Origin: Albimonas pacifica
GTDB taxonomy: Bacteria; Pseudomonadota; Alphaproteobacteria; Rhodobacterales; Rhodobacteraceae
DNA length: 64,000 nt
Direction: 5' to 3'
Assembly (NCBI RefSeq): GCF_900113695.1
Contig: NZ_FOQH01000004.1
Location: 248,001 to 312,000 of the forward strand
The translations under genes and the position numbers were made by a program. Positions 1 to 64,000 of the stretch are shown piece after piece; the first letter of the stretch is position 1, and the number at the start of each line of letters is the position of its first letter. The notes beneath the pieces are model-generated. The model was not told the origin of the DNA. It saw nothing but the letters and a program-made list of their open reading frames with translations, and did not search any database.

Positions 1-43
1 CGGGCGCCCGCGGCGACCCCGCCGATCCCGGGCCGCCGCCTGC

Positions 44-76
44 CCCGCGCCCCTGACCCGCGCCCCTGACCCGCGC
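44..76. repeat. 13-bp tandem repeat, about 2.5 copies
   Basis: The unit GCCCCTGACCCGC is repeated head to tail just upstream of the carboxypeptidase gene. No gene is visible in bases 1-252. The repeat probably reflects slippage in GC-rich intergenic DNA. Confidence 0.6.
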
Positions 77-252
77 GACGTCGCCGCAGCCGCCGGCGGG
101 CACGGGTTGCGTTCATTCGACCTGTGGCAGTGTCGCGATGTGAAATCGTGCCGCCGCGTTGCGCGGAGCGCGCCGATCCTGCCCGTCGTCCCGGCGATTT
201 CGGCCCGGACGCCTCCGACGCCGCCGCCCGTGAACCGCCCCGAAAGGACACG

Positions 253-1746
253 ATGACGCCCACCGAAGCCTATGACGCCCTGCTCTACCACGCCCGCCGC
301 ATCTCGGCGCTGGAACAGGCCGCGGGCCTGCTCGCCTGGGACCAGGAGACGATGATGCCCCCGCGCGGCGGCGCGCAACGGGCCGAACAGATGGGCGCGC
401 TCGCCGCGGTGCTGCAGGAGCTGCGCACGGATCCCCGGCAGGAGGACTGGCTGGCGACGGCGGAGGGGCTCGACGACCCGGCGCCCGACGTGCGGGCCGA
501 CCTGCGCGAGATCCGCCGCGACCTGACCCGCGCCGCCCGCCTGCCCGCCGGCCTCGCCGAGGCGCTGGCGCGCGAGCGCTCGGCCAGCCACCAGATCTGG
601 GCGCAGGCCCGCGCCGACCGCGACTTCGCCGCCTTCGCCCCCGCGCTCGGCCGCGTGCTGGCCCTGCGGCGGGAAGAGGCGCAGGCGGTGGCCGACCCGG
701 GCCAGGACCTCTACGACGCGCTGCTCGACCACTACGAGCCGGGCGCCAGCGTCGCGCAGATGGAGCCGGTCTTCGCCCGCCTGCGCGAGGGGCTGACCGG
801 GCTTCTGGACCGGATCCGCGGGTCCTCGGTGCGGATGCCCAAGATTTCGGGCGCCTTCCCCGAGACGGCGCAGATGGCGCTGGCGCACGAGCTGGCCGGG
901 CACTGCGGCTACGACTTCGCCTCCGGACGGCTGGACCGGGCGGTGCATCCGTTCTCCTCCGGCTCGGGGGGCGACGTGCGCATCACCACCCGCGTCGATC
1001 CCGCCAATCCGACCGAATGCCTGTTCGCCACCCTGCACGAGACGGGCCACGCGCTCTACGAACAGGGCATCGCGGCGGAGCTGCACATGCGCCCCGCCGG
1101 CGGCCATGCCTCGATGGGCGTGCACGAGAGCCAGTCGCGGTTCTGGGAGAACCACGTCGGCCGCTCCGCCGCCTTCGCCCCGTTCCTGCGCGACCGCATG
1201 AAGATCGCCTTCGGCGGCCTCGGCCTGCGCTCGGCCGACGCGCTGTTCGCCTCCGTCAACGCGGTGGCCGCCGGCTTCATCCGCACCGCCTCGGACGAGG
1301 CGCAGTACGACCTGCACATCCTGATGCGCTTCGACCTGGAGCGGGCGCTGCTCTCGGGCGACCTGCCGGTCGAGGATCTGGAGATCGCCTGGGCCGACCG
1401 GTTCGAGGCGGACTTCGGCCGCCGCCCGCCCCACGCCGGCCTCGGCTGCCTGCAGGACGTGCATTGGTCGGAGGGGCTGATCGGCTACTTCCCGACCTAC
1501 ACGCTGGGCAACCTCAACGCCGCCGCGCTGGCCGCCGCCCTGCGTCGGGACCTGCCGGATTTCGACGAGATCCTGCACCGGGGGGACCTGGCCGAGCCGC
1601 TCGACTGGCTGCGCGAGAAGGTGCACCGCCACGGTCGGGTGATCCCGGCGGGCGAACTGATGGCGCAGGCCTGCGGCGGTCCGGTGGACGAGGCCCCGCT
1701 GCTCGCCCATCTGGAGGCGAAGTTCGGCGCGATCTACGCCCTCTAG
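253..1746 (+). CDS. M32 family metallocarboxypeptidase
   Basis: Zinc carboxypeptidase of the M32 (Taq/Pfu carboxypeptidase) family, which removes C-terminal amino acids from peptides, probably in the cytoplasm. The zinc motif HETGH is at residues 262-266, and the conserved stretch before the second zinc ligand (MGVHESQSRFWENH) follows. The product is 497 aa, normal for the family, with no signal peptide. The frame stays open up to a GTG at 124, but ATG 253 is chosen because it has an AAAGGA ribosome site at 243-248 and the family's usual N-terminus (TEAYDALLYHARRI). It is convergent with the EamA gene 7 bp away. Confidence 0.93.
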   Translation: MTPTEAYDALLYHARRISALEQAAGLLAWDQETMMPPRGGAQRAEQMGALAAVLQELRTDPRQEDWLATAEGLDDPAPDVRADLREIRRDLTRAARLPAGLAEALARERSASHQIWAQARADRDFAAFAPALGRVLALRREEAQAVADPGQDLYDALLDHYEPGASVAQMEPVFARLREGLTGLLDRIRGSSVRMPKISGAFPETAQMALAHELAGHCGYDFASGRLDRAVHPFSSGSGGDVRITTRVDPANPTECLFATLHETGHALYEQGIAAELHMRPAGGHASMGVHESQSRFWENHVGRSAAFAPFLRDRMKIAFGGLGLRSADALFASVNAVAAGFIRTASDEAQYDLHILMRFDLERALLSGDLPVEDLEIAWADRFEADFGRRPPHAGLGCLQDVHWSEGLIGYFPTYTLGNLNAAALAAALRRDLPDFDEILHRGDLAEPLDWLREKVHRHGRVIPAGELMAQACGGPVDEAPLLAHLEAKFGAIYAL

Positions 1747-1753
1747 CGGGGGC

Positions 1754-2701
1754 TCACCCCCTCGCCGGGCGGCGGGAGAGCTGCACCAGCAGGATGCCCA
1801 CGGTGACGATCCCCACGCCCAGCAGGTCGCGGGGGCCCAGCGTCTCGCCCAGCAGCAGGGCGGCGACGGCGACGCCGAGGCAGGGGTTGAGGAAGTGGAA
1901 GGCGGCGGCGTTGGTCGGGCCGATGCGGCGCACCAGCAGGAACCAGACCAGCGTCGCCAGGATCCCCGAGAACAGGATCGAATAGCCCAGCCCCAGCAGC
2001 ATCGGCAGCGACCAGGTCACGTCGGCCACGCTCTCGAACGCCAGCGCGAAGGGGGCGAGGCCGACGCCCCCCACCAGCATCTGCAGGCCCACGATCATCA
2101 GCACGTTGGGCCCCGGCGAGACGCCGCGCACCACCAGCGTGGCCACCGCCAGCGCCAGCGCGCCCAGGGCCGCGAGGCCGACGAAGAGCGGGTCGGCCCC
2201 GCCCTCGATCCGCGCGCCCATGATCACCGCGACGCCCGCGAAGCCCAGCGCGAGCCCGGCCGCGCCGAGGCGCGAGGGCCGCTCGGACAGGAAGGCCCAG
2301 GCGCCGGCCGCCACGAACAGCGGCAGGGTCGAGGCGATGATCGCCGCGAGCCCGCCGTCGATCCGGGTCATCGCCAGGAAGTTGAGCCCCAGGTAGAGGC
2401 TGTTCTGGCAGAGCCCGAAGACCACCACCAGGCCCCACTGCCGGCGGGTCAGCCGCGCCGACTGCCCCATGGCCGCGGCCAGCGCGCAGGCCAGCAGGCC
2501 CGCGACCGCGAAGCGCGCGGTCAGGGCCAGGAACGGCGGCGCGTCGGCCACCACGAACTTCGCCGCGGTGAAGGCCGAGGACCACAGCATCGCGAAGCCC
2601 AGCCCCATCAGCATCGCCAGCGGATCCAGCCCTGCCCAGCGGGTCTGCGGGGCGGCCTGGGCGGCGGCGGCTTCGGGGGCGGGAGCGGGGGCGTCGGTCA
2701 T
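1754..2701 (-). CDS. EamA/DMT family transporter
   Basis: Inner-membrane drug/metabolite transporter of the EamA type, 315 aa, with about ten hydrophobic helices arranged as two homologous halves. The Ala/Pro-rich N-terminus (about 35 residues) is cytoplasmic in such proteins. GGAGAGG stands directly before the ATG. The family exports amino acids, nucleobases or small metabolites; the substrate cannot be read from sequence. It is a single gene, convergent with the carboxypeptidase. Confidence 0.85.
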   Translation of the reverse strand: MTDAPAPAPEAAAAQAAPQTRWAGLDPLAMLMGLGFAMLWSSAFTAAKFVVADAPPFLALTARFAVAGLLACALAAAMGQSARLTRRQWGLVVVFGLCQNSLYLGLNFLAMTRIDGGLAAIIASTLPLFVAAGAWAFLSERPSRLGAAGLALGFAGVAVIMGARIEGGADPLFVGLAALGALALAVATLVVRGVSPGPNVLMIVGLQMLVGGVGLAPFALAFESVADVTWSLPMLLGLGYSILFSGILATLVWFLLVRRIGPTNAAAFHFLNPCLGVAVAALLLGETLGPRDLLGVGIVTVGILLVQLSRRPARG

Positions 2702-2945
2702 CCTCTCCGCCCTAGCACTTCCGCGACGCCGCCGCCAGCGAGAGCCCGTGCGGCCGCCCTGCGCGCCGCGCGGGCGCCGGGCCCCGCGCCGCCGCCCCGC
2801 ACTCGCGCCGCGACCGCCTGCAGGCGAGGCCGGTTTCCCCCTGCAACCGCCGCGGGCGGGCCTTGCCGCGCCCCAGCATCGACAGGCGGGCGCGAATCGC
2901 CCGTCAGGCGCGTTTCCGCTGCGTCTGCGAAAAGCCGTCGCCCGT

Positions 2946-2976
2946 TGTGATCACAGCCCTTGAGCGTGTGATCACA
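2946..2976. promoter_or_regulatory. Twin TGTGATCACA operator
   Basis: The perfect 10-bp palindrome TGTGATCACA occurs at 2946-2955 and again at 2967-2976, exactly 21 bp apart, so both face the same side of the helix. This geometry is typical of a dimeric regulator binding twice cooperatively. The regulator is not known from sequence; the half sites resemble CRP-like or GntR-like elements but lack the usual CRP spacer. Confidence 0.6.
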
Positions 2977-3011
2977 GACGTCGGTTTTTCGGCTTTGCGC
3001 GAAAGAGTCGA

Positions 3012-3039
3012 TTGCGGCGGGCGCTCGGGCGCGTCTAAA
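3012..3039 (+). promoter_or_regulatory. Candidate sigma70 promoter for sucC
   Basis: TTGCGG at 3012-3017 and TCTAAA at 3034-3039 are separated by 16 bp. It lies 35 bp downstream of the twin palindrome and about 110 bp before the sucC start. Found by eye, not tested. Confidence 0.4.
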
Positions 3040-3152
3040 AGGCGCCGAAGGCCGGATCGCCGGCGACGGGGCCCGCCCCCTGCGGGGGCTCGACCCATGC
3101 GCGCCGCCGCGACCCGGCTCCCGAGGGAGAACCGCGGAAGGGTGCGATCGAC

Positions 3153-4346
3153 ATGAACATCCACGAATACCAGGCCAAGCAGCTCCTCAAGGAGTATGGC
3201 GCGCCGGTGGCCGACGGCCGGGCCGTGACCCGGGCCGAAGAGGCGAAGACCGCCGCAGGCGCCCTGGACGGCCCCCTGTGGGTGGTGAAGGCCCAGATCC
3301 ACGCGGGCGGCCGCGGCAAGGGCAAGTTCAAGGAAGCCTCCGCCGGCGAGAAGGGCGGCGTGCGCCTCGCGAAGTCGGTCGAGGAAGCGGCGGAAGAGAC
3401 CGCCCGCATGCTCGGCCGCACGCTGGTGACCCACCAGACCGGCCCGGCCGGCAAGCAGGTCAACCGCATCTACATCGAGGACGGCGCGGACATCGAGACC
3501 GAGCTCTACCTCGCGCTGCTCGTCGACCGCGACACCTCGCGCATCTCGTTCATCGCCTCCACCGAGGGCGGCATGGACATCGAGGAGGTGGCCGCCCACA
3601 CGCCCGAGAAGATCGTCACCTTCTCGGTCGACCCGGCCTCGGGCGTCTCCGCCTTCCACGGCCGCAAGGTGGCCTTCGCGCTGGGCCTCAAGGGCCAGGC
3701 GTTCAAGGAGTGCGTGGCGCTGGTCTCCAAGCTCTACAAGCTGTTCGTCGAGAAGGACGTCAGCCTGCTGGAGATCAACCCGCTGATCGTGATGACGGAC
3801 GGCCACATCCGTTGCCTCGACTGCAAGATGAACTTCGATTCCAACTCGCTCTACCGCCAGCCCGAGGTGTTCTCGCTGCGCGACGAGACCGAGGAGGATC
3901 CCAAGGAGCTCGAGGCCTCCAAGTACGACCTCAACTACATCGCGCTCGACGGCGAGATCGGCTGCATGGTCAACGGCGCCGGCCTCGCGATGGCGACGAT
4001 GGACATCATCAAGCTCTACGGCTCCGAGCCCGCCAACTTCCTCGACGTGGGCGGCGGCGCGACCAAGGAGAAGGTGACCGAGGCCTTCAAGATCATCACC
4101 TCCGATCCGCAGGTGAAGGGCATCCTGGTCAACATCTTCGGCGGCATCATGCGCTGCGACGTCATCGCCGAGGGCGTGATCGCCGCGGTGAAGGAGGTCG
4201 GGCTGAAGGTTCCGCTGGTGGTCCGGCTCGAGGGCACCAACGTCGACCTCGGCAAGAAGATCATCGGCGAGAGCGGCCTGAACGTGATCGCGGCCGACAA
4301 CCTGTCGGACGCGGCCGAGAAGATCGTCAAGGCGGTCAAGGGCTGA
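3153..4346 (+). CDS. sucC: Succinyl-CoA synthetase beta subunit
   Basis: ATP-grasp subunit of succinyl-CoA synthetase, which converts succinyl-CoA + ADP/GDP + Pi to succinate + ATP/GTP in the TCA cycle. At 397 aa it is the standard length, starting [16 protein letters not shown] and carrying the C-terminal [15 protein letters not shown] segment. First gene of the suc operon, behind a 450-bp regulatory region. Unusually, sucD does not follow directly: a glycosyltransferase gene is inserted 34 bp downstream. Confidence 0.97.
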
Positions 4347-4380
4347 GGCCTCCGGGGCCTGCGGGAGACGCTTCACGGCG

Positions 4381-5433
4381 ATGACGCTCGACGTCTGCAC
4401 ATACGAGAACCGGCCGAACGAACTCGTGGCCCTCAAGCTCCTGGTCCTGAGCCTCGCTCGCCAGGAGCCGGAGGCGCGGGTTCACGTTCCCACGGCCGGG
4501 ATGCCGCAGGCGTCCCTCGACTGGCTTTCCGGCCAGGCGAACGTGGCGCTCCATCCGGAGATCGAGCTCGACGGCAAGGGCTGGGACGTCAAGCCGTCGA
4601 TCCTGATCGGCCTTCTCGAGGGCGGTCTGGAGCAGGTCGTGTGGATGGACGCCGACATCATCGCGGCGCGGCCGCTGGGGGACCTGTTCTCCGGCATGGG
4701 CCCGGAGACGCTGGGCGTCGCGGACGAGGCCTGGCGGCCCCGCCGCGTCGGCACGCGGATCCGGGCGCAGGCCCATGGCCTGCCCGGCCTGACGGAGCTG
4801 GGGTTCACCGCGAACACCTGCATCGTCCGGGCGACCCGAAGCCATCTGAGGCTGCTCGAGGACTGGCTGGCCCTGCTGAAGGGGGACGCCTACCGCGCCG
4901 CCCAGGCGGGCCACTGGGCCGAGCGTCCGTTCCACCTTCTGGGCGACCAGGACCTGCTGAACGCCGTGCTCGGCGCCCGCCCAGGGGCGGAGCGTCAGGT
5001 GCGCCGGGTCCGGAGCGGGCGCGACATCGCGCACTGCTTCCTGGACATGGACTACACGTTCGGCGAGCGGGTGCGGGCCGCGGCGTCGGGGGGGCTCCGG
5101 CTCTACCACGCCCACCGGTCCAACCCGTGGCTGCGCAAGGCGGCGGGCGTCGCGCCCGATTTCTCGCGGGCGACCTCGCCCTACAGGATCGCGGCGAAAC
5201 GCTACGCGGCCGAGCTGGAGCCCGAGGAGCGGACCTGGCTGGAGAACGACGGACCGTTCGCCGGCCTGGCGCAGCGCCTGTCCTTCGGCCGCCCCGACCT
5301 GGCGGGCCTTGCGCCCGCCGCCCGCGGGAGCTTCAGGCGGGCCCTGTCCCGCGCGAAATCGAACTGGGTCCGGGCGTGCCAGGCGCGTGCGCCTCGACCG
5401 GACGCGGCAATCGCCGAACAGAAACAGATCTAG
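4381..5433 (+). CDS. Putative GT-A fold glycosyltransferase between sucC and sucD
   Basis: 350-aa protein resembling nucleotide-diphospho-sugar transferases. A beta-strand VVWMDADII (residues 86-94) carries a D90-A-D92 motif of the DxD type that binds metal and sugar nucleotide, and a later [12 protein letters not shown] segment matches the second conserved region of GT8-like enzymes. No signal peptide or membrane helix is visible, so it is likely cytoplasmic and acts on cell-surface precursors. The donor and acceptor are unknown. It lies in the same direction as sucC (34-bp gap) and sucD (51-bp gap), so it is probably cotranscribed. The C-terminal 60 residues are basic. Confidence 0.7.
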
Positions 5434-5484
5434 ACCGTCCGTCGGCGGCGCCGACGCGGTCCAGCTTGCGAGGAAGACACGAAC

Positions 5485-6369
<885 letters not shown>

Positions 6370-6378
6370 GCGCAAGGC

Positions 6379-6407
6379 GACGGGGGGCGGGATCGCCGCC
6401 CCCCGTC
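6379..6407 (+). terminator. Perfect hairpin after sucD
   Basis: GACGGGGGGCGG (6379-6390), loop GATCG, and CCGCCCCCCGTC (6396-6407) form a perfect 12-bp GC stem. No U tract follows, and the sulfotransferase ribosome site (CTGGAGGTC) starts a few bases later. It could be a partial terminator or an mRNA processing/stability element that uncouples sucCD from sucAB. Confidence 0.6.
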
Positions 6408-6424
6408 CCCCTGGAGGTCGCGGG

Positions 6425-7207
6425 ATGCCGATATTCAGGCACGACGGGAAGCTGCACTACTTCGCGCATGTGCCGAAGTGCGCCGGCATTTCCGTCGAGA
6501 CATACCTGGAGGCGCGCTTCGGCCCGCTCGCCATGCTCGACAACGGATTCAACCCCCGTCCGCGCAACCGACGCTGGACCAGCAGCTCCGCGCAGCATGT
6601 GGCGGTCGCGGACCGCGACACGCTGTTTCCCGCGGACTGGTTCGCCTCGGCCTTCGCCGTGGTGCGCAACCCCGTGTCCCGCTTCGCCTCCGCCTACAAC
6701 TTCAACGCGCTGCGGCTGAACTGGATGCCCCCGGGCATGAGCCCGCTGGAGTGGCTCGAGGAGCACGTGGCGTTCGAGCCGATCTGCCCGTTCTACAACG
6801 ACAACCACCTCCGCCCGCAGAGCGCGCTGGTCCCGCAGGGCGCGCGCGTCTTCAAGCTGGAGGACGGGCTGGAGGCGATCCCCCCCTGGCTCGACGAGAT
6901 CACCGGCGAAACGGCGCCGGAGCTGTCGATCCCGCGCACCAACGAGATCCTCGACGGCGCGTCCGACTATTTCGACAAGCAGCCCCTGCCCGAGGCGGCG
7001 ATCGCCCGGATCGAGGCGCACTACGCCGAGGACTTCGAGCGCTTCGGCTACGGCCGGCCCGCGAAGACCCCCTCGGTCTACGTGCCGCGCAAGGCCGCGC
7101 CGGCGGGATCGCCGATGGCGCGCCGGGGCCGCGGCCGCTCGCTGATGAAGCGCCGGGCGTGGAAGCGCCTGGTGGTCGCCACCCAAAGACCCATCTTGCT
7201 GCCATGA
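6425..7207 (+). CDS. Sulfotransferase family protein
   Basis: 260-aa PAPS-dependent sulfotransferase-like protein. HVPKCAGISVETYL (about residues 19-32) matches the 5'-phosphosulfate-binding loop (xxPKCAG), and VVRNPVSRFASAYNF is the 3'-phosphate-binding motif with the conserved Arg and Ser. The family transfers sulfate to carbohydrates or other hydroxyl groups. Substrate unknown. It lies between sucD and sucA in the same direction, just behind the sucD hairpin. The C-terminal 40 residues are basic and probably disordered. A role with the upstream glycosyltransferase in a sulfated surface polymer is inference only. Confidence 0.75.
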   Translation: MPIFRHDGKLHYFAHVPKCAGISVETYLEARFGPLAMLDNGFNPRPRNRRWTSSSAQHVAVADRDTLFPADWFASAFAVVRNPVSRFASAYNFNALRLNWMPPGMSPLEWLEEHVAFEPICPFYNDNHLRPQSALVPQGARVFKLEDGLEAIPPWLDEITGETAPELSIPRTNEILDGASDYFDKQPLPEAAIARIEAHYAEDFERFGYGRPAKTPSVYVPRKAAPAGSPMARRGRGRSLMKRRAWKRLVVATQRPILLP

Positions 7208-7394
7208 GCCTTTCGGCGCTTCCCAACGCCCATGGCGGCGCATACGTGGGGGCCGCAGCCGCGCGCCCCGACGCACCCGCGCAAGGCGATCGCCCTATGC
7301 GGCGTTCGCGCGAGCTGCGATACGATCGTCCGGCCAGGGGCTCGCGCTCCTGTTCCAGAAACCCAAGGGAGGGCGCGCGCGCGCCTGCACAGCC

Positions 7395-10352
7395 ATGACG
7401 GACCAGAGCCCCAACAAGGCGTTCCACTCCTCGTCGTTCCTCCAGGGCCACAACGCGGTCTTCGTCGAGCAGCTCTATGCGCGCTACGCGAAGGACCCGT
7501 CCTCGGTGGACGAGAGCTGGCGGAAGTATTTCGAGAGCCTGGGCGACGATCCCGCGGCCGTCGAGGCCGAGGCCGCCGGCCCGTCGTGGGAGCGCGCCGA
7601 CTGGCCGCCGCAGGACTTCTCCGAGCTGACCGGCGCCCTGACCGGCGAATACGGCCCCCTGCTCGACCGCTCCCCCAGGGAGCTGGGCGAGAAGATCGCC
7701 GCCAAGGCCAAGGCCGACGGCAAGCCCGCCTCGGCCGCCGAGATCAAGCAGGCGGTGCTGGACTCGGTCCGCGCCATCATGCTGATCCGCAACTTCCGCA
7801 TCCGCGGCCACCTCGCCGCCGACCTGGATCCGCTGGGCCTGACCGCCCGCACCCCGCACCCCGAGCTCGACCCGCGGACCTACGGCTTCGCCGAGGCCGA
7901 CATGGACCGGCCGATCTTCCTCGATCAGGTGATGGGGCTCGAGACCGCCACGATGCGCGAGATCGTGGCGCTGGCCTCGCGCACCTACTGCGGCACCTTC
8001 GCGCTGCAGTACATGCACATCTCCAACGCCGAGGAAGCCGGCTGGCTGAAGGAGCGGATCGAGGGCTACGGCAAGGAGATCCAGTTCACCAAGCAGGGCC
8101 GCCGCGCGATCCTCAACAAACTGGTCGAGGCCGAGGGCTTCGAGAAGTTCCTCCATGTCAAATACATGGGCACCAAGCGCTTCGGCCTGGACGGCGGCGA
8201 GGCGCTGATCCCCGCCATGGAGCAGATCATCAAGCGCGGCGGCGCGCTGGGCGTGAAGGAAATCGTCATCGGCATGCCTCACCGAGGGCGTCTCAACGTC
8301 CTGGCGGCCGTGATGGGCAAACCCTACCGCGCGATCTTCCACGAGTTCCACGGCGGCTCGGTCACCCCGGACGAGGTCCAGGGTTCCGGAGATGTGAAGT
8401 ATCACCTGGGCGCCAGCTCGGACCGCGCCTTCGACGGCAACTCGGTGCACATGTCGCTGACCGCCAACCCCTCGCACCTCGAGGCGGTGAACCCGGTCGT
8501 GCTCGGCAAGGTGCGCGCCAAGCAGTACCAGCTGCATGACGAGGACCGCATCGCCGTCCTGCCGATCCTGCTGCACGGCGACGCGGCCTTCGCCGGCCAG
8601 GGCGTGGTGGCGGAGTGCTTCGGCCTCTCGGGCTTGAAGGGCCACCGCACCGGCGGCACCATCCACATCGTGGTGAACAACCAGATCGGCTTCACCACGG
8701 CGCCCCACAACTCGCGCTCGTCCCCGTACCCGACGGACATCGCGCTGATGGTCGAGGCGCCGATCTTCCACGTGAACGGCGACGACCCCGAGGCGGTGGT
8801 CCACGCCGCCAAGGTCGCGACCGAGTATCGCCAGAAGTTCCACAAGGACGTGGTGCTGGACATCTTCTGCTACCGTCGCTTCGGTCACAACGAAGGCGAC
8901 GAGCCGATGTTCACGCAGCCGCAGATGTACAACAACATCAAGCGGCACAAGACCACGCTGCAGCTCTATACGGACCGTCTGATCGCCGACGGCCTGATCC
9001 CCGAGGGCGAGATCGAGGACGAGAAGGCGCGCTTCCAGGCCTTCCTTTCCGAGGAGTTCGAGACCGCCAAGGAATACCGTCCCAACAAGGCCGACTGGCT
9101 GGACGGCAAGTGGTCGGGCATGGGCGCGGGCGAGGGCGAGTACCAGCGCGGCGCCACCGCCGTCCCGATCGAGCGCCTGCGCGAGGTCGGCGAGGCGCTG
9201 ACCACGATCCCCGACAGCGTGAAGGCCCACAAGACCGTGGCCCGCGTCTACGAGGGCCGGCGCGAGATGCTGGAGTCGGGCAAGGGCATCGACTGGGCCT
9301 TCGCCGAGGCGATGGCCTTCGGCACCCTGCTGGCCGAGGGGCACCCGGTGCGCCTCGCCGGCCAGGACTCGACGCGCGGCACCTTCTCGCAGCGCCACTC
9401 GGGCATCGTCGACCAGCAGACCGAGGAGCGGTACTTCCCGCTCAACAACATCAAGTCCGGCCAGGCCCAGTACGAGGTCGTGGACTCGATGCTCTCGGAA
9501 TACGCGGTGCTGGGCTACGAATACGGCTACTCGCTGGCCGAGCCCAACACGCTGACGCTCTGGGAGGCGCAGTTCGGCGACTTCGCCAACGGCGCCCAGA
9601 TCATGATCGACCAGTTCGTGAGCTCCGGCGAGCGCAAGTGGCTGCGCATGTCCGGCCTGGTGATGCTGCTGCCCCATGGCTACGAGGGCCAGGGGCCGGA
9701 GCATTCCTCCGCCCGCCTCGAGCGGTTCCTGCAGATGTCGGCCGAGGACAACTGGATCGTCGCCAACTGCTCGACCCCGGCGAACTACTTCCACATCCTG
9801 CGCCGGCAGATCCACCGCACCTTCCGCAAGCCGCTGGTGATCATGACGCCGAAGTCGCTGCTGCGGCACAAGAAGGCGGTCTCGACGCTGGAGGATCTGG
9901 CGACCGGATCGTCCTTCCACCGGGTGCTGTGGGACGACGCCGAGATGGGCGGCGGCTCGGAGATCGCGCTGAAGCCGGATGCGGAGATCAAGCGCGTCGT
10001 GATCTGCTCGGGCAAGGTCTACTACGACCTGCTCGAGAAGCGCGACGCCGAGGGCCGCGACGACGTCTACCTGCTCCGGCTGGAGCAGTTCTATCCGTTC
10101 CCCGCGATCTCGCTGACCAAGGAGCTGTCGCGCTTCAAGGACGCCGAGATCGTCTGGTGCCAGGAGGAGCCCAAGAACCAGGGCGCCTGGACCTTCGTGG
10201 AACCGAACATCGAATGGGTGCTGGGCCGCATCGGCGCCGCCAGCGGACGGCCGCGCTATGCGGGTCGTCCGGCCTCGGCGTCGCCGGCGACCGGCCTCGC
10301 CTCGAAGCACAAGCAGGAGCAGGAGACGCTGGTCTCCGACGCGCTCGGCTGA
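7395..10352 (+). CDS. sucA: 2-oxoglutarate dehydrogenase E1
   Basis: Thiamine-diphosphate E1 of the 2-oxoglutarate dehydrogenase complex; decarboxylates 2-oxoglutarate and passes the succinyl group to SucB lipoyl arms. 985 aa, full length. The N-terminal E2-contact segment (FLQGHNAVFVEQLYARY) and the thiamine-binding region GDAAFAGQGVVAECFGLS...VVNNQIGFTT are intact. A good GGGAGG stands about 18 nt before the ATG with a run of alternating GC between them, a longer gap than usual. A 187-bp gap follows the sulfotransferase, so a secondary promoter is possible, although none is clear. Confidence 0.97.
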   Translation: MTDQSPNKAFHSSSFLQGHNAVFVEQLYARYAKDPSSVDESWRKYFESLGDDPAAVEAEAAGPSWERADWPPQDFSELTGALTGEYGPLLDRSPRELGEKIAAKAKADGKPASAAEIKQAVLDSVRAIMLIRNFRIRGHLAADLDPLGLTARTPHPELDPRTYGFAEADMDRPIFLDQVMGLETATMREIVALASRTYCGTFALQYMHISNAEEAGWLKERIEGYGKEIQFTKQGRRAILNKLVEAEGFEKFLHVKYMGTKRFGLDGGEALIPAMEQIIKRGGALGVKEIVIGMPHRGRLNVLAAVMGKPYRAIFHEFHGGSVTPDEVQGSGDVKYHLGASSDRAFDGNSVHMSLTANPSHLEAVNPVVLGKVRAKQYQLHDEDRIAVLPILLHGDAAFAGQGVVAECFGLSGLKGHRTGGTIHIVVNNQIGFTTAPHNSRSSPYPTDIALMVEAPIFHVNGDDPEAVVHAAKVATEYRQKFHKDVVLDIFCYRRFGHNEGDEPMFTQPQMYNNIKRHKTTLQLYTDRLIADGLIPEGEIEDEKARFQAFLSEEFETAKEYRPNKADWLDGKWSGMGAGEGEYQRGATAVPIERLREVGEALTTIPDSVKAHKTVARVYEGRREMLESGKGIDWAFAEAMAFGTLLAEGHPVRLAGQDSTRGTFSQRHSGIVDQQTEERYFPLNNIKSGQAQYEVVDSMLSEYAVLGYEYGYSLAEPNTLTLWEAQFGDFANGAQIMIDQFVSSGERKWLRMSGLVMLLPHGYEGQGPEHSSARLERFLQMSAEDNWIVANCSTPANYFHILRRQIHRTFRKPLVIMTPKSLLRHKKAVSTLEDLATGSSFHRVLWDDAEMGGGSEIALKPDAEIKRVVICSGKVYYDLLEKRDAEGRDDVYLLRLEQFYPFPAISLTKELSRFKDAEIVWCQEEPKNQGAWTFVEPNIEWVLGRIGAASGRPRYAGRPASASPATGLASKHKQEQETLVSDALG

Positions 10353-10367
10353 CGGGAGACTGAGAAG

Positions 10368-11909
<1,542 letters not shown>

Positions 11910-11919
11910 GGCCGACCCG

Positions 11920-12414
11920 ATGCTCCAGCCCGTCCGCCGCGCGATCGTCGCCGCCATAGGCGGCGTCGCCATCGCCTCCGTGGCGGCGGGCTGGGGCCTC
12001 TGGCTTTCCTGGGGCGCGACCGGCTGGCCGGGCCTCGACGCTTGGGCGCAGGGCGTCGACCCGCGGGACGCGCTCCTGTTCTGCGCCAACCTGATGCTCG
12101 TGGGCGGGTCTCTCGCGACGCTCGCGCCGGGGCTGCTGCCGACGACGGCCGTCCCCCCGGCGGAGGCGGCGCCGGCCGGCCCGGTGGGGCGGCGGACCGC
12201 GCTCGGGCTTCAGCTCGGCGTGGGCGCCCTCCTGCTGGCCTGCATCCTGCCCTACGCCGTCGGCGCGCCCGCGTGGTCGCCGTTCGCGATGGTCCGCAGC
12301 GTCGCGCCCGACTGGGGCCTGCTGGCGGTCGGCTCGCTGATCGCGACGCTGTCCGGCGGCCAGTGCCTCCGCCGCGCGCTGCGCGCCCCGACCGCGACCG
12401 CGGCCGGGATCTGA
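11920..12414 (+). CDS. Hypothetical integral membrane protein in suc operon
   Basis: 164 aa with four hydrophobic segments (about residues 8-30, 52-70, 93-116 and 128-146) and no recognised family motif. It begins 10 bp after sucB and ends 16 bp before the MAPEG gene, so it belongs to the operon. Function unknown. It could be a lineage-specific passenger. Confidence 0.6.
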   Translation: MLQPVRRAIVAAIGGVAIASVAAGWGLWLSWGATGWPGLDAWAQGVDPRDALLFCANLMLVGGSLATLAPGLLPTTAVPPAEAAPAGPVGRRTALGLQLGVGALLLACILPYAVGAPAWSPFAMVRSVAPDWGLLAVGSLIATLSGGQCLRRALRAPTATAAGI

Positions 12415-12430
12415 GACGGGAGACGCAGCC

Positions 12431-12844
12431 ATGCCCGAAACCGTCCCCCTCGGCGGCTCCGAAATCACTGTGCTCGCGCTGGGCGGCCTGCTGCTGTTCG
12501 TCCAGTTCGTGCTGATGGCGGTTCCGGCCAACCTCCAGCTCGGCCCGGGCAAGACCATGGGCCCGCGCGACAGGCCGCTGGAGCTGACCGGCAAGGCCGG
12601 GCGGCTGCACCGGGCGCTGTCGAACATGCATGAATCGCTGCTGTTCTACGCGGTGGCGGCGGTGTCGGTGACCCTGCTGGGCGCGGCCTCGCCGCTGACG
12701 GCGGCCTGCGCGTGGATCTGGCTCGCGGCCCGCGTGCTCTACGTCCCCGCCTACGCCTTCGGCTGGACCCCCGGCCGCTCCCTCATCTTCGCGGTGGGCA
12801 ACGGCGCCGCGCTGCTTATGATCCTCGTCGCGCTGCTCGGCTGA
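12431..12844 (+). CDS. MAPEG family membrane protein
   Basis: 137-aa protein with four predicted helices and the MAPEG pattern ([23 protein letters not shown] followed by a hydrophobic helix; YVPAYAFGW). MAPEG proteins include glutathione-linked membrane enzymes, but the bacterial branch is mostly uncharacterised. GGGAGACG precedes the ATG. It lies between sucB and lpdA, an arrangement I recall from Rhodobacteraceae genomes. Confidence 0.8.
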
Positions 12845-12891
12845 GAGCGCGCGGCCCGAACCCGCGGGCGATGACCCGCAAGGAGGACCCA

Positions 12892-14292
12892 ATGTCCGAG
12901 ACCGAATTCGACCTGGTCGTCATCGGCGGCGGCCCCGGCGGCTACTACTGCGCGATCCGCGCCGCCCAGCTGGGCCTGAAGACCGCCTGCGTCGAGGGAC
13001 GCGGCACGCTCGGCGGCACCTGCCTCAACGTGGGCTGCATCCCCTCCAAGGCGCTGCTGCACTCGTCCGAGCTGGTGCACGAGACCGGCGACAACTTCGC
13101 CAAGATGGGCATCTCGGTCGGCGAGGTCTCGGTCGATGTGGCCAAGATGCTCGAGTACAAGCAGGGCGTGATCGACTCCAACACCGGCGGGATCGAGTTC
13201 CTGTTCAAGAAGAACAAGGTCACCTGGCTGAAGGGCTACGGCAAGATCACCGGCAAGGGCCAGGTCGAGGTCTCGGGCGAGTCCGAGGGGACCTACAAGG
13301 CCAAGAACATCGTCATCGCCACCGGCTCCGACGTCGCCGTCCCCCCCTTCGTGGAGCTGGACGAGGAGCGCATCGTCTCCTCCACCGGCGCGCTGGAACT
13401 GAAGGAAGTCCCCAAGAAGATGGTCGTCATCGGCGCCGGCGTCATCGGGCTGGAGCTCGGCTCCGTCTGGCATCGGCTGGGCGCCGAGGTCTCGGTCATC
13501 GAGTATCTCGACCAGATCACCCCCGGCATGGACGGCGAGATCTGCAAGACCTTCCAGCGCACGCTGAAGAAGCAGGGCATCGACTTCACGCTCGGCGCCG
13601 CGGTGCAGTCGGTCGAGAAGGGCGAGCGCCTGACCGTGACCTACAAGCTGCGCAAGGACGACAGCGAGCACACGATGGAGGCCGACGTCGTCCTCGTCGC
13701 CACCGGCCGCAAGCCCTACACCGAGGGGCTCGGCCTCGACGACATGGGCATCGAGCTCGACAACCGCGGCCGCATCGTGGTGGATCAGCACTTCAAGACC
13801 CGGCTCGACGGCTGCTACGCCATCGGCGACGTGATCGCGGGCCCGATGCTCGCCCACAAGGCCGAGGACGAGGGCGGCGCGGTGGCCGAGATCATCGCCG
13901 GCCAGGCGGGCCACGTGAACTACGACGTGATCCCCTCGGTGATCTACACCAGCCCGGAGGTCGCAGCCGTCGGCAAGACCGAGGAGCAGCTGAAGGAAGA
14001 GGGCCGCGCCTACAAGGTCGGCAAGTTCCCCTTCATGGGCAACGGCCGCGCCAAGGCGAACCTGGTGGCCGACGGCTTCGTCAAGATCCTGGCGGACAAG
14101 GAGACGGACCGCATTCTCGGCTGCCACATCATGGGCCCCGCCGCCGGCGACCTGATCCACGAGGTCTGCGTGGCCATGGAGTTCGGCGCCGCGGCCGAGG
14201 ACCTCGCCCGCACGTGCCACGCCCACCCCACCTTCTCCGAGGCGGTGCGCGAGGCGGCGCTCGCCTGCGGCGACGGCGCCATCCACGCCTGA
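12892..14292 (+). CDS. lpdA: Dihydrolipoyl dehydrogenase E3
   Basis: FAD disulfide oxidoreductase that reoxidises the lipoyl groups of SucB and reduces NAD+. 466 aa, standard length. [10 protein letters not shown] binds FAD; the redox pair is Cys44/Cys49 in [13 protein letters not shown]; the C-terminal [13 protein letters not shown] holds the catalytic His-Glu. ATG 12892 is chosen because of the strong AAGGAGGA at 12880-12887 and the family's N-terminus; the frame is open further upstream but that part is not lpd-like. Last gene of the operon, followed by a strong hairpin. Confidence 0.96.
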
Positions 14293-14316
14293 CGGCCGCC
14301 CCCCTCCGCTGATCCC

Positions 14317-14346
14317 ACGCCCCGCCGCTCCACCGCGGCGGGGCGT
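14317..14346 (+). terminator. Terminator hairpin of the suc-lpd operon
   Basis: ACGCCCCGCCGC (14317-14328), loop TCCACC, and GCGGCGGGGCGT (14335-14346) form a perfect 12-bp stem 24 bp after the lpdA stop. There is no real U run, which is common in this very GC-rich window. Confidence 0.65.
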
Positions 14347-14490
14347 CCGCATTCCCACCCCCCGCGATCCGGGTGGACAGCCGCCCCGCGGCGCCCGAGG
14401 CTTCGCCCGCTCGCCCGGCGCCCCGCCGGCCGGGCGTTGCGGAGGCCGGGCCCGCGCCGGCCCCCCTCCGCCTGGAGGGAGGACCGCGCG

Positions 14491-14877
14491 ATGACCACCC
14501 CGATGCGGCTGGAGGGCGAGATCGCCTTCGAGGTGACCTCGGTCGGCCCCGAGCGTTCGCTCGGCGAGATGCCGGTGCAGCCCGGCATCCTCAACCCGTT
14601 CGGCACCGTCCATGCCGGCGCGCTGATCTGGTTCGCCGACGTGCTCGCCACCCGCCACGTCTTCGGCGCGGGCGAGGTCGAGGCGGGCATGGCCTCCTTC
14701 CCCGTGGCGGTGACGCTGAACGCGCAGCTTCTCTCGAACCGCTCCGACGGGGTGCTGAGCGGGGAGGCGCGATGGGTGAAGCAGGGCCGCCGCGTCTCGA
14801 CCGTGCGCACGCTGGTCACGGGGCCCGACGGCAAGGTCCTGCTCGATCTCACCTCCACCCACGTCTCCGCGCGCTGA
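14491..14877 (+). CDS. PaaI-type hotdog thioesterase
   Basis: 128-aa hotdog-fold acyl-CoA thioesterase-like protein. NPFGTVHAGALIWFADVLAT is the central motif of PaaI/YbgC-type enzymes, with the helix-capping Gly and candidate catalytic Asp. ATG 14491 is chosen for its GGAGGGAGG ribosome site (14474-14482). The acyl-CoA substrate is unknown. It stands alone behind the suc operon terminator. Confidence 0.82.
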   Translation: MTTPMRLEGEIAFEVTSVGPERSLGEMPVQPGILNPFGTVHAGALIWFADVLATRHVFGAGEVEAGMASFPVAVTLNAQLLSNRSDGVLSGEARWVKQGRRVSTVRTLVTGPDGKVLLDLTSTHVSAR

Positions 14878-15079
14878 GCCGCGCCGGCGCTCCGGCCCGG
14901 GGTCGGCGGGGGTGGGCGGGCGGGAGCCGACGCCGGGTCGGAGCGCCGGCGCGGCGCCCCCGCCGCTACGTGGCGTCACAGCCGCTTTCGCGCCGCATCC
15001 ACGCATCGACGCGCCCGGAATTCCCTGCCATTCTCGCGCCCCGAGGCCGCCGCGCGCGCGCCGACCCGGAGACCCCGCC

Positions 15080-15568
15080 ATGCGCCTGCGCCACGAAACC
15101 GAGGCCGACCACGACACCGTGCGCCGCGTGATCGAGGCCGCCTTCGGCCGCGAGGACGAGGCGCATCTGGTCGACCGCCTGCGCGCGGAAGGCGACGCCG
15201 CGATCTCGCTGGTGGCCGAGGTCGACGGGCGCATCGCCGGCCACGTGATGTTCTCGCCCATGCGCAGCCCCGCGGGCGCGCTGGGCCTCGCCCCCGTCTC
15301 GGTGCGCCCGGACCTGCACGGGAACGGCATCGGCGGCGCCCTGATCCGGGAAGGGCTGGAGGAGGCGCGCAAGCGCGGCTTCACCGCCTGTTTCGTGCTC
15401 GGCGACCCGCCCTACTACACCCGCTTCGGCTTCACGCCCGAGCGCGCGCGCGGCTACGCCACGCCCTTCGCCGGCCCCTTCCTGATGGCCCTGGACCTGA
15501 CCCCCGGCGCGCTTTCGGGCGAAGGCGAGCTCGCCTACGCCCGCGCCTTCGACGATCTCGCCGAATGA
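15080..15568 (+). CDS. GNAT N-acetyltransferase (YhbS-like)
   Basis: 162-aa acetyl-CoA-dependent N-acetyltransferase. V/I-RPDLHGNGIGGALI (about residues 76-90) is motif A, the pyrophosphate loop, and GDPPYYTRFGF matches the YhbS-like C-terminal motif. ATG 15080 follows GGAGA. Its stop overlaps the start of the ABC permease gene (ATGA), so translation is coupled to the transporter, suggesting a related substrate, perhaps an amine or peptide. Confidence 0.82.
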   Translation: MRLRHETEADHDTVRRVIEAAFGREDEAHLVDRLRAEGDAAISLVAEVDGRIAGHVMFSPMRSPAGALGLAPVSVRPDLHGNGIGGALIREGLEEARKRGFTACFVLGDPPYYTRFGFTPERARGYATPFAGPFLMALDLTPGALSGEGELAYARAFDDLAE

Positions 15569-16515
15569 CAGCCTTTCTCCTGCAGCGCGCCTTCACCCTC
15601 GCGCTGACGCTCCTCGCCGCCACCGTCGCCATCTTCCTGCTGCTCGAGGTCGTGCCCGGCGACCCGGCGCTGACCATGATGGGCATGAACGCCGATCCCG
15701 CCGCGGTCGAGGCGCTGCGCGAGCAGCTCGGCCTCAACGCGCCGCTGGTCGAGCGCTACCTGACCTGGATGGCCGACATGCTGCGGGGCGATTTCGGCAC
15801 CTCCTACACCTACAAGACGCCCGTCACCGAGCTGGTGCTCGAGCGTCTGGTGGTCACCCTGCCGCTGACGATCTATGCGCTGACCCTCTCGACGCTGATC
15901 GCCATCCCGGCGGGCATCGCGGCGGCGGCGCGGCGCAACTCGCCGGCGGATCTCACGATCATGGGCATCACCCAGATCGGCATCGCGGTCCCGAACTTCT
16001 GGTTCGCGATGCTGCTGGTGATCCTGTTCGCCTCGGTCCTGCAGATGTTCCAGGCGGGCGGCTTCCCCGGCTGGGACGCGGGCTTCTGGGCCGCGATGAA
16101 GTCCCTCACCCTCCCCGCCATCGCCCTCGCCCTGCCGCAGGCGGCGATCCTGACGCGGATCATGCGCTCCTCGCTCCTCGACGCGATGGGCGAGGACTAT
16201 GTGCGCACCGCCCGGGCCAAGGGCCTGACCCGCGCCCAGGCCCTGCGCCGCCACGCGCTTCGCAACGCGCTGATCCCGGTGCTGACCATCATCGGCATGC
16301 AGTTCAGCTTCCTGATCACCGGCGCGATCATCATCGAGAACGTGTTCTTCCTGCCCGGCCTCGGCCGGCTGGTCTTCCAGGGCGTCGCCCAGCGCGACCT
16401 GATCGTGGTGAAGTCGGTCATCGTGCTGATGGTCTTCGCCGTGGTCATCGTCACGCTGCTCGTCGACATGGCCTACGCCATCGTGGACCCGCGCCTGCGG
16501 GAGGGCCGGCGATGA
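15565..16515 (+). CDS. ABC transporter permease, DppB/OppB type
   Basis: 316-aa inner-membrane permease of the dipeptide/oligopeptide/nickel family. Six hydrophobic helices are evident, with N-terminal LEVVPGDPALTMMG and the cytoplasmic EAA loop (EDYVRTARAKGLTRAQALRRHALRNALIPV) that contacts the ATPase. It overlaps the GNAT gene upstream and the second permease downstream by 4 bp each. Confidence 0.92.
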   Translation: MTAFLLQRAFTLALTLLAATVAIFLLLEVVPGDPALTMMGMNADPAAVEALREQLGLNAPLVERYLTWMADMLRGDFGTSYTYKTPVTELVLERLVVTLPLTIYALTLSTLIAIPAGIAAAARRNSPADLTIMGITQIGIAVPNFWFAMLLVILFASVLQMFQAGGFPGWDAGFWAAMKSLTLPAIALALPQAAILTRIMRSSLLDAMGEDYVRTARAKGLTRAQALRRHALRNALIPVLTIIGMQFSFLITGAIIIENVFFLPGLGRLVFQGVAQRDLIVVKSVIVLMVFAVVIVTLLVDMAYAIVDPRLREGRR

Positions 16516-17326
16516 GGATCTCCGCCTCGCTCCTGGTCGGGGGCCTCCTCTCGGCGATGTTCATCGTCGCTGCGCTCGTCAGCTACCTCTGGACCCCCTA
16601 CGACGTCGAGAAGATGGCCGTCGTCGCCCGCCTGAAGCCCCCGGGGGCCGAGTTCTGGTTCGGCACCGACCATTTCGGCCGGGACATCTTCTCGATGGTC
16701 ATGGTCGGCGCGCGCACCTCGATCGCGGTGGCGCTGGTGGCCGTCGGCATCGGCGCCGTCTTCGGCGTGCCGCTGGGCCTGCTGGCGGCGGCCAACCGCG
16801 GGGCCTGGTACGACGAGCTGATCATGCGCTTCAACGACCTGGTCTTCGCCTTCCCCGCCCTGCTGCTGGCGATCCTGTTCACCGCCACCCTCGGGCCCGG
16901 CGCCGTCAACGCGATCCTCGCCATCGGGATCTTCAACATCCCCGTCTTCGCCCGCCTCGCCCGCGGCGCGGCGCTCAGCCTGTGGACCCGCGAATACATC
17001 ATGGCCGCCCGCGCGGCCGGCAAACGCTCGGCCCGGATCTCGGCCGAGCACATCCTTCCCAACATCCTCAACCTGCTGATCGTGCAGGCGACGATCCAGT
17101 TCAGCCTCGCGATCCTCGCCGAGGCGGGCCTGAGCTACCTCGGCCTCGGCGCCCAGCCGCCGATCCCGTCGTGGGGCCGGATGCTGTCCGAGGCGCAGAC
17201 GATGATCTACGTGGCGCCCTGGTTCGCGATCTTCCCCGGCCTCGCCATCGTGCTGACCGTGCTGGGGCTGAACCTGATGGGCGACGGCCTGCGCGACTGG
17301 CTGGACCCCAAGCTGAGGCGCGCCCG

Positions 17327-17330
<4 letters not shown>
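16512..17330 (+). CDS. ABC transporter permease, DppC/OppC type
   Basis: 272-aa partner permease. The FGTDHFGRDIFSMVMVGARTS segment and the EAA loop (REYIMAARAAGKRSARISAEHILPN) are diagnostic. It forms the heterodimeric channel with the preceding permease. 4-bp ATGA overlaps on both sides show tight translational coupling. Confidence 0.92.
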
Positions 17331-18921
<1,591 letters not shown>

Positions 18922-18925
<4 letters not shown>

Positions 18926-18987
18926 GGCGCATTTCAATGCGCCGTCTGCGGGCCGCGACCCGGATGGCGCATTGAAATGCGCCCTAC
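18922..18987. repeat. GTAG-type REP doublet (inverted pair)
   Basis: A perfect 22-bp inverted repeat (18922-18943 and 18966-18987) with a 22-nt spacer. Each arm starts, reading inward, with GTAG and then an 8-bp hairpin: GGCGCATT-TC-AATGCGCC on the left and GGCGCATT-GA-AATGCGCC on the right. GTAG plus a short hairpin is the hallmark of REP sequences mobilised by RAYT (TnpA-REP) transposases, and an inverted pair is the REPIN/BIME form. The left GTAG provides the stop codon of the ABC ATPase gene. It lies between convergent genes and could also act as a two-way terminator. Confidence 0.72.
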
Positions 18988-19015
18988 GGCGGCGCCCACC
19001 GGCGTTGCGCCGGCA

Positions 19016-21307
19016 TCAGGCGGGCGTCAGCTCCACCCGGAAATCCACCGCCGCCTCCACCGCCGCGTCGGAATAGAGGAACGGCACATACTCCCCCTTC
19101 GCCCACAGCGGCGCGAGGTCGCGGTAGTGGGCCGAGCTCGGGTCCCCCGACTGCCCCGGCGCATTGATGCACACCGAGGCGTCCCAGTTCCCCACGTCCA
19201 CCACGAAGCGCACCGAGGCCCCCGCGATCACCCGGAAATCCGTCCCCCGGTAGGCCGCCATCATCACCGTCGTGTAGTCCCCGCCCTTCGCCAGCGGGCC
19301 GATGTTCAGCCCCTCGTCCATCCGCGCCAGCGGATGCTCGAAGAAGCCCTGATGCAGGTCGCCCCACCGCCAATCCGCCTCCGGCCCGTGGGATTTCAGA
19401 AGGTCCGCATGCGCCGCCGCCAGCGTCTCCGCCAGCAGCCGGTCGCGGGCGGCGACGGGGTCCGCGCCGAAGCGCCCATCGGGGCTTTCCAGCGCCTGCA
19501 CGATGCCCTCCACGTCGCCGGGCGCGAAGAACACCGCCGGCACCTGCGGGGCGATCAGCGCGAAGAGCCCCGCCTTCAGCCGCTTTGTCCACCACCAGCC
19601 CATCAGCAGCGCCGCCGCCGAGTCCGCCCGGAAGCCCCCGTCCCAGCCGGCCAGCAGCGCCCGGCCCGGCGTGCCCCCGGGCAGGGCTCTCACCAATTCC
19701 AGCAACCGGCGCGTGGGGCGCGAGATCACGTCGGTCTGCAGCGCCTGGCTGGCGGCGATGGAGTGGGCGGCGTCCGCGGACAGCACCGCCTCGATGCGCG
19801 AGGCGCGCGTGTTCTCCAGCCACTCGAACCCGATCTGGGTCTCGGCCTGGTCGTAGTCGTCGGGCAGGTTGAACTCGTTGGCGGAGTGGACGAAGCCGCG
19901 CTCGGGGTTCACCTCGTGGGGGAGGGCGTCGAGGGGGTGGAAGCCCTCCCATTCATTGGACCCGTCGCCTTTCGCCGGCAGCAGCCCGGTCCAGCTGCGC
20001 CGCACCGGGACCATGCCGGCGGGCTGCCAGCAGATGTCGCCCCCCGCATCCGCCCAGACATGGTTCAGCGAGGGGGTCGCGAAGCGGCGCAGCGCCTCTC
20101 GGAATTCCGGAACCGACTTCGCCCGCATGGTCGACAGCCCGCCGAAATAGGCCGCCGAGCCCGGCTCGAACCACACCGAGCGCAAGGCGAACAGCCGCCC
20201 GCCGTCGCGCAGCAGCACCGGGCCGTGAGCGGTGAACTCCATGACATGGGTCTGGGGGGCGTGGCCGGCGATCTCGAAGACCGTCTCGACCTTTTCGATC
20301 TCGGTCCAGCCCTCGGGGCCGCGATAACGGTCGCCGTCCAGGTCGTAGACGTAGACGTCTTCTTGATCCGTGCCAAAGATCGTCTGGGTGAAGGCGCCCT
20401 GGCCGTTGTGGCCCATGGAGATGCCGGGCATCGAGGGCTCGCCCGCCCCGATCACGTCCAGCCCCGGCCCCGTCAGGTGCACGAGATACCGCAGCGAGGG
20501 CAGCCCGTGCGCGCGATGCGGATCGCCCGCGCAGATCGGCCGCCCGGTCGCGGTGCGCGCGGCCGAGACCGCCCAGTTGTTCGACCCGGTCCAGGCGGCG
20601 TCGGCGACCACCCCCTCCAGCTCGTCCACCTTGCGCCACTTGCAGGCCTGCTCCAGCGGGCAGTCCATGCGGTCCTCGGGGAAGGTGACGGGAGCGGTGG
20701 CGAGGCGGAACAGGTCCAGCGCCTCCAGCGGGATGTCGGCATAGGGCGCGGCGGGTTCGCCGGCGTCGACCGGGGGCTCCAGGTTCCGGCGCAGCAGGTC
20801 CGTCTCCGGCCCCGCCTTGGCGAGCACCTGGGCGCGCAGCACCTCCGACAGCGCATTGCGGGTCAGCGCGTGGGAGCGGACGCGGACCAGGTCCTCGGGC
20901 GCGAACTTCTCCGGGCGCGTGCCGGTCAGGGCGAATTCGGGGGGGAGGGGGGCCTCGCCCGCCTCGATGGCGTCGATCCAGGCGTTGATGCCGGCGGCGA
21001 AGCGGATGCAGATCATCTCGGCGTCGTCGCCGTAGGCGGCCCATTCCGCCGCCATGTCCCCGCGATACAGGAAGGCGCGCGCGGCGCGGTCCTGCTCCAG
21101 GAAGCCCGGCCCGAAGCTCGCCGCCAGCCGGCCGAGGCCGCGCTTGCGCCACAGGTCGATCTGCCAGAGCCGGTCGCGGGCCGCGTTCGCGCCCTGCGCG
21201 AAGAACAGGTCCTCGAGGCTCCCGGCCTTGATATGCGGGATGCCCCAGCGGTCGACGCGGATCTCGGCGCGGGCCGCGAGGCCGGCGAGGACGAGGCTCT
21301 GGCTCAT
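19016..21307 (-). CDS. Penicillin acylase family N-terminal nucleophile hydrolase
   Basis: 763-aa Ntn hydrolase that cleaves amide bonds of N-acyl substrates (penicillins, acyl-homoserine lactones or acyl-peptides, depending on the member). Family proteins self-cleave so that a Ser becomes the beta-subunit N-terminus; here Ser242 in TGSNNW is that residue. The alpha part is residues 1-241. ATG 21307 is chosen for the GAAAGG upstream and because the N-terminus then reads into the family motif DRWGIPHIKA. No signal peptide is seen, so it is probably cytoplasmic, unlike periplasmic PVA/PGA. Convergent with the ABC operon, divergent from the deacetylase. Confidence 0.88.
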   Translation of the reverse strand: MSQSLVLAGLAARAEIRVDRWGIPHIKAGSLEDLFFAQGANAARDRLWQIDLWRKRGLGRLAASFGPGFLEQDRAARAFLYRGDMAAEWAAYGDDAEMICIRFAAGINAWIDAIEAGEAPLPPEFALTGTRPEKFAPEDLVRVRSHALTRNALSEVLRAQVLAKAGPETDLLRRNLEPPVDAGEPAAPYADIPLEALDLFRLATAPVTFPEDRMDCPLEQACKWRKVDELEGVVADAAWTGSNNWAVSAARTATGRPICAGDPHRAHGLPSLRYLVHLTGPGLDVIGAGEPSMPGISMGHNGQGAFTQTIFGTDQEDVYVYDLDGDRYRGPEGWTEIEKVETVFEIAGHAPQTHVMEFTAHGPVLLRDGGRLFALRSVWFEPGSAAYFGGLSTMRAKSVPEFREALRRFATPSLNHVWADAGGDICWQPAGMVPVRRSWTGLLPAKGDGSNEWEGFHPLDALPHEVNPERGFVHSANEFNLPDDYDQAETQIGFEWLENTRASRIEAVLSADAAHSIAASQALQTDVISRPTRRLLELVRALPGGTPGRALLAGWDGGFRADSAAALLMGWWWTKRLKAGLFALIAPQVPAVFFAPGDVEGIVQALESPDGRFGADPVAARDRLLAETLAAAHADLLKSHGPEADWRWGDLHQGFFEHPLARMDEGLNIGPLAKGGDYTTVMMAAYRGTDFRVIAGASVRFVVDVGNWDASVCINAPGQSGDPSSAHYRDLAPLWAKGEYVPFLYSDAAVEAAVDFRVELTPA

Positions 21308-21419
21308 GGGGAAGGCCTTTCGTGGTTGCGCGGCCAGCTTAGGAGTCGACATCCGCCCCCGCAATACGCCTGAATTGGCGAGAAGGCCGCGCGAGGACGG
21401 CCGCGACAAGGGGAGTTGC

Positions 21420-22256
21420 ATGATGAAGCACGACACCTCCGTGCCCTGGCCGAACGGCGCCCGCTGCGCGGTGATGCTGACCTTCGACTTCGACGCCGAG
21501 ACGCTGTGGACCTCGCGCGACGAGCGCAACTGGAACCGGCCCGGCGTCCTCTCCCAGGGTCGCTACGGCGCTAAGCTGGGCGTGCCCAAGCTGCTGGAAA
21601 TGCTGTCGGAGGAGGGGCTGCCGGCCACCTTCTTCGTCCCCGGCTGGACGGTCGAGAACCACCGCGACCGCGTGGACATGATCCTCAAGGAGGGTCACGA
21701 GATCGGCCACCACTCCTATTCCCACAAGTGGGTCGCGGACGATCCGGCGGCGGAGGCGGAGGAGTTCGAGAGGGGGCTGGCGTCGCTCGCCGCCGCGGGG
21801 GTCGCGCCGAAGGGCTTCCGCTCGCCGGCGGGCGAGGTCTCGGCCGGGCTGCTGGCGACGCAGGCGCGCCACGGGCTGCTCTACGACAGCTCGCTGATGG
21901 ACGACGTGAGCCCGTATCGGCATGTACTGGCGGACGGCTCGAAGGGCCCGATCGAGCTGCCCTGGCACTGGAGCCTCGACGACGCGCCCTTCGCGCTGTT
22001 CTCGGTCGCCTCGCCGCGGCCGATCTTCCCCAACTCCAACATGCTGGAGATCTGGAAGGCGGAGTTCCGCGAGATCTACCGCTGGGGCGGTCTGTTCGAC
22101 CTGGTGATGCACCCGCAGATCACCGGCCGCCCCTCGCGCATCGCGCTGCTGCGGGAGATGGTGGCCTTCATCCGCACGTTCCCCAGCGTCTGGTTCGCCA
22201 CCGGCGCGCAGGTCGCCGAGGCCTGGGCGGCGCTGGAGGCGGAGGGGAAGGTCTAG
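21420..22256 (+). CDS. Polysaccharide deacetylase (NodB domain) family
   Basis: 278-aa NodB-fold metal hydrolase. TFDFD (residues 21-25) supplies the catalytic base and metal Asp; HSYSH provides the His-x3-His metal ligands; RSPAGE is motif 3. Members deacetylate chitin-like or peptidoglycan sugars, while a related branch hydrolyses allantoin-like amides. Two adjacent ATGs (21420 and 21423) follow GGGAG at 21411-21415, and either could be used. Divergent from the acylase across 112 bp. Confidence 0.85.
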   Translation: MMKHDTSVPWPNGARCAVMLTFDFDAETLWTSRDERNWNRPGVLSQGRYGAKLGVPKLLEMLSEEGLPATFFVPGWTVENHRDRVDMILKEGHEIGHHSYSHKWVADDPAAEAEEFERGLASLAAAGVAPKGFRSPAGEVSAGLLATQARHGLLYDSSLMDDVSPYRHVLADGSKGPIELPWHWSLDDAPFALFSVASPRPIFPNSNMLEIWKAEFREIYRWGGLFDLVMHPQITGRPSRIALLREMVAFIRTFPSVWFATGAQVAEAWAALEAEGKV

Positions 22257-22927
22257 AGGCCCACCGCCCGCCGGGCCAGCGCCGGCAGCTCCGCGAAATC
22301 CGAGAAGGCGGCGTCGGGGGCCAGCGCCTCGGGCGGGGAATGGCGGTAGCCGTCGAGGTGCAGCAGGAACGGCAGGCCCGCGGCGCGGGCGGTCTCGGCG
22401 TCGGTCTCGCTGTCGCCGAGATAGGCCGCCGGGCCCTCGCCCAGCGGCGCCAGGGCGGCGGCGATCACGCGGGGGTCGGGCTTGAGCACCTCCAGCCCGT
22501 CCTCGCCGCGCACCGAGTCGCCGCCGACCACGTGCTCGACCGCAAAGCCGAGCCCCTCCAGCAGCCGGCGCGCCTTCGCCTCGGGCTTCTGGGTGCAGAC
22601 GGCGAGGCGCCAGCCCTCGGCCGCCAGCGCCTCCAGCGCCGCGACGGCGCCCGGGTAGGCGGTGGAGGCCTCGAGCGGGTCGTAGCCCTCCCGGAAGGCG
22701 GCGAGGAAGGGGGTGACGTCCCCGCCCGGCACGCCGCCGGAGTGGGTCAGCAGCCGTTCGACCTGCACCCGCTGGCCGCGGCCGACGAAGGTCTTGTAGG
22801 TCTCGACCGTGACCGGGGGCCGGCCCAGCGCCGCCAGCAGGCGGTTGCCCGCCGCGCAGAGGCTGGGGGCGCTGTCGGCGAGCGTGCCGTCGAGGTCGCA
22901 GACCAGGCGGGGGGCGGCGGTGAGCAT
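22253..22927 (-). CDS. HAD hydrolase, phosphoglycolate phosphatase-like
   Basis: 224-aa haloacid-dehalogenase phosphatase. Motif I DLDGTLADS holds nucleophile Asp11 and Asp13; motif II is TQK; motif IV is GDSETD. The cap and length fit Gph/PGP enzymes that remove phosphate from 2-phosphoglycolate, though specificity is not certain. ATG 22927 is preceded by GGAGG. Its stop overlaps the deacetylase stop by 4 bp (convergent). Confidence 0.85.
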   Translation of the reverse strand: MLTAAPRLVCDLDGTLADSAPSLCAAGNRLLAALGRPPVTVETYKTFVGRGQRVQVERLLTHSGGVPGGDVTPFLAAFREGYDPLEASTAYPGAVAALEALAAEGWRLAVCTQKPEAKARRLLEGLGFAVEHVVGGDSVRGEDGLEVLKPDPRVIAAALAPLGEGPAAYLGDSETDAETARAAGLPFLLHLDGYRHSPPEALAPDAAFSDFAELPALARRAVGL

Positions 22928-22976
22928 GGGGCCTCCGGATGCGGGCGCGTCACCCAACGCCGCCCGCTCCCGGCGG

Positions 22977-24191
22977 TCAACCGCGCCCGACGACGCGCCC
23001 GCCGGAGAAGGCCAGCAGCGCGATCGCGACCAGCATCGTCGCGGCCGAGCCGAAGGGCAGCACCTGGGGGCCGAACGCCTCGTAGACCGCGCCGGCCACC
23101 GTCGCGCCCACGGCCATCCCGAGATAGACGGCCGAACTGTTGAGCGCCAGCGACAGCGGCGCGCGCTCGGGGTCGAGGGCGACCAGCAGGCTCTGCACCG
23201 GGACCATGATCATCATGCCCGCGCCCGCCCAGACCACCATCAGCGCGATCGCGCCCCAGGTCGGCCAGCCCGCCGCGAAGGGCAGCGCCAGCATGGCGAA
23301 CAGGCTCGCGCACATGCAGGCCAGCGCCGCCCCGCGCGCGCCCAGCGACGAGACGGCCCGCGCCGCGAGCGCGTTGCCCGCGATGCCGCCGAAGCCGAAC
23401 ATGAACAGCGCGGGGGGGATCATCGCCGCCTCGATCCCGCCGACCTCCGCGAGCCACACCGCGATCAGGGCGTAGGTGGAGAACATGCCGACGACCGAGG
23501 TCCCGCAGGCCGCCACGGTCATCGCCAGGGGCCGGTTGCGCAGCACCGCGACCAGCGTGGCGATGGAGGCGCGCGAGCCCTTGTTGGCCGCGGGCAGCAG
23601 CTGCCACACGATCACCGCGCAGATCACGGCGGCCAGCGCCAGCGCCCCCCAGGCCCAGCGCCAGCCCAGCGTCTGCGCGAGGAAGGAGGCGAGCGGCACG
23701 CCCAGCACCGAGGACGCCGTGACGCCGCCGAAAACCATGGCGAGCGCGCGGGCCCGGTCCTCGGGCGCGACCAGGGTGGCGGCGGCGGCGGTCAGGAACG
23801 GGCCGGTCATCGCGGCGCCCAGCCCCATCAGCAGGCGGGCGGCGATCAGCACCGGGTAGGAGGGCGCCGCGGCCGAGATCACGCAGCCCGCCGCGATCGC
23901 GGTGAGCCCCATGGCGATGGCGGCGCGGCGGCGCAGGTGGCCGGCGACGGCCTGGGCGGCGGGGGCGGTCAGGGCGTAGACGACGGAGAAGACGGTCACC
24001 AGGCTCGCCACCGCCGCGGCGGAGACGCCGAGGCCCGCCTGGATCTCCTCGACCATGCCGACGGCGCCCAGCGAGGCGCAGCCCAGCACGAAATAGGCCC
24101 CGCCCAGCGCGAACAGCGCCACGCGCGGGAAGCCGGGACGATGGGACGTGGATGCGTTGATCGCCTCGGAGGACGCGTCGCAGAGAGACAT
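22977..24191 (-). CDS. MFS transporter, drug/sugar efflux type
   Basis: 404-aa major facilitator with twelve hydrophobic segments and the motif A-like loop after helix 2 (QAVAGHLRRRAAIAMG). It resembles AraJ/Bcr-type exporters. Start uncertain: ATG 24191 leaves a 25-residue cytoplasmic tail, and no good ribosome site is visible. An 11-G homopolymer lies 105-115 nt upstream. Confidence 0.83.
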   Translation of the reverse strand: MSLCDASSEAINASTSHRPGFPRVALFALGGAYFVLGCASLGAVGMVEEIQAGLGVSAAAVASLVTVFSVVYALTAPAAQAVAGHLRRRAAIAMGLTAIAAGCVISAAAPSYPVLIAARLLMGLGAAMTGPFLTAAAATLVAPEDRARALAMVFGGVTASSVLGVPLASFLAQTLGWRWAWGALALAAVICAVIVWQLLPAANKGSRASIATLVAVLRNRPLAMTVAACGTSVVGMFSTYALIAVWLAEVGGIEAAMIPPALFMFGFGGIAGNALAARAVSSLGARGAALACMCASLFAMLALPFAAGWPTWGAIALMVVWAGAGMMIMVPVQSLLVALDPERAPLSLALNSSAVYLGMAVGATVAGAVYEAFGPQVLPFGSAATMLVAIALLAFSGGRVVGRG

Positions 24192-24227
24192 TCGGGAGCA
24201 CCTGACCGGGCGGCAGGGAGGGCCGCG

Positions 24228-24240
24228 GTTGCGGTGCAAC
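24228..24240. promoter_or_regulatory. Possible operator GTTGC-GGT-GCAAC
   Basis: A 5-bp inverted repeat with a 3-nt spacer located 37-49 nt upstream of the MFS start. It could be a regulator site or chance; no -10/-35 pair is convincing nearby. Confidence 0.25.
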
Positions 24241-24295
24241 ATGGCGCAGGAGCGCCCGAAAGGCAATAAGGCGACCGAAGTTTACCTTGCGGCGC

Positions 24296-24342
24296 GGGGG
24301 GGGGGGCGGCGCGGGGGCGACGCACGGGGCGACGCACGGGGC
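24296..24342. repeat. G11 homopolymer and 12-bp tandem repeat
   Basis: Eleven G in a row (24296-24306), followed by two exact copies of GACGCACGGGGC (24319-24342). The stretch lies between the MFS start and the priA stop. G tracts of this length are prone to slippage. Confidence 0.75.
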
Positions 24343-24389
24343 GGTGATCGGCGCGGGAGCGGAACGGCGAGGGTCGGGTTCCCCGGCCC

Positions 24390-26666
24390 TCAGAAGAAGC
24401 TCTGCGGGTCGATGTCGATGCGCACCATCACCTGCGGTTCGGGGCGCACCGCGGCGCGCCAGGCGCGCAGGGCGGGCTGCAGGGCCGGGCCGCGCGGCGC
24501 CTTGACCAGCAGGCGCACCCGGAACCGCCCGCGGACCCGGTAGATCGGAGCGGGGGCGGGGCCCAGCAGCTCCGCGCGGGCCGGGGCCAGCAGGTCCTGG
24601 GCGCGGGCCAGCGCCTCCGCCGTGCGCCAGACGCGGTCCTCGTGCGGGCCGGAGACGATGGCGGCGGCGTAGCGGCCGAAGGGCGGGGCGCCGGCCTCGC
24701 GCCGGGCGTCGGCCTCGGACTGCAGGAAGCTCTCCTCGTCGCCGGTCAGCAGGGCGTCGATGGCGGGGTGGTCGGGGGCGTAGGTCTGCAGCAGCGCCTC
24801 TCCGGGCCGGTCGGCGCGCCCGGCGCGCCCGGCCACCTGGCGCATCAGCTGGAAGGTGCGCTCGCCCGCCCGCAGGTCCCCGCCGCGCAGGCCGAGGTCG
24901 GCGTCGATCACACCGACCAGCGTCAGCAGCGGGAAGTTGTGGCCCTTGGCGACGAGCTGGGTGCCGATCACCAGGTCGGCCTCGCCCGCCGCGATCGCCT
25001 CGACCCGGGCCTTCACCACCGCCGCGCTCTCGGCCATGTCGGAGCTGAGGATCGCGATCCGGGCGTCGGGGAATCGCTCCTGCGCCTCCTCGGCCAGGCG
25101 CTCGACGCCGGGGCCGATCAGGGCGAGCTTGTCCTCGCGTTTGCACGACGGGCAGGCGGAGGGGATCGGCGCCTCGTGCCCGCACTGGTGGCAGACCATG
25201 CGGCCGCGCCGGCGGTGCTCGACCAGCCAGGCGTCGCAATGGGGGCACATCACCGGGTCCCCGCAGGCCCGGCACATGGTCAGGGGCGCGTAGCCGCGAC
25301 GGTTGAGGAACAGGAGCGCCTGCTCCTTGCGCTGCAGCCGCTCCGCCACCGCCTGCGCCAGCGGGTCCGAGATCCAGCGCCCCGTCTCCGGCGCGCAGTC
25401 GCGCAGGTCCAGGGCCTTGATCTCGGGCAGCACCGCGGGGCCGAAGCGCTCGGGCAGGTCCACGCGGTCGTAGCGCCCCGCCTGCGCGTTCACCCAGGTC
25501 TCCAGCGAGGGCGTGGCCGAGGCCAGCACCACCGCCGCCCGCCCCAGCGAGCCGCGCAGCACCGCCATGTCGCGGGCGTGGTAAAGCACCCCCTCCTCCT
25601 GCTTGTAGGCGCCGTCGTGCTCCTCGTCGACGACGATCAGCCCGAGGTCCGCGAAGGGCAGGAACAGGGCCGAGCGGGCGCCGACCACCACCTGCGCCTC
25701 GCCGCTGGCGGCCGCGCGCCAGCACCGCCGGCGCTCGATCTCCGAGGCGGCCGAGTGCCATTCCGCCGGCGGCGCGCCGAAGCGCTCCCGGAAGCGGGCG
25801 AGGAAGGCCGAGGTCAGCGCGATTTCGGGCAGCAGCACCAGCGCCTGGCGGCCCTGGGCCAGGCACTCGGCCGCCGCCTCGAGATAGACCTCGGTCTTGC
25901 CCGAGCCGGTGACGCCGTGGAGCAGCGTGGCCGAGAACCGCCCTTCCCGCGCCGCCGCCGCCACCTTCGCGCGCATCGCCCGGGCGCCCTCCTCCTGCGC
26001 CTCGGACAGGGCGCGACGGGGGGCGGCGGGGTCGAGCGGCGCATAGGGCCGGTCGCGCGGCACCTCCAGCGACTCGAGCGCGCCGGCGGTCTCCAGCCCC
26101 TTGATCACGGCGGCGGAGACCCCGGCCTCGCGGGCGAGCTCGGTGGGCAGCCACAGGCGGTCGGGCTCCGCCTCGACCAGTTCCAGCACCTTTTCGCGGG
26201 CGGGGGTGAGGCGGGCGGGCGGCTCCCCGCCCCGGCGCAGGGCGCGGCGGGCGCCCGGCGCCTCGCGCAGGCCCGGCGCGCGGGAGGCGAGGCGGGCCAT
26301 CATCCCGAAGTCGGTCAGGGTGTAGTCGGCGGCGCGCTCGAGAAACGCGCGCATCTCGGCGGAGACCGGCGGCAGGTCCAGCCGGCGCAGGGCCGGACGC
26401 AGCTTCGCCCGGTCGAAGTCGCCGGTTCCCGGCCCCCAGCAGACGCCCAGCATCACCCGCGGGCCGATCTCGACCTCCAGCCAGTCGCCGGGCGCGCAGC
26501 CGCCGACGGGCGCGAGGTAGTCCAGCGTGCGGTCCACCGGGATCGGGACCAGCACGGCGACGGCCGCGCCCTCGCCCCAGCCGCCCTCGGGCGCGGGTCC
26601 GATCTCGGGCCCGCCGAAGAGGTCGCCCACGGGGCCCGGCGCGGGACCTTCCCCTGAGTCCGTCAT
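24390..26666 (-). CDS. priA: Primosomal protein N' (replication restart helicase)
   Basis: Superfamily 2 helicase that recognises stalled forks and reloads DnaB. 758 aa. Walker A is in [12 protein letters not shown], the DEEH box is in [14 protein letters not shown], and two zinc-binding Cys clusters ([31 protein letters not shown]) sit between the helicase lobes as in all PriA. ATG 26666 is preceded by GGGAGG at good spacing; the open frame extends past it but without PriA similarity. Divergent from the aldolase gene. Confidence 0.95.
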
Positions 26667-26816
26667 GCAACGCCTCCCGCCCGGGGGCTGCGGCGTTCCG
26701 CCCGGGCGCGTGGCCTCTCCCCCGCGTCTGGGATATGGTCGGCCCAGGCTCTCCCCCCGGGCCCGGGGCGGCGGGGACGAGCGACGCGAGCCCGGGACGG
26801 AATCAGGCGCGAGCAC

Positions 26817-27467
26817 ATGAAATTCTTCGTCGACACCGCCGATGTGGACGCGATCCGCGAACTGGCGGACAGCGGCCTCGTGGACGGCGTGACCACCAAC
26901 CCCTCCCTGATCGCCAAGTCGGGCCGCGACATCCTCGAGGTCACGAAAGAGATCTGCGACATCGTCGAGGGCCCGGTCAGCGCCGAGGTCACGGCCCTGA
27001 AGGCCGACGAGATGATCGAGCAGGGCCGCAAGCTGGCCAAAATCGCCGAGAACATCGCGGTCAAGGTTCCTCTGACCATGGATGGGCTGAAGGCCTGCAA
27101 GGTCCTGACGGACGAAGGCAAGATGGTCAACGTGACCCTGTGCTTTTCGGCCAACCAGGCGCTGCTGGCGGCCAAGGTCGGGGCGACCTTCATCTCCCCC
27201 TTCATCGGCCGGCTGGACGACATCAACCTCGACGGCATGGAGCTGATCGCCGAGATCCGCCAGGTCTACGACAACTACGGTTTCGAGACCGAGATCCTGG
27301 CCGCCTCGATCCGCACCGCGAACCACGTCAAGCAGGCCGCCCTGATCGGCGCCGACGTGGGCACGATGCCGCCGAACGTGCTCAAGGGCCTGGCCCAGCA
27401 TCCGCTGACCGACAAGGGTCTCGACGCGTTCATGGCCGACTGGGCCAAGACCGGGCAGACCCTCTGA
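26817..27467 (+). CDS. fsa: Transaldolase-like fructose-6-phosphate aldolase
   Basis: 216-aa short transaldolase of the TalC/FSA group, class I aldolase fold. [36 protein letters not shown] is reduced to key parts FVDTAD and GVTTNPSL; the Schiff-base lysine is Lys83 in AVKVPLT. It interconverts pentose-phosphate or glycolytic sugars; whether it acts as transaldolase or FSA cannot be told from sequence. Its stop overlaps the next start (TGATG). Confidence 0.92.
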
Positions 27468-28198
27468 TGGGCGGGGAGGAGGGCAAGGCCGTCGCCCCCG
27501 CGGCCGCGACCGAGGCGGACGTCGAGGCGCTGCGCGAGGCGGTGCTGGCCGCGCCCGAGGCGGTGCTGGCCGACGAGGCGATGGTGCACGCCCTCCTCCG
27601 CGCGCACGAAGTCTCGGCGGGCAGCCGCCAGGTGGTCGACCTGCGCGGCGCGCTGGTCGACCGGCTGGAGAATCGCCTGGGCCGGCTGGAGGAGACGCAC
27701 CGCTCGGTCGTCGCCGCCGCCTACGACAACCTCGCGGTCACCGAGTCGATCCACCGCGCCGCGCTCGCGGTGCTGGAGCCCGACGACCTCGAGGGCGTGC
27801 TGCACGTGCTGTCGCGGGTGCTGCCGCCGATCCTGGGCGTGGACCTGGTCCGCGTGGGGGTCGAGCGCGAGGGCGCGGGCGACCCGCCGCAGCCGCCGCT
27901 GACCGCGCTCGGCGTGGGGGGCGTCGCGCGCTACATGGGCGCGGACGAGGACGGGCCCTTCCGCCCGGTGGTGCTGCGCGCCACCGGCCCGGACTGCGCC
28001 CGGCTCTACGGACCCGAGGGGGTGCACATGGGCTCCGAGGCGCTGGTGCGGCTGGAGGTTTCGGGCGATTCCGCCCCGGGCCTGCTCGCCTTCGGCGCCC
28101 GCGACGCCCAGCGCTTCGGCCCCGACCAGGCCGGCGACCTGCTGGAATTCCTGGGCGCGGTGGTGGCCCGCGCCCTGCGTCCCTGGATCCAGAGCTGA
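27467..28198 (+). CDS. DUF484 family protein
   Basis: 243-aa soluble protein of the DUF484 family: an N-terminal helical region (LENRLGRLEETHRSVVAAAYDNL, probably coiled coil) followed by a GAF-like domain ending RFGPDQAGDLLEFLGAVVARAL. Function unknown. The family is usually next to xerC, as here, which suggests a link with chromosome-dimer resolution. ATG overlaps the fsa stop (TGATG), so the genes are translationally coupled. Confidence 0.85.
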   Translation: MGGEEGKAVAPAAATEADVEALREAVLAAPEAVLADEAMVHALLRAHEVSAGSRQVVDLRGALVDRLENRLGRLEETHRSVVAAAYDNLAVTESIHRAALAVLEPDDLEGVLHVLSRVLPPILGVDLVRVGVEREGAGDPPQPPLTALGVGGVARYMGADEDGPFRPVVLRATGPDCARLYGPEGVHMGSEALVRLEVSGDSAPGLLAFGARDAQRFGPDQAGDLLEFLGAVVARALRPWIQS

Positions 28199-28239
28199 GC
28201 GCGCCGGCGGAGCCCCCCCTCGACGCCGCCACGGCCCTG

Positions 28240-29130
28240 ATGGTCCGCTGGCTGGCGCAGGCGAGCGCCGTGCGCGGCGCCGCCCCCGCCACGATCGAGG
28301 CCTACCGGCACGACGTCGCGGGCTTCCTCGCCTTCCTGCGCGACCACCGCGGCGGCCCGCTCACGGCCGCCGCCCTCGCGCAGACCGGCCAGCCGGAGCT
28401 GCGCGCCTGGATGGCGCGCGAGCGCGCCCGCGGCCTCTCCGCCCGCTCGCTGCGCCGGGCGCTGTCGGCGGTGCGCGGCTTCCACCGCTGGCTGGGCGAC
28501 GCGGAAGGGATCGAGGCCCCCGCGGTGCTCGCCGCCCGCGGCCCCCGCGCCCCCGCCCGCCTGCCGCGCCCGGTCTCCGAGGACGCGGCCCGCGCGCTGA
28601 TCGGCGACGCCGAGGCCTCCGACTCCCCCGACTGGATCGCGGCGCGCGACGCCGCGGTGCTGACGCTGCTCTACGGCTGCGGCCTGCGCATCTCCGAGGC
28701 GCTGTCGCTGCGCCGCGCCGACGCCCCGCTGCCCGACGTCCTGCGCATCCGCGGCAAGGGCGGGAAGGAGCGGCTGGTCCCCGTCCTCCCCGCCGCCCGC
28801 GCGGCGGTGGACTGGTATCTGGAGACGGTCCCCTGGCCGGAGACCGCCGGCGACGGCGCCCTGTTCCTGGGCGCGCGCGGCGGCCCGCTTTCGCCTCGGC
28901 TGATCCAGCTGCGCATGGCGCAGGCCCGCGCCCGGCTGGGTCTGCCGGCGACCGCCACCCCTCACGCGCTGCGCCACAGTTTTGCAACGCACCTCCTGAA
29001 GGCAGGCGGCGACCTTCGCGCGATCCAGGAGCTTCTCGGCCACGCCTCGCTCAGCACCACGCAGGTCTACACCGGCCTCGACGAGGCCCGGCTGATGGAG
29101 ATCTACGAAAAGGCCCACCCCCGCGCCTGA
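28240..29130 (+). CDS. xerC: Tyrosine recombinase XerC
   Basis: Site-specific recombinase that acts with XerD at dif to resolve chromosome dimers. An N-terminal SAM-like DNA-binding domain is followed by the catalytic domain with Arg150, Lys173, His242, Arg245, His268 and the nucleophile Tyr277 (QVYTGL), all present. 296 aa from ATG 28240. The frame continues upstream 15 more codons to a CTG at 28195 that overlaps the DUF484 stop; the extension (SAPAEPPLDAATAL) resembles normal XerC N-termini, so the true start may be upstream. Confidence 0.93.
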   Translation: MVRWLAQASAVRGAAPATIEAYRHDVAGFLAFLRDHRGGPLTAAALAQTGQPELRAWMARERARGLSARSLRRALSAVRGFHRWLGDAEGIEAPAVLAARGPRAPARLPRPVSEDAARALIGDAEASDSPDWIAARDAAVLTLLYGCGLRISEALSLRRADAPLPDVLRIRGKGGKERLVPVLPAARAAVDWYLETVPWPETAGDGALFLGARGGPLSPRLIQLRMAQARARLGLPATATPHALRHSFATHLLKAGGDLRAIQELLGHASLSTTQVYTGLDEARLMEIYEKAHPRA

Positions 29131-29185
29131 CCGCTCCGCCGCCCGCCGAGCGCGCCCCTGGCGCCGCGCCCGCCGCCCTCGCAAA

Positions 29186-29445
29186 GCGCCTGTTCCCCGG
29201 AGCCGTCCATCGCTGATGCCGCAAGAGCGACTCGCCCGGAGCGGTCAAGGATCGCGCAGCGACCGCGCCCCGCGCGGCTCGTCCTTGACCGCTCCGGGCG
29301 AGTCGCTCAGGCATCGTCGGCGATGGACGGATCCGGGGGACAGGCGCGGGGCTTGTTCCTCGGTGAGTCCGGAGCGGCCTTCCGCGGGCGCCAGCCCGCC
29401 CGCGCGCGAAGCGCGCGCATGCCAAGCCCGCCCGCAGGGCGCCTG
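29186..29445. repeat. Large structured intergenic repeat, copy 1
   Basis: Long imperfect palindrome plus tail, 55 bp after the xerC stop. The inner stem is a perfect 27-bp inverted repeat (29225-29251 with 29282-29308) around a 30-nt loop. The outer stem (29186-29220 with 29311-29347) is nearly perfect, with arms reading GCGCCTGTTCCCCGGAGCCG and its complement with few mismatches. A tail GCGCGGGGCTTGTTC...GTGAGTCCGGAGC and a terminal block at 29421-29445 follow. A second copy is at 39987-40260. It contains no gene. Confidence 0.85.
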
Positions 29446-29484
29446 TAGACCGCCGCTGGCCGCTTGCGGCCGGCTCCCGCGCCC

Positions 29485-30369
29485 TCAGACGTGCCCCTTG
29501 GCCTTGAGATACCGCGCGAGGCTCTCCCGCCAGTCCGGCATCGGCGCGAAGGCGGAGGCCAGCTTCGAGGTGTCCAGCACGGAATAGCCGGGCCGCAGCG
29601 CCCGGGTGGGGAACTCGGCGGAGGTGCAGGGCGTCATCTCGGCCTCGATCCCGGCCTGGCGGACGATCTCGCAGGCGAACTCGAACCAGGTGGCCTCGCC
29701 GCCGCCGGCGACATGCCACAGGCCCGGCTCCACGCCCTCGCGCAGCATCCGCAGGATCACCGCGGCGATGTCGGCGGTGGCGGTCGGCGACATCCGCTGG
29801 TCGTCGACCACCTTCAGCGCCCCGCGCTCGCGGCCGAAGCGGATCATCGTCTCGACGAAGTTGCCGCCCTTCCCGCTCGCCCCCGCCACGCCGTAGAGCG
29901 AGGCGACGCGCAGGATCGTGGGCTCCCCCGCCAGCGAGGCCAGCGTCTCGCCGAAAGCCTTAGAGGCGCCGTAGACGTTGACCGGCGCCGTCGGCGCGTC
30001 CTCGGGCAGCGGCGTCGTCCGCTCCCGGTCGCCGCCGAACACGTAGTCGGTCGAAATGTGGATGAACCGCGCGCCCCGGTCGGCGCAGAGCTTCGCCATC
30101 TGCTGGGGGGCATGGGCGTTGACCGCCATGGCGCGGGAGCCCGCGTCCTCCACCTCGTCGGTCTTGTGGTAGCTGGTGCAGTTGACCAGCGCGTCGAACT
30201 CGACCGCCGCCAGCGTCTCGGCGATCCCTGCGGGGGCCGAGACGTCGAGCTTGTCGCGCCCGAGGGGGATCAGCTCGATCCCCCCCGAAATCCGGTCAGG
30301 CGCGGCGGCATGGGCGGCGGTCAGGTCATGGCCGAGCTGGCCGTTCGCCCCCAGCAGCAGGACCTTCAT
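29485..30369 (-). CDS. rfbD: dTDP-4-dehydrorhamnose reductase
   Basis: 294-aa NADPH-dependent reductase, last step of dTDP-L-rhamnose synthesis for surface polysaccharide. [10 protein letters not shown] is the cofactor loop, ISTDYVFGG and YGASKAFGE (Tyr/Lys of the SDR triad) are diagnostic, and a C-terminal [12 protein letters not shown] motif is present. Its start overlaps the stop of the upstream SDR gene (ATGA). The rfbA and rfbB partners are not in this window. Confidence 0.92.
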
Positions 30370-31388
30370 ATCTCGATGATCCCGCCGTGGAGCTCGACCT
30401 CCTTGATGCGGCGGTGCCAGTCGGCGAGGGTCTTGTACCAGTCGAGCGTGATGGTCTGGGTGGTCTTGTCCAGCGCGCCGGATTCCAGCGCCGCGCAGAT
30501 CTCGATCACGCCGTCCTTGGCGGTGCGCTGCGCCTTCCAGCCCAGGCTCTCGATCTTCTCGAAGCCCACGCGGTAGGAGCGGACGTCCGCGTCGCCATAC
30601 CACTCGATCGTCACCTCGCGCGGCACGTAGGATGCGACCAGCTCGCCCAGCGGGCCCAGCTGGTAGTTGTTCTCCTCGGAGCCGACGTTGAAGATCTGGC
30701 CGCCGACCGTCTCCGCCGGGGCGTCGAGCATGAAGATCTGCGCCGACGCCGTGTCGCGCACATGCACCATCGGGCGCCACTGCGAGCCGTCGCGCATCAG
30801 CGGCAGCTTGCCGGTCTTCCAGGCGCCGTAGGTCATGCCGTTGATCGCCAGATCGAAGCGCATCCGCGGGCTGAGCCCGTAGACGGTGGCCTGGCGCAGC
30901 ACCACCGCGGTGAACCCGTCGCCGTTCAGCGGCAGGATCGCCTGCTCGGCCATCTCGTTGGCGCGCGCGTAGGTGGTCAGCGGGTTGGTGGGCGTCGCCT
31001 CGGTCGCGATCACGCCCGGCTCCTGGAAGCCGTAGATCGAGCAGGACGAGGGCAGGACGTAGCGTTTCACGCCGGCCTGTTTCGCCAGCTCGGCGGTGCG
31101 CACGCGGCTGTCGCGGTTGATCTGCATCGTGGCGTTCTGGAACAGCTCGCCCGACGGGTCGTTGGAGATCGCCACCAGGTCGATCACCGCCTCGATCCCC
31201 TCCAGCAGGCGCTCGGGCAGGACGCGGGTGTCCTCGACCACGATCTCGAGCCCCGGCTGCGGCGGCAGCAGCTCGCGCCCGAAGAAGAAGCGGTCGACGG
31301 CCCGGACGGTGTGCCCGGCCGCCAGCAGCATCGGAACGAGCGAGGTGCCGATGTAGCCCCCGGCCCCGGTCACCAGAACATGCGTCAT
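30366..31388 (-). CDS. NAD-dependent epimerase/dehydratase, atypical SDR
   Basis: 340-aa extended short-chain dehydrogenase with TGAGGYIG (residues 7-14) as cofactor loop. It is embedded between rfbC and rfbD and so likely acts on a nucleotide sugar. The catalytic motif is unusual: Tyr140 is present (TTYARANE), but the position four residues on, normally Lys, is Asn144. It is therefore not a standard RfbB, and its reaction is uncertain; it may be a specialised epimerase, reductase or an inactive homologue. Coupled to rfbD by ATGA. Confidence 0.8.
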
Positions 31389-31466
31389 CGCGGCGATATC
31401 CCCAGAAAGCGTTTCACGCGCGCGCCCGACGGGCGCGCCCTCGGCGCCCCGGCGCGCGTTTCCCCG

Positions 31467-32018
31467 TCAGAACGGGGCGTCGATCTCGGCCAGCGTGGGC
31501 TGGACCTTGTCCTTGTCCGACAGGATCGGCCCGCCCGGAGGCAGCGGCCAGTCGATGCCCAGCGCCGGGTCGGACCACAGCAGGCCCTTGTCGTGCGCCG
31601 GCGCATAATAATTCGTGACCTTGTAGATCACCTCGACGTCCGGCGTCAGGGTGACGAAGCCGTGGGCGAAGCCGACCGGCACCAGGATCTGGTTCCAGGC
31701 CTCGGCCGAGATCTCGGCCGCCACATGCCTGCCGTAGGTCGGCGAGCCCTTCCGCAGGTCCACCGCCACGTCCAGAATCGCGCCGCGCACCACGCGCACC
31801 AGCTTGTCCTGGCCGAAAGGCGGCGTCTGGAAGTGCAGGCCGCGGAGCGTGCCGACCTCGCCGGACAGCGAGTGGTTGTCCTGCACGAAGTCGAGGTCGA
31901 TCCCCGCCTCGGCCAGCGCCTTGCGATTGTACGTCTCCGAGAAGAACCCGCGGTGATCGCCGAACTTCTTCGGCTTCAGGATCTTGACGTCCGGGATCTC
32001 CAGCGCCTCGACGTCCAT
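31467..32018 (-). CDS. rfbC: dTDP-4-dehydrorhamnose 3,5-epimerase
   Basis: 183-aa cupin epimerase of the rhamnose pathway. [32 protein letters not shown] (catalytic His in LHF) and PVGFAHGF are the family motifs. AAGGGGGA precedes the ATG. First gene of the rfbC-SDR-rfbD cluster on the minus strand, 78 bp before the SDR gene. Confidence 0.94.
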
Positions 32019-32132
32019 GCCGTCCCCCTTCCTGAACGCAGGCGCGGCCCGGCCGGGCGCGCCGCGACCCGGTTTAGCGGGCCGCCGCGGGGGAATCCAG
32101 CGCCGCCCGGGGCGTGCGGCGTCAGGACCTGT

Positions 32133-32549
32133 TCATCTCCCGGGGGCGGCGATCATCTCGGCCGCGGCCCGGTCGTAGAGGGCGCGCCAGGCGTCCTCGG
32201 ACTCCGCGTCGAAGGCCTCGCCCAGCGAGGCGCGCAGCGTCTCGATCAGCGCCTCGCGCATCGGCTCGAAGTGGCGGGGCTTCACGCCGTAGGCGGCATG
32301 GCCGCGGCCGAGCTCGACCAGCTCGGCATGCATCGCCTCGGGATGGGACAGGCGCGCGACCAGCAGGCCCAGGGTCGCCATGAACTTCGCGCCCTGCCCG
32401 CCGATGTCCTCGTCGCGGAACATCGGGCGCAGCTCCGGCGCGATCCTGAAGAGCGCGTGGTAGAACTCGGAGGGCGCGTCGGGCGCGTCCCGGCGCAGTG
32501 CGGCGAGCTGGTCGCGCAGCAGCGCGATGCGGTCGGCGTCGAAGGCCAT
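32133..32549 (-). CDS. Single-domain haemoglobin (Hmp/VHb type globin)
   Basis: 138-aa globin without a reductase domain. Proximal haem ligand His84 ([11 protein letters not shown]), PheCD1 (F44), TyrB10 (Y30 in EFYHALF) and GlnE7 (Q52) match the flavohaemoglobin/Vitreoscilla pattern, which favours O2/NO chemistry (NO dioxygenation when a reductase is supplied). AAGGA precedes ATG 32549. An FNR/NnrR-type box lies 77-90 nt upstream, suggesting induction by low oxygen or NO. The nitroreductase gene upstream is in the same direction. Confidence 0.82.
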
Positions 32550-32625
32550 GGCGCGGGTCCTTGCGTCTCGGGCCCCGGAGGAGGCCGGATCGGCCCGACC
32601 CTCGCCGACCCGACCCGCCCCCGCC

Positions 32626-32639
32626 TTGACCCCGATCAA
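32626..32639 (-). promoter_or_regulatory. FNR/NnrR-type box upstream of the globin gene
   Basis: On the minus strand TTGAT-CGGG-GTCAA, a perfect match to the Crp/Fnr family pattern TTGAY-N4-RTCAA used by FnrL, NnrR and Dnr. If the centre is at -41.5, transcription would start near 32591, about 42 nt before the globin ATG, a normal leader. Confidence 0.6.
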
Positions 32640-32687
32640 GCCGCCCCGCGGCCGGCGGGCGCAGGCCGCCCGCCGCGCGGCCCGCGC

Positions 32688-33383
32688 TCAGGCGGTCTCG
32701 GCCGGCTCCTCCCAGCCCACGAAGCGGGCCACCTGCTCGGCCGAGCGGCGGCGCGAGACGACGGCGTTGGCGGGGAACGAGTCGTCCGGCCAGCCCAGCG
32801 CCACGCAGGTCAGGATCACCTGGTCCTCGGGGATCTTCGCGACCTCGCGCACCACCGGGCTCTGCATGATGCCCTGGCCGTTGATCACGCAGCCCAGCCC
32901 CCGGCTCCACGCCGCCAGAACCAGGCCGAAGGTGACGGCGCCGAGGTCGAAATGGGCGATGGTGCCGCCCGGCTCGAGGTCGCGGTCGTAGCAGACCACG
33001 ATCGAGACCGGCGCGTCGAACTGGCGGAAGCCGCGCAGCACCCAGTCCTGGCGACGCTCGGCGTCGTGGCGCTCGATGCCCATCGCCTCGAACAGCTGGA
33101 TGGCGATCTCGACCTGGCGGTCGCGGTGCACGCCCTCGTACTTGCCGTGGTCCTCGATCTCGCGCGTCACCGGGTGGCCGGCGAGCATCCGCTCGGTGTT
33201 GCCCTTGCGGACCCGCTCCAGCGGCTCGCCGGTCAGGACGTGCAGGTGCCAGGGCTGGGTGTTCATCGAGGACGGCGCGCGGTTCGCCAGCGCGATCACC
33301 TCCTCCACCAGGTCCCTCGGCACCGGCTTCTTCTTGAAGCCGCGGATGCTGCGCCGGCCGTTGATGACGTCGTCGAAATCCAT
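32688..33383 (-). CDS. Nitroreductase family flavoprotein
   Basis: 231-aa FMN-dependent NAD(P)H oxidoreductase of the nitroreductase fold. [12 protein letters not shown] (N-terminal FMN-binding Arg/Ser) and [17 protein letters not shown] are typical, with a C-terminal Gly-rich LGCVINGQG segment. Substrate unknown. ATG 33383 follows GGGAGGA. It is separated from the globin gene by 138 bp that include the FNR-type box. Confidence 0.88.
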
Positions 33384-33431
33384 CTCGTTCCTCCCGTTTC
33401 GACCTTGCACGGACCAGGGATCCGCGCGGAG

Positions 33432-33447
33432 TTAATCGCGAGATTAA
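33432..33447. promoter_or_regulatory. Palindrome upstream of nitroreductase
   Basis: TTAATC-GCGA-GATTAA, a 6-bp inverted repeat with a 4-bp centre, 49-64 nt before the nitroreductase ATG. It is AT-rich in a GC-rich setting, typical of a TetR/MarR-like operator. Confidence 0.4.
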
Positions 33448-33503
33448 ACGATCGGAAGCGGGAGGTCATCTCCCTCGCGCGCGGCGGCGGCTCGGGGCGG
33501 AGC

Positions 33504-34325
33504 TCAGTCCGGCGCGCCCATGAACTCCTGCCGGAAGGCGGGGCCCACGCGGTGCAGGTGGCGCAGCTGGCCCAGCGTCGCCGCCGGCTGGCGCACCAGG
33601 TTCCCGTTGAGGAAATACCGCCGCAGCACGCCGCGCGACAGGCTGTGGGCGTTGGCGTGGCCCACCAGGTAGGCCGCCCCGGGGAAGGGCAGCGGCGCGA
33701 TCGGCCGCCCCTCCTGCGCGACCTGGCCCGCGACGCGCACGTGGGAGCCGAGCATCAGCTCCACCCGCTCCCAGTAGCCCGGCGTCTCGGGCTCGGGCAG
33801 GGCGAAGAGGTCGGCGCGCAGGATGTGCGAAGTGCCGCAGACCTTCTCGAAGCGCTCGGTCAGCTTCATCGCGAAGCGGCCGTCGGCGTCCAGGCACCAG
33901 CCGCTCTCGAACACCCAGCCGTTGGCGCCGTCGTTCTCCAGCACGTGGGCGCTGAGCCGGTTGCTGACCAGGTCGTCCCCGTCGACGATCATGAAATAGC
34001 GCGACGCCCCCGCCGCCCGCAGCCCGTCTGCGACCCGCCGGCCCTTGTCGCGCCGGAACACCGCCCAGGCCGCCTGCCGGTCGGTCTTCACCAGGTCGTG
34101 GCCGGGGTTGGGCGGATGGTTCACCCGCGCCACCTCGAACCCCGCCGGCAGCGGCGGCAGGTCGGCGCCCTCGTTGGCCACCACCACCGCCCGCCAGCCG
34201 GGCGCGGTCTGCCCCGCGATCGAGCGGGCGGTGCGCGCGAGGTTGGCTTTCTCGAGCGCCCAGTCCCGCGCGTTCTGCGGATGGCGGATCGGCACGACGA
34301 AGGTCAGGTGCGGCGCGGTGCTCAT
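33504..34325 (-). CDS. Glycosyltransferase-like protein
   Basis: 273-aa protein with a GT-A style N-terminal half: [16 protein letters not shown], a long helix, then [15 protein letters not shown] carrying an Asp-rich DGDD metal/sugar-nucleotide motif. It resembles family 2-like transferases; donor and acceptor are unknown. No signal peptide. The start is uncertain: ATG 34325 is chosen because similarity begins there, but no clear ribosome site is seen. Confidence 0.68.
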
Positions 34326-34568
34326 GTCGACGTCGAGGCCCCCCGGGACGTGCGGCGCGGCCCCCCGGGCCCGCGACGGGACGAAACGCGCCCGCCGGGC
34401 GCGCGGCACAGGCTTCCGTCGGCGGAGCGATCCGGGTCAACCCTGCGGCTTGACGCACGGCCCGCGGGCCCCGGTTCGCGACATCGTGCGGAGCGGACCC
34501 CGCGCCCCGGGCGGCTTCGACGCTCACACCGCTTGACGCGCGTGCGAAGTGGCCGCAAATGGCGCCTC

Positions 34569-36364
<1,796 letters not shown>

Positions 36365-36368
<4 letters not shown>

Positions 36369-36946
36369 CCCTTCTTTTTGGACCTCCTGATCCAGTCGGA
36401 ATAGTAAATAATTAGGCCCGCCACGTCTGACTTTACCTTGTATCGCAATTTAAGGTCCCAGGCAGTAGTTTCTTCAGCCACTGCTGGCCAAGGTATTAGC
36501 AAAGCTGCTGCAAATAGATCAGCCTCAAATTCCTGCACCTCGGTGGTTTTGTAGTGAGCGTCAGTAACCGGGACGCCCTTGTGGAAATTACGGATCTCCA
36601 TACGCTTAGCGACCAAGACATGGAGAACTATATGCCCGATTTCGTGCGCAACGATCTCGCGTGCTTTCGGGTGCATATCCGTAGCGTCGTCATAAGTGCG
36701 CTGATCGATCCTCATAAAGATCTTGTCACGAATATTGACATAGGCCGGCACCTGAACATTTCCGGAATACACTTTTTCTTCAACCATAAAGTCAAAGCTG
36801 TAAATTCCAGCGAAGGGCAGCCGCTCCTCAATGTAGCCAATCGAGTCGAATGGCTCGCTGTCGGAAGCGAACTGACGACGGATGCGAAGAGCTTCATTGA
36901 AGATCCGCTCGACTCTCTTGAGCGGGATCTTGGTGTTACGTCTCAT
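36365..36946 (-). CDS. ImmA/IrrE family metallopeptidase
   Basis: 193-aa zinc peptidase of the ImmA/IrrE (COG2856) family. HEIGH supplies the two His ligands and catalytic Glu; [16 protein letters not shown] is the third-ligand helix with Glu. In ICEBs1 and phages, ImmA cleaves the repressor ImmR; IrrE-like members cleave the HTH repressor DdrO. Here it overlaps by 11 bp an XRE-type regulator upstream, the same pairing. Base composition and codon use are far less GC-rich than all neighbours, a sign of recent gain. Confidence 0.88.
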
Positions 36947-37307
36947 GACCCTTTTCTCCTGCGCGTTTCAGCTCTTGCGTGAAGAGCTCAAGTTGGACCG
37001 GCGTCAACATCGGGCGAACCCTCTCGTAGGCAGCAATAAGACCTGACTCTTCTGGCGAGGCAGGCGTAATCGTCACAGAACCTTGCGCACGATCAATTAG
37101 TGCACTGAGCTTTTCAGTGTCGCCCTCCGAAAGCCCAAAGAACTTTACGATTGGCTCGCGCCAGTAGCGCGGCACAGGCTTCCTACCGAACTCTACAGCA
37201 GACAAAAACGCACTCGACACCTCCAGAGCATCCGCCAAGTGCTTCAGGCGGTAGCCTTTCTTCGCGCGCGTGACGCGCAAGAACTCGCCGATTTCACTTC
37301 GGTCCAT
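36936..37307 (-). CDS. XRE family repressor paired with ImmA
   Basis: 123-aa DNA-binding protein with an N-terminal helix-turn-helix (FLRVTRAKKGYRLKHLADALEVSSAFLSAVEFGRKPVP is the Cro/C1 pattern; recognition helix SAFLSAVEFG) and a C-terminal helical part probably for dimerisation or ImmA recognition. It is upstream of, and overlaps, the ImmA-like gene. AT-rich like its partner. A TTAACC/GGTTAA inverted repeat lies 29-46 nt before the ATG and may be its own operator. Confidence 0.86.
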   Translation of the reverse strand: MDRSEIGEFLRVTRAKKGYRLKHLADALEVSSAFLSAVEFGRKPVPRYWREPIVKFFGLSEGDTEKLSALIDRAQGSVTITPASPEESGLIAAYERVRPMLTPVQLELFTQELKRAGEKGHET

Positions 37308-37689
37308 GTCTCCCTCCTCGACTTGCAGGCACAGGTTAACCCAGCGCGGTTAAGATTTGAAGCCAAATCTGGTATCCATGACGGTGCCAGGCACCATTTC
37401 TGGGGCCAACCACGAGATCGTGCCGATCTGCCGTGGCAACAGACGACAAGCGCGAGCTCTCGGCTCCGGCTTGCAGTGCGGCAACTCATTGCAATCGCGT
37501 GCGGGGGGAGGGGGAGCGACCGCGCTCGCCGTCTAGCGAATTGAAGATCTGCGGGAGCGCACCCCCTCCCGTCGCACGGAATTCACACCCCCGCCCTATC
37601 CTCCCGCGTCGCCCCGCCCCCGCATCCCCCTTGCGCGGCGCATCAAAACCCGCTCACCTGAGCGTCACCTAACCGACATGGAGCGACCG
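37308..37689. other. Intergenic region between XRE and 5'-nucleotidase genes
   Basis: About 380 bp. The left half is AT-richer and belongs to the XRE-ImmA island, with the two palindromes noted separately. The right half (37500-37660) is GC-rich with C runs. No believable gene is seen. Confidence 0.5.
37336..37353. promoter_or_regulatory. Likely autoregulatory operator of the XRE gene
   Basis: TTAACC-CAGCGC-GGTTAA is a perfect 6-bp inverted repeat with 6-nt spacer, 29-46 nt before the XRE start, where a promoter would lie. A second palindrome, GGTGCC-A-GGCACC (37383-37395), is 30 bp farther upstream. Confidence 0.45.
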
Positions 37690-39288
37690 ATGACCCCCCG
37701 CACCTCCGCCGGCCTGCTCAGGTCCGCCGTGGCCTCGCTGGCGCTGCTCGCGCCCGTGGCCGCCTCGGCCGACTACGCGCTCACCGTTCTGCACACCAAC
37801 GATTTCCACGCCCGCTTCGAGCCGATCTCGAAATACGACTCCGGCTGCTCGGCCGAGGACAACGCGGAGGGCAAGTGCTTCGGCGGCTCGGCCCGGCTCG
37901 CCACCGCCGTGGCGGCGGAGAAGGCGGCCTCGTCGAACCCGATCCTGCTCGACGGGGGCGACCAGTTCCAGGGCACGCTCTTCTACACCTACTACAAGGG
38001 CAAGGCCGCGGCCGAGATGATGAACGGCCTGGGCTACGACGCGATGACCGTGGGCAACCACGAATTCGACGACGGCCCCGAGGTGCTCAAGGGCTTCATG
38101 GAGGCCGTCGACTTCCCCGTGCTGATGTCCAACGCCGACGTCAGCCAGGAGCCGGCGCTCGCCGACGTCCTGCAGAAGTCCACCGTCGTCGAGAAGAACG
38201 GCGAGAAGATCGGCCTGATCGGCCTGACCCCGCAGGACACCGCCGAACTGGCCTCGCCGGGCAAGAACATCACCTTCGGCGACCCGGTGGAAGCCGTCCG
38301 CGCCGAGGTCGAGAAACTGACCGCCGAGGGCGTGAACAAGATCATCGTCCTCTCGCACTCGGGCTACGGCGTCGACCAGCGGGTGGCGGCGCAGGTGGCG
38401 GGGGTCGACATCATCGTCGGCGGCCACACCAACACGCTGCTCTCGAACACCAACGAGAAGGCCGAGGGCCCCTATCCCACCTGGATCGACGGCCCCGACG
38501 GCGGCCGCACCGCGATCCTCTCGGCCTACGCCTACGGCAAGTACCTCGGCAAGCTCGAGGCCGTCTTCGACGACGAGGGCAAGCTGACCGACGCGACCCA
38601 GGGCGAGCCGGTGCTGATGGACGCCTCCATCGCCGAGGACATGCAGGTCAAGGGCCGGATCGAGGAGCTGGCCGAGCCGCTCCAGCAGATCCGCGAGAAG
38701 GTGGTCGCCCAGACCGAGCAGCCCATCGGCGGCGACCGCGCGGTCTGCCGCTCGGAGGTCTGCGAGATGGGCGTGCTGGTCGCCGACGCGATGCTCGACC
38801 GGGTCAAGGACCAGGGCGTGGACGTCGCCATCGCCAACGGCGGCGGGCTTCGCGCCTCGATCGACGCGGGCGAGGTGACGATGGGCGAGGTGCTGACGGT
38901 GCTGCCGTTCCAGAACACGCTCGCCACCTTCCAGCTGACCGGCGCCGGCATCGTCGAGGCGCTGGAGAACGGCGTCAGCCAGGTCGAGGAAGGCGCCGGG
39001 CGCTTCCCGCAGATCTCGGGCATGCGCTTCGTGTGGGATCCCGCGCAGCCCGCCGGCTCGCGCATCGTCTCGGTGGAGATCGGCGGCGAGGCCCTGGATC
39101 CCGCCAAGACCTACGGGGTGGTGTCGAACAACTACATGCGCTCGGGCGGCGACGGCTACGCGGTCTTCGCCGAGAAGGGCGAGAACGCCTACGACTACGG
39201 CCCCGACCTCGCGGACGTGGTGGCCGAGTACCTGGCGGCCAACGCGCCCTACACGCCGCATGTGGACGACCGCATTTCGAAGAAGTGA
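37690..39288 (+). CDS. Secreted bifunctional metallophosphatase/5'-nucleotidase
   Basis: UshA-family enzyme, 532 aa, which dephosphorylates nucleotides or UDP-sugars in the periplasm. A Sec signal peptide (hydrophobic LLRSAVASLALLAPVAASA) ends before DYALTVLHTNDFH. Metallophosphoesterase motifs HTNDFH, GGDQFQG, GNHEFD and GGHTN are present, and the C-terminal nucleotidase domain runs from about residue 330 (VCRSEVCEMGVLVADAML). ATG 37690 is preferred over ATG 37678 because GGAG stands 7 nt before it. Phosphate scavenging is the likely role. Confidence 0.92.
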   Translation: MTPRTSAGLLRSAVASLALLAPVAASADYALTVLHTNDFHARFEPISKYDSGCSAEDNAEGKCFGGSARLATAVAAEKAASSNPILLDGGDQFQGTLFYTYYKGKAAAEMMNGLGYDAMTVGNHEFDDGPEVLKGFMEAVDFPVLMSNADVSQEPALADVLQKSTVVEKNGEKIGLIGLTPQDTAELASPGKNITFGDPVEAVRAEVEKLTAEGVNKIIVLSHSGYGVDQRVAAQVAGVDIIVGGHTNTLLSNTNEKAEGPYPTWIDGPDGGRTAILSAYAYGKYLGKLEAVFDDEGKLTDATQGEPVLMDASIAEDMQVKGRIEELAEPLQQIREKVVAQTEQPIGGDRAVCRSEVCEMGVLVADAMLDRVKDQGVDVAIANGGGLRASIDAGEVTMGEVLTVLPFQNTLATFQLTGAGIVEALENGVSQVEEGAGRFPQISGMRFVWDPAQPAGSRIVSVEIGGEALDPAKTYGVVSNNYMRSGGDGYAVFAEKGENAYDYGPDLADVVAEYLAANAPYTPHVDDRISKK

Positions 39289-39351
39289 GCGGGACGTCCC
39301 GCGGTCCGCGCCCGGTTGACGGGGCGCGGTCTTGCGGGCGATGGGGGGAGA

Positions 39352-39373
39352 GGGCCGGCCTTCGGGCCGGCCC
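39352..39373 (+). terminator. UUCG-capped terminator hairpin
   Basis: GGGCCGGCC, loop TTCG, GGCCGGCCC: a perfect 9-bp stem with an extra-stable tetraloop, 63 bp after the nucleotidase stop and 25 bp before the next start. Confidence 0.75.
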
Positions 39374-39397
39374 TTCGCATTCGCAGGGAGGGCGGGC

Positions 39398-39937
39398 TTG
39401 CAGGGGACGAAGGGCGATCCAGCGCCGGCGGACCCGTTCGCCCCGGACTGCCCGCGCTGCGCGGCGCTGTGCTGCGTGGCGCTGGCCTTCGACCGCTCCG
39501 ACCTCTTCGCCTTCGACAAGCCGGCGGGAGAGCCCTGCCGCCACCTCGCGGGCCACGCCTGCACGATCCACGACCGGCTGTCGGAGGCGGGCTTCGGCGG
39601 CTGCGTGCGCTACGACTGCCTGGGCGCCGGCCAGGCGACAGTGCAGGAGGTCTTCGGCGGCCGGAGCTGGCGCGACGATCCCGCGCTGCTGGCCCCGATG
39701 ATGGAGGCGTTCCGCGCCCTGCGCCGGATCCGGGACCTGGCCCAGCTCCTCGACGCCGCCGCGGGCCTGCCCCTGCCGCCCCGGACCGCCGCCCGCCGCA
39801 CGAGCCTCGCCGCCGCCCTCGCCCCGCCCGAGGGCTGGACCCGCGAGGCGCTCGCCGCCTTCGACGCCGGCCCCCTCCCTGCCGAGATCGCCGCCTTCCT
39901 GCGCACCCTGCGCGACGCCGTCCCCCGCCCCGCCTGA
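39398..39937 (+). CDS. YkgJ-like cysteine-cluster protein
   Basis: 179-aa protein with N-terminal cysteines CPRCAALCC, then EPCRHLAGHACTIHDRL and GGCVRYDC, the pattern of the YkgJ/UPF0153 zinc- or iron-binding family. The rest is Ala/Leu-rich helix. Function unknown. No ATG fits: TTG 39398 has AGGGAGGG 5 nt before it and gives the expected N-terminus, so a TTG start is likely. Followed 50 bp later by copy 2 of the structured repeat. Confidence 0.72.
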   Translation: MQGTKGDPAPADPFAPDCPRCAALCCVALAFDRSDLFAFDKPAGEPCRHLAGHACTIHDRLSEAGFGGCVRYDCLGAGQATVQEVFGGRSWRDDPALLAPMMEAFRALRRIRDLAQLLDAAAGLPLPPRTAARRTSLAAALAPPEGWTREALAAFDAGPLPAEIAAFLRTLRDAVPRPA

Positions 39938-39986
39938 TCCGCCGCCGCCCAGGCGCCCTGGCGCGCCGCCGGCCGGGCCGCGCAGA

Positions 39987-40260
39987 GCGCCTGTTCTCCG
40001 GAGCCGTCCATCGCGGATGCCGATCGGAGCGACTCGGGGGGAGGGGTCAAGGATCGCGCAGCGACCGCGCGAAGCGCGGCTTGTCCTTGACCCCTCCCCC
40101 CGAGTCGCTCAGGCATCGGACGCGATGGACGGCTCCGGAGGACAGGCGCGGGGCTTGTTCTCGGGTGAGTCCGGAGCCCGCCGGAGGCTCCCCCTTCTCC
40201 GATCGGCCGCCGCGGCCCACCAGCCGCGCGACGCAGCCAAGCCCGCCCGCAGGGCGCCTG
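39987..40260. repeat. Large structured intergenic repeat, copy 2
   Basis: Second copy of the element at 29186-29445, same orientation. The inner stem is again a perfect 27-bp inverted repeat (40027-40053 with 40084-40110) and the outer stem pairs 39987-40021 with 40112-40149. Loop, tail (40147-40178) and end block (40236-40260) are conserved with copy 1. The inner arms differ from copy 1 at four positions, each with the matching change in the other arm. It lies 50 bp after a stop codon, as copy 1 does. Confidence 0.85.
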
Positions 40261-40345
40261 CGGGCCGCTCCCGCCTCCGGGACGCGACATCGGTCCGCCT
40301 GGCGCCTATATCTCACGTGACAAGGGAAACCACAGAGCCCGCCGC

Positions 40346-40876
40346 ATGATCATCCGCATCGCCCTCGCCGTCCTGTTCCTGTTCCTGTGCTGGCTCGTCT
40401 GGCGCAACCTCGGCGCGCGCGCGCGGTTCCGCGCCGACCAGCGCAAGGCCTGGGACGAGCCGCTGCGCGAGGGCTCGGCGGTGATCCTCTCGGCCGCGCC
40501 CTCGGCCTGGTGGTGGCTGCTGGCGCTGGCCGCGGTGGCGGCGCTGGTGGGGCGCTCCCTGTTCGAGCGCATGGCCGCGGGCGAGGGCGTGGGCCCCACC
40601 TTCTGGCACTGGATCATCTTCCTGGGCCTCGCCGGCGTCGCCGCGCGCCGGGCCGTGCAGCTCAGCGAGCGGGTCACCGTCACCTGGGACCGCATCGCCT
40701 CGCGCAACATTCTCGGGCCCCGCTACGCGCTGCCGCTCAAGGACGTCACCGGGGTGACCGAGGACGACCGCACGGCCCTGATCGCCTTCCGCGGCGGGCG
40801 GGTGCTGGAGCTCTCGCCCTGGCTCGAGGGCCGCTTCTGGCTGGCGCGGGAGCTTCGCGCCCGCGTCGCCCGCTAG
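40346..40876 (+). CDS. Hypothetical membrane protein
   Basis: 176 aa with an N-terminal membrane helix (residues 3-20) and two more hydrophobic segments (about 53-71 and 84-101), followed by a soluble C-terminal part (about residues 110-176) whose strand pattern (VTVTWDRIASRNILGPRYALPLKDVTGV) resembles bacterial PH-like domains. Function unknown. Single gene convergent with the MFS gene. Confidence 0.7.
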   Translation: MIIRIALAVLFLFLCWLVWRNLGARARFRADQRKAWDEPLREGSAVILSAAPSAWWWLLALAAVAALVGRSLFERMAAGEGVGPTFWHWIIFLGLAGVAARRAVQLSERVTVTWDRIASRNILGPRYALPLKDVTGVTEDDRTALIAFRGGRVLELSPWLEGRFWLARELRARVAR

Positions 40877-40879
40877 GCC

Positions 40880-42124
40880 TCAGGCCGCGACCGCCCGCGT
40901 CCGCGCGTTGTTCGCCTTCAGGATCAGGAACGAGATCAGCGCGATGTTGACCGCGTTCCAGGCGACCCCGTTGAGGAACGCCATCTTGTAGGAGCCGGAG
41001 AGGTCGTGGATCCACCCGGCCATCCAGCCCCCCGCCGCCATCCCGAAGATCGTCGCCATGATCACCAGGCCGACGCGCGCCCCCGCCTCGCGCGCCGGCA
41101 GCATCTCGCGCACGATGATGGCGTAGGAGGGGATCACGCCCCCCTGGCTCAGCCCGAAGATCAGGCTGACGACATAGAGCGGGACCAGACCGTCGAACGG
41201 AAGATAGAGCGCCAGCGAGATCATCTGCCCGACCGAGCCGATCAGCAGCGTCGGCGCCCCCCCGATCCGGTCCGCGATCACCCCCGAAGCCAGGCGCGAG
41301 ACGATCCCGCCGGCCAGCATCAGCGACAGCATCCCCGCCCCCGCCGTGGGCCCGTAGCCCAGGTCCACGCACATCGCGACCACGTGGATCTGCGGCGTCG
41401 CCATGGCGAGGCAGCAGGCGATCCCCGCGATGCAGAGCAGCGCCTGCAGCCCGCCGGGCGTGAACCCGGCCGAGCGCCGCGCCGCCTGGGCCGCGGCCGC
41501 CGCCTCGCCCTCGGCCTCTGCCGGGACGCGGGCGTGCAGCAGCAGGCTCAGCGGCCCCAGCAGCAGGACCATGGCCGCGGCCAGCGTCCAGGTCGCCTCT
41601 CGCCAGCCGTAGAGCTCGACCAGCGGCGCCAGCACCAGCGGCCAGATCACGCCGGCGAGGTAGTTGCCCGCCGCCACCACCGCCACCGCCAGCCCCCGCC
41701 TGCGCCCGAACCACAGCGAGATGTCGGCGACCAGCGGCCCGAAGGTGGCCGCGCCGCCGACGCCGATCAGGAACTGCAGCCCCGCCAGCACCAGGAAGTC
41801 GCCGGTCATCGCCGAGCCCGCATAGGCCGCCGCCGCCAGCAGCGCCGAGACCCCCATCGCCGGCCCGATCCCGAAGCGGTCGACCGAGCGTCCCACGCCC
41901 AGGCTGCCCAGCGCGAAGCCGATCATGGTGGCGGAATAGGCGAGCGAGGCCTCGCCCCGGTCGACGCCGAACTCGGCCTCCATCGCCGGCAGCAGCACCA
42001 CGATGGACCACATCGCCCCGCCGCCGACGCCCGCCGCCAGCAGCGAGATCCCCAGCCGGATCCACGAGGCGCGCCCGTCCAGCGCGAAGCCGGGGGCGGC
42101 GGAGGGCTCGGTCGGGCGCGGCAT
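40880..42124 (-). CDS. MFS transporter, monocarboxylate/OFA-like
   Basis: 414-aa major facilitator with twelve predicted helices. The FAL-GSLGVGRSVDRFGIGPAMG loop after helix 2 matches motif A, and the overall pattern is closest to oxalate/formate or monocarboxylate carriers. Substrate unknown. It ends 3 bp from the stop of the convergent membrane protein gene. Confidence 0.85.
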   Translation of the reverse strand: MPRPTEPSAAPGFALDGRASWIRLGISLLAAGVGGGAMWSIVVLLPAMEAEFGVDRGEASLAYSATMIGFALGSLGVGRSVDRFGIGPAMGVSALLAAAAYAGSAMTGDFLVLAGLQFLIGVGGAATFGPLVADISLWFGRRRGLAVAVVAAGNYLAGVIWPLVLAPLVELYGWREATWTLAAAMVLLLGPLSLLLHARVPAEAEGEAAAAAQAARRSAGFTPGGLQALLCIAGIACCLAMATPQIHVVAMCVDLGYGPTAGAGMLSLMLAGGIVSRLASGVIADRIGGAPTLLIGSVGQMISLALYLPFDGLVPLYVVSLIFGLSQGGVIPSYAIIVREMLPAREAGARVGLVIMATIFGMAAGGWMAGWIHDLSGSYKMAFLNGVAWNAVNIALISFLILKANNARTRAVAA

Positions 42125-42948
42125 GGGAGGCTCCGGGGCGGAGGACGAGGAGGGCCGGGCGCGGCCCGGACGAGGCGCCGCGAGGCGCCCGCCCCAGCGT
42201 CATAGACCGCCCGCCGCGGCAGCGTCCAGCCGGCTCGCGGCCTCCCGCCGCAGGTCGTCCGGGACGACCCCGCGCCGCGCGGCGTGCCGACCGGCGGCAG
42301 GCGGGACCCGCGTCGACCGGGTGCGGCAGGCGCGGCGGGCCGGCGACGCCGCCTGCGCGCGGAGCGGCGGGCGGACCGGCCCGCCGCTCCGCCCGCCCGA
42401 CCGACCGACCGACCGCACGACGGCCGCGCGCTCGACGGCCGCGACCGCGACCCGGGACGTCCCGCGCCGGCCGCCTGTCCGGGCGCCCGTCTCCGCGCCC
42501 GCCGCCGGCGCGGCCCCCCGCCGCCGCGCGCGGCCCGCCCCGGGCGACGGTCGCCCGAGGCCCGTCGCCGGGCCCGCGCCGCGGGCGCGACGCCGGCCCC
42601 GGGCGAGACGCCCGACGCGGCGCCTCCGGCCTCGGCGCGGCGCAACGGCCGGCAGGACGCGGGCCTCGGGCGGCCGGCGCCGGTCGGCCCCGTCATGCCC
42701 CGGCGCGGCGTCCGTCGAGGACAGGCGCTCCCGGCGCGACCCTGCGGCGCCTGGGCGGCGGGCAGCCGGGCCATGGGCGCCTGCGCCATGAGCGCGCGGA
42801 CCGCGGCGGGGCGAATGCCGCGCCGGGCGGCCTTCACCTCGCCGCCATCGAGGCGTATGCGGAGGGGACGCGCCGCTCCCGGCGGCGCCCGCCCCCCCTG
42901 TTCGCGGCCCGCTCGCGAGCGTTTTCCGGACCCTGGACGGAACGACCG
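42125..42948. other. 824-bp gene-free divergent region
   Basis: Extremely GC-rich DNA between divergently transcribed MFS and membrane transporter genes. Open frames here translate to Arg/Pro/Ala-rich low-complexity sequence and look like chance. It holds a perfect 14-bp hairpin (42359-42392) and a (CCGA)4 microsatellite (42397-42412). No other signal was found. Confidence 0.55.
42359..42412. repeat. 14-bp hairpin next to (CCGA)4
   Basis: GCGGAGCGGCGGGC, loop GGACCG, GCCCGCCGCTCCGC form a perfect stem (42359-42392), followed 4 bp on by four CCGA repeats. Confidence 0.7.
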
Positions 42949-44358
42949 TTGCTGCTCGCCTCCCGTATCGACCGCGCCGCCGGCCTGCTGATGATCCTCG
43001 ATCTGGGCCTGGTGGCCCTGGGGCGCTGGGGGGCCGGGCCCTGGGTGGAGCCGCTGGAATACGCCTGCGCCGCCGCCATCGCGGGGCTGCTGGCGGCGCG
43101 GGCCTCCCGCCAGCCGAAGGTGTTCGTGGCCATCGGCCTCGCGCTCGCCGCGCTGGCGGCGGCGACGCTGCCGGCCGGGGCGGCGCTGGTCGCCGACGGC
43201 CTGGCGCAGGCGGCCTTCATCGCCGCCTTCTTCGCCGCGCTGACCACCCTGCGCCACGCGGCCGAGACCTCGCCCGCGATCCGCGACTGCGGCCTGTTCC
43301 TCGCCTCGCGCCCGCCGGGGCAGCGCTATGCGGCGCTGACGCTGGGCGGCGCGGCCTTCGGGACGGTGCTCAACTACGGGGCCATCGCGCTGCTGGGCTC
43401 GCTCGCCACCGCCTCCTCGGACGCCGAGCCCAACCCCGAGATCCGCGAGGTGCGCAAGCGGCGCATGCTGCTCGCCACCGCCCGCGGGCTGGTGGCGATG
43501 CTGCCCTGGTCGCCGCTGAGCTTCGCCATCGCCATCACCACCGCCCTGATCCCGGGCGCGAGCTGGACCGGCGTGTTCCCCTACGCCCTGGTCTCGGGCC
43601 TGCTGCTGGCGACCATCGGCTGGGCGATGGATTCGATCTTCAAGCCCCGCCTCTCCACCCCCGCCCCCGCGCGGGCCGAGCCGGAGCCCGGCGGCTGGTC
43701 CCGCGCCCTGCCGCTGGTGATCCTGCTGGCGGTGATCGGCGGCGGGGCGGCGGCGCTGCACCTCTCCACCGGGGTCTCGATCGTGGGGGTGGTGATGGTC
43801 TGGGCGCCGCTGGTCTCGGCCGTCTGGGTCTGGCTGCAGGGGCGGGGCGAGGGGCCGGGCGCGCGCTGGCGGCGCGTGGCCGCCCGCGCCGGCGCCTATG
43901 CGGTGCGCGACCTGCCCGGCTACCGGGCCGAGGTGGTGCTGCTGATGATGGCGGGCTTCATCGGGGCGGTGGGCTCGGGCCTGCTCGCCCCCGTGGTGCG
44001 CGGCGCGGGCCTGCATCTCGAGCTCGTGCCCGCCTGGGTTCTGCTGCTCTCGGCGCTGTGGCTGATGCCGCTGGCGGGGCAGATCGGCATGAACCCGATC
44101 CTGGCCGCCTCGCTGCTGGCGCCGCTGCTGCCCGCTCCGGAGGCGATGGGGGTCAGCGCCGAGGCGGTGGTCTGCGCCTTCACCGCCGGCTGGGCGGTGT
44201 CGGGGGCGTCCTCGCCCTACACCGCCTCGACGCTGATGCTCGGCGCGTTCAGCGGCACGACGGCCCGCCGGGTGGGGCTGGTGTGGAACGGCGCCTACGC
44301 GCTTGTGTGCGGCGCGGCATTGTCGGCCTGGGTGCTGGTCATCGCCTACCTGCTCTAG
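42949..44358 (+). CDS. Putative ion-transporter-superfamily permease
   Basis: 469-aa integral membrane protein with about 11-12 hydrophobic segments. Two Gly/Ser/Pro-rich re-entrant-like segments (GLVAMLPWSPLSFAIAIT and TAGWAVSGASSPYTAS) and QIGMNPILAASLL resemble the divalent-anion/sodium and citrate transporter (IT) superfamily. Substrate unknown. The start is TTG 42949 after GGACGGAA; an ATG start would cut into the first helix. Confidence in the family is moderate. Confidence 0.62.
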   Translation: MLLASRIDRAAGLLMILDLGLVALGRWGAGPWVEPLEYACAAAIAGLLAARASRQPKVFVAIGLALAALAAATLPAGAALVADGLAQAAFIAAFFAALTTLRHAAETSPAIRDCGLFLASRPPGQRYAALTLGGAAFGTVLNYGAIALLGSLATASSDAEPNPEIREVRKRRMLLATARGLVAMLPWSPLSFAIAITTALIPGASWTGVFPYALVSGLLLATIGWAMDSIFKPRLSTPAPARAEPEPGGWSRALPLVILLAVIGGGAAALHLSTGVSIVGVVMVWAPLVSAVWVWLQGRGEGPGARWRRVAARAGAYAVRDLPGYRAEVVLLMMAGFIGAVGSGLLAPVVRGAGLHLELVPAWVLLLSALWLMPLAGQIGMNPILAASLLAPLLPAPEAMGVSAEAVVCAFTAGWAVSGASSPYTASTLMLGAFSGTTARRVGLVWNGAYALVCGAALSAWVLVIAYLL

Positions 44359-44531
44359 CCCGCCGATCCGGCCTTCGCGGGCGATCGGCGCCGAAAACGG
44401 GGCGAAACCGGGTCGATCCCGCCCGGAATCCCGCTTCGGCGCAGTTTACCTTAGGGTTCGGGCGCCGGCTTTCACCGCAGCGCATGGCTTTCTTCATGGC
44501 CTTTTCACCCCCGGCGCCCCATTTCTCCCGC

Positions 44532-45152
44532 ATGGAACATGTTGCGCTGCACAAGAGCCCCGGGGACGTCCCTCCCCTGATGGCGATGCGGAGAGCGGGG
44601 CCCGACGATGCGGATCGCATCTACGAGCATCTGCTGCGTCTGTCGGTCGAAGACCGCTCGCTGCGGTTCTGCGGCGCCGTGCGCGAACCCACCCTGCGCC
44701 GCCAGGCCGAGAACGTCGCCGCCGGCTACCCCGCCGGCCTGATCGCCTGCTCGCCCGAGCCGGGCGAGCCCGTGCGCGGGATGATCGAGGCCGCCCGCAT
44801 CGGCCAGTGGGCCGAGGTCGCCCTGTCGGTCGAGCCCGCCTGGCGCGGCGCCGGCCTTGCGCCGAAGATGATGCTCGCCGCCGCCCGCTGGGCGCGCCTG
44901 CGCGGGATCCACGTGCTCGAGGCGCTGACCCTGCCCGAGAACGGCGCCATGCGCGGCCTCGGCCGCAAGCTGGGCGCGCGCTCGCGCATGGACGACGGCA
45001 TGATCCGCCAGAAGTTCGACGTCGACACCCTGCTGCGCGACGAGCCCGCGGCCCCGGCGCTGGAGGCCGGCGTGCCGCCGGTGGGCCCCGTGGCGCATCT
45101 CGCCTCGGTCACCAACCACCGCCCCGCCGACCTGCGCCGCGCCGCGGCCTGA
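44532..45152 (+). CDS. GNAT family acetyltransferase-like protein
   Basis: 206 aa from ATG 44532, with a GNAT fold from about residue 17 (MAMRRAGPDDADRIYEHLLRLS). ALSVEPAWRGAGLAPKMMLAAARWA is the acetyl-CoA loop, and LTLPENGAMRGLGRKLGAR is the usual second half. The pattern RYxRFxG-like LSVEDRSLRFCG recalls the GNAT domain of acyl-CoA synthetase-linked protein acetylases (Pat). The substrate is unknown. Other possible starts are 44484 and 44580; none has a strong ribosome site. Confidence 0.72.
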   Translation: MEHVALHKSPGDVPPLMAMRRAGPDDADRIYEHLLRLSVEDRSLRFCGAVREPTLRRQAENVAAGYPAGLIACSPEPGEPVRGMIEAARIGQWAEVALSVEPAWRGAGLAPKMMLAAARWARLRGIHVLEALTLPENGAMRGLGRKLGARSRMDDGMIRQKFDVDTLLRDEPAAPALEAGVPPVGPVAHLASVTNHRPADLRRAAA

Positions 45153-45188
45153 GGGCCGCCGCGCCCGGACCGCCGGGGCCGGCGGGGC

Positions 45189-46535
45189 TCAGCTCTCGGC
45201 CTTCTCCTCGGTGCGGGCGATGGGCAGACGGACGCGGGCCAGCAGGCCGCCGAGCTCCGAATCCTCCAGCGTCAGCGTGCCGTCGTAGGCCTCCACGATG
45301 TCGGCGCAGATCGCGAGGCCCAGCCCCGTGCCCGGCACCGCCTCGTCCAGCCGCCCGCCCTCGCGCAGGGCGATGGCGCGGTTCTCGGGCGCGATGCCGG
45401 GGCCGTCGTCCTCGACCACGATCTCCACCACGCCCTTCTTGCGCTCCGCCGTCACCCGCACGGCGCCCTTCGCCCACTTGAAGGCGTTGTCGATCAGGTT
45501 GCCGGCGAGCTCCTCGAGGTCCTCGCCCTCGGCCTTCGCGCGCAGGCCCGCGGGGACGTCGAGGTCGAGGTCGATGAACTTGTCGGCGTGCACCCGCTCC
45601 ATCACCCGCGCGAGCCCGCCCAGCAGCGGCCCCACCTCGGCCGAGGCGCCGGGCGCGTTGGCGCCGGCGAGCCGGGCGCGGGCGGTGTAGCGCACCATCA
45701 GCGCGTCGATCCGGTCCAGCGCCTCGCGCACCTCCGGGTGGGGGCGATCCATGGCGTCGAGCTCGTTGCGGATGATCGCCGCGGGGGTCTTGAGCGCGTG
45801 CGCGAGGTCCGCGGCCTGCCGCCGCGCCGCGCCGATGATCTTGGCGTTGCGCTCCAGCAGGTCGTTGAGGTCCTCGACCAGCGGCTCGATGTCGGAGGGG
45901 TAGCGCCCCTCGATCCGGTCGGTGATCCCCTCGCGGTAGTCGCCGAAGGCCGCGCGCAGGCCGACCAGCGGGCGCAGGGCCATGCCGGTCATCGCAGCCG
46001 CCGCCAGCGCCAGCGCGCCCCCCAGCCCGATCAGGGCCGAGAACAGCGAGCGTCGGAACTCCAGCTTGTCGAGGCTCAGGCGCACCACCGCCTCGGCCGC
46101 GTAGATGCGGAACACCTCGTCGTCCGCGTCGGGGCGCACCGCGCGCACGATCACCAGGATGCGGAAGCCCTCCGGCGCGCGGGCGAAGAAGGTCTCCTCC
46201 CCCACCGCGAGGTCCGAATGCGGCAGCACCTCGCCCCCGAGGGAGGGCGAGCGCACGACCCGTCCGTCCGGCAGCTCGACCTGCCAGTAGTAGCCCGAGC
46301 CCATCTGCAGGTAGCGCGGGTTGGCGAGCCGCGTCTGGGCGGCGTCGCGCTCCAGCGCTCCGGTCAGGATCAGAGTTTCGAGCTGGTCGAGCTGCGCGGA
46401 GAGATTACGCTGGAAGGCGCGCTCCGCGATCCCGTCGAAGGCGGTCAGCAGCAGCCAGCCGCTGACGCCCAGAGCGAAGAGGATCCAGAGGGCGCCGCCC
46501 AGAACCGCGCGCGCGCGGAGCGACAGCGCCCCCAA
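45189..46535 (-). CDS. Sensor histidine kinase (PhoQ/FeuQ-like)
   Basis: 448-aa inner-membrane kinase: TM1 (about 10-32), periplasmic sensor (33-163), TM2 (164-188), linker, H-box with phosphorylated His246 in DLAHALKTPAA, N box LIDNAFKWA, G boxes EDDGPGI and GTGLGLAI. The layout resembles PhoQ and the rhizobial FeuQ. It lies 3 bp after its cognate regulator and is probably cotranscribed and cotranslated. The signal is unknown. Confidence 0.92.
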   Translation of the reverse strand: MGALSLRARAVLGGALWILFALGVSGWLLLTAFDGIAERAFQRNLSAQLDQLETLILTGALERDAAQTRLANPRYLQMGSGYYWQVELPDGRVVRSPSLGGEVLPHSDLAVGEETFFARAPEGFRILVIVRAVRPDADDEVFRIYAAEAVVRLSLDKLEFRRSLFSALIGLGGALALAAAAMTGMALRPLVGLRAAFGDYREGITDRIEGRYPSDIEPLVEDLNDLLERNAKIIGAARRQAADLAHALKTPAAIIRNELDAMDRPHPEVREALDRIDALMVRYTARARLAGANAPGASAEVGPLLGGLARVMERVHADKFIDLDLDVPAGLRAKAEGEDLEELAGNLIDNAFKWAKGAVRVTAERKKGVVEIVVEDDGPGIAPENRAIALREGGRLDEAVPGTGLGLAICADIVEAYDGTLTLEDSELGGLLARVRLPIARTEEKAES

Positions 46536-46538
46536 GGA

Positions 46539-47198
46539 TCAACTTCCGTCGAACTGGTACCCGCGGCCGCGGATCGTGACGATGATCTTCTGGCCGAGCT
46601 TTTTCCGCAGACGACCGATGAACACCTCGATGGTGTTCGAGTCGCGCTCGGTGTCGTAGCCGTAGACGTGTTCCGAGAGCTCGGTGCGGGACACCACGCG
46701 ATCCTTGTTCAGGATCAGGTAGCCCAGCACGTTGGTCTCCTGCGCCGTCAGCTGCACCTGCTGGCCGTCCACCGTCACCCGGCCGGAGCGGGTGTCGAAC
46801 TCCAGCCCGCCCTGCTTGAAGACCGGGTTCGGCTGGCCGGAAGAGCGGCGGATCAGGGCGCGCAGGCGCGCCAGCAGCTCGTCCATCTGGAAGGGTTTGG
46901 TCAGGTAGTCGTCGGCGCCCGAGTCGAGCCCCGCCACCTTGTCGCGCCACGAATCGCGCGCCGTCAGCACCAGGACCGGGGCCTTGATGCCGCCTTCGCG
47001 CCAGTCGCGCAGGACGGCGTTGCCGTCCTTTTTCGGAAGGCCGAGATCGAGGACGATCGCGTCGTAGGGCTCCGTCGAGCCGAGGAAGCTGCCTTCCTCG
47101 CCATCGCGGGCGACGTCGACGACACGGCCCTCGCTTTCGAGCGCCCGCTGAACCTGACCGGCCAGCACCGCCTCATCTTCCACCAAGAGAACACGCAT
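46539..47198 (-). CDS. OmpR-family response regulator (PhoP/FeuP-like)
   Basis: 219-aa regulator with receiver domain (acidic pocket EDE at residues 7-9, phosphorylated Asp51, Lys in TKPF) and a winged-helix DNA-binding domain (NVLGYLILNKDRVVSRTEL...SNTIEVFIGRLRKKLG). GGAGG precedes the ATG. Pairs with the kinase downstream. A good promoter and an inverted repeat are found upstream. Confidence 0.94.
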   Translation of the reverse strand: MRVLLVEDEAVLAGQVQRALESEGRVVDVARDGEEGSFLGSTEPYDAIVLDLGLPKKDGNAVLRDWREGGIKAPVLVLTARDSWRDKVAGLDSGADDYLTKPFQMDELLARLRALIRRSSGQPNPVFKQGGLEFDTRSGRVTVDGQQVQLTAQETNVLGYLILNKDRVVSRTELSEHVYGYDTERDSNTIEVFIGRLRKKLGQKIIVTIRGRGYQFDGS

Positions 47199-47218
47199 CC
47201 CTACCTCCGGTCATCACG

Positions 47219-47249
47219 CTCCGGCGTACACGCAAAACGCACGCCGGAG
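47219..47249. promoter_or_regulatory. Inverted repeat at the start site of the two-component operon
   Basis: CTCCGGCGT, 13-nt centre, ACGCCGGAG: a perfect 9-bp inverted repeat that begins right beside the -10 box and ends about 20 nt before the regulator's ATG. It could be an operator acting as a roadblock. Confidence 0.45.
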
Positions 47250-47279
47250 ATTATCATCAAGCTGAACGCGATTTGCCAA
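47250..47279 (-). promoter_or_regulatory. Promoter of the two-component operon
   Basis: On the minus strand TTGGCA (47274-47279) and GATAAT (47250-47255) are 18 bp apart, the best sigma70 match in the window. Start near 47243. Confidence 0.55.
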
Positions 47280-47776
47280 CTGAATTTCGTGTTTGATCCG
47301 ACCGAGGGTCTCGCCTACGAATCTCCAAGAAATTTAACGCAAGATGAACGGAAACACAATCCATATTCGTGGTTCATTTCTTGTTCAGAGCACAATACCC
47401 AACGTCAGGCTCGATTGCGTCTATTTTGTGCCTCGCCATCGGTGAAGCCCGACCAGCGCCGCTGTAGCGGTTCTGGAGACGGTACGTGTTCAGCATCGAT
47501 TAACACTTGCCAAACCTGCGGTATGTGGCACGATCCGGTCAATTCGAGGTCCCCCAACCTCGAAGCGAGGTTCCGGGCGGTCGCATCACCCCCAGCTTGT
47601 CTCGCGCTTGCAGCATCTTTGCAGTCGCTTGACCGGCACATCCCACACACACCCGCGGAAGCCCGGAACCTCACCCCTTCACAGGGGCTGATCGTCGCGA
47701 ACCTGGGGAGAATTAAGGCAGGTTTGTGACGCGCTGCGGGGATGCAGGGACGGCCCTTCCCGCAGCCTGCGACGAA

Positions 47777-48064
47777 TCACTCCGTCGAATTCTCATCCTT
47801 GCGGGTCGGTGTGCGCTCCGATTCCGGCGACACGGCGCCGGCTTCGGGGAGAGAATCGGGGTCCTCCCGCCCCACGCCGCGGAACACGGCGCGGAACGGA
47901 AGGGCCCAGACGATTCCCAGCGCCACGTAGATCGCCAGCTCCAGCCACAGGGGCGGCCGGTCGAACCAGCCGGTCACGGTGACGGCGGCCACCACGAACA
48001 GCGGCAGCCAGACCAGCAGCAGGACCAGCGACCAGCGCCGGCGGGCCTTGTAGCTGAGCGCCAT
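47777..48064 (-). CDS. DUF2842 family membrane protein
   Basis: 95-aa protein starting MALSYKARRRWSLVLLLVWLPLFVV with two transmembrane helices and the WALPFRAVFRGVGREDP end typical of alphaproteobacterial DUF2842; the last 25 residues are polar. Function unknown. It follows purA by 10 bp on the same strand, so it is probably cotranscribed. Confidence 0.85.
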   Translation of the reverse strand: MALSYKARRRWSLVLLLVWLPLFVVAAVTVTGWFDRPPLWLELAIYVALGIVWALPFRAVFRGVGREDPDSLPEAGAVSPESERTPTRKDENSTE

Positions 48065-48074
48065 GCCTCCCCCC

Positions 48075-49370
48075 TCAGCGATCCGCGAACGGGTCGGTCA
48101 CCAGGATCGTGTCCTCCCGCTCGGGGCTCGTCGACAGCAGCGCCACGGGGCAGCCGATCAGCTCCTCGACCCGGCGCACGTATTTCACCGCGGCCGCGGG
48201 CAGCTCGGCCCAGGAGCGGGCGCCGGCGGTCGACTCCGACCAGCCCTCCATCTCCTCGTAGATCGGCTCGCAGCGGCGCTGCTGCTCCGAGGCGATGGGC
48301 AGGTGGTCGATGGTCTTCCCGTCCAGCTTGTAGCCGGTGCAGATCTTCAGCGTCTCGAACCCGTCGAGCACGTCGAGCTTGGTCAGCGCCACGCCGGTCA
48401 CGCCCGAGGTGGTGCAGGTCTGGCGCACCAGGGCCGCGTCGAACCAGCCGCAGCGCCGCTTGCGCCCGGTGACGGTGCCGAACTCGTGCCCCCGCTCGCC
48501 CAGCCGCTGGCCGTCGGCGTCGTGCAGCTCGGTCGGGAACGGTCCCTCGCCCACGCGGGTGGTGTAGGCCTTCACGATGCCCAGCACGTAGTTCACCGCC
48601 GACGGGCCCATGCCCGAGCCGGTGGCCGCCATGCCCGCCAGCGTGTTCGAGCTGGTCACGTAGGGGTAGGTGCCGAAGTCGATGTCCAGCAGCGCGCCCT
48701 GCGCGCCCTCGAACAGGATCCGGTCGCCGGCGGCGCGACGCTCGGCCAGGATCTTCCAGACCGGCTGCGCGTAGGGGAGGATCTTCTCGGCGACCTCGAG
48801 CAGCTGCGCGGTCAGCGCGGCGCGGTCGATCTCCTCCAGCCCCAGGCCGCGGCGCAGGGCGTCGTGGTGGGTCAGCAGGCGGTCGATGCGCCCCTCGAGC
48901 GTCGCCTTGTCGGCGAGATCCGCCACCCGGATCGCCCGGCGGCCGACCTTGTCCTCATAGGCCGGGCCGATGCCCCGCCCGGTGGTTCCGATCTTGGCGG
49001 TGGAGTTCTGCGCCTCGCGCGCGCGGTCCAGCTCGCCATGGACGGGCAGGATCAGGGGCGTGTTCTCGGCCACCATCAGGTTCGACGGCTCGACCGTCAC
49101 GCCCTGGCCGCGCAGCTTCTCGATCTCGGCGATCAGGGCCCAGGGGTCGAGCACCACGCCGTTGCCGATCACCGACAGCTTGCCCTCGCGCACGATGCCG
49201 GACGGCAGCAGCGACAGCTTGTAGGTGACCCCGTCGATCACCAGCGTGTGGCCGGCGTTATGGCCGCCCTGGAACCGGACGATCACGTCGGCCCGCTCGC
49301 TGAGCCAGTCGACGAGTTTTCCCTTCCCTTCGTCGCCCCACTGGGCGCCGACGACGACGACATTGGCCAT
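48075..49370 (-). CDS. purA: Adenylosuccinate synthetase
   Basis: GTP-dependent ligation of aspartate to IMP, first committed step of AMP synthesis. 431 aa, standard length. [11 protein letters not shown] is the P-loop with the catalytic Asp; [23 protein letters not shown] and [14 protein letters not shown] are conserved. AGGAG precedes ATG 49370; the open frame upstream is not PurA-like. Divergent from rmuC. Confidence 0.97.
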
Positions 49371-49522
49371 GACGGCTGCTCCTGGTTCCGGGATCGCAAA
49401 CGGGCGCGGTTCTAGCGCATCGCCGTCCCGGTTCCCATCCCCGGTTTCGTCGCGGGCACGGGCATTGCGTGCGACGCGTATCGGCTTCATCATGTGGTAG
49501 AGAAAAGCGGAAGGACCGCAAG

Positions 49523-51031
49523 ATGATGGAGGACGCGGTGAACGCTGGATCGCAGCTTCTCGCCTCGCTGCAGGCCTGGGCGGGCGGACCGCCGGACGAG
49601 TCGCACCTTCTGTCGGCGCTGGCCCTGGGGCTCGCGGCGGGCGCGGGGGGGCTGTGGCTCGCCCTCCTCCGCCCCCTGCGCCGCCGCGCCGAGCGGGCCG
49701 AGGGCGCGCTGATCGAGGCGCGCGAGGACGCCGCCGCGCTCGACCGCGACCTGGCCGTCTCCGAGGCCCGCGCCGGCCGCCTCGACGCCGCCGAGGCCGA
49801 GATCCGCGCCCTGCGCGAGCGCCTGTCGGAGGCCGCCGAGGCCCGCGCCGAGCTGAAGTCGGCGCTGGAGACCGAGCGTCGCCAGCATGGCGCCCGCGTC
49901 GAGGAGCTGCGGCGGATGGAGGGCGAGGTCCAGCAGAAGTTCGCCGCGCTGGCCGCCGACGCGCTGGGGAAGAACGCCGAGAGCTTCCTGGGCCTGGTCT
50001 CCGAGCGCTTCGCACAGCACAAGCAGACCGCCGACGAGGACCTGGAGCGTCGCCAGAAGGCGATCGAGGGCCTGCTGGCGCCGATCCGCGACAACCTCGG
50101 CAAGTTCGAGAGCGCCGTGGGCGAGATCGAGAAGGCCCGCCACGACGCCTACGGCGCCATCCGCACCCAGGTGCAGGCGCTGACCGAGGGCCAGGCCCGC
50201 CTCACCTCCGAGACCGGGCGCCTGGTGCAGGCCCTGCGCGCCCCCAAGACCCGCGGCCGCTGGGGGGAATACCAGCTCCGCCAGGTGTTCGAGATGGCCG
50301 GCATGATGGAGCATGTCGACTTCCTCACCGAACGCAGCTTCGACACCGAGGACGGCCGCCGCCGCCCCGACGCCATGGTCCGCCTTCCGGGAGGCAAGTC
50401 GGTGGTGGTGGACGCCAAGACCCCGCTCGACGCCTACCTGACGGCGCTGGAGGCGACCGAGCCCGCCGCCCAGGCCGAGGCGCTCGCCAACCACGCCCGG
50501 CAGCTGAAGACCCATGTCCGCCAGCTCGGCGCCAAGGACTACTGGAACGCCCTGCCCGAGACGCCGGACTTCGTGGTGCTGTTCGTGCCGGGGGAGGCCT
50601 TCTACTCCGCCGCCATGGAGCAGGACCCGGAGATCTTCGAGACGGCGCTCGCCGCCCGGGTGCTGGTCTGCTCCCCCACCACGCTGATCGCGCTGGTGAA
50701 ATCCATCGCTTACGGCTGGCAGCAGGAGGTGCTGGCGAAGAACGCCCGCGAGGTCGCCGACCAGGCGCGCGAGCTCTACGACCGGCTCAACACCTTCGGC
50801 GGCCACATGGACGGCGTCGGCCGCGGCCTGCGGCAGGCGGTCGAGCGCTACAACCGCGCCGTCGGCTCGCTGCAATCGCGCGTCCTGCCGGCCGCGCGGC
50901 GGTTCGAGGCGCTGGGCGTCACGCCCGAAGGCGCCGGCATGCCCGGGCCGCAGCCGGTCGAGCACGTCCCCGCCGGCGGGCGGGAGACGGAGGAGCCGGA
51001 GCTCCCCCGCGGGGTCGCCGCAGGCGCCTAG
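49523..51031 (+). CDS. rmuC: RmuC-type DNA recombination limiting protein
   Basis: 502 aa. A membrane-anchor-like helix (about residues 26-50) is followed by a long coiled coil (about 52-200) and the C-terminal RmuC nuclease-like domain ([21 protein letters not shown]...[11 protein letters not shown]), related to PD-(D/E)XK nucleases. RmuC limits inversions at short inverted repeats. ATG 49523 or 49526 follows AAGGA. Ends in a two-way terminator shared with the RTX gene. Confidence 0.92.
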
Positions 51032-51049
51032 CGCCGAAAGCCCCGGGGG

Positions 51050-51096
51050 GCGCGGCCGGCTCGGGGGAGGGCGTCGCGCCCCCGAAACGGCCGCGC
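51050..51096. terminator. Bidirectional terminator between rmuC and RTX gene
   Basis: Outer stem GCGCGGCC/GGCCGCGC (51050-51057 with 51089-51096) and inner stem TCGGGGG/CCCCCGA (51061-51067 with 51079-51085) fold on both strands between the convergent stops. Confidence 0.6.
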
Positions 51097-51112
51097 GGGA
51101 TCGGGGCGGCCC

Positions 51113-53200
51113 TCAGAAGACGAAATCGTCCGCCGAGAGGCCGGCGAAGTCGCCCTCGATCCGCAGGCTGAAGCCGCCGGGGCCGGAGACGATCGCGTGG
51201 TCGGCGTTCTCGACGATCGCCAGCTCCGAGAAATCGGCGACGAAGCCGAGGGCCACCGTGTCGGCGCCCTGCTCGAAGTCCGTGATCGTGTCGGTCCCCA
51301 GATCGGCCGCGCGGATGCGGAACTCGTCCGCGCCGCCGCCGCCGGTCAGCAGGTCGTCGCCGCCCAGGCCCTCGAGCCGGTTGTCGCCGTCGTCGCCGAT
51401 CAGCGTGTCGGCCTGGTCGGAGCCGCGCACCCGCTCGATCGCGATCAGCGTGTCCGTGTCGCCGAACCCGTCGGTGGCCGTGCCCAGCGCCAGGTTCACC
51501 GTCACCCCCGCCGTGCCGCCGCGGGAGGCGTCGCGGTCGTAGCGCACCTCGTCCATGCCGCCGCGGCCGTCGAGCGTGTCGTCGCCCTCCATGCCGCGGA
51601 ACATGTTGGCGAGGGCGTCGCCGAAGATCCGGTCGTCGTAGTCCGAGCCCCGGATCGCCTCGATCCCCGCCAGCGTGTCCGTGTCGCCATAGGTGTCCGT
51701 CGCCGTTCCGGCGGCGAGATCCACGACCGCGCCGGCGCCCCCGGTCTCGTCCCCGTAGGAGACCTGGTCGAAGCCGCCCGCGCCGTCGACCGAGTCGTCG
51801 CCCGCGCCCAGCGCGAACCAGTTGTCGTATTCGTCGCCGACCAGCACGTCGTCGAAGTCGGTGGCGATCACCTCCTCGATCGAGATCAGCGTGTCCGAGT
51901 CGCCGAAGGTGTCGGTGGCGACCCCCGTGGCGAGGTTCACCGCGACCCCGGCGCCGCCGGTCTCCTGGCTGTAGTCGACCAGGTCGTATTCGTCCCAGGA
52001 ATCCGCGCCGCCGTCGATCTCGTCGTTCCCGGCGCCGCCGACGAAGCGGTCGTCGCCGCCCTCGCCGCGCAGGCGGTTGTCGCCCGCGTCGCCCACGAGG
52101 ACGTCGTCGAAGTCGGTGCCGCGCACCCGCTCGATGTCCACCAGCGTGTCGGTGTCGCCGAAGCCGTCGAAGGCGGTCCCCTCGGCGAGGTTCACGTAGA
52201 CGCCCGAGTCGCCGCCGTAGGTAGCGTCACGGTCGTAGCGCGCCTCGTCCACGCCGCCCCGGCCGTCGAGCAGGTCGTCGCCGGCGAGCCCGCGGAAGGT
52301 CTCGTTCGCGTTCGAGCCGCGGATCACGTCGTCGCGCAGCGTGCCGCGGATGACGTTGATGTTCACCAGCGTGTCGGTGTCGCCGTAGGTGTCGACGGCG
52401 GTCCCGGCCGCGAGGTCGACCACGATCCCCGCGCCGCCCCGCTCCCACCGGTAGGAGACCTGGTTGAAGTCCGAGCCCTTGCCGTCGACGTAGTCGTCGC
52501 CGCGGCCGAGCTCGAAGTAGTTCTCGGCGTCGTCGCCGATGATCCGGTCGTCCTTGTTGGTCCCGATGACCTCTTCGATGTTGCGCAGGGTGTCCTGGTC
52601 GCCGTAGGTGTCGCGGGCCTTGCCGGTGGTCAGGTTGACCACCACGCCCTTGCGCCCGCCCTCGGAGCCGTAGTCCACCACGTCCTCGAGCCCGGCGCCG
52701 CCGTCGATCAGGTCGCGGCCCTTCTCGCCCGTCATCCAGTCGTCGCCGTCGCCGCCGAACAGCTTGTCCGCGTGCCGGGTCCCCACGATGCGGTCGTCCG
52801 CATCCGACCCCTCGACCCGGACCTGGGTGGCGTTGAGCAGCTTGTCGAGCGACTTCCACTTGCCCTTGTCGGCGAGGGTCACCGCCTTCTCGAGCTTGGT
52901 CACCGGGATCTTCAGGCCGGAGAAGGTGGCGAGCGTGCGCCCGTCGAGCGTGAACTCGAACTCGGTCGCCTTGCCGCCGACGAACTTGTCCTGGCGCGCG
53001 TTGTACTTGATGCCCGCGCCGGAGATCTCGAGCTCCAGCCCGTCGACCGTGCCGCTCTTGAGCAGCAGGGACTTCGCGGAGATGTCCTTGCGCTTCAGCT
53101 CGCCCTGGACAAGACCGTCCTCGATCAGGTCCGAGAGGCTCACGCCCTCGAACAGCTTGAGGACCGCCTGCTTCTTGCCCTTGCCATTGCCCTTGGCCAT
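51113..53200 (-). CDS. RTX calcium-binding repeat protein with ABCABC super-repeat
   Basis: 695-aa, strongly acidic, Cys-free protein of the haemolysin-type calcium-binding class, probably secreted by a type I system: no signal peptide, and the C-terminus ends in a hydrophobic ...LSADDFVF tail typical of type I signals. An N-terminal domain (1-135) has no family I recognise. Residues 136-172 and 215-240, 285-316, 362-397, 446-474, 518-549 and 593-622 hold GGxGxD-like repeats. Between them a 72-aa unit (VxY...GGAGVVVxLAxGTAxDTYGDTDTLxxIExVRG) occurs six times as A-B-C-A-B-C with a 232-aa super-period. No protease or lipase motif is seen; it may be an adhesin or matrix protein. Confidence 0.88.
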   Translation of the reverse strand: MAKGNGKGKKQAVLKLFEGVSLSDLIEDGLVQGELKRKDISAKSLLLKSGTVDGLELEISGAGIKYNARQDKFVGGKATEFEFTLDGRTLATFSGLKIPVTKLEKAVTLADKGKWKSLDKLLNATQVRVEGSDADDRIVGTRHADKLFGGDGDDWMTGEKGRDLIDGGAGLEDVVDYGSEGGRKGVVVNLTTGKARDTYGDQDTLRNIEEVIGTNKDDRIIGDDAENYFELGRGDDYVDGKGSDFNQVSYRWERGGAGIVVDLAAGTAVDTYGDTDTLVNINVIRGTLRDDVIRGSNANETFRGLAGDDLLDGRGGVDEARYDRDATYGGDSGVYVNLAEGTAFDGFGDTDTLVDIERVRGTDFDDVLVGDAGDNRLRGEGGDDRFVGGAGNDEIDGGADSWDEYDLVDYSQETGGAGVAVNLATGVATDTFGDSDTLISIEEVIATDFDDVLVGDEYDNWFALGAGDDSVDGAGGFDQVSYGDETGGAGAVVDLAAGTATDTYGDTDTLAGIEAIRGSDYDDRIFGDALANMFRGMEGDDTLDGRGGMDEVRYDRDASRGGTAGVTVNLALGTATDGFGDTDTLIAIERVRGSDQADTLIGDDGDNRLEGLGGDDLLTGGGGADEFRIRAADLGTDTITDFEQGADTVALGFVADFSELAIVENADHAIVSGPGGFSLRIEGDFAGLSADDFVF

Positions 53201-53360
53201 GTGCCTGGTCGCCTTCTGCTGAGCGCGGCGGCCGGGCGGTACGAACGGGCCCGGCGCGCCGCATTCGTACTCGTCGAATGACGGCGGCGAGGGACCGCCC
53301 GGGCCCCTCGCCGCGTCTGCGCACCGTGTCCTAGCACGAGATTTCCGTCGCGACAGCGGT

Positions 53361-53375
53361 TTCGTTGTTAACGAA
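53361..53375. promoter_or_regulatory. Inverted repeat upstream of RTX gene
   Basis: TTCGTT-GTT-AACGAA, 161-175 nt before the RTX start in an AT-rich patch (53341-53395). Possible operator or promoter element; no clear -10/-35 pair. Confidence 0.3.
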
Positions 53376-53397
53376 TGAGAAATTCATGCTGCGGAAT

Positions 53398-53427
53398 GCG
53401 TCGGCGGGGAACGGCGCCCGCCGACGC
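53398..53427 (-). terminator. serA terminator hairpin
   Basis: GCGTCGGCGGG, 8-nt loop, CCCGCCGACGC: a perfect 11-bp stem starting 8 bp after the serA stop. Confidence 0.65.
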
Positions 53428-53434
53428 GGTCGCC

Positions 53435-55027
53435 TCAGAACTTCAGCGCCTTGGCCTGGGTGACCTGCGGCAGCGCCAGGATCTGGGCGACCATGTCCGG
53501 CGTCACCTGCTCGTCCACGCCCAGCAGCGCGATCGCCTCGCCGCCCTTGTCCGCGCGGCCCAGCGCGAAGGTCGCGATGTTGATCCCCAGCTCCCCCAGC
53601 TTGGCGCCCAGCGAGCCGATGTAGCCCGGCTGGTCGTTGTTGGTGGTGTAGAGCATGAAGGGCTGCGGATCGGCCTCGAGGTCGATGCCCTTGATCTGGA
53701 TGATCCGGGGCTTGTTGTCCGAGAACACCGTCCCCGCGACCGAGCGGGTCTGCTTCTCGGTCGTCACCACCAGCCGCACGTAGGAGCCGTAGGCGCCCTG
53801 CGCGTCCTTGCGGGTCTCGGCGATCTTGATGCCGCGCTCGCGCGCCACCACGGGGGCCGAGACCATGTTGACCCCGCCCTCGCCGACCAGCGGCTTCATC
53901 AGGCAGGCCACCAGCGTGGCGGTCAGGGGCTTGAGGTTGAGCTGGCCGACGCGGCCCACGTACTCGATCTCGAGCGAGGTGATCGCGTTCTCGGTCACCT
54001 GGCCGGCGAAGCCGCCCAGCGCCTCGCAGACCGCGATCCAGGGCTTGAGCAGCGGCGCCTCTTCGGCGGTGACCGACGGCGCGTTCAGGGCGTTGGAGAT
54101 CGCGCCCTTGGTCAGGTAGTCCGACATCTGCTCGGCGACCTGCAGGGCGACGTTCTCCTGCGCCTCGGAGGTCGAGGCGCCCAGATGCGGCGTGCACACG
54201 CAGTTGGGGGCCGAGAACAGCACGTTCTCCTTGGCCGGCTCCTCGCCGAAGACGTCGAAGGCGGCGCCGGCGAGCCGGCCGTCCTTCAGCGCCTGCGCCA
54301 CCGCGTCCTCGTCGACCAGGCCGCCGCGGGCGCAGTTGATCAGCCGCGCGCCGGGCTTCATCTTGGCGATGCGCTCGGCCGAGAGGATGTTGGCCGTCTG
54401 CGACGTCTTGGGCATGTGCAGCGTGACGAAATCGGCACGCGCCAGCAGCGCCTCGAGGTCGTCGAACTTCTCCACCCCCAGCTCCTGCGCGCGCTCATGG
54501 CTCAGGAACGGGTCGTAGGCGATGACCTTCATCTTCAGGCCGATGGCGCGCGAGGCGACGACCGAGCCGATGTTGCCGCAGCCGAGGATGCCCAGCGTCT
54601 TGCCGGTGATCTCGACGCCCATGAACTTCGACTTCTCCCACTTGCCGGCGCGGGTGGACGCGTCGGCCTCGGGGATCTGGCGGGCGCAGGCGAACATCAT
54701 CGCGATGGCGTGCTCGGCGGTGGTGATCGAGTTGCCGAAGGGCGTGTTCATCACCACGATGCCCTTGGCCGAGGCCGCGGGGATGTCGACGTTGTCGACG
54801 CCGATGCCGGCGCGGCCGATGACCTTCAGGTTGTCGGCCTTCGCCAGCAGCTCCGCCGTCGCCTTGGTGGCCGAGCGGATCGCCAGCCCGTCGTAATCGC
54901 CGATGATCTCGGCGAGCTTCGCGGGGTCCTTGCCCAGCGCGGGCTGGAAGTCGACCTCGACCCCGTTGTCCTTGAAGATCTGGACGGCGGCGTCGGACAG
55001 GGCGTCGGAAATCAGAACCTTGGGCAT
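53435..55027 (-). CDS. serA: D-3-phosphoglycerate dehydrogenase
   Basis: First enzyme of serine synthesis, 530 aa, long (type I) form with catalytic and NAD domains (GCGNIGSVVASRA; conserved Arg in NCARGGLVDEDAV; CTPHLGASTSEAQ), the intervening substrate-binding domain and a C-terminal ACT domain (NNDQPGYIGSLGAKLGELGINIATFALGR) that may sense serine. Last gene of the serC operon, 10 bp after the hypothetical gene. Confidence 0.97.
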   Translation of the reverse strand: MPKVLISDALSDAAVQIFKDNGVEVDFQPALGKDPAKLAEIIGDYDGLAIRSATKATAELLAKADNLKVIGRAGIGVDNVDIPAASAKGIVVMNTPFGNSITTAEHAIAMMFACARQIPEADASTRAGKWEKSKFMGVEITGKTLGILGCGNIGSVVASRAIGLKMKVIAYDPFLSHERAQELGVEKFDDLEALLARADFVTLHMPKTSQTANILSAERIAKMKPGARLINCARGGLVDEDAVAQALKDGRLAGAAFDVFGEEPAKENVLFSAPNCVCTPHLGASTSEAQENVALQVAEQMSDYLTKGAISNALNAPSVTAEEAPLLKPWIAVCEALGGFAGQVTENAITSLEIEYVGRVGQLNLKPLTATLVACLMKPLVGEGGVNMVSAPVVARERGIKIAETRKDAQGAYGSYVRLVVTTEKQTRSVAGTVFSDNKPRIIQIKGIDLEADPQPFMLYTTNNDQPGYIGSLGAKLGELGINIATFALGRADKGGEAIALLGVDEQVTPDMVAQILALPQVTQAKALKF

Positions 55028-55037
55028 CTGAGGGTCC

Positions 55038-55523
55038 TCAGGTTGGAAGGGCGCGGTCCACGGCCAGCGCGGCGGCGGTCGTGCCTGCGTCCATGTCGGG
55101 TCCGGTCGTCCAGGCGGCCCCGAAGGGGATGCGGACGACCTGGGTGCGAGGGGAGCGAAGGCGGAGCGTGGTGCCCGCCTTCGAGTTCGCGAAGGAGACC
55201 ATCTCGACGTCGTGCTTGTGCTGCAGCCAGTCCACGTCGCGGAAGCCGAAGCAGCCCGCCACGCCCTTGGTCTCGACCAGCCAGGCGGCGAAGAACTCGC
55301 CGTCGTCGGTCGTGCAGCGCACGCCGCGCTCCAGTTCGGCGGCGAAGACGAGCTCGATCACCTCCCCCGCGCCGAAGGCGATCTCGATCTCGCCCGTCAC
55401 GCAGGCGTCGACCGAGAGCCCCTCGGGCAGCTCGGGGTGGGCGGGACCGATCGGTCCCACCGCTCCGACCGGCGACGACAGGGTCACCGGCCCGAACGGC
55501 GCGTCGATGCGCGCTTCGGCCAT
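55038..55523 (-). CDS. Hypothetical protein between serC and serA
   Basis: 161-aa acidic protein, predicted mostly beta strands, no signal peptide or membrane helix, no family I recognise. It sits 21 bp after serC and 10 bp before serA, with GGAGAC before its ATG, so it should be coexpressed with serine synthesis. Function unknown. Confidence 0.75.
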   Translation of the reverse strand: MAEARIDAPFGPVTLSSPVGAVGPIGPAHPELPEGLSVDACVTGEIEIAFGAGEVIELVFAAELERGVRCTTDDGEFFAAWLVETKGVAGCFGFRDVDWLQHKHDVEMVSFANSKAGTTLRLRSPRTQVVRIPFGAAWTTGPDMDAGTTAAALAVDRALPT

Positions 55524-55544
55524 CGGATGTCTCCTTTCAGGAGG

Positions 55545-56723
<1,179 letters not shown>

Positions 56724-56742
56724 GGGACGCGCTCCAACGTCA

Positions 56743-56775
56743 GGGCGAGGTCGCTGAGCCCGCCGCCGCTCGCCC
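56743..56775 (-). ncRNA. Candidate serC leader (attenuator) hairpin
   Basis: In the 70-nt leader between the predicted start (near 56793) and the serC ATG, GGGCGAG and CTCGCCC pair over 7 bp (56769-56775 with 56743-56749), ending 8 nt before the ribosome site. A conserved serC leader RNA is known upstream of serC in Alphaproteobacteria; position and size fit, but I cannot confirm the consensus by eye. Confidence 0.35.
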
Positions 56776-56799
56776 ATACCCGGCGACTTGCCCGCAGCC

Positions 56800-56828
56800 C
56801 CGATACGCCTGCGCCGAGATCCGGTCAA
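56800..56828 (-). promoter_or_regulatory. serC promoter
   Basis: Minus strand TTGACC (56823-56828) and TATCGG (56800-56805) with a 17-bp spacer, a good sigma70 match. Confidence 0.5.
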
Positions 56829-56959
56829 GCCGGAAAAGAGGCCCGATCCGTCGCATTCGCGCGACGCCTCGCGGCGCAATTCGGGGCGGCCCCGGCTGGG
56901 GGCTCGCCATCCGCCCTCGCGGCGTGTTTGCTGGGCCGGTCCTCGTGACGGAGCCCCGA

Positions 56960-57424
56960 ATGACCCGCCCCACCCCCGCCCGCCTTCTCCTCGCCGCCCC
57001 CCTGCTGGCGCTCGTCGCCTGCGCCGCGCCCGAAGCGCCGCCGGCGCCCGACGGCGGGCCGCCCGCCTGGGCCGACTTCCGCGCCGAGGGCGCGCCGGTC
57101 GAATGGGACGACGTGCAGATCCTCTCGGCCACCACGCGCGACAGCATCGGGGGCCCCGAGGTGGTGCTGGACGTGCGCTTCGCGACCGCCTGCGACGCCT
57201 CCACCTACGCGGTGTTCTGGAACGGGGCCGCCGCCCGCTCGCTGCCCCCGCAGACGGTCTTCGTGCTGCGCCGGGACGGCCAGGGCGCCGACTGCGCCGC
57301 CCCCGGGACCGCCCGCGTCGCCTTCCCCATCGAGGAGCCGGCCGAGGCGCTGGGCCCCTTCATCGGCCGCGTCACCGCCGACGGAGAGACGGGGGTCGAG
57401 TTCCGCTGGCCGCCCGAGGCCTGA
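56960..57424 (+). CDS. Small putative lipoprotein
   Basis: 154 aa. The N-terminus is a lipoprotein signal ([13 protein letters not shown]) with a lipobox LVAC, so the protein should be anchored to a membrane on the outer side. The remainder is beta-rich with two Cys (TACDAS, GADCAA) that could pair. No family recognised. GGAG precedes ATG 56960. Divergent from serC. Confidence 0.72.
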
Positions 57425-57533
57425 GGGCCGCGCCTCGCCCGCGGGCAGGGCCGCGGCGACGGCCGCCCCCCCGCGGCGACGCTGCGCGCAATGCGGGCTC
57501 GCCCGCCGCGCGCGGGCGCCCTACATCGGGGCG

Positions 57534-57998
57534 GTGAAGATCTTCTGGTTCTCTCTGGGCGCGCTCTGCGTCGCCGTCGGCGTCGCCGGCGTGATCCTTC
57601 CCGGCCTGCCGGGGACGGTGTTCCTGATCGCGGGCGCGTGGTGCTTCGCGCGCTCGTCGGACCGGGCCCACCGCTGGCTCGTGCATCACCGCTGGCTGGG
57701 GCCGCCGATCGTCGACTGGCAGGCGCATGGGGTCATCCGCCGGCGCGCCAAGTGGATGGCCTCGGCGGTGATGGCCGCCGCCGTGGTCGTCACGACGACC
57801 CTTGGCGTGGCCTGGTGGGCGGTCGGCCTGCAGGCGACGACGCTCGCCTGCGTGGCCCTGTTCCTGTGGACCCGACCGGAGGCGCCCGCCGCGGCGGAGG
57901 GCCTTGCGGGTCCCCCGACGGAGACGGTCCCGGCCCCCACCCGGGCCGGAGACGCGTCCGCCGAAGGATCCGGGGTCAGCCCCGGATCGCGGACTTGA
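57534..57998 (+). CDS. YbaN family (DUF454) membrane protein
   Basis: 154 aa with the YbaN motif GVILPGLPGTVFLIAGAWCFARSSDRAHRWLV and two to three membrane helices, then a Pro/Ala-rich tail. Function unknown. The GTG start at 57534 fits the family N-terminus. Its last 23 bp overlap the end of the convergent HU gene. Confidence 0.83.
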   Translation: MKIFWFSLGALCVAVGVAGVILPGLPGTVFLIAGAWCFARSSDRAHRWLVHHRWLGPPIVDWQAHGVIRRRAKWMASAVMAAAVVVTTTLGVAWWAVGLQATTLACVALFLWTRPEAPAAAEGLAGPPTETVPAPTRAGDASAEGSGVSPGSRT

Positions 57999-58251
57999 AG
58001 GTCGTCGAGAACTTGAACTTCGGCGCGGTGTGCGCCTCGGCCATCTTCTTCTCGCCGGTCTGGGGGTTGCGCACTTCGCGCGCGGGCTTCTCGACCGCCT
58101 CGAGCTTGCCGACGCCCGGCAGGGTCACCGACTTGCCGCCCTTGAGCGCCGACTCCGAGACGCCGCCGAGCGCGCCGAGCACCGCCGTCACCGAGGCCTT
58201 CGTCTCGCCGCTCGCTTCCGCCAGCGCGGTCACCAGTTCATCTTTCTTCAC
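57976..58251 (-). CDS. HU family DNA-binding protein
   Basis: 91-aa nucleoid protein. MKKDELVTALAEASG start, GVGKLEAVEKPAREVRNPQTGEK-type beta arm with the conserved Arg-Asn-Pro turn, and KFKFSTTFKSAI end are those of HU. Start is GTG 58251 after GGAGGG; the frame upstream lacks HU similarity. A perfect -35 (TTGACA) lies 72-77 nt upstream. The 3' end overlaps YbaN by 23 bp. Confidence 0.94.
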   Translation of the reverse strand: MKKDELVTALAEASGETKASVTAVLGALGGVSESALKGGKSVTLPGVGKLEAVEKPAREVRNPQTGEKKMAEAHTAPKFKFSTTFKSAIRG

Positions 58252-58298
58252 GAAACGCCCTCCGCTGTTGTGGTCCGTGATCGTCGTTCGCGACGCCC

Positions 58299-58328
58299 CC
58301 ACAACACCGTGCAGCGGGCGGATGTCAA
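58299..58328 (-). promoter_or_regulatory. HU promoter
   Basis: Minus strand TTGACA (58323-58328, perfect -35) and TTGTGG (58299-58304) 18 bp apart. Confidence 0.5.
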
Positions 58329-58373
58329 CCCGCAGCGAGCCGACGGCAGGCGGCCCGCGGCGGGGTTTTCCAT

Positions 58374-61106
58374 TCAACCCCCGGTCTCGCCGCGGCGCAG
58401 CATGGCCGCCAGCTCGTAGACCAGGTCCAGCGCCTGCCGCGGAGTCATCTCGTCCGGCGAGATCGCCCCGAGGCGCGCCTCGACCCCCGACGGCGCGGCC
58501 GGCGCCGGGGCCTTGCGCGGCGCCGGCGCGGCCGAGAACAGGGGCAGGTCGTCGACCAGCGCGCGGGCCTTGCCGCCCCCCTGGCGGTCGCCCTCCTCGA
58601 GCGCGTCGAGCACCTCGCGCGCCCGGTCGATGACGCTCGGCGGCAGCCCCGCGAGCCGCGCCACCTGAACGCCGTAGGAGCGGTCCGCGGCGCCCGGCCG
58701 GACCTCATGGAGGAAGATCACCTCGCCCTGCCATTCGCGCACCGCCATGGTCGCGCAACGCAGACCCTTCAGACGGTCCGCAAGCGCGGTAAGTTCATGA
58801 TAATGCGTGGCGAAAAGCGTCCGGCAGCGGTTCGCATCATGCAGGTGCTCGAGCGTCGCCCAGGCGATCGAGAGCCCGTCGTAGGTCGCCGTCCCGCGCC
58901 CGATCTCGTCGAGGATCACCAGCGCGCCCGGACCGGCCTGGTTCAGGATCGCGGCGGTCTCCACCATCTCGACCATGAAGGTCGAGCGGCCCCGCGCGAG
59001 ATCGTCCGCCGCGCCGACGCGGGAGAACAGCTGATCGACCACCCCGATGCGCGCGCGGGCGGCCGGCACGTAGGCGCCCGCCTGCGCCAGCGCCGCGATC
59101 AGCGCGTTCTGGCGCAGGTAGGTCGACTTGCCCGCCATGTTCGGACCGGTCAGCAGCCAGACCGGCAGGGCGGGGGCGTCGTCGGCCCCCTCGGCGCTCA
59201 GGTCGCAGTCGTTGGGGACGAAGCTCTCGCCTTGTCGTCGCAGGGCCTGCTCGACCACCGGATGCCGGCCGCCCTCGATCACGAAGGCCCGTCCGGGCTC
59301 GATCTGGGGGCGGGTCCAGTCCAGCTCGACCGCGATCTCGGCGAAGCCGGCGGAGAGATCCAGCTCCGCCAGCGCCCGCGCGGCGGCGGCGAGCGCGGGG
59401 GCCTCGGCCAGCACCTGCTCGCGCAGCGCCTCGAAGATGCGCTTCTCCGCCTCCAGCGCGCGGGAGCCGGCGTTGAGGATCCGCGCCTCGAGGTCCGAGA
59501 GCTCGACGGTGGTGAAGCGCACCGCGCCGGCCATGGTCTGGCGGTGGATGAAATCCTCGGAATGGGGCGGCTTCAGCAGCTTGTCGGCGTGGGCGGCGGA
59601 GACCTCGATGAAGTAGCCCAGCACGTTGTTGTGCTTGATCTTCAGGGCGTTGATCCCGGCCTTCCCGGCGTATTTCGCCTGCAGCGAGGCGACGACCCCG
59701 CGGCCCTTGTCGCGAAGCTCGCGCGCCTCGTCGAGTTCCTCGTCCGCGCCGGGCGCGATGGCGCCGCCGTCGCGGATCAGGAACGGGGGCTCGGCGACCA
59801 GCGCGTCCTCCAGCGTGATCTGGAGCTCGTCGTGGCCCTCCAGCCCCTGGCGGGCGAGCTGCAGGCGTTCGGGCAGCTCCTCCTGCCCCAGGCGCTCGGC
59901 GAGCCGCCCGGCCTGGGCCAGCGCGTCGCGGATGGCGCCGAGGTCCCGGGGGCCGCCGCGGCCCAGCGCCAGGCGGGTCAGCGCGCGCTCCATCTCCGGC
60001 GCCTGGCGCAGGGCGTCGCGGAGGTCCTGGGCAAGGGTCCGGTCCTCGACCAGCGCCTGCACGGCGTCGAGGCGCGCCGCGATCTCCGCCCGGTCGGTGG
60101 AGGGCGCCGAGATCCGCGTCTCCAGCAGCCGCGCGCCGGCGGCGGTGACGGTGCGGTCGACGGCGGACAGAAGCGAGCCCTCGCGCCCGCCGGACATGGC
60201 CCGCGTCAGCTCCAGGTTCCGCCGCGTGGCGGCGTCGATGCGCATGGCGCCGCCGGCGGGCTCCTGCACCGGGGGCTTCACCAGGGGGAGCTGGCCGCGC
60301 TGGGTCAGCTCGACATAGGCGATGGCGGCGCCCATGGCCGAGAGCTGCGCCCGGCTGAAGCCGCCGAACGCGTCCAGAGCCTTGACGCCGAACAGGCGTT
60401 CCAGGCGCTGGCGGGCGCCCTCGCTGTCCCAGGCGGCCCGCGAGACGGGGGTGGCGGCGGCGCCGGTCTCGGCCACCTGGCCCTCCAGCGCGCGGTCCTC
60501 GTCGGTGGTCTCGGGGATCAGCACCTCGGAGGGCGCGAGGCGGGCCAGCATGGGCCCGAGGCCGCTGCGCGGGCAGTCGGCGACGTGGAAATCGCCGGTG
60601 GAGACGTCCAGCCAGGCCAGCGCCCCCTCGCCCCGGATCTCCCCGTAGGCGGCGAGGTGGTTGTGGCGGCGCGCGTCCAGCAGCGCGTCTTCCGTGAGCG
60701 TGCCGGGGGTGACCAGCCGCACCACGTCCCGCTTCACGACGGCCTTGTAGCCGCGCTTCTTGGCCTCCGCCGGGTCCTCCAGCTGCTCGCAGACGGCGAC
60801 GCGGAAGCCTTTTCGGATCAACTGGGCGAGGTAGCCCTCGTGGCTGTGGGCGGGGACGCCGCACATCGAGATGTCTTCGCCCAGGTGTTTGCCGCGCTTG
60901 GTCAGGGCGATGTCGAGGGCGGCGGCGGCCTGCACGGCGTCCTCGAAGAACAGCTCGTAGAAGTCGCCCATGCGGTAGAACAGCAGGCTGTCGGGATGGC
61001 GCGACTTGATCTCGAGATACTGGGCCATCATCGGCGTGACCGCGCCCCCCGCCGAGGGGTCCGCGGATCGGGTCGGTGCGTCGGTCGCCTGCGTCTTGCT
61101 CGCCAT
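58374..61106 (-). CDS. mutS: DNA mismatch repair protein MutS
   Basis: 910-aa mismatch sensor ATPase. The N-terminal FYRMGDFYELFFEDA holds the Phe-x-Glu mismatch reader; LTGPNMAGKSTYLRQ is Walker A; ILDEIGRGTATYDG is Walker B; a C-terminal dimerisation tail follows. Full length. ATG 61106 is chosen from the family start; the ribosome site is weak. Between comM and HU on the minus strand. Confidence 0.96.
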   Translation of the reverse strand: MASKTQATDAPTRSADPSAGGAVTPMMAQYLEIKSRHPDSLLFYRMGDFYELFFEDAVQAAAALDIALTKRGKHLGEDISMCGVPAHSHEGYLAQLIRKGFRVAVCEQLEDPAEAKKRGYKAVVKRDVVRLVTPGTLTEDALLDARRHNHLAAYGEIRGEGALAWLDVSTGDFHVADCPRSGLGPMLARLAPSEVLIPETTDEDRALEGQVAETGAAATPVSRAAWDSEGARQRLERLFGVKALDAFGGFSRAQLSAMGAAIAYVELTQRGQLPLVKPPVQEPAGGAMRIDAATRRNLELTRAMSGGREGSLLSAVDRTVTAAGARLLETRISAPSTDRAEIAARLDAVQALVEDRTLAQDLRDALRQAPEMERALTRLALGRGGPRDLGAIRDALAQAGRLAERLGQEELPERLQLARQGLEGHDELQITLEDALVAEPPFLIRDGGAIAPGADEELDEARELRDKGRGVVASLQAKYAGKAGINALKIKHNNVLGYFIEVSAAHADKLLKPPHSEDFIHRQTMAGAVRFTTVELSDLEARILNAGSRALEAEKRIFEALREQVLAEAPALAAAARALAELDLSAGFAEIAVELDWTRPQIEPGRAFVIEGGRHPVVEQALRRQGESFVPNDCDLSAEGADDAPALPVWLLTGPNMAGKSTYLRQNALIAALAQAGAYVPAARARIGVVDQLFSRVGAADDLARGRSTFMVEMVETAAILNQAGPGALVILDEIGRGTATYDGLSIAWATLEHLHDANRCRTLFATHYHELTALADRLKGLRCATMAVREWQGEVIFLHEVRPGAADRSYGVQVARLAGLPPSVIDRAREVLDALEEGDRQGGGKARALVDDLPLFSAAPAPRKAPAPAAPSGVEARLGAISPDEMTPRQALDLVYELAAMLRRGETGG

Positions 61107-61387
61107 GGGAGGGCGATAGCATGAGGCCCGCGGCAGGCGGAAGACCCGGCCGAGCGCACGGGCGCGAAGGCCGCGCCCCCGCCCGGCACGCCTCCCGCCC
61201 GCCCACCCCGGCGCGCCGGGCGGGGGCGCGGCGGCGGGCGTCGGGACGCGATGGCCCGCCGCCGGCGCCGCGGCCGGCGCGCAGGGCCCCACGGGCAGGT
61301 CCGCGCCCCCTGGCGGCGGGCGGGGGCGGGCGGGTGGGAGCCCGCCGGCAGGGGGCGCGGACCGCGCCGCGCGCGCGCCCTGTCCGG

Positions 61388-62905
61388 TCAGGCCGCCGCC
61401 AGCGTCCGGCGATAGCCGATCGCCTCGGCCACGTGGGGGCGCCGGACGCAGGGCGCCTCCTCCAGGTCGGCGATGGTGCGCGCGATGCGGATCGCGCGGG
61501 AATGGCCGCGGGCCGAGAGCTGCAGCTTCTCCGAGGCCCGCTCCAGCAGGTCCTGCGCCTCGGCGTCCATCCCGGCCGCCGTCTCCAGCGTCGAGCCCTC
61601 GGCCTGCGCGTTCAGCCGCACCGGCGCGCCGAGCACCTCGTAGCGCTCCGCCTGCACCCGCCGCGCCCGCGCCACCCGCTCGGCGACCGAGGCGCTCGGC
61701 TCGCCCTTCGGCAGGCGCATCAGGTCGGCGGCGGAAGTGGCGGGCGTCTCCACCACCAGGTCGATGCGGTCGAGCAGCGGCCCCGAGATCTTCGACTGGT
61801 AGTCCGCCCCGCATTTCGGCGCGCGCGAGCAGGCCTTGCCCGGCAGCGCCAGGTTCCCGCAGCGGCAGGGGTTCATCGCCGCGATCAGCTGCACCCGGCA
61901 GGGATAGCGCACATGCGCCGCCGCCCGGCTGACGGTGATCGTGCCGGACTCCAGCGGCTGACGCAGCTGGTCCAGCACGCCGCGGTCGAACTCCGCAATC
62001 TCGTCGAGGAACAGGACCCCGTTGTGCGCGAGGCTCACCTCCCCCGGCCCGGCCCTGCGGCCGCCCCCGGTCAGCGAGGCGGCCGAGGCCGAGTGATGCG
62101 GGTCCATGAACGGCCTGACCCGGCTCAGCCCCTCGTCGGCGAAGGCATGGGCGACCGAGCGGACCATGCTCACCTCCAGCGCCTCCTGCGCCGACATCGG
62201 CGGCAGGATCCCGGGCAGGCACTTGGCCAGCATGGATTTCCCGACGCCCGGCGGGCCGATCAGCAGCAGGTTGTGACCGCCGGCGGCGGCGATCTCCAGC
62301 GCGCGGCGGGCCTTCTCCTGGCCTTTCACCTCGACGAGGTCATGGGTGCGCAGGGCCTGCCGGGACATCTCGGCGGGGGTGGGGCGCGACAGGGCCTGGC
62401 GGCCGGTCATGTGGTTGACCAGAGCCACCAGGCTGGCGGGGGCGGCGATCTCGGCCGCGTCGACGATGGCGGCCTCGGGGCCGTTCGCGAGCGGGCAGAT
62501 CAGCGTCTTGCCCCCGGCCGCGGCCTGCACCGCGGCGGGCAGCACGCCGGGGACCGAGGCGATGCGGCCGTCGAGACCGAGCTCCCCCATCGCCAGCATC
62601 TGGGCCGCGTCCTCGGCCGGGACCATGCCCATCTCCGCCAGCAGGGCGATGGCGATGGGCAGGTCGAAATGGGCGCCCTCCTTGGGCAGGTCGGCGGGGG
62701 CGAGGTTCACCACCACCCGCTTGGTGGGCATCGCCACGCCCATCGCGGTCAGGGCGGCGCGGACCCGCTCGCGCGACTCCGCCACCGCCTTGTCGGGCAG
62801 GCCCACGACCTGGAAGCTGGGGGTGCCGGCGGAGAGCTGGCACTGCACGTCGATCTCGCAGGCCTCCACGCCCTGGAAGGCCACGCTGTAGCACCTGGAA
62901 ACCAT
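61388..62905 (-). CDS. comM: YifB/ComM family AAA+ protein
   Basis: 505-aa Mg-chelatase-like AAA+ helicase. An N-terminal Lon-protease-like domain (CEIDVQCQLSAGTPSFQVVGLPDKAVAESRERVRAAL) precedes Walker A GPPGVGKSML and Walker B LFLDEIAEF; a Cys cluster (CRCGNLALPGKACSRAPKC) sits in the AAA domain. ComM drives branch migration during natural transformation. GGGAG precedes the ATG. A full CtrA box lies upstream. Confidence 0.94.
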   Translation of the reverse strand: MVSRCYSVAFQGVEACEIDVQCQLSAGTPSFQVVGLPDKAVAESRERVRAALTAMGVAMPTKRVVVNLAPADLPKEGAHFDLPIAIALLAEMGMVPAEDAAQMLAMGELGLDGRIASVPGVLPAAVQAAAGGKTLICPLANGPEAAIVDAAEIAAPASLVALVNHMTGRQALSRPTPAEMSRQALRTHDLVEVKGQEKARRALEIAAAGGHNLLLIGPPGVGKSMLAKCLPGILPPMSAQEALEVSMVRSVAHAFADEGLSRVRPFMDPHHSASAASLTGGGRRAGPGEVSLAHNGVLFLDEIAEFDRGVLDQLRQPLESGTITVSRAAAHVRYPCRVQLIAAMNPCRCGNLALPGKACSRAPKCGADYQSKISGPLLDRIDLVVETPATSAADLMRLPKGEPSASVAERVARARRVQAERYEVLGAPVRLNAQAEGSTLETAAGMDAEAQDLLERASEKLQLSARGHSRAIRIARTIADLEEAPCVRRPHVAEAIGYRRTLAAA

Positions 62906-62951
62906 CGTCGCGCTCCCGCTTGTCGGCGGGGGCGATCAGACAGGGACAAGG

Positions 62952-62966
62952 TTAATCGCCGCTTAA
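62952..62966 (-). promoter_or_regulatory. CtrA box upstream of comM
   Basis: TTAA-N7-TTAA (62952-62955 and 62963-62966), a perfect match to the CtrA consensus, 47-61 nt before the comM start in a short 135-bp intergenic region. Confidence 0.6.
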
Positions 62967-63040
62967 TGGCGCCGGTCGCCGCTTAGGCGGGCTGAACGAC
63001 GCCGCCCGCCCGCTCGCACTCGGGCGGGCGGATGCCGCGC

Positions 63041-63994
63041 TCAGCGGGCCTCGGCGGCGCGGCGGGCCTCGACGGCCTCCCAGAACTTCGCGGCGATGTT
63101 GACGCCGTCGAAGCGCTCCAGCTCCTGCATGCCGGTGGGGGAGGTGACGTTGATCTCGGTCAGCTTGCCGCCGATCACGTCGATTCCCACGAACAGCAGG
63201 CCGCGCTCGCGCAGGGTCGGCCCGATGCGGCGGGCGATCTCGAGATCCGCGTCGTCGAGCGCGCATTTCTCGGCCCGGCCGCCGACATGCATGTTCGAGC
63301 GGGTCTCGCCCTTCTGCGGCACGCGGTTGATCACGCCGACGGCCTCGCCCTCGATCAGGATCACGCGCTTGTCGCCCTTCTCGACCGCGGGCAGGAAGGC
63401 CTGGGCGATCAGCGGCTCGCGGTTGATGCCCGAGAACAGCTCGTGCAGCGAGGCCAGGTTTCGGTCCGAGTGGGGCAGGCGGAACACGCCGGCGCCGCCG
63501 TTGCCGTAGAGCGGCTTGAGGATGATCTCGCCATGCCGCTCCTTGAAGGCGCGCAGGTCGGCCAGCGACCGGGCGATCATCGTGGCCGGCGAGAGGTCGG
63601 CGAAATCGAGGACCAGCAGCTTCTCGGGGCAGTTGCGCACCCAGAACGGGTCGTTGATCACCAGCGCCGAGCCCTTCAGCCGCTCCAGCATGTGGGTGTT
63701 GGTGACGTAGGACATGTCGAAGGGCGGGTCCTGGCGCAGCAGGACGACGTCGTAGGTGGAGAGGTCGACGGTGCGCGCCTCGCCCAGTTCGAAGTGGTCG
63801 CCGCGCTCGCGCCGCACGACCAGGGGCCAGCCGGTGGCCTTCACCCGGCCCTCGTCCCAGGCCAGGCGGTCGGGGGTGTAGAAGAACAGCTCGTGTCCGC
63901 GGGCCTGCGCCTCCTCCGCCATGCGGAAGGTGGTGTCGGCGTCGATGTCGACGCCCTGGATCGGATCCATCTGGATCGCCACGGAAAGGCTCAT
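63041..63994 (-). CDS. gshB: Glutathione synthetase
   Basis: 317-aa ATP-grasp ligase that joins gamma-glutamylcysteine and glycine. LRQDPPFDMSYVTNTHMLERL, KPLYGNGGAGVFRL (ATP loop) and the C-terminal VGIDVIGGKLTEINVTSPTGMQELER are diagnostic. Complete within the window; its start is 6 bp from the edge. Confidence 0.95.
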   Translation of the reverse strand: MSLSVAIQMDPIQGVDIDADTTFRMAEEAQARGHELFFYTPDRLAWDEGRVKATGWPLVVRRERGDHFELGEARTVDLSTYDVVLLRQDPPFDMSYVTNTHMLERLKGSALVINDPFWVRNCPEKLLVLDFADLSPATMIARSLADLRAFKERHGEIILKPLYGNGGAGVFRLPHSDRNLASLHELFSGINREPLIAQAFLPAVEKGDKRVILIEGEAVGVINRVPQKGETRSNMHVGGRAEKCALDDADLEIARRIGPTLRERGLLFVGIDVIGGKLTEINVTSPTGMQELERFDGVNIAAKFWEAVEARRAAEAR

Positions 63995-64000
63995 GCCCGA

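What the first reader, a model, noticed from the sequence alone, without database searches (positions are those of the whole stretch)
29186..40260. Dispersed structured repeat with compensated changes between copies
Two intergenic elements (29186-29445; 39987-40260) share a two-part palindrome, central loop (ATCGCGCAGCGACCGCG), and tail. Inner arms are perfect 27-bp inverted repeats in both copies, yet differ between copies at four positions: copy 1 has CGCCCGGAGCGG where copy 2 has CGGGGGGAGGGG, and the opposite arm has changed to match each time. In the outer stem a C-G pair in copy 1 is T-A in copy 2, also compensated. No unpaired change occurs in the inner arms. This says the pairing itself is kept, either by selection on RNA/DNA structure or by a conversion process that copies one arm from the other.
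Basis: seen in the sequence. Interest (0 to 1): 0.78.

Follow-up and report, generated by a model that had tools for sequence, protein, structure and literature searches.

The report
Shuffled hairpin repeats with matched arms
The two elements belong to a family of about 146 long DNA hairpins lying between genes of this bacterium; in a sister species many sit at the same places with their middles swapped for others, yet the two arms of nearly every hairpin still match, so folding of one strand seems to be what is preserved.

Summary
The window's genome (6.02 Mb, probably Albimonas) carries about 146 copies: ~162-nt nested hairpins within a longer repeat unit, mostly at gene 3' ends. In 141 comparable copies 98.4% of inner-arm pairs are Watson-Crick and 1.05% G.T; the variable 9-bp layer is 97% Watson-Crick against 59% reshuffled. 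Mispairs are the stable kinds on one strand (G.T 40, A.C 2; G.G 11, C.C 1), also where neighbouring genes read the other way. A sister species shows the same sign but fewer perfect stems (15 of 61).

At 45 loci shared with it the hairpin has no memory of its locus (the ortholog ranks at chance; the downstream flank does not). Outer block, arm and tip are nearly unlinked, while left and right arms stay tied. Best reading: a REPIN-like family in concerted evolution, hairpin interiors exchanged between fixed loci, one strand's fold under selection. The exchange route (breakage and gap repair, or cassette movement between TGTTCT repeats) is inferred. No Y1 transposase or Rfam match was found. New variant of a known kind.

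The parts
29186..29347 (+). Copy 1: nested hairpin (outer stem, inner stem, branched tip), between a + gene ending 29130 (looks like xerC) and a - gene ending 29485 (looks like rfbD), convergent; gene names are my reading of the translations, no family search
29225..29251 (+). Copy 1 left inner arm (variable 9-nt layer 29235-29243)
29252..29281 (+). Copy 1 tip: small hairpin with GCA loop, second variable hairpin, then CTCG (three-way junction)
29282..29308 (+). Copy 1 right inner arm (variable layer 29290-29298)
29191..29196 (+). Copy 1 left direct repeat TGTTCC
29354..29359 (+). Copy 1 right direct repeat TGTTCC, just outside the hairpin
29360..29445 (+). Copy 1 second half of the base repeat unit, ending GGGCGCCTG
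39987..40149 (+). Copy 2: nested hairpin, downstream of a + gene ending 39937 and upstream of a + gene starting 40346; absent at the orthologous place in the sister genome G001
40027..40053 (+). Copy 2 left inner arm
40054..40083 (+). Copy 2 tip
40084..40110 (+). Copy 2 right inner arm
39992..39997 (+). Copy 2 left direct repeat TGTTCT
40156..40161 (+). Copy 2 right direct repeat TGTTCT
40162..40260 (+). Copy 2 second half of the base repeat unit, ending GGGCGCCTG

Best explanation
SHOWN: a dispersed family of about 146 nested hairpins, each set in a longer repeat unit and mostly at gene 3' ends. Pairing is kept in every layer. The kept fold is that of one strand (the strand reading GTCAAGGATCGCG...). 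Many places are old, being shared with a sister species, but hairpin interiors carry no locus memory, and their layers are nearly unlinked while the two arms of a layer stay tied. INFERRED: the family evolves in concert by exchange of hairpin interiors between loci, and mispaired products are removed because that strand must fold. Most likely route: the strand folds while single-stranded, the hairpin is cut near its tip and the gap is refilled from another copy using the conserved stem blocks as homology, which swaps matched arm pairs concentrically. New arm sequences arise by point change, passing through tolerated G.T and G.G states. The molecule that must fold is a little more likely single-stranded DNA than RNA; this is not settled.
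For: Copies: 143 core sites; 147 hits extracted, one false. Pairing: 141 copies, 88/44/9 with 0/1/2 mispairs; variable layer 97.1% Watson-Crick against mean 58.7% (maximum 62.8% of 500) when right arms are dealt anew; covariation score 0.275 against 0.062, 0 of 500 shuffles. Strand: mispairs G.T 40, A.C 2, G.G 11, C.C 1; distinct position/background cases 26:2 and 10:1, and G.T 10 to A.C 1 where the upstream gene reads the other way. At one outer pair the states are A-T 41, G-C 29, G.T 16, A.C 0. The + strand folds better in 138 of 140 (RNA rules) and 137 of 140 (DNA rules). Exchange: in 41 pairs with both flanks the ortholog's mean rank percentile is 0.50 for the hairpin against 0.07 for the downstream flank; within-G001 hairpin similarity 0.72 against ortholog 0.65 and other own loci 0.65. 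Of 45 pairs the same 9-nt arm occurs in 0 (0.8 expected from a random deal), same second tip hairpin in 1 (1.3 expected), same outer block in 17 (15.8 expected). Layers: outer/tip and first tip/arm mutual information at null, arm/second tip 2.40 vs null 2.22; left/right arm 4.27 of 4.80 bits. Loops: in G001, 61 of 61 first tip hairpins have a C(GNA)G loop with all four N, the motif of extra-stable DNA minihairpins (passages of PMC4686876).
Against: No exchange event was seen directly. In G001 only 15 of 61 inner stems are perfect, 5 have three mispairs, and 16 C.T and 11 G.A mispairs recur. Weak links between layers remain (arm/outer block z 5.3, closing bases/outer block z 5.3, first/second tip hairpin z 3.7, arm/second tip hairpin z 3.5). 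The repeat unit around the hairpin keeps some locus memory (rank percentile 0.36 right, 0.41 left). Random linear conversion tracts would leave 45-97 of 140 chimeras after 1-2 exchanges per copy (toy simulation), none seen, so the route needs symmetric exchange or very strong selection. SbcD (TIGR00619) did not pass its cut-off in G000, G001 or G002. The GNA loop of own copies (137 of 137) is partly fixed by the core patterns used for the census, so only G001 counts. GCAA and CTTG loops in part of the second hairpins also suit RNA (recalled). G001 copies were chosen by similarity, 61 in all.
Confidence: 0.6

Rival explanations
1. A cis-acting RNA structure at mRNA 3' ends (stabiliser or bidirectional terminator): read-through RNA must fold, so compensated changes are selected at each locus; gene conversion among copies is a side effect.
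For: Placement at gene 3' ends: in gaps of at least 100 bp, convergent 55, tandem 78, divergent 13 with the element against 11/65/51 without (chi-square p 5e-12; all gaps come from loci fetched around elements and from the window, so absolute fractions are biased). G.U tolerance. PMC3733652 (Discussion, part 1) uses location and GT pairing for the same argument about REPs.
Against: The strand bias does not follow local transcription: where both neighbours read the other way G.T is 6, A.C 1 (small numbers). ++ and -- contexts are nearly balanced (45 and 34). No run of T follows the hairpin in the two window copies or the consensus.
Confidence: 0.23
2. Cassette mobility: the hairpin is an excisable and insertable unit that lands in a dispersed AGCGCCTGTTCT unit with duplication of TGTTCT, so shared loci are shared landing sites that receive different cassettes in each species.
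For: Hairpin-less units with one TGTTCY at orthologous places: G001 empty / own filled at 4 loci, own empty / G001 filled at 1. The three bases after TGT agree between the two flanking repeats in 137 of 137 own and 60 of 60 G001 copies in which the right repeat was found (not found in 3 of 140 and 1 of 61). The right outer arm is complementary to the landing site.
Against: Layers inside the cassette reassort, which whole-cassette movement does not explain. No Y1_Tnp match (PF01797) in G000, G001 or G002; 5 of 14 control genomes positive; other transposase families were not searched. Few empty sites were found and they could be slippage deletions between the direct repeats.
Confidence: 0.2
3. 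Arm-to-arm correction: one arm is recopied from the other at replication (template switching in quasi-palindromes), so arms match without selection.
For: Perfect arms in 88 of 141 copies; whole 9-nt layers differ between copies yet match.
Against: Such a process should not spare G.T over A.C or G.G over C.C on one strand irrespective of orientation, nor place one arm at 21 of 137 loci of one species while orthologs share none of 45.
Confidence: 0.06
4. Young transposon copies: arms match simply because the copies are recent.
For: High similarity among copies (79-91% identity to window copy 1 for the other full-direction hits scored).
Against: 45 of 61 sister-species copies share their place with an own copy, with flanks at 74-95% identity in all but one pair (L306/L135, 68%), so many places are old; 50 arm types among 144 copies, nearly all matched.
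Confidence: 0.03

Closest known systems
REPINs (REP doublets forming hairpins; Bertels and Rainey 2011, PMC3116915, passages read)
   Same: Dispersed, extragenic, hairpin-forming units with conserved outer and variable inner parts, whose compensatory changes are noted in that paper; predicted to fold as ssDNA or mRNA.
   Different: REPINs are two REPs in inverted orientation linked to RAYT transposases; here one 162-nt nested hairpin with a branched tip inside a longer repeat unit, and no Y1_Tnp match. Loss of locus memory and layer reassortment are the added observations.
CGTC-tagged REPs of alphaproteobacteria (Di Nocera 2013, PMC3733652: abstract, sections 6 and 8, part 1 of section 17 read)
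   Same: Alphaproteobacterial palindromes without a dedicated transposase, mainly between convergent and tandem genes, GT pairs in stems.
   Different: Those have 8-9 bp stems, 4-5 nt loops, AT at the first stem positions and mostly a CCA tail; these elements do not.
IS200/IS605-type non-autonomous elements (recalled)
   Same: One strand folds as ssDNA hairpin; target recognised partly by base pairing.
   Different: No Y1 transposase found; end hairpins of that kind were not looked for.
Integron attC sites (recalled)
   Same: Strand-specific folding, structure kept while sequence varies, location at gene 3' ends.
   Different: Dispersed copies rather than an array; long near-perfect stem; an integrase was not searched for.

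Membership tests
REP/REPIN with RAYT | Genome encodes a RAYT (Y1_Tnp, PF01797) | tested here: not met
   0 of 3 genomes (G000-G002); 5 of 14 control genomes positive
REP/REPIN with RAYT | High-copy, extragenic, palindromic | tested here: met
REP/REPIN with RAYT | GTAG tag at one end of the palindrome | tested here: inconclusive
   by eye only: TGTAGACCG follows the end of the repeat unit in a subset of copies, not next to the hairpin
CGTC-REP | 8-9 bp stem, 4-5 nt loop, AT at first stem positions, CCA tail | tested here: not met
   against section 6 of PMC3733652
Known Rfam RNA family | Match at gathering score | tested here: not met
   0 in window; only a tRNA in 16 of the 58 related stretches; four matches below gathering score, three to microRNA families and one to a snoRNA family
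Intrinsic terminator | Hairpin followed at once by a run of T | tested here: not met
   read in the two window copies and the consensus; no terminator scan was run
Structured RNA or ssDNA element | Covariation above shuffles and slid controls | tested here: met
Concerted-evolution repeat family | Within-species similarity above ortholog similarity at shared loci | tested here: met
   0.72 within G001, 0.65 ortholog, 0.65 other own loci
Transcribed functional RNA | Transcript detected | not testable with these tools
   no RNA-seq available

The most novel reading that the evidence does not exclude
A hairpin cassette system without a known enzyme: single-stranded DNA hairpins are excised from and re-enter about 150 fixed landing units (AGCGCCTGTTCT) by complementarity of the hairpin's right arm to the landing site. 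Nested parts of the hairpins also recombine concentrically, so a genome keeps a shared, reshuffled pool of matched hairpins at its gene ends.
Probability: 0.15. Interest if true: 0.88.

Novelty: new variant of a known kind. Interest (0 to 1): 0.62.

Why it matters
Short palindromic repeats are common, but how their copies stay alike and stay paired is mostly guessed. Here two related genomes give dozens of shared loci at which the hairpin has been wholly exchanged while flanks stayed put, plus a one-strand wobble signature. That makes the question of how bacterial hairpin repeats evolve together directly testable, by resequencing and by deleting repair genes, and separates selection on folding from arm copying.

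Tried and rejected
Rfam at gathering score and permissive: no bacterial family. RAYT/Y1 transposase: none; other transposase or integrase families were not searched. SbcD family TIGR00619: relatives below cut-off in all three genomes (8 of 14 control genomes over it), inconclusive. CGTC-REP membership: rejected on stem, loop and tail. Pattern GTCAAGGA...TCCTTGAC over 387 genomes of the class: 13 match, this genome with 129 and 12 others with one each, while 24 of the others (my count of the listing) have one hit of the reversed control, so the singles are at chance level. Among 61 relatives, G001 has 25, G020 five with other tips, and five more one each; G002, same genus, has none exact and one 46-bp tip-like match. 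Literature: dispersed palindromes, REP transposases, the core letters themselves (one paper, unrelated by its title), GNA hairpins, palindrome cleavage and Albimonas genomes showed no description of this family in the listings; apart from the three papers named I saw listings only, and subscription papers are mostly not held.

Rows dropped or fixed by construction: one search left out 3 of 147 core hits (L204, no element; L095 and L140, whose right-arm anchor is mutated, so they carry extra mispairs). Mispair counts leave out 3 more (L139 and L190 with truncated left arms, L205 with a one-base shift). The census patterns fix the first tip loop of nearly all own copies to GCA or GAA, and the right-arm anchor limits changes in its first eight bases. 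One search used 65 of the 66 copies with 30-nt tips (L102, other tip layout, left out), 66 being a part of 144. Ortholog pairs were sought in the same orientation only; 41 of 45 have both flanks, 4 one flank, one of them weak (L306/L135, 68% over 777 bases). My gene calls come from a simple codon-score caller, not a curated annotation; the divergent class of 13 includes L204.
Full report
WHAT IS THERE. Each is a nested hairpin of about 162 nt. The outer stem begins GCGCCTGTTC and closes with CAGGCGC. Inside it is a 27-bp inner stem GAGCGACTCG-(9 variable)-GTCAAGGA. At the top is a branched tip: a small hairpin TCGC-GNA-GCGA, a second small hairpin of variable stem, then CTTG or CTCG. Both copies fold far below shuffles (z -12.5, -12.2). 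The hairpin sits in a longer repeat unit that continues GGTGAGT... and in most copies ends GCCAAGCCCGCCCGCAGGGCGCC or close to it.

COPIES. The genome holds 72 + 71 = 143 exact core sites with no hit for the reversed controls, and 129 places of GTCAAGGA...TCCTTGAC against 1 in the control. Extraction gave 147 hits, one of them (L204) not an element. From G001 I parsed 61 copies, found by similarity and so not a full set. A second congener, G002, has none by the exact pattern. In 387 genomes spread over the class, this genome has 129 and 12 others have one each, a level also reached by the reversed control.

PAIRING. Of 144 copies with both arm anchors, 141 have comparable inner arms: 88 perfect, 44 with one mispair, 9 with two; the other three have 8, 9 and 11 through truncation or a one-base shift. 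There are 50 arm types (9 nt) and 62 tip sequences among the 144. In the variable layer 97.1% of pairs are Watson-Crick, against 58.7% (maximum 62.8% of 500) when right arms are dealt out anew. On 65 equal-length copies, 20 of 37 pairs change on both sides and the covariation score is 0.275 against 0.062 shuffled and 0.040-0.074 slid. G001 is less perfect: 15, 24, 17 and 5 of 61 with 0, 1, 2 and 3 mispairs.

ONE STRAND IS THE FOLDED ONE. The 62 mispairs of the 141 copies are G.T 40, G.G 11, T.C 5, G.A 3, and A.C, C.A, C.C one each. A process blind to strand would give G.T = A.C and G.G = C.C. Counted as distinct position and arm background they are 26:2 and 10:1. At one outer pair the states are A-T 41, G-C 29, G.T 16, A.C 0. 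The bias persists where the upstream gene reads the other way (G.T 10, A.C 1 in -- and -+ contexts), so it seems to go with the element rather than with local mRNA. G001 shows the same sign (G.T/T.G 36, A.C 2; G.G 5, C.C 0) but also 16 C.T and 11 G.A, variants repeated in many copies. The first tip loop is C(GNA)G in 61 of 61 G001 copies, all four N occurring; in own copies it is GNA in 137 of 137, but there the census patterns fixed GCA or GAA in nearly all. C(GNA)G loops make exceptionally stable DNA minihairpins (passages of PMC4686876). With DNA rules the + strand tip is the more stable in 140 of 141 own copies, with RNA rules in 43 of 141. This leans toward ssDNA, but CTTG and GCAA loops in part of the second hairpins would also suit RNA (recalled).

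PLACE. Element-bearing gaps are convergent 55, tandem 78, divergent 13; gaps of at least 100 bp without it in the same fetched loci and window are 11, 65, 51. Elements favour gene 3' ends and are rare between divergent genes. Within tandem gaps both orientations occur (45 and 34).

OLD PLACES, NEW INTERIORS. For 61 G001 copies I found 45 own copies at the corresponding place, searching the same orientation only; 41 have both flanks matched. In those 41 the downstream flank has mean rank percentile 0.07 (32 of 41 in the top 1%), the upstream flank 0.27, the repeat unit beside the hairpin 0.36 (right) and 0.41 (left), and the hairpin 0.50, pure chance. Within-G001 hairpin similarity (0.72) exceeds similarity to the ortholog (0.65), which equals that to other own copies (0.65). 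The same 9-nt arm occurs at 0 of 45 shared loci, the same second tip hairpin at 1, the same first tip hairpin at 18 and the same outer block at 17; a random deal gives 0.8, 1.3, 17.2 and 15.8 (from the fractions). This is concerted evolution with loss of locus memory in the hairpin.

LAYERS. Within the own genome, the outer block says nothing measurable about the tip, and the first tip hairpin nothing about the arm. Arm and second tip hairpin share 2.40 bits against 2.22 by chance; arm and outer block 0.88 against 0.61 (z 5.3); first and second tip hairpin 0.41 against 0.25 (z 3.7); closing bases and outer block 0.16 against 0.06 (z 5.3). Left and right arm share 4.27 of 4.80 bits. So layers mostly reassort while the two arms of a layer move together. 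A toy simulation of random linear conversion tracts leaves 45-97 chimeras of 140 after one or two exchanges per copy; none of the 141 comparable copies has three or more mispairs.

EMPTY UNITS. Window copy 2 is filled here but G001 has only AGCGCCTGTTCT-TTGGTGAG at that place. Three more loci are filled here and empty in G001, and one is empty here and filled in G001. The hairpin is flanked by TGTTCT, TGTTCC or TGTTTC; the three bases after TGT agree on the two sides in 137 of 137 own and 60 of 60 G001 copies in which the right repeat was found. The hairpin can thus be lost precisely, or gained, between direct repeats.

MECHANISM. I favour exchange of hairpin interiors between loci: the + strand folds when single-stranded, the hairpin is cut near its tip, and the gap is refilled from another copy. 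Cassette excision and insertion is the main rival for part of the data; a local RNA role is the main rival for the selection. Only the pattern, not the route, is shown. The SbcD family scored below its cut-off here and no Y1 transposase was found.

KNOWN KINDS. The nearest are REPINs, for which compensatory changes are already noted (PMC3116915, passages), and the transposase-less CGTC REPs (PMC3733652). Defining features of each fail here (RAYT for the first; stem, loop and tail for the second). I file it as a new variant of the dispersed hairpin-repeat kind.

Noticed in passing
L032-L088 (other genomes): The tip core GGATCGCGCAGCGACCGCG occurs 59 times in 58 stretches of other genomes; 35 of 59 have GTCAA just before and/or TCCTTGA within 75 nt after (24 both), in Nocardioides, Shimia, sphingomonads, Fluviibacterium, Niveibacterium and Albimonas among others; Nocardioides tips carry three small GNA hairpins. 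A cross-phylum tip motif worth its own study.
   Followed up: partly
L060, L067, L085, L088: Sphingopyxis, a Sphingorhabdus MAG, a Reyranella MAG and a Sphingobium MAG share an identical stretch of about 70 nt after this motif, suggesting a mobile piece or MAG contamination.
   Followed up: no
L119, L165, L170 (own genome); L224 (G001): A few copies have the conserved GAGCGACTCG block replaced as well, with different longer arms that are still matched or nearly so.
   Followed up: no
L139 and L190: Two copies have lost the left outer arm and keep only the inner part, showing what broken copies look like.
   Followed up: no
G020, G006, G022: Other members of the taxonomic family have one to five GTCAAGGA...TCCTTGAC hairpins with different tips that by eye also look like two small hairpins.
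   Followed up: no
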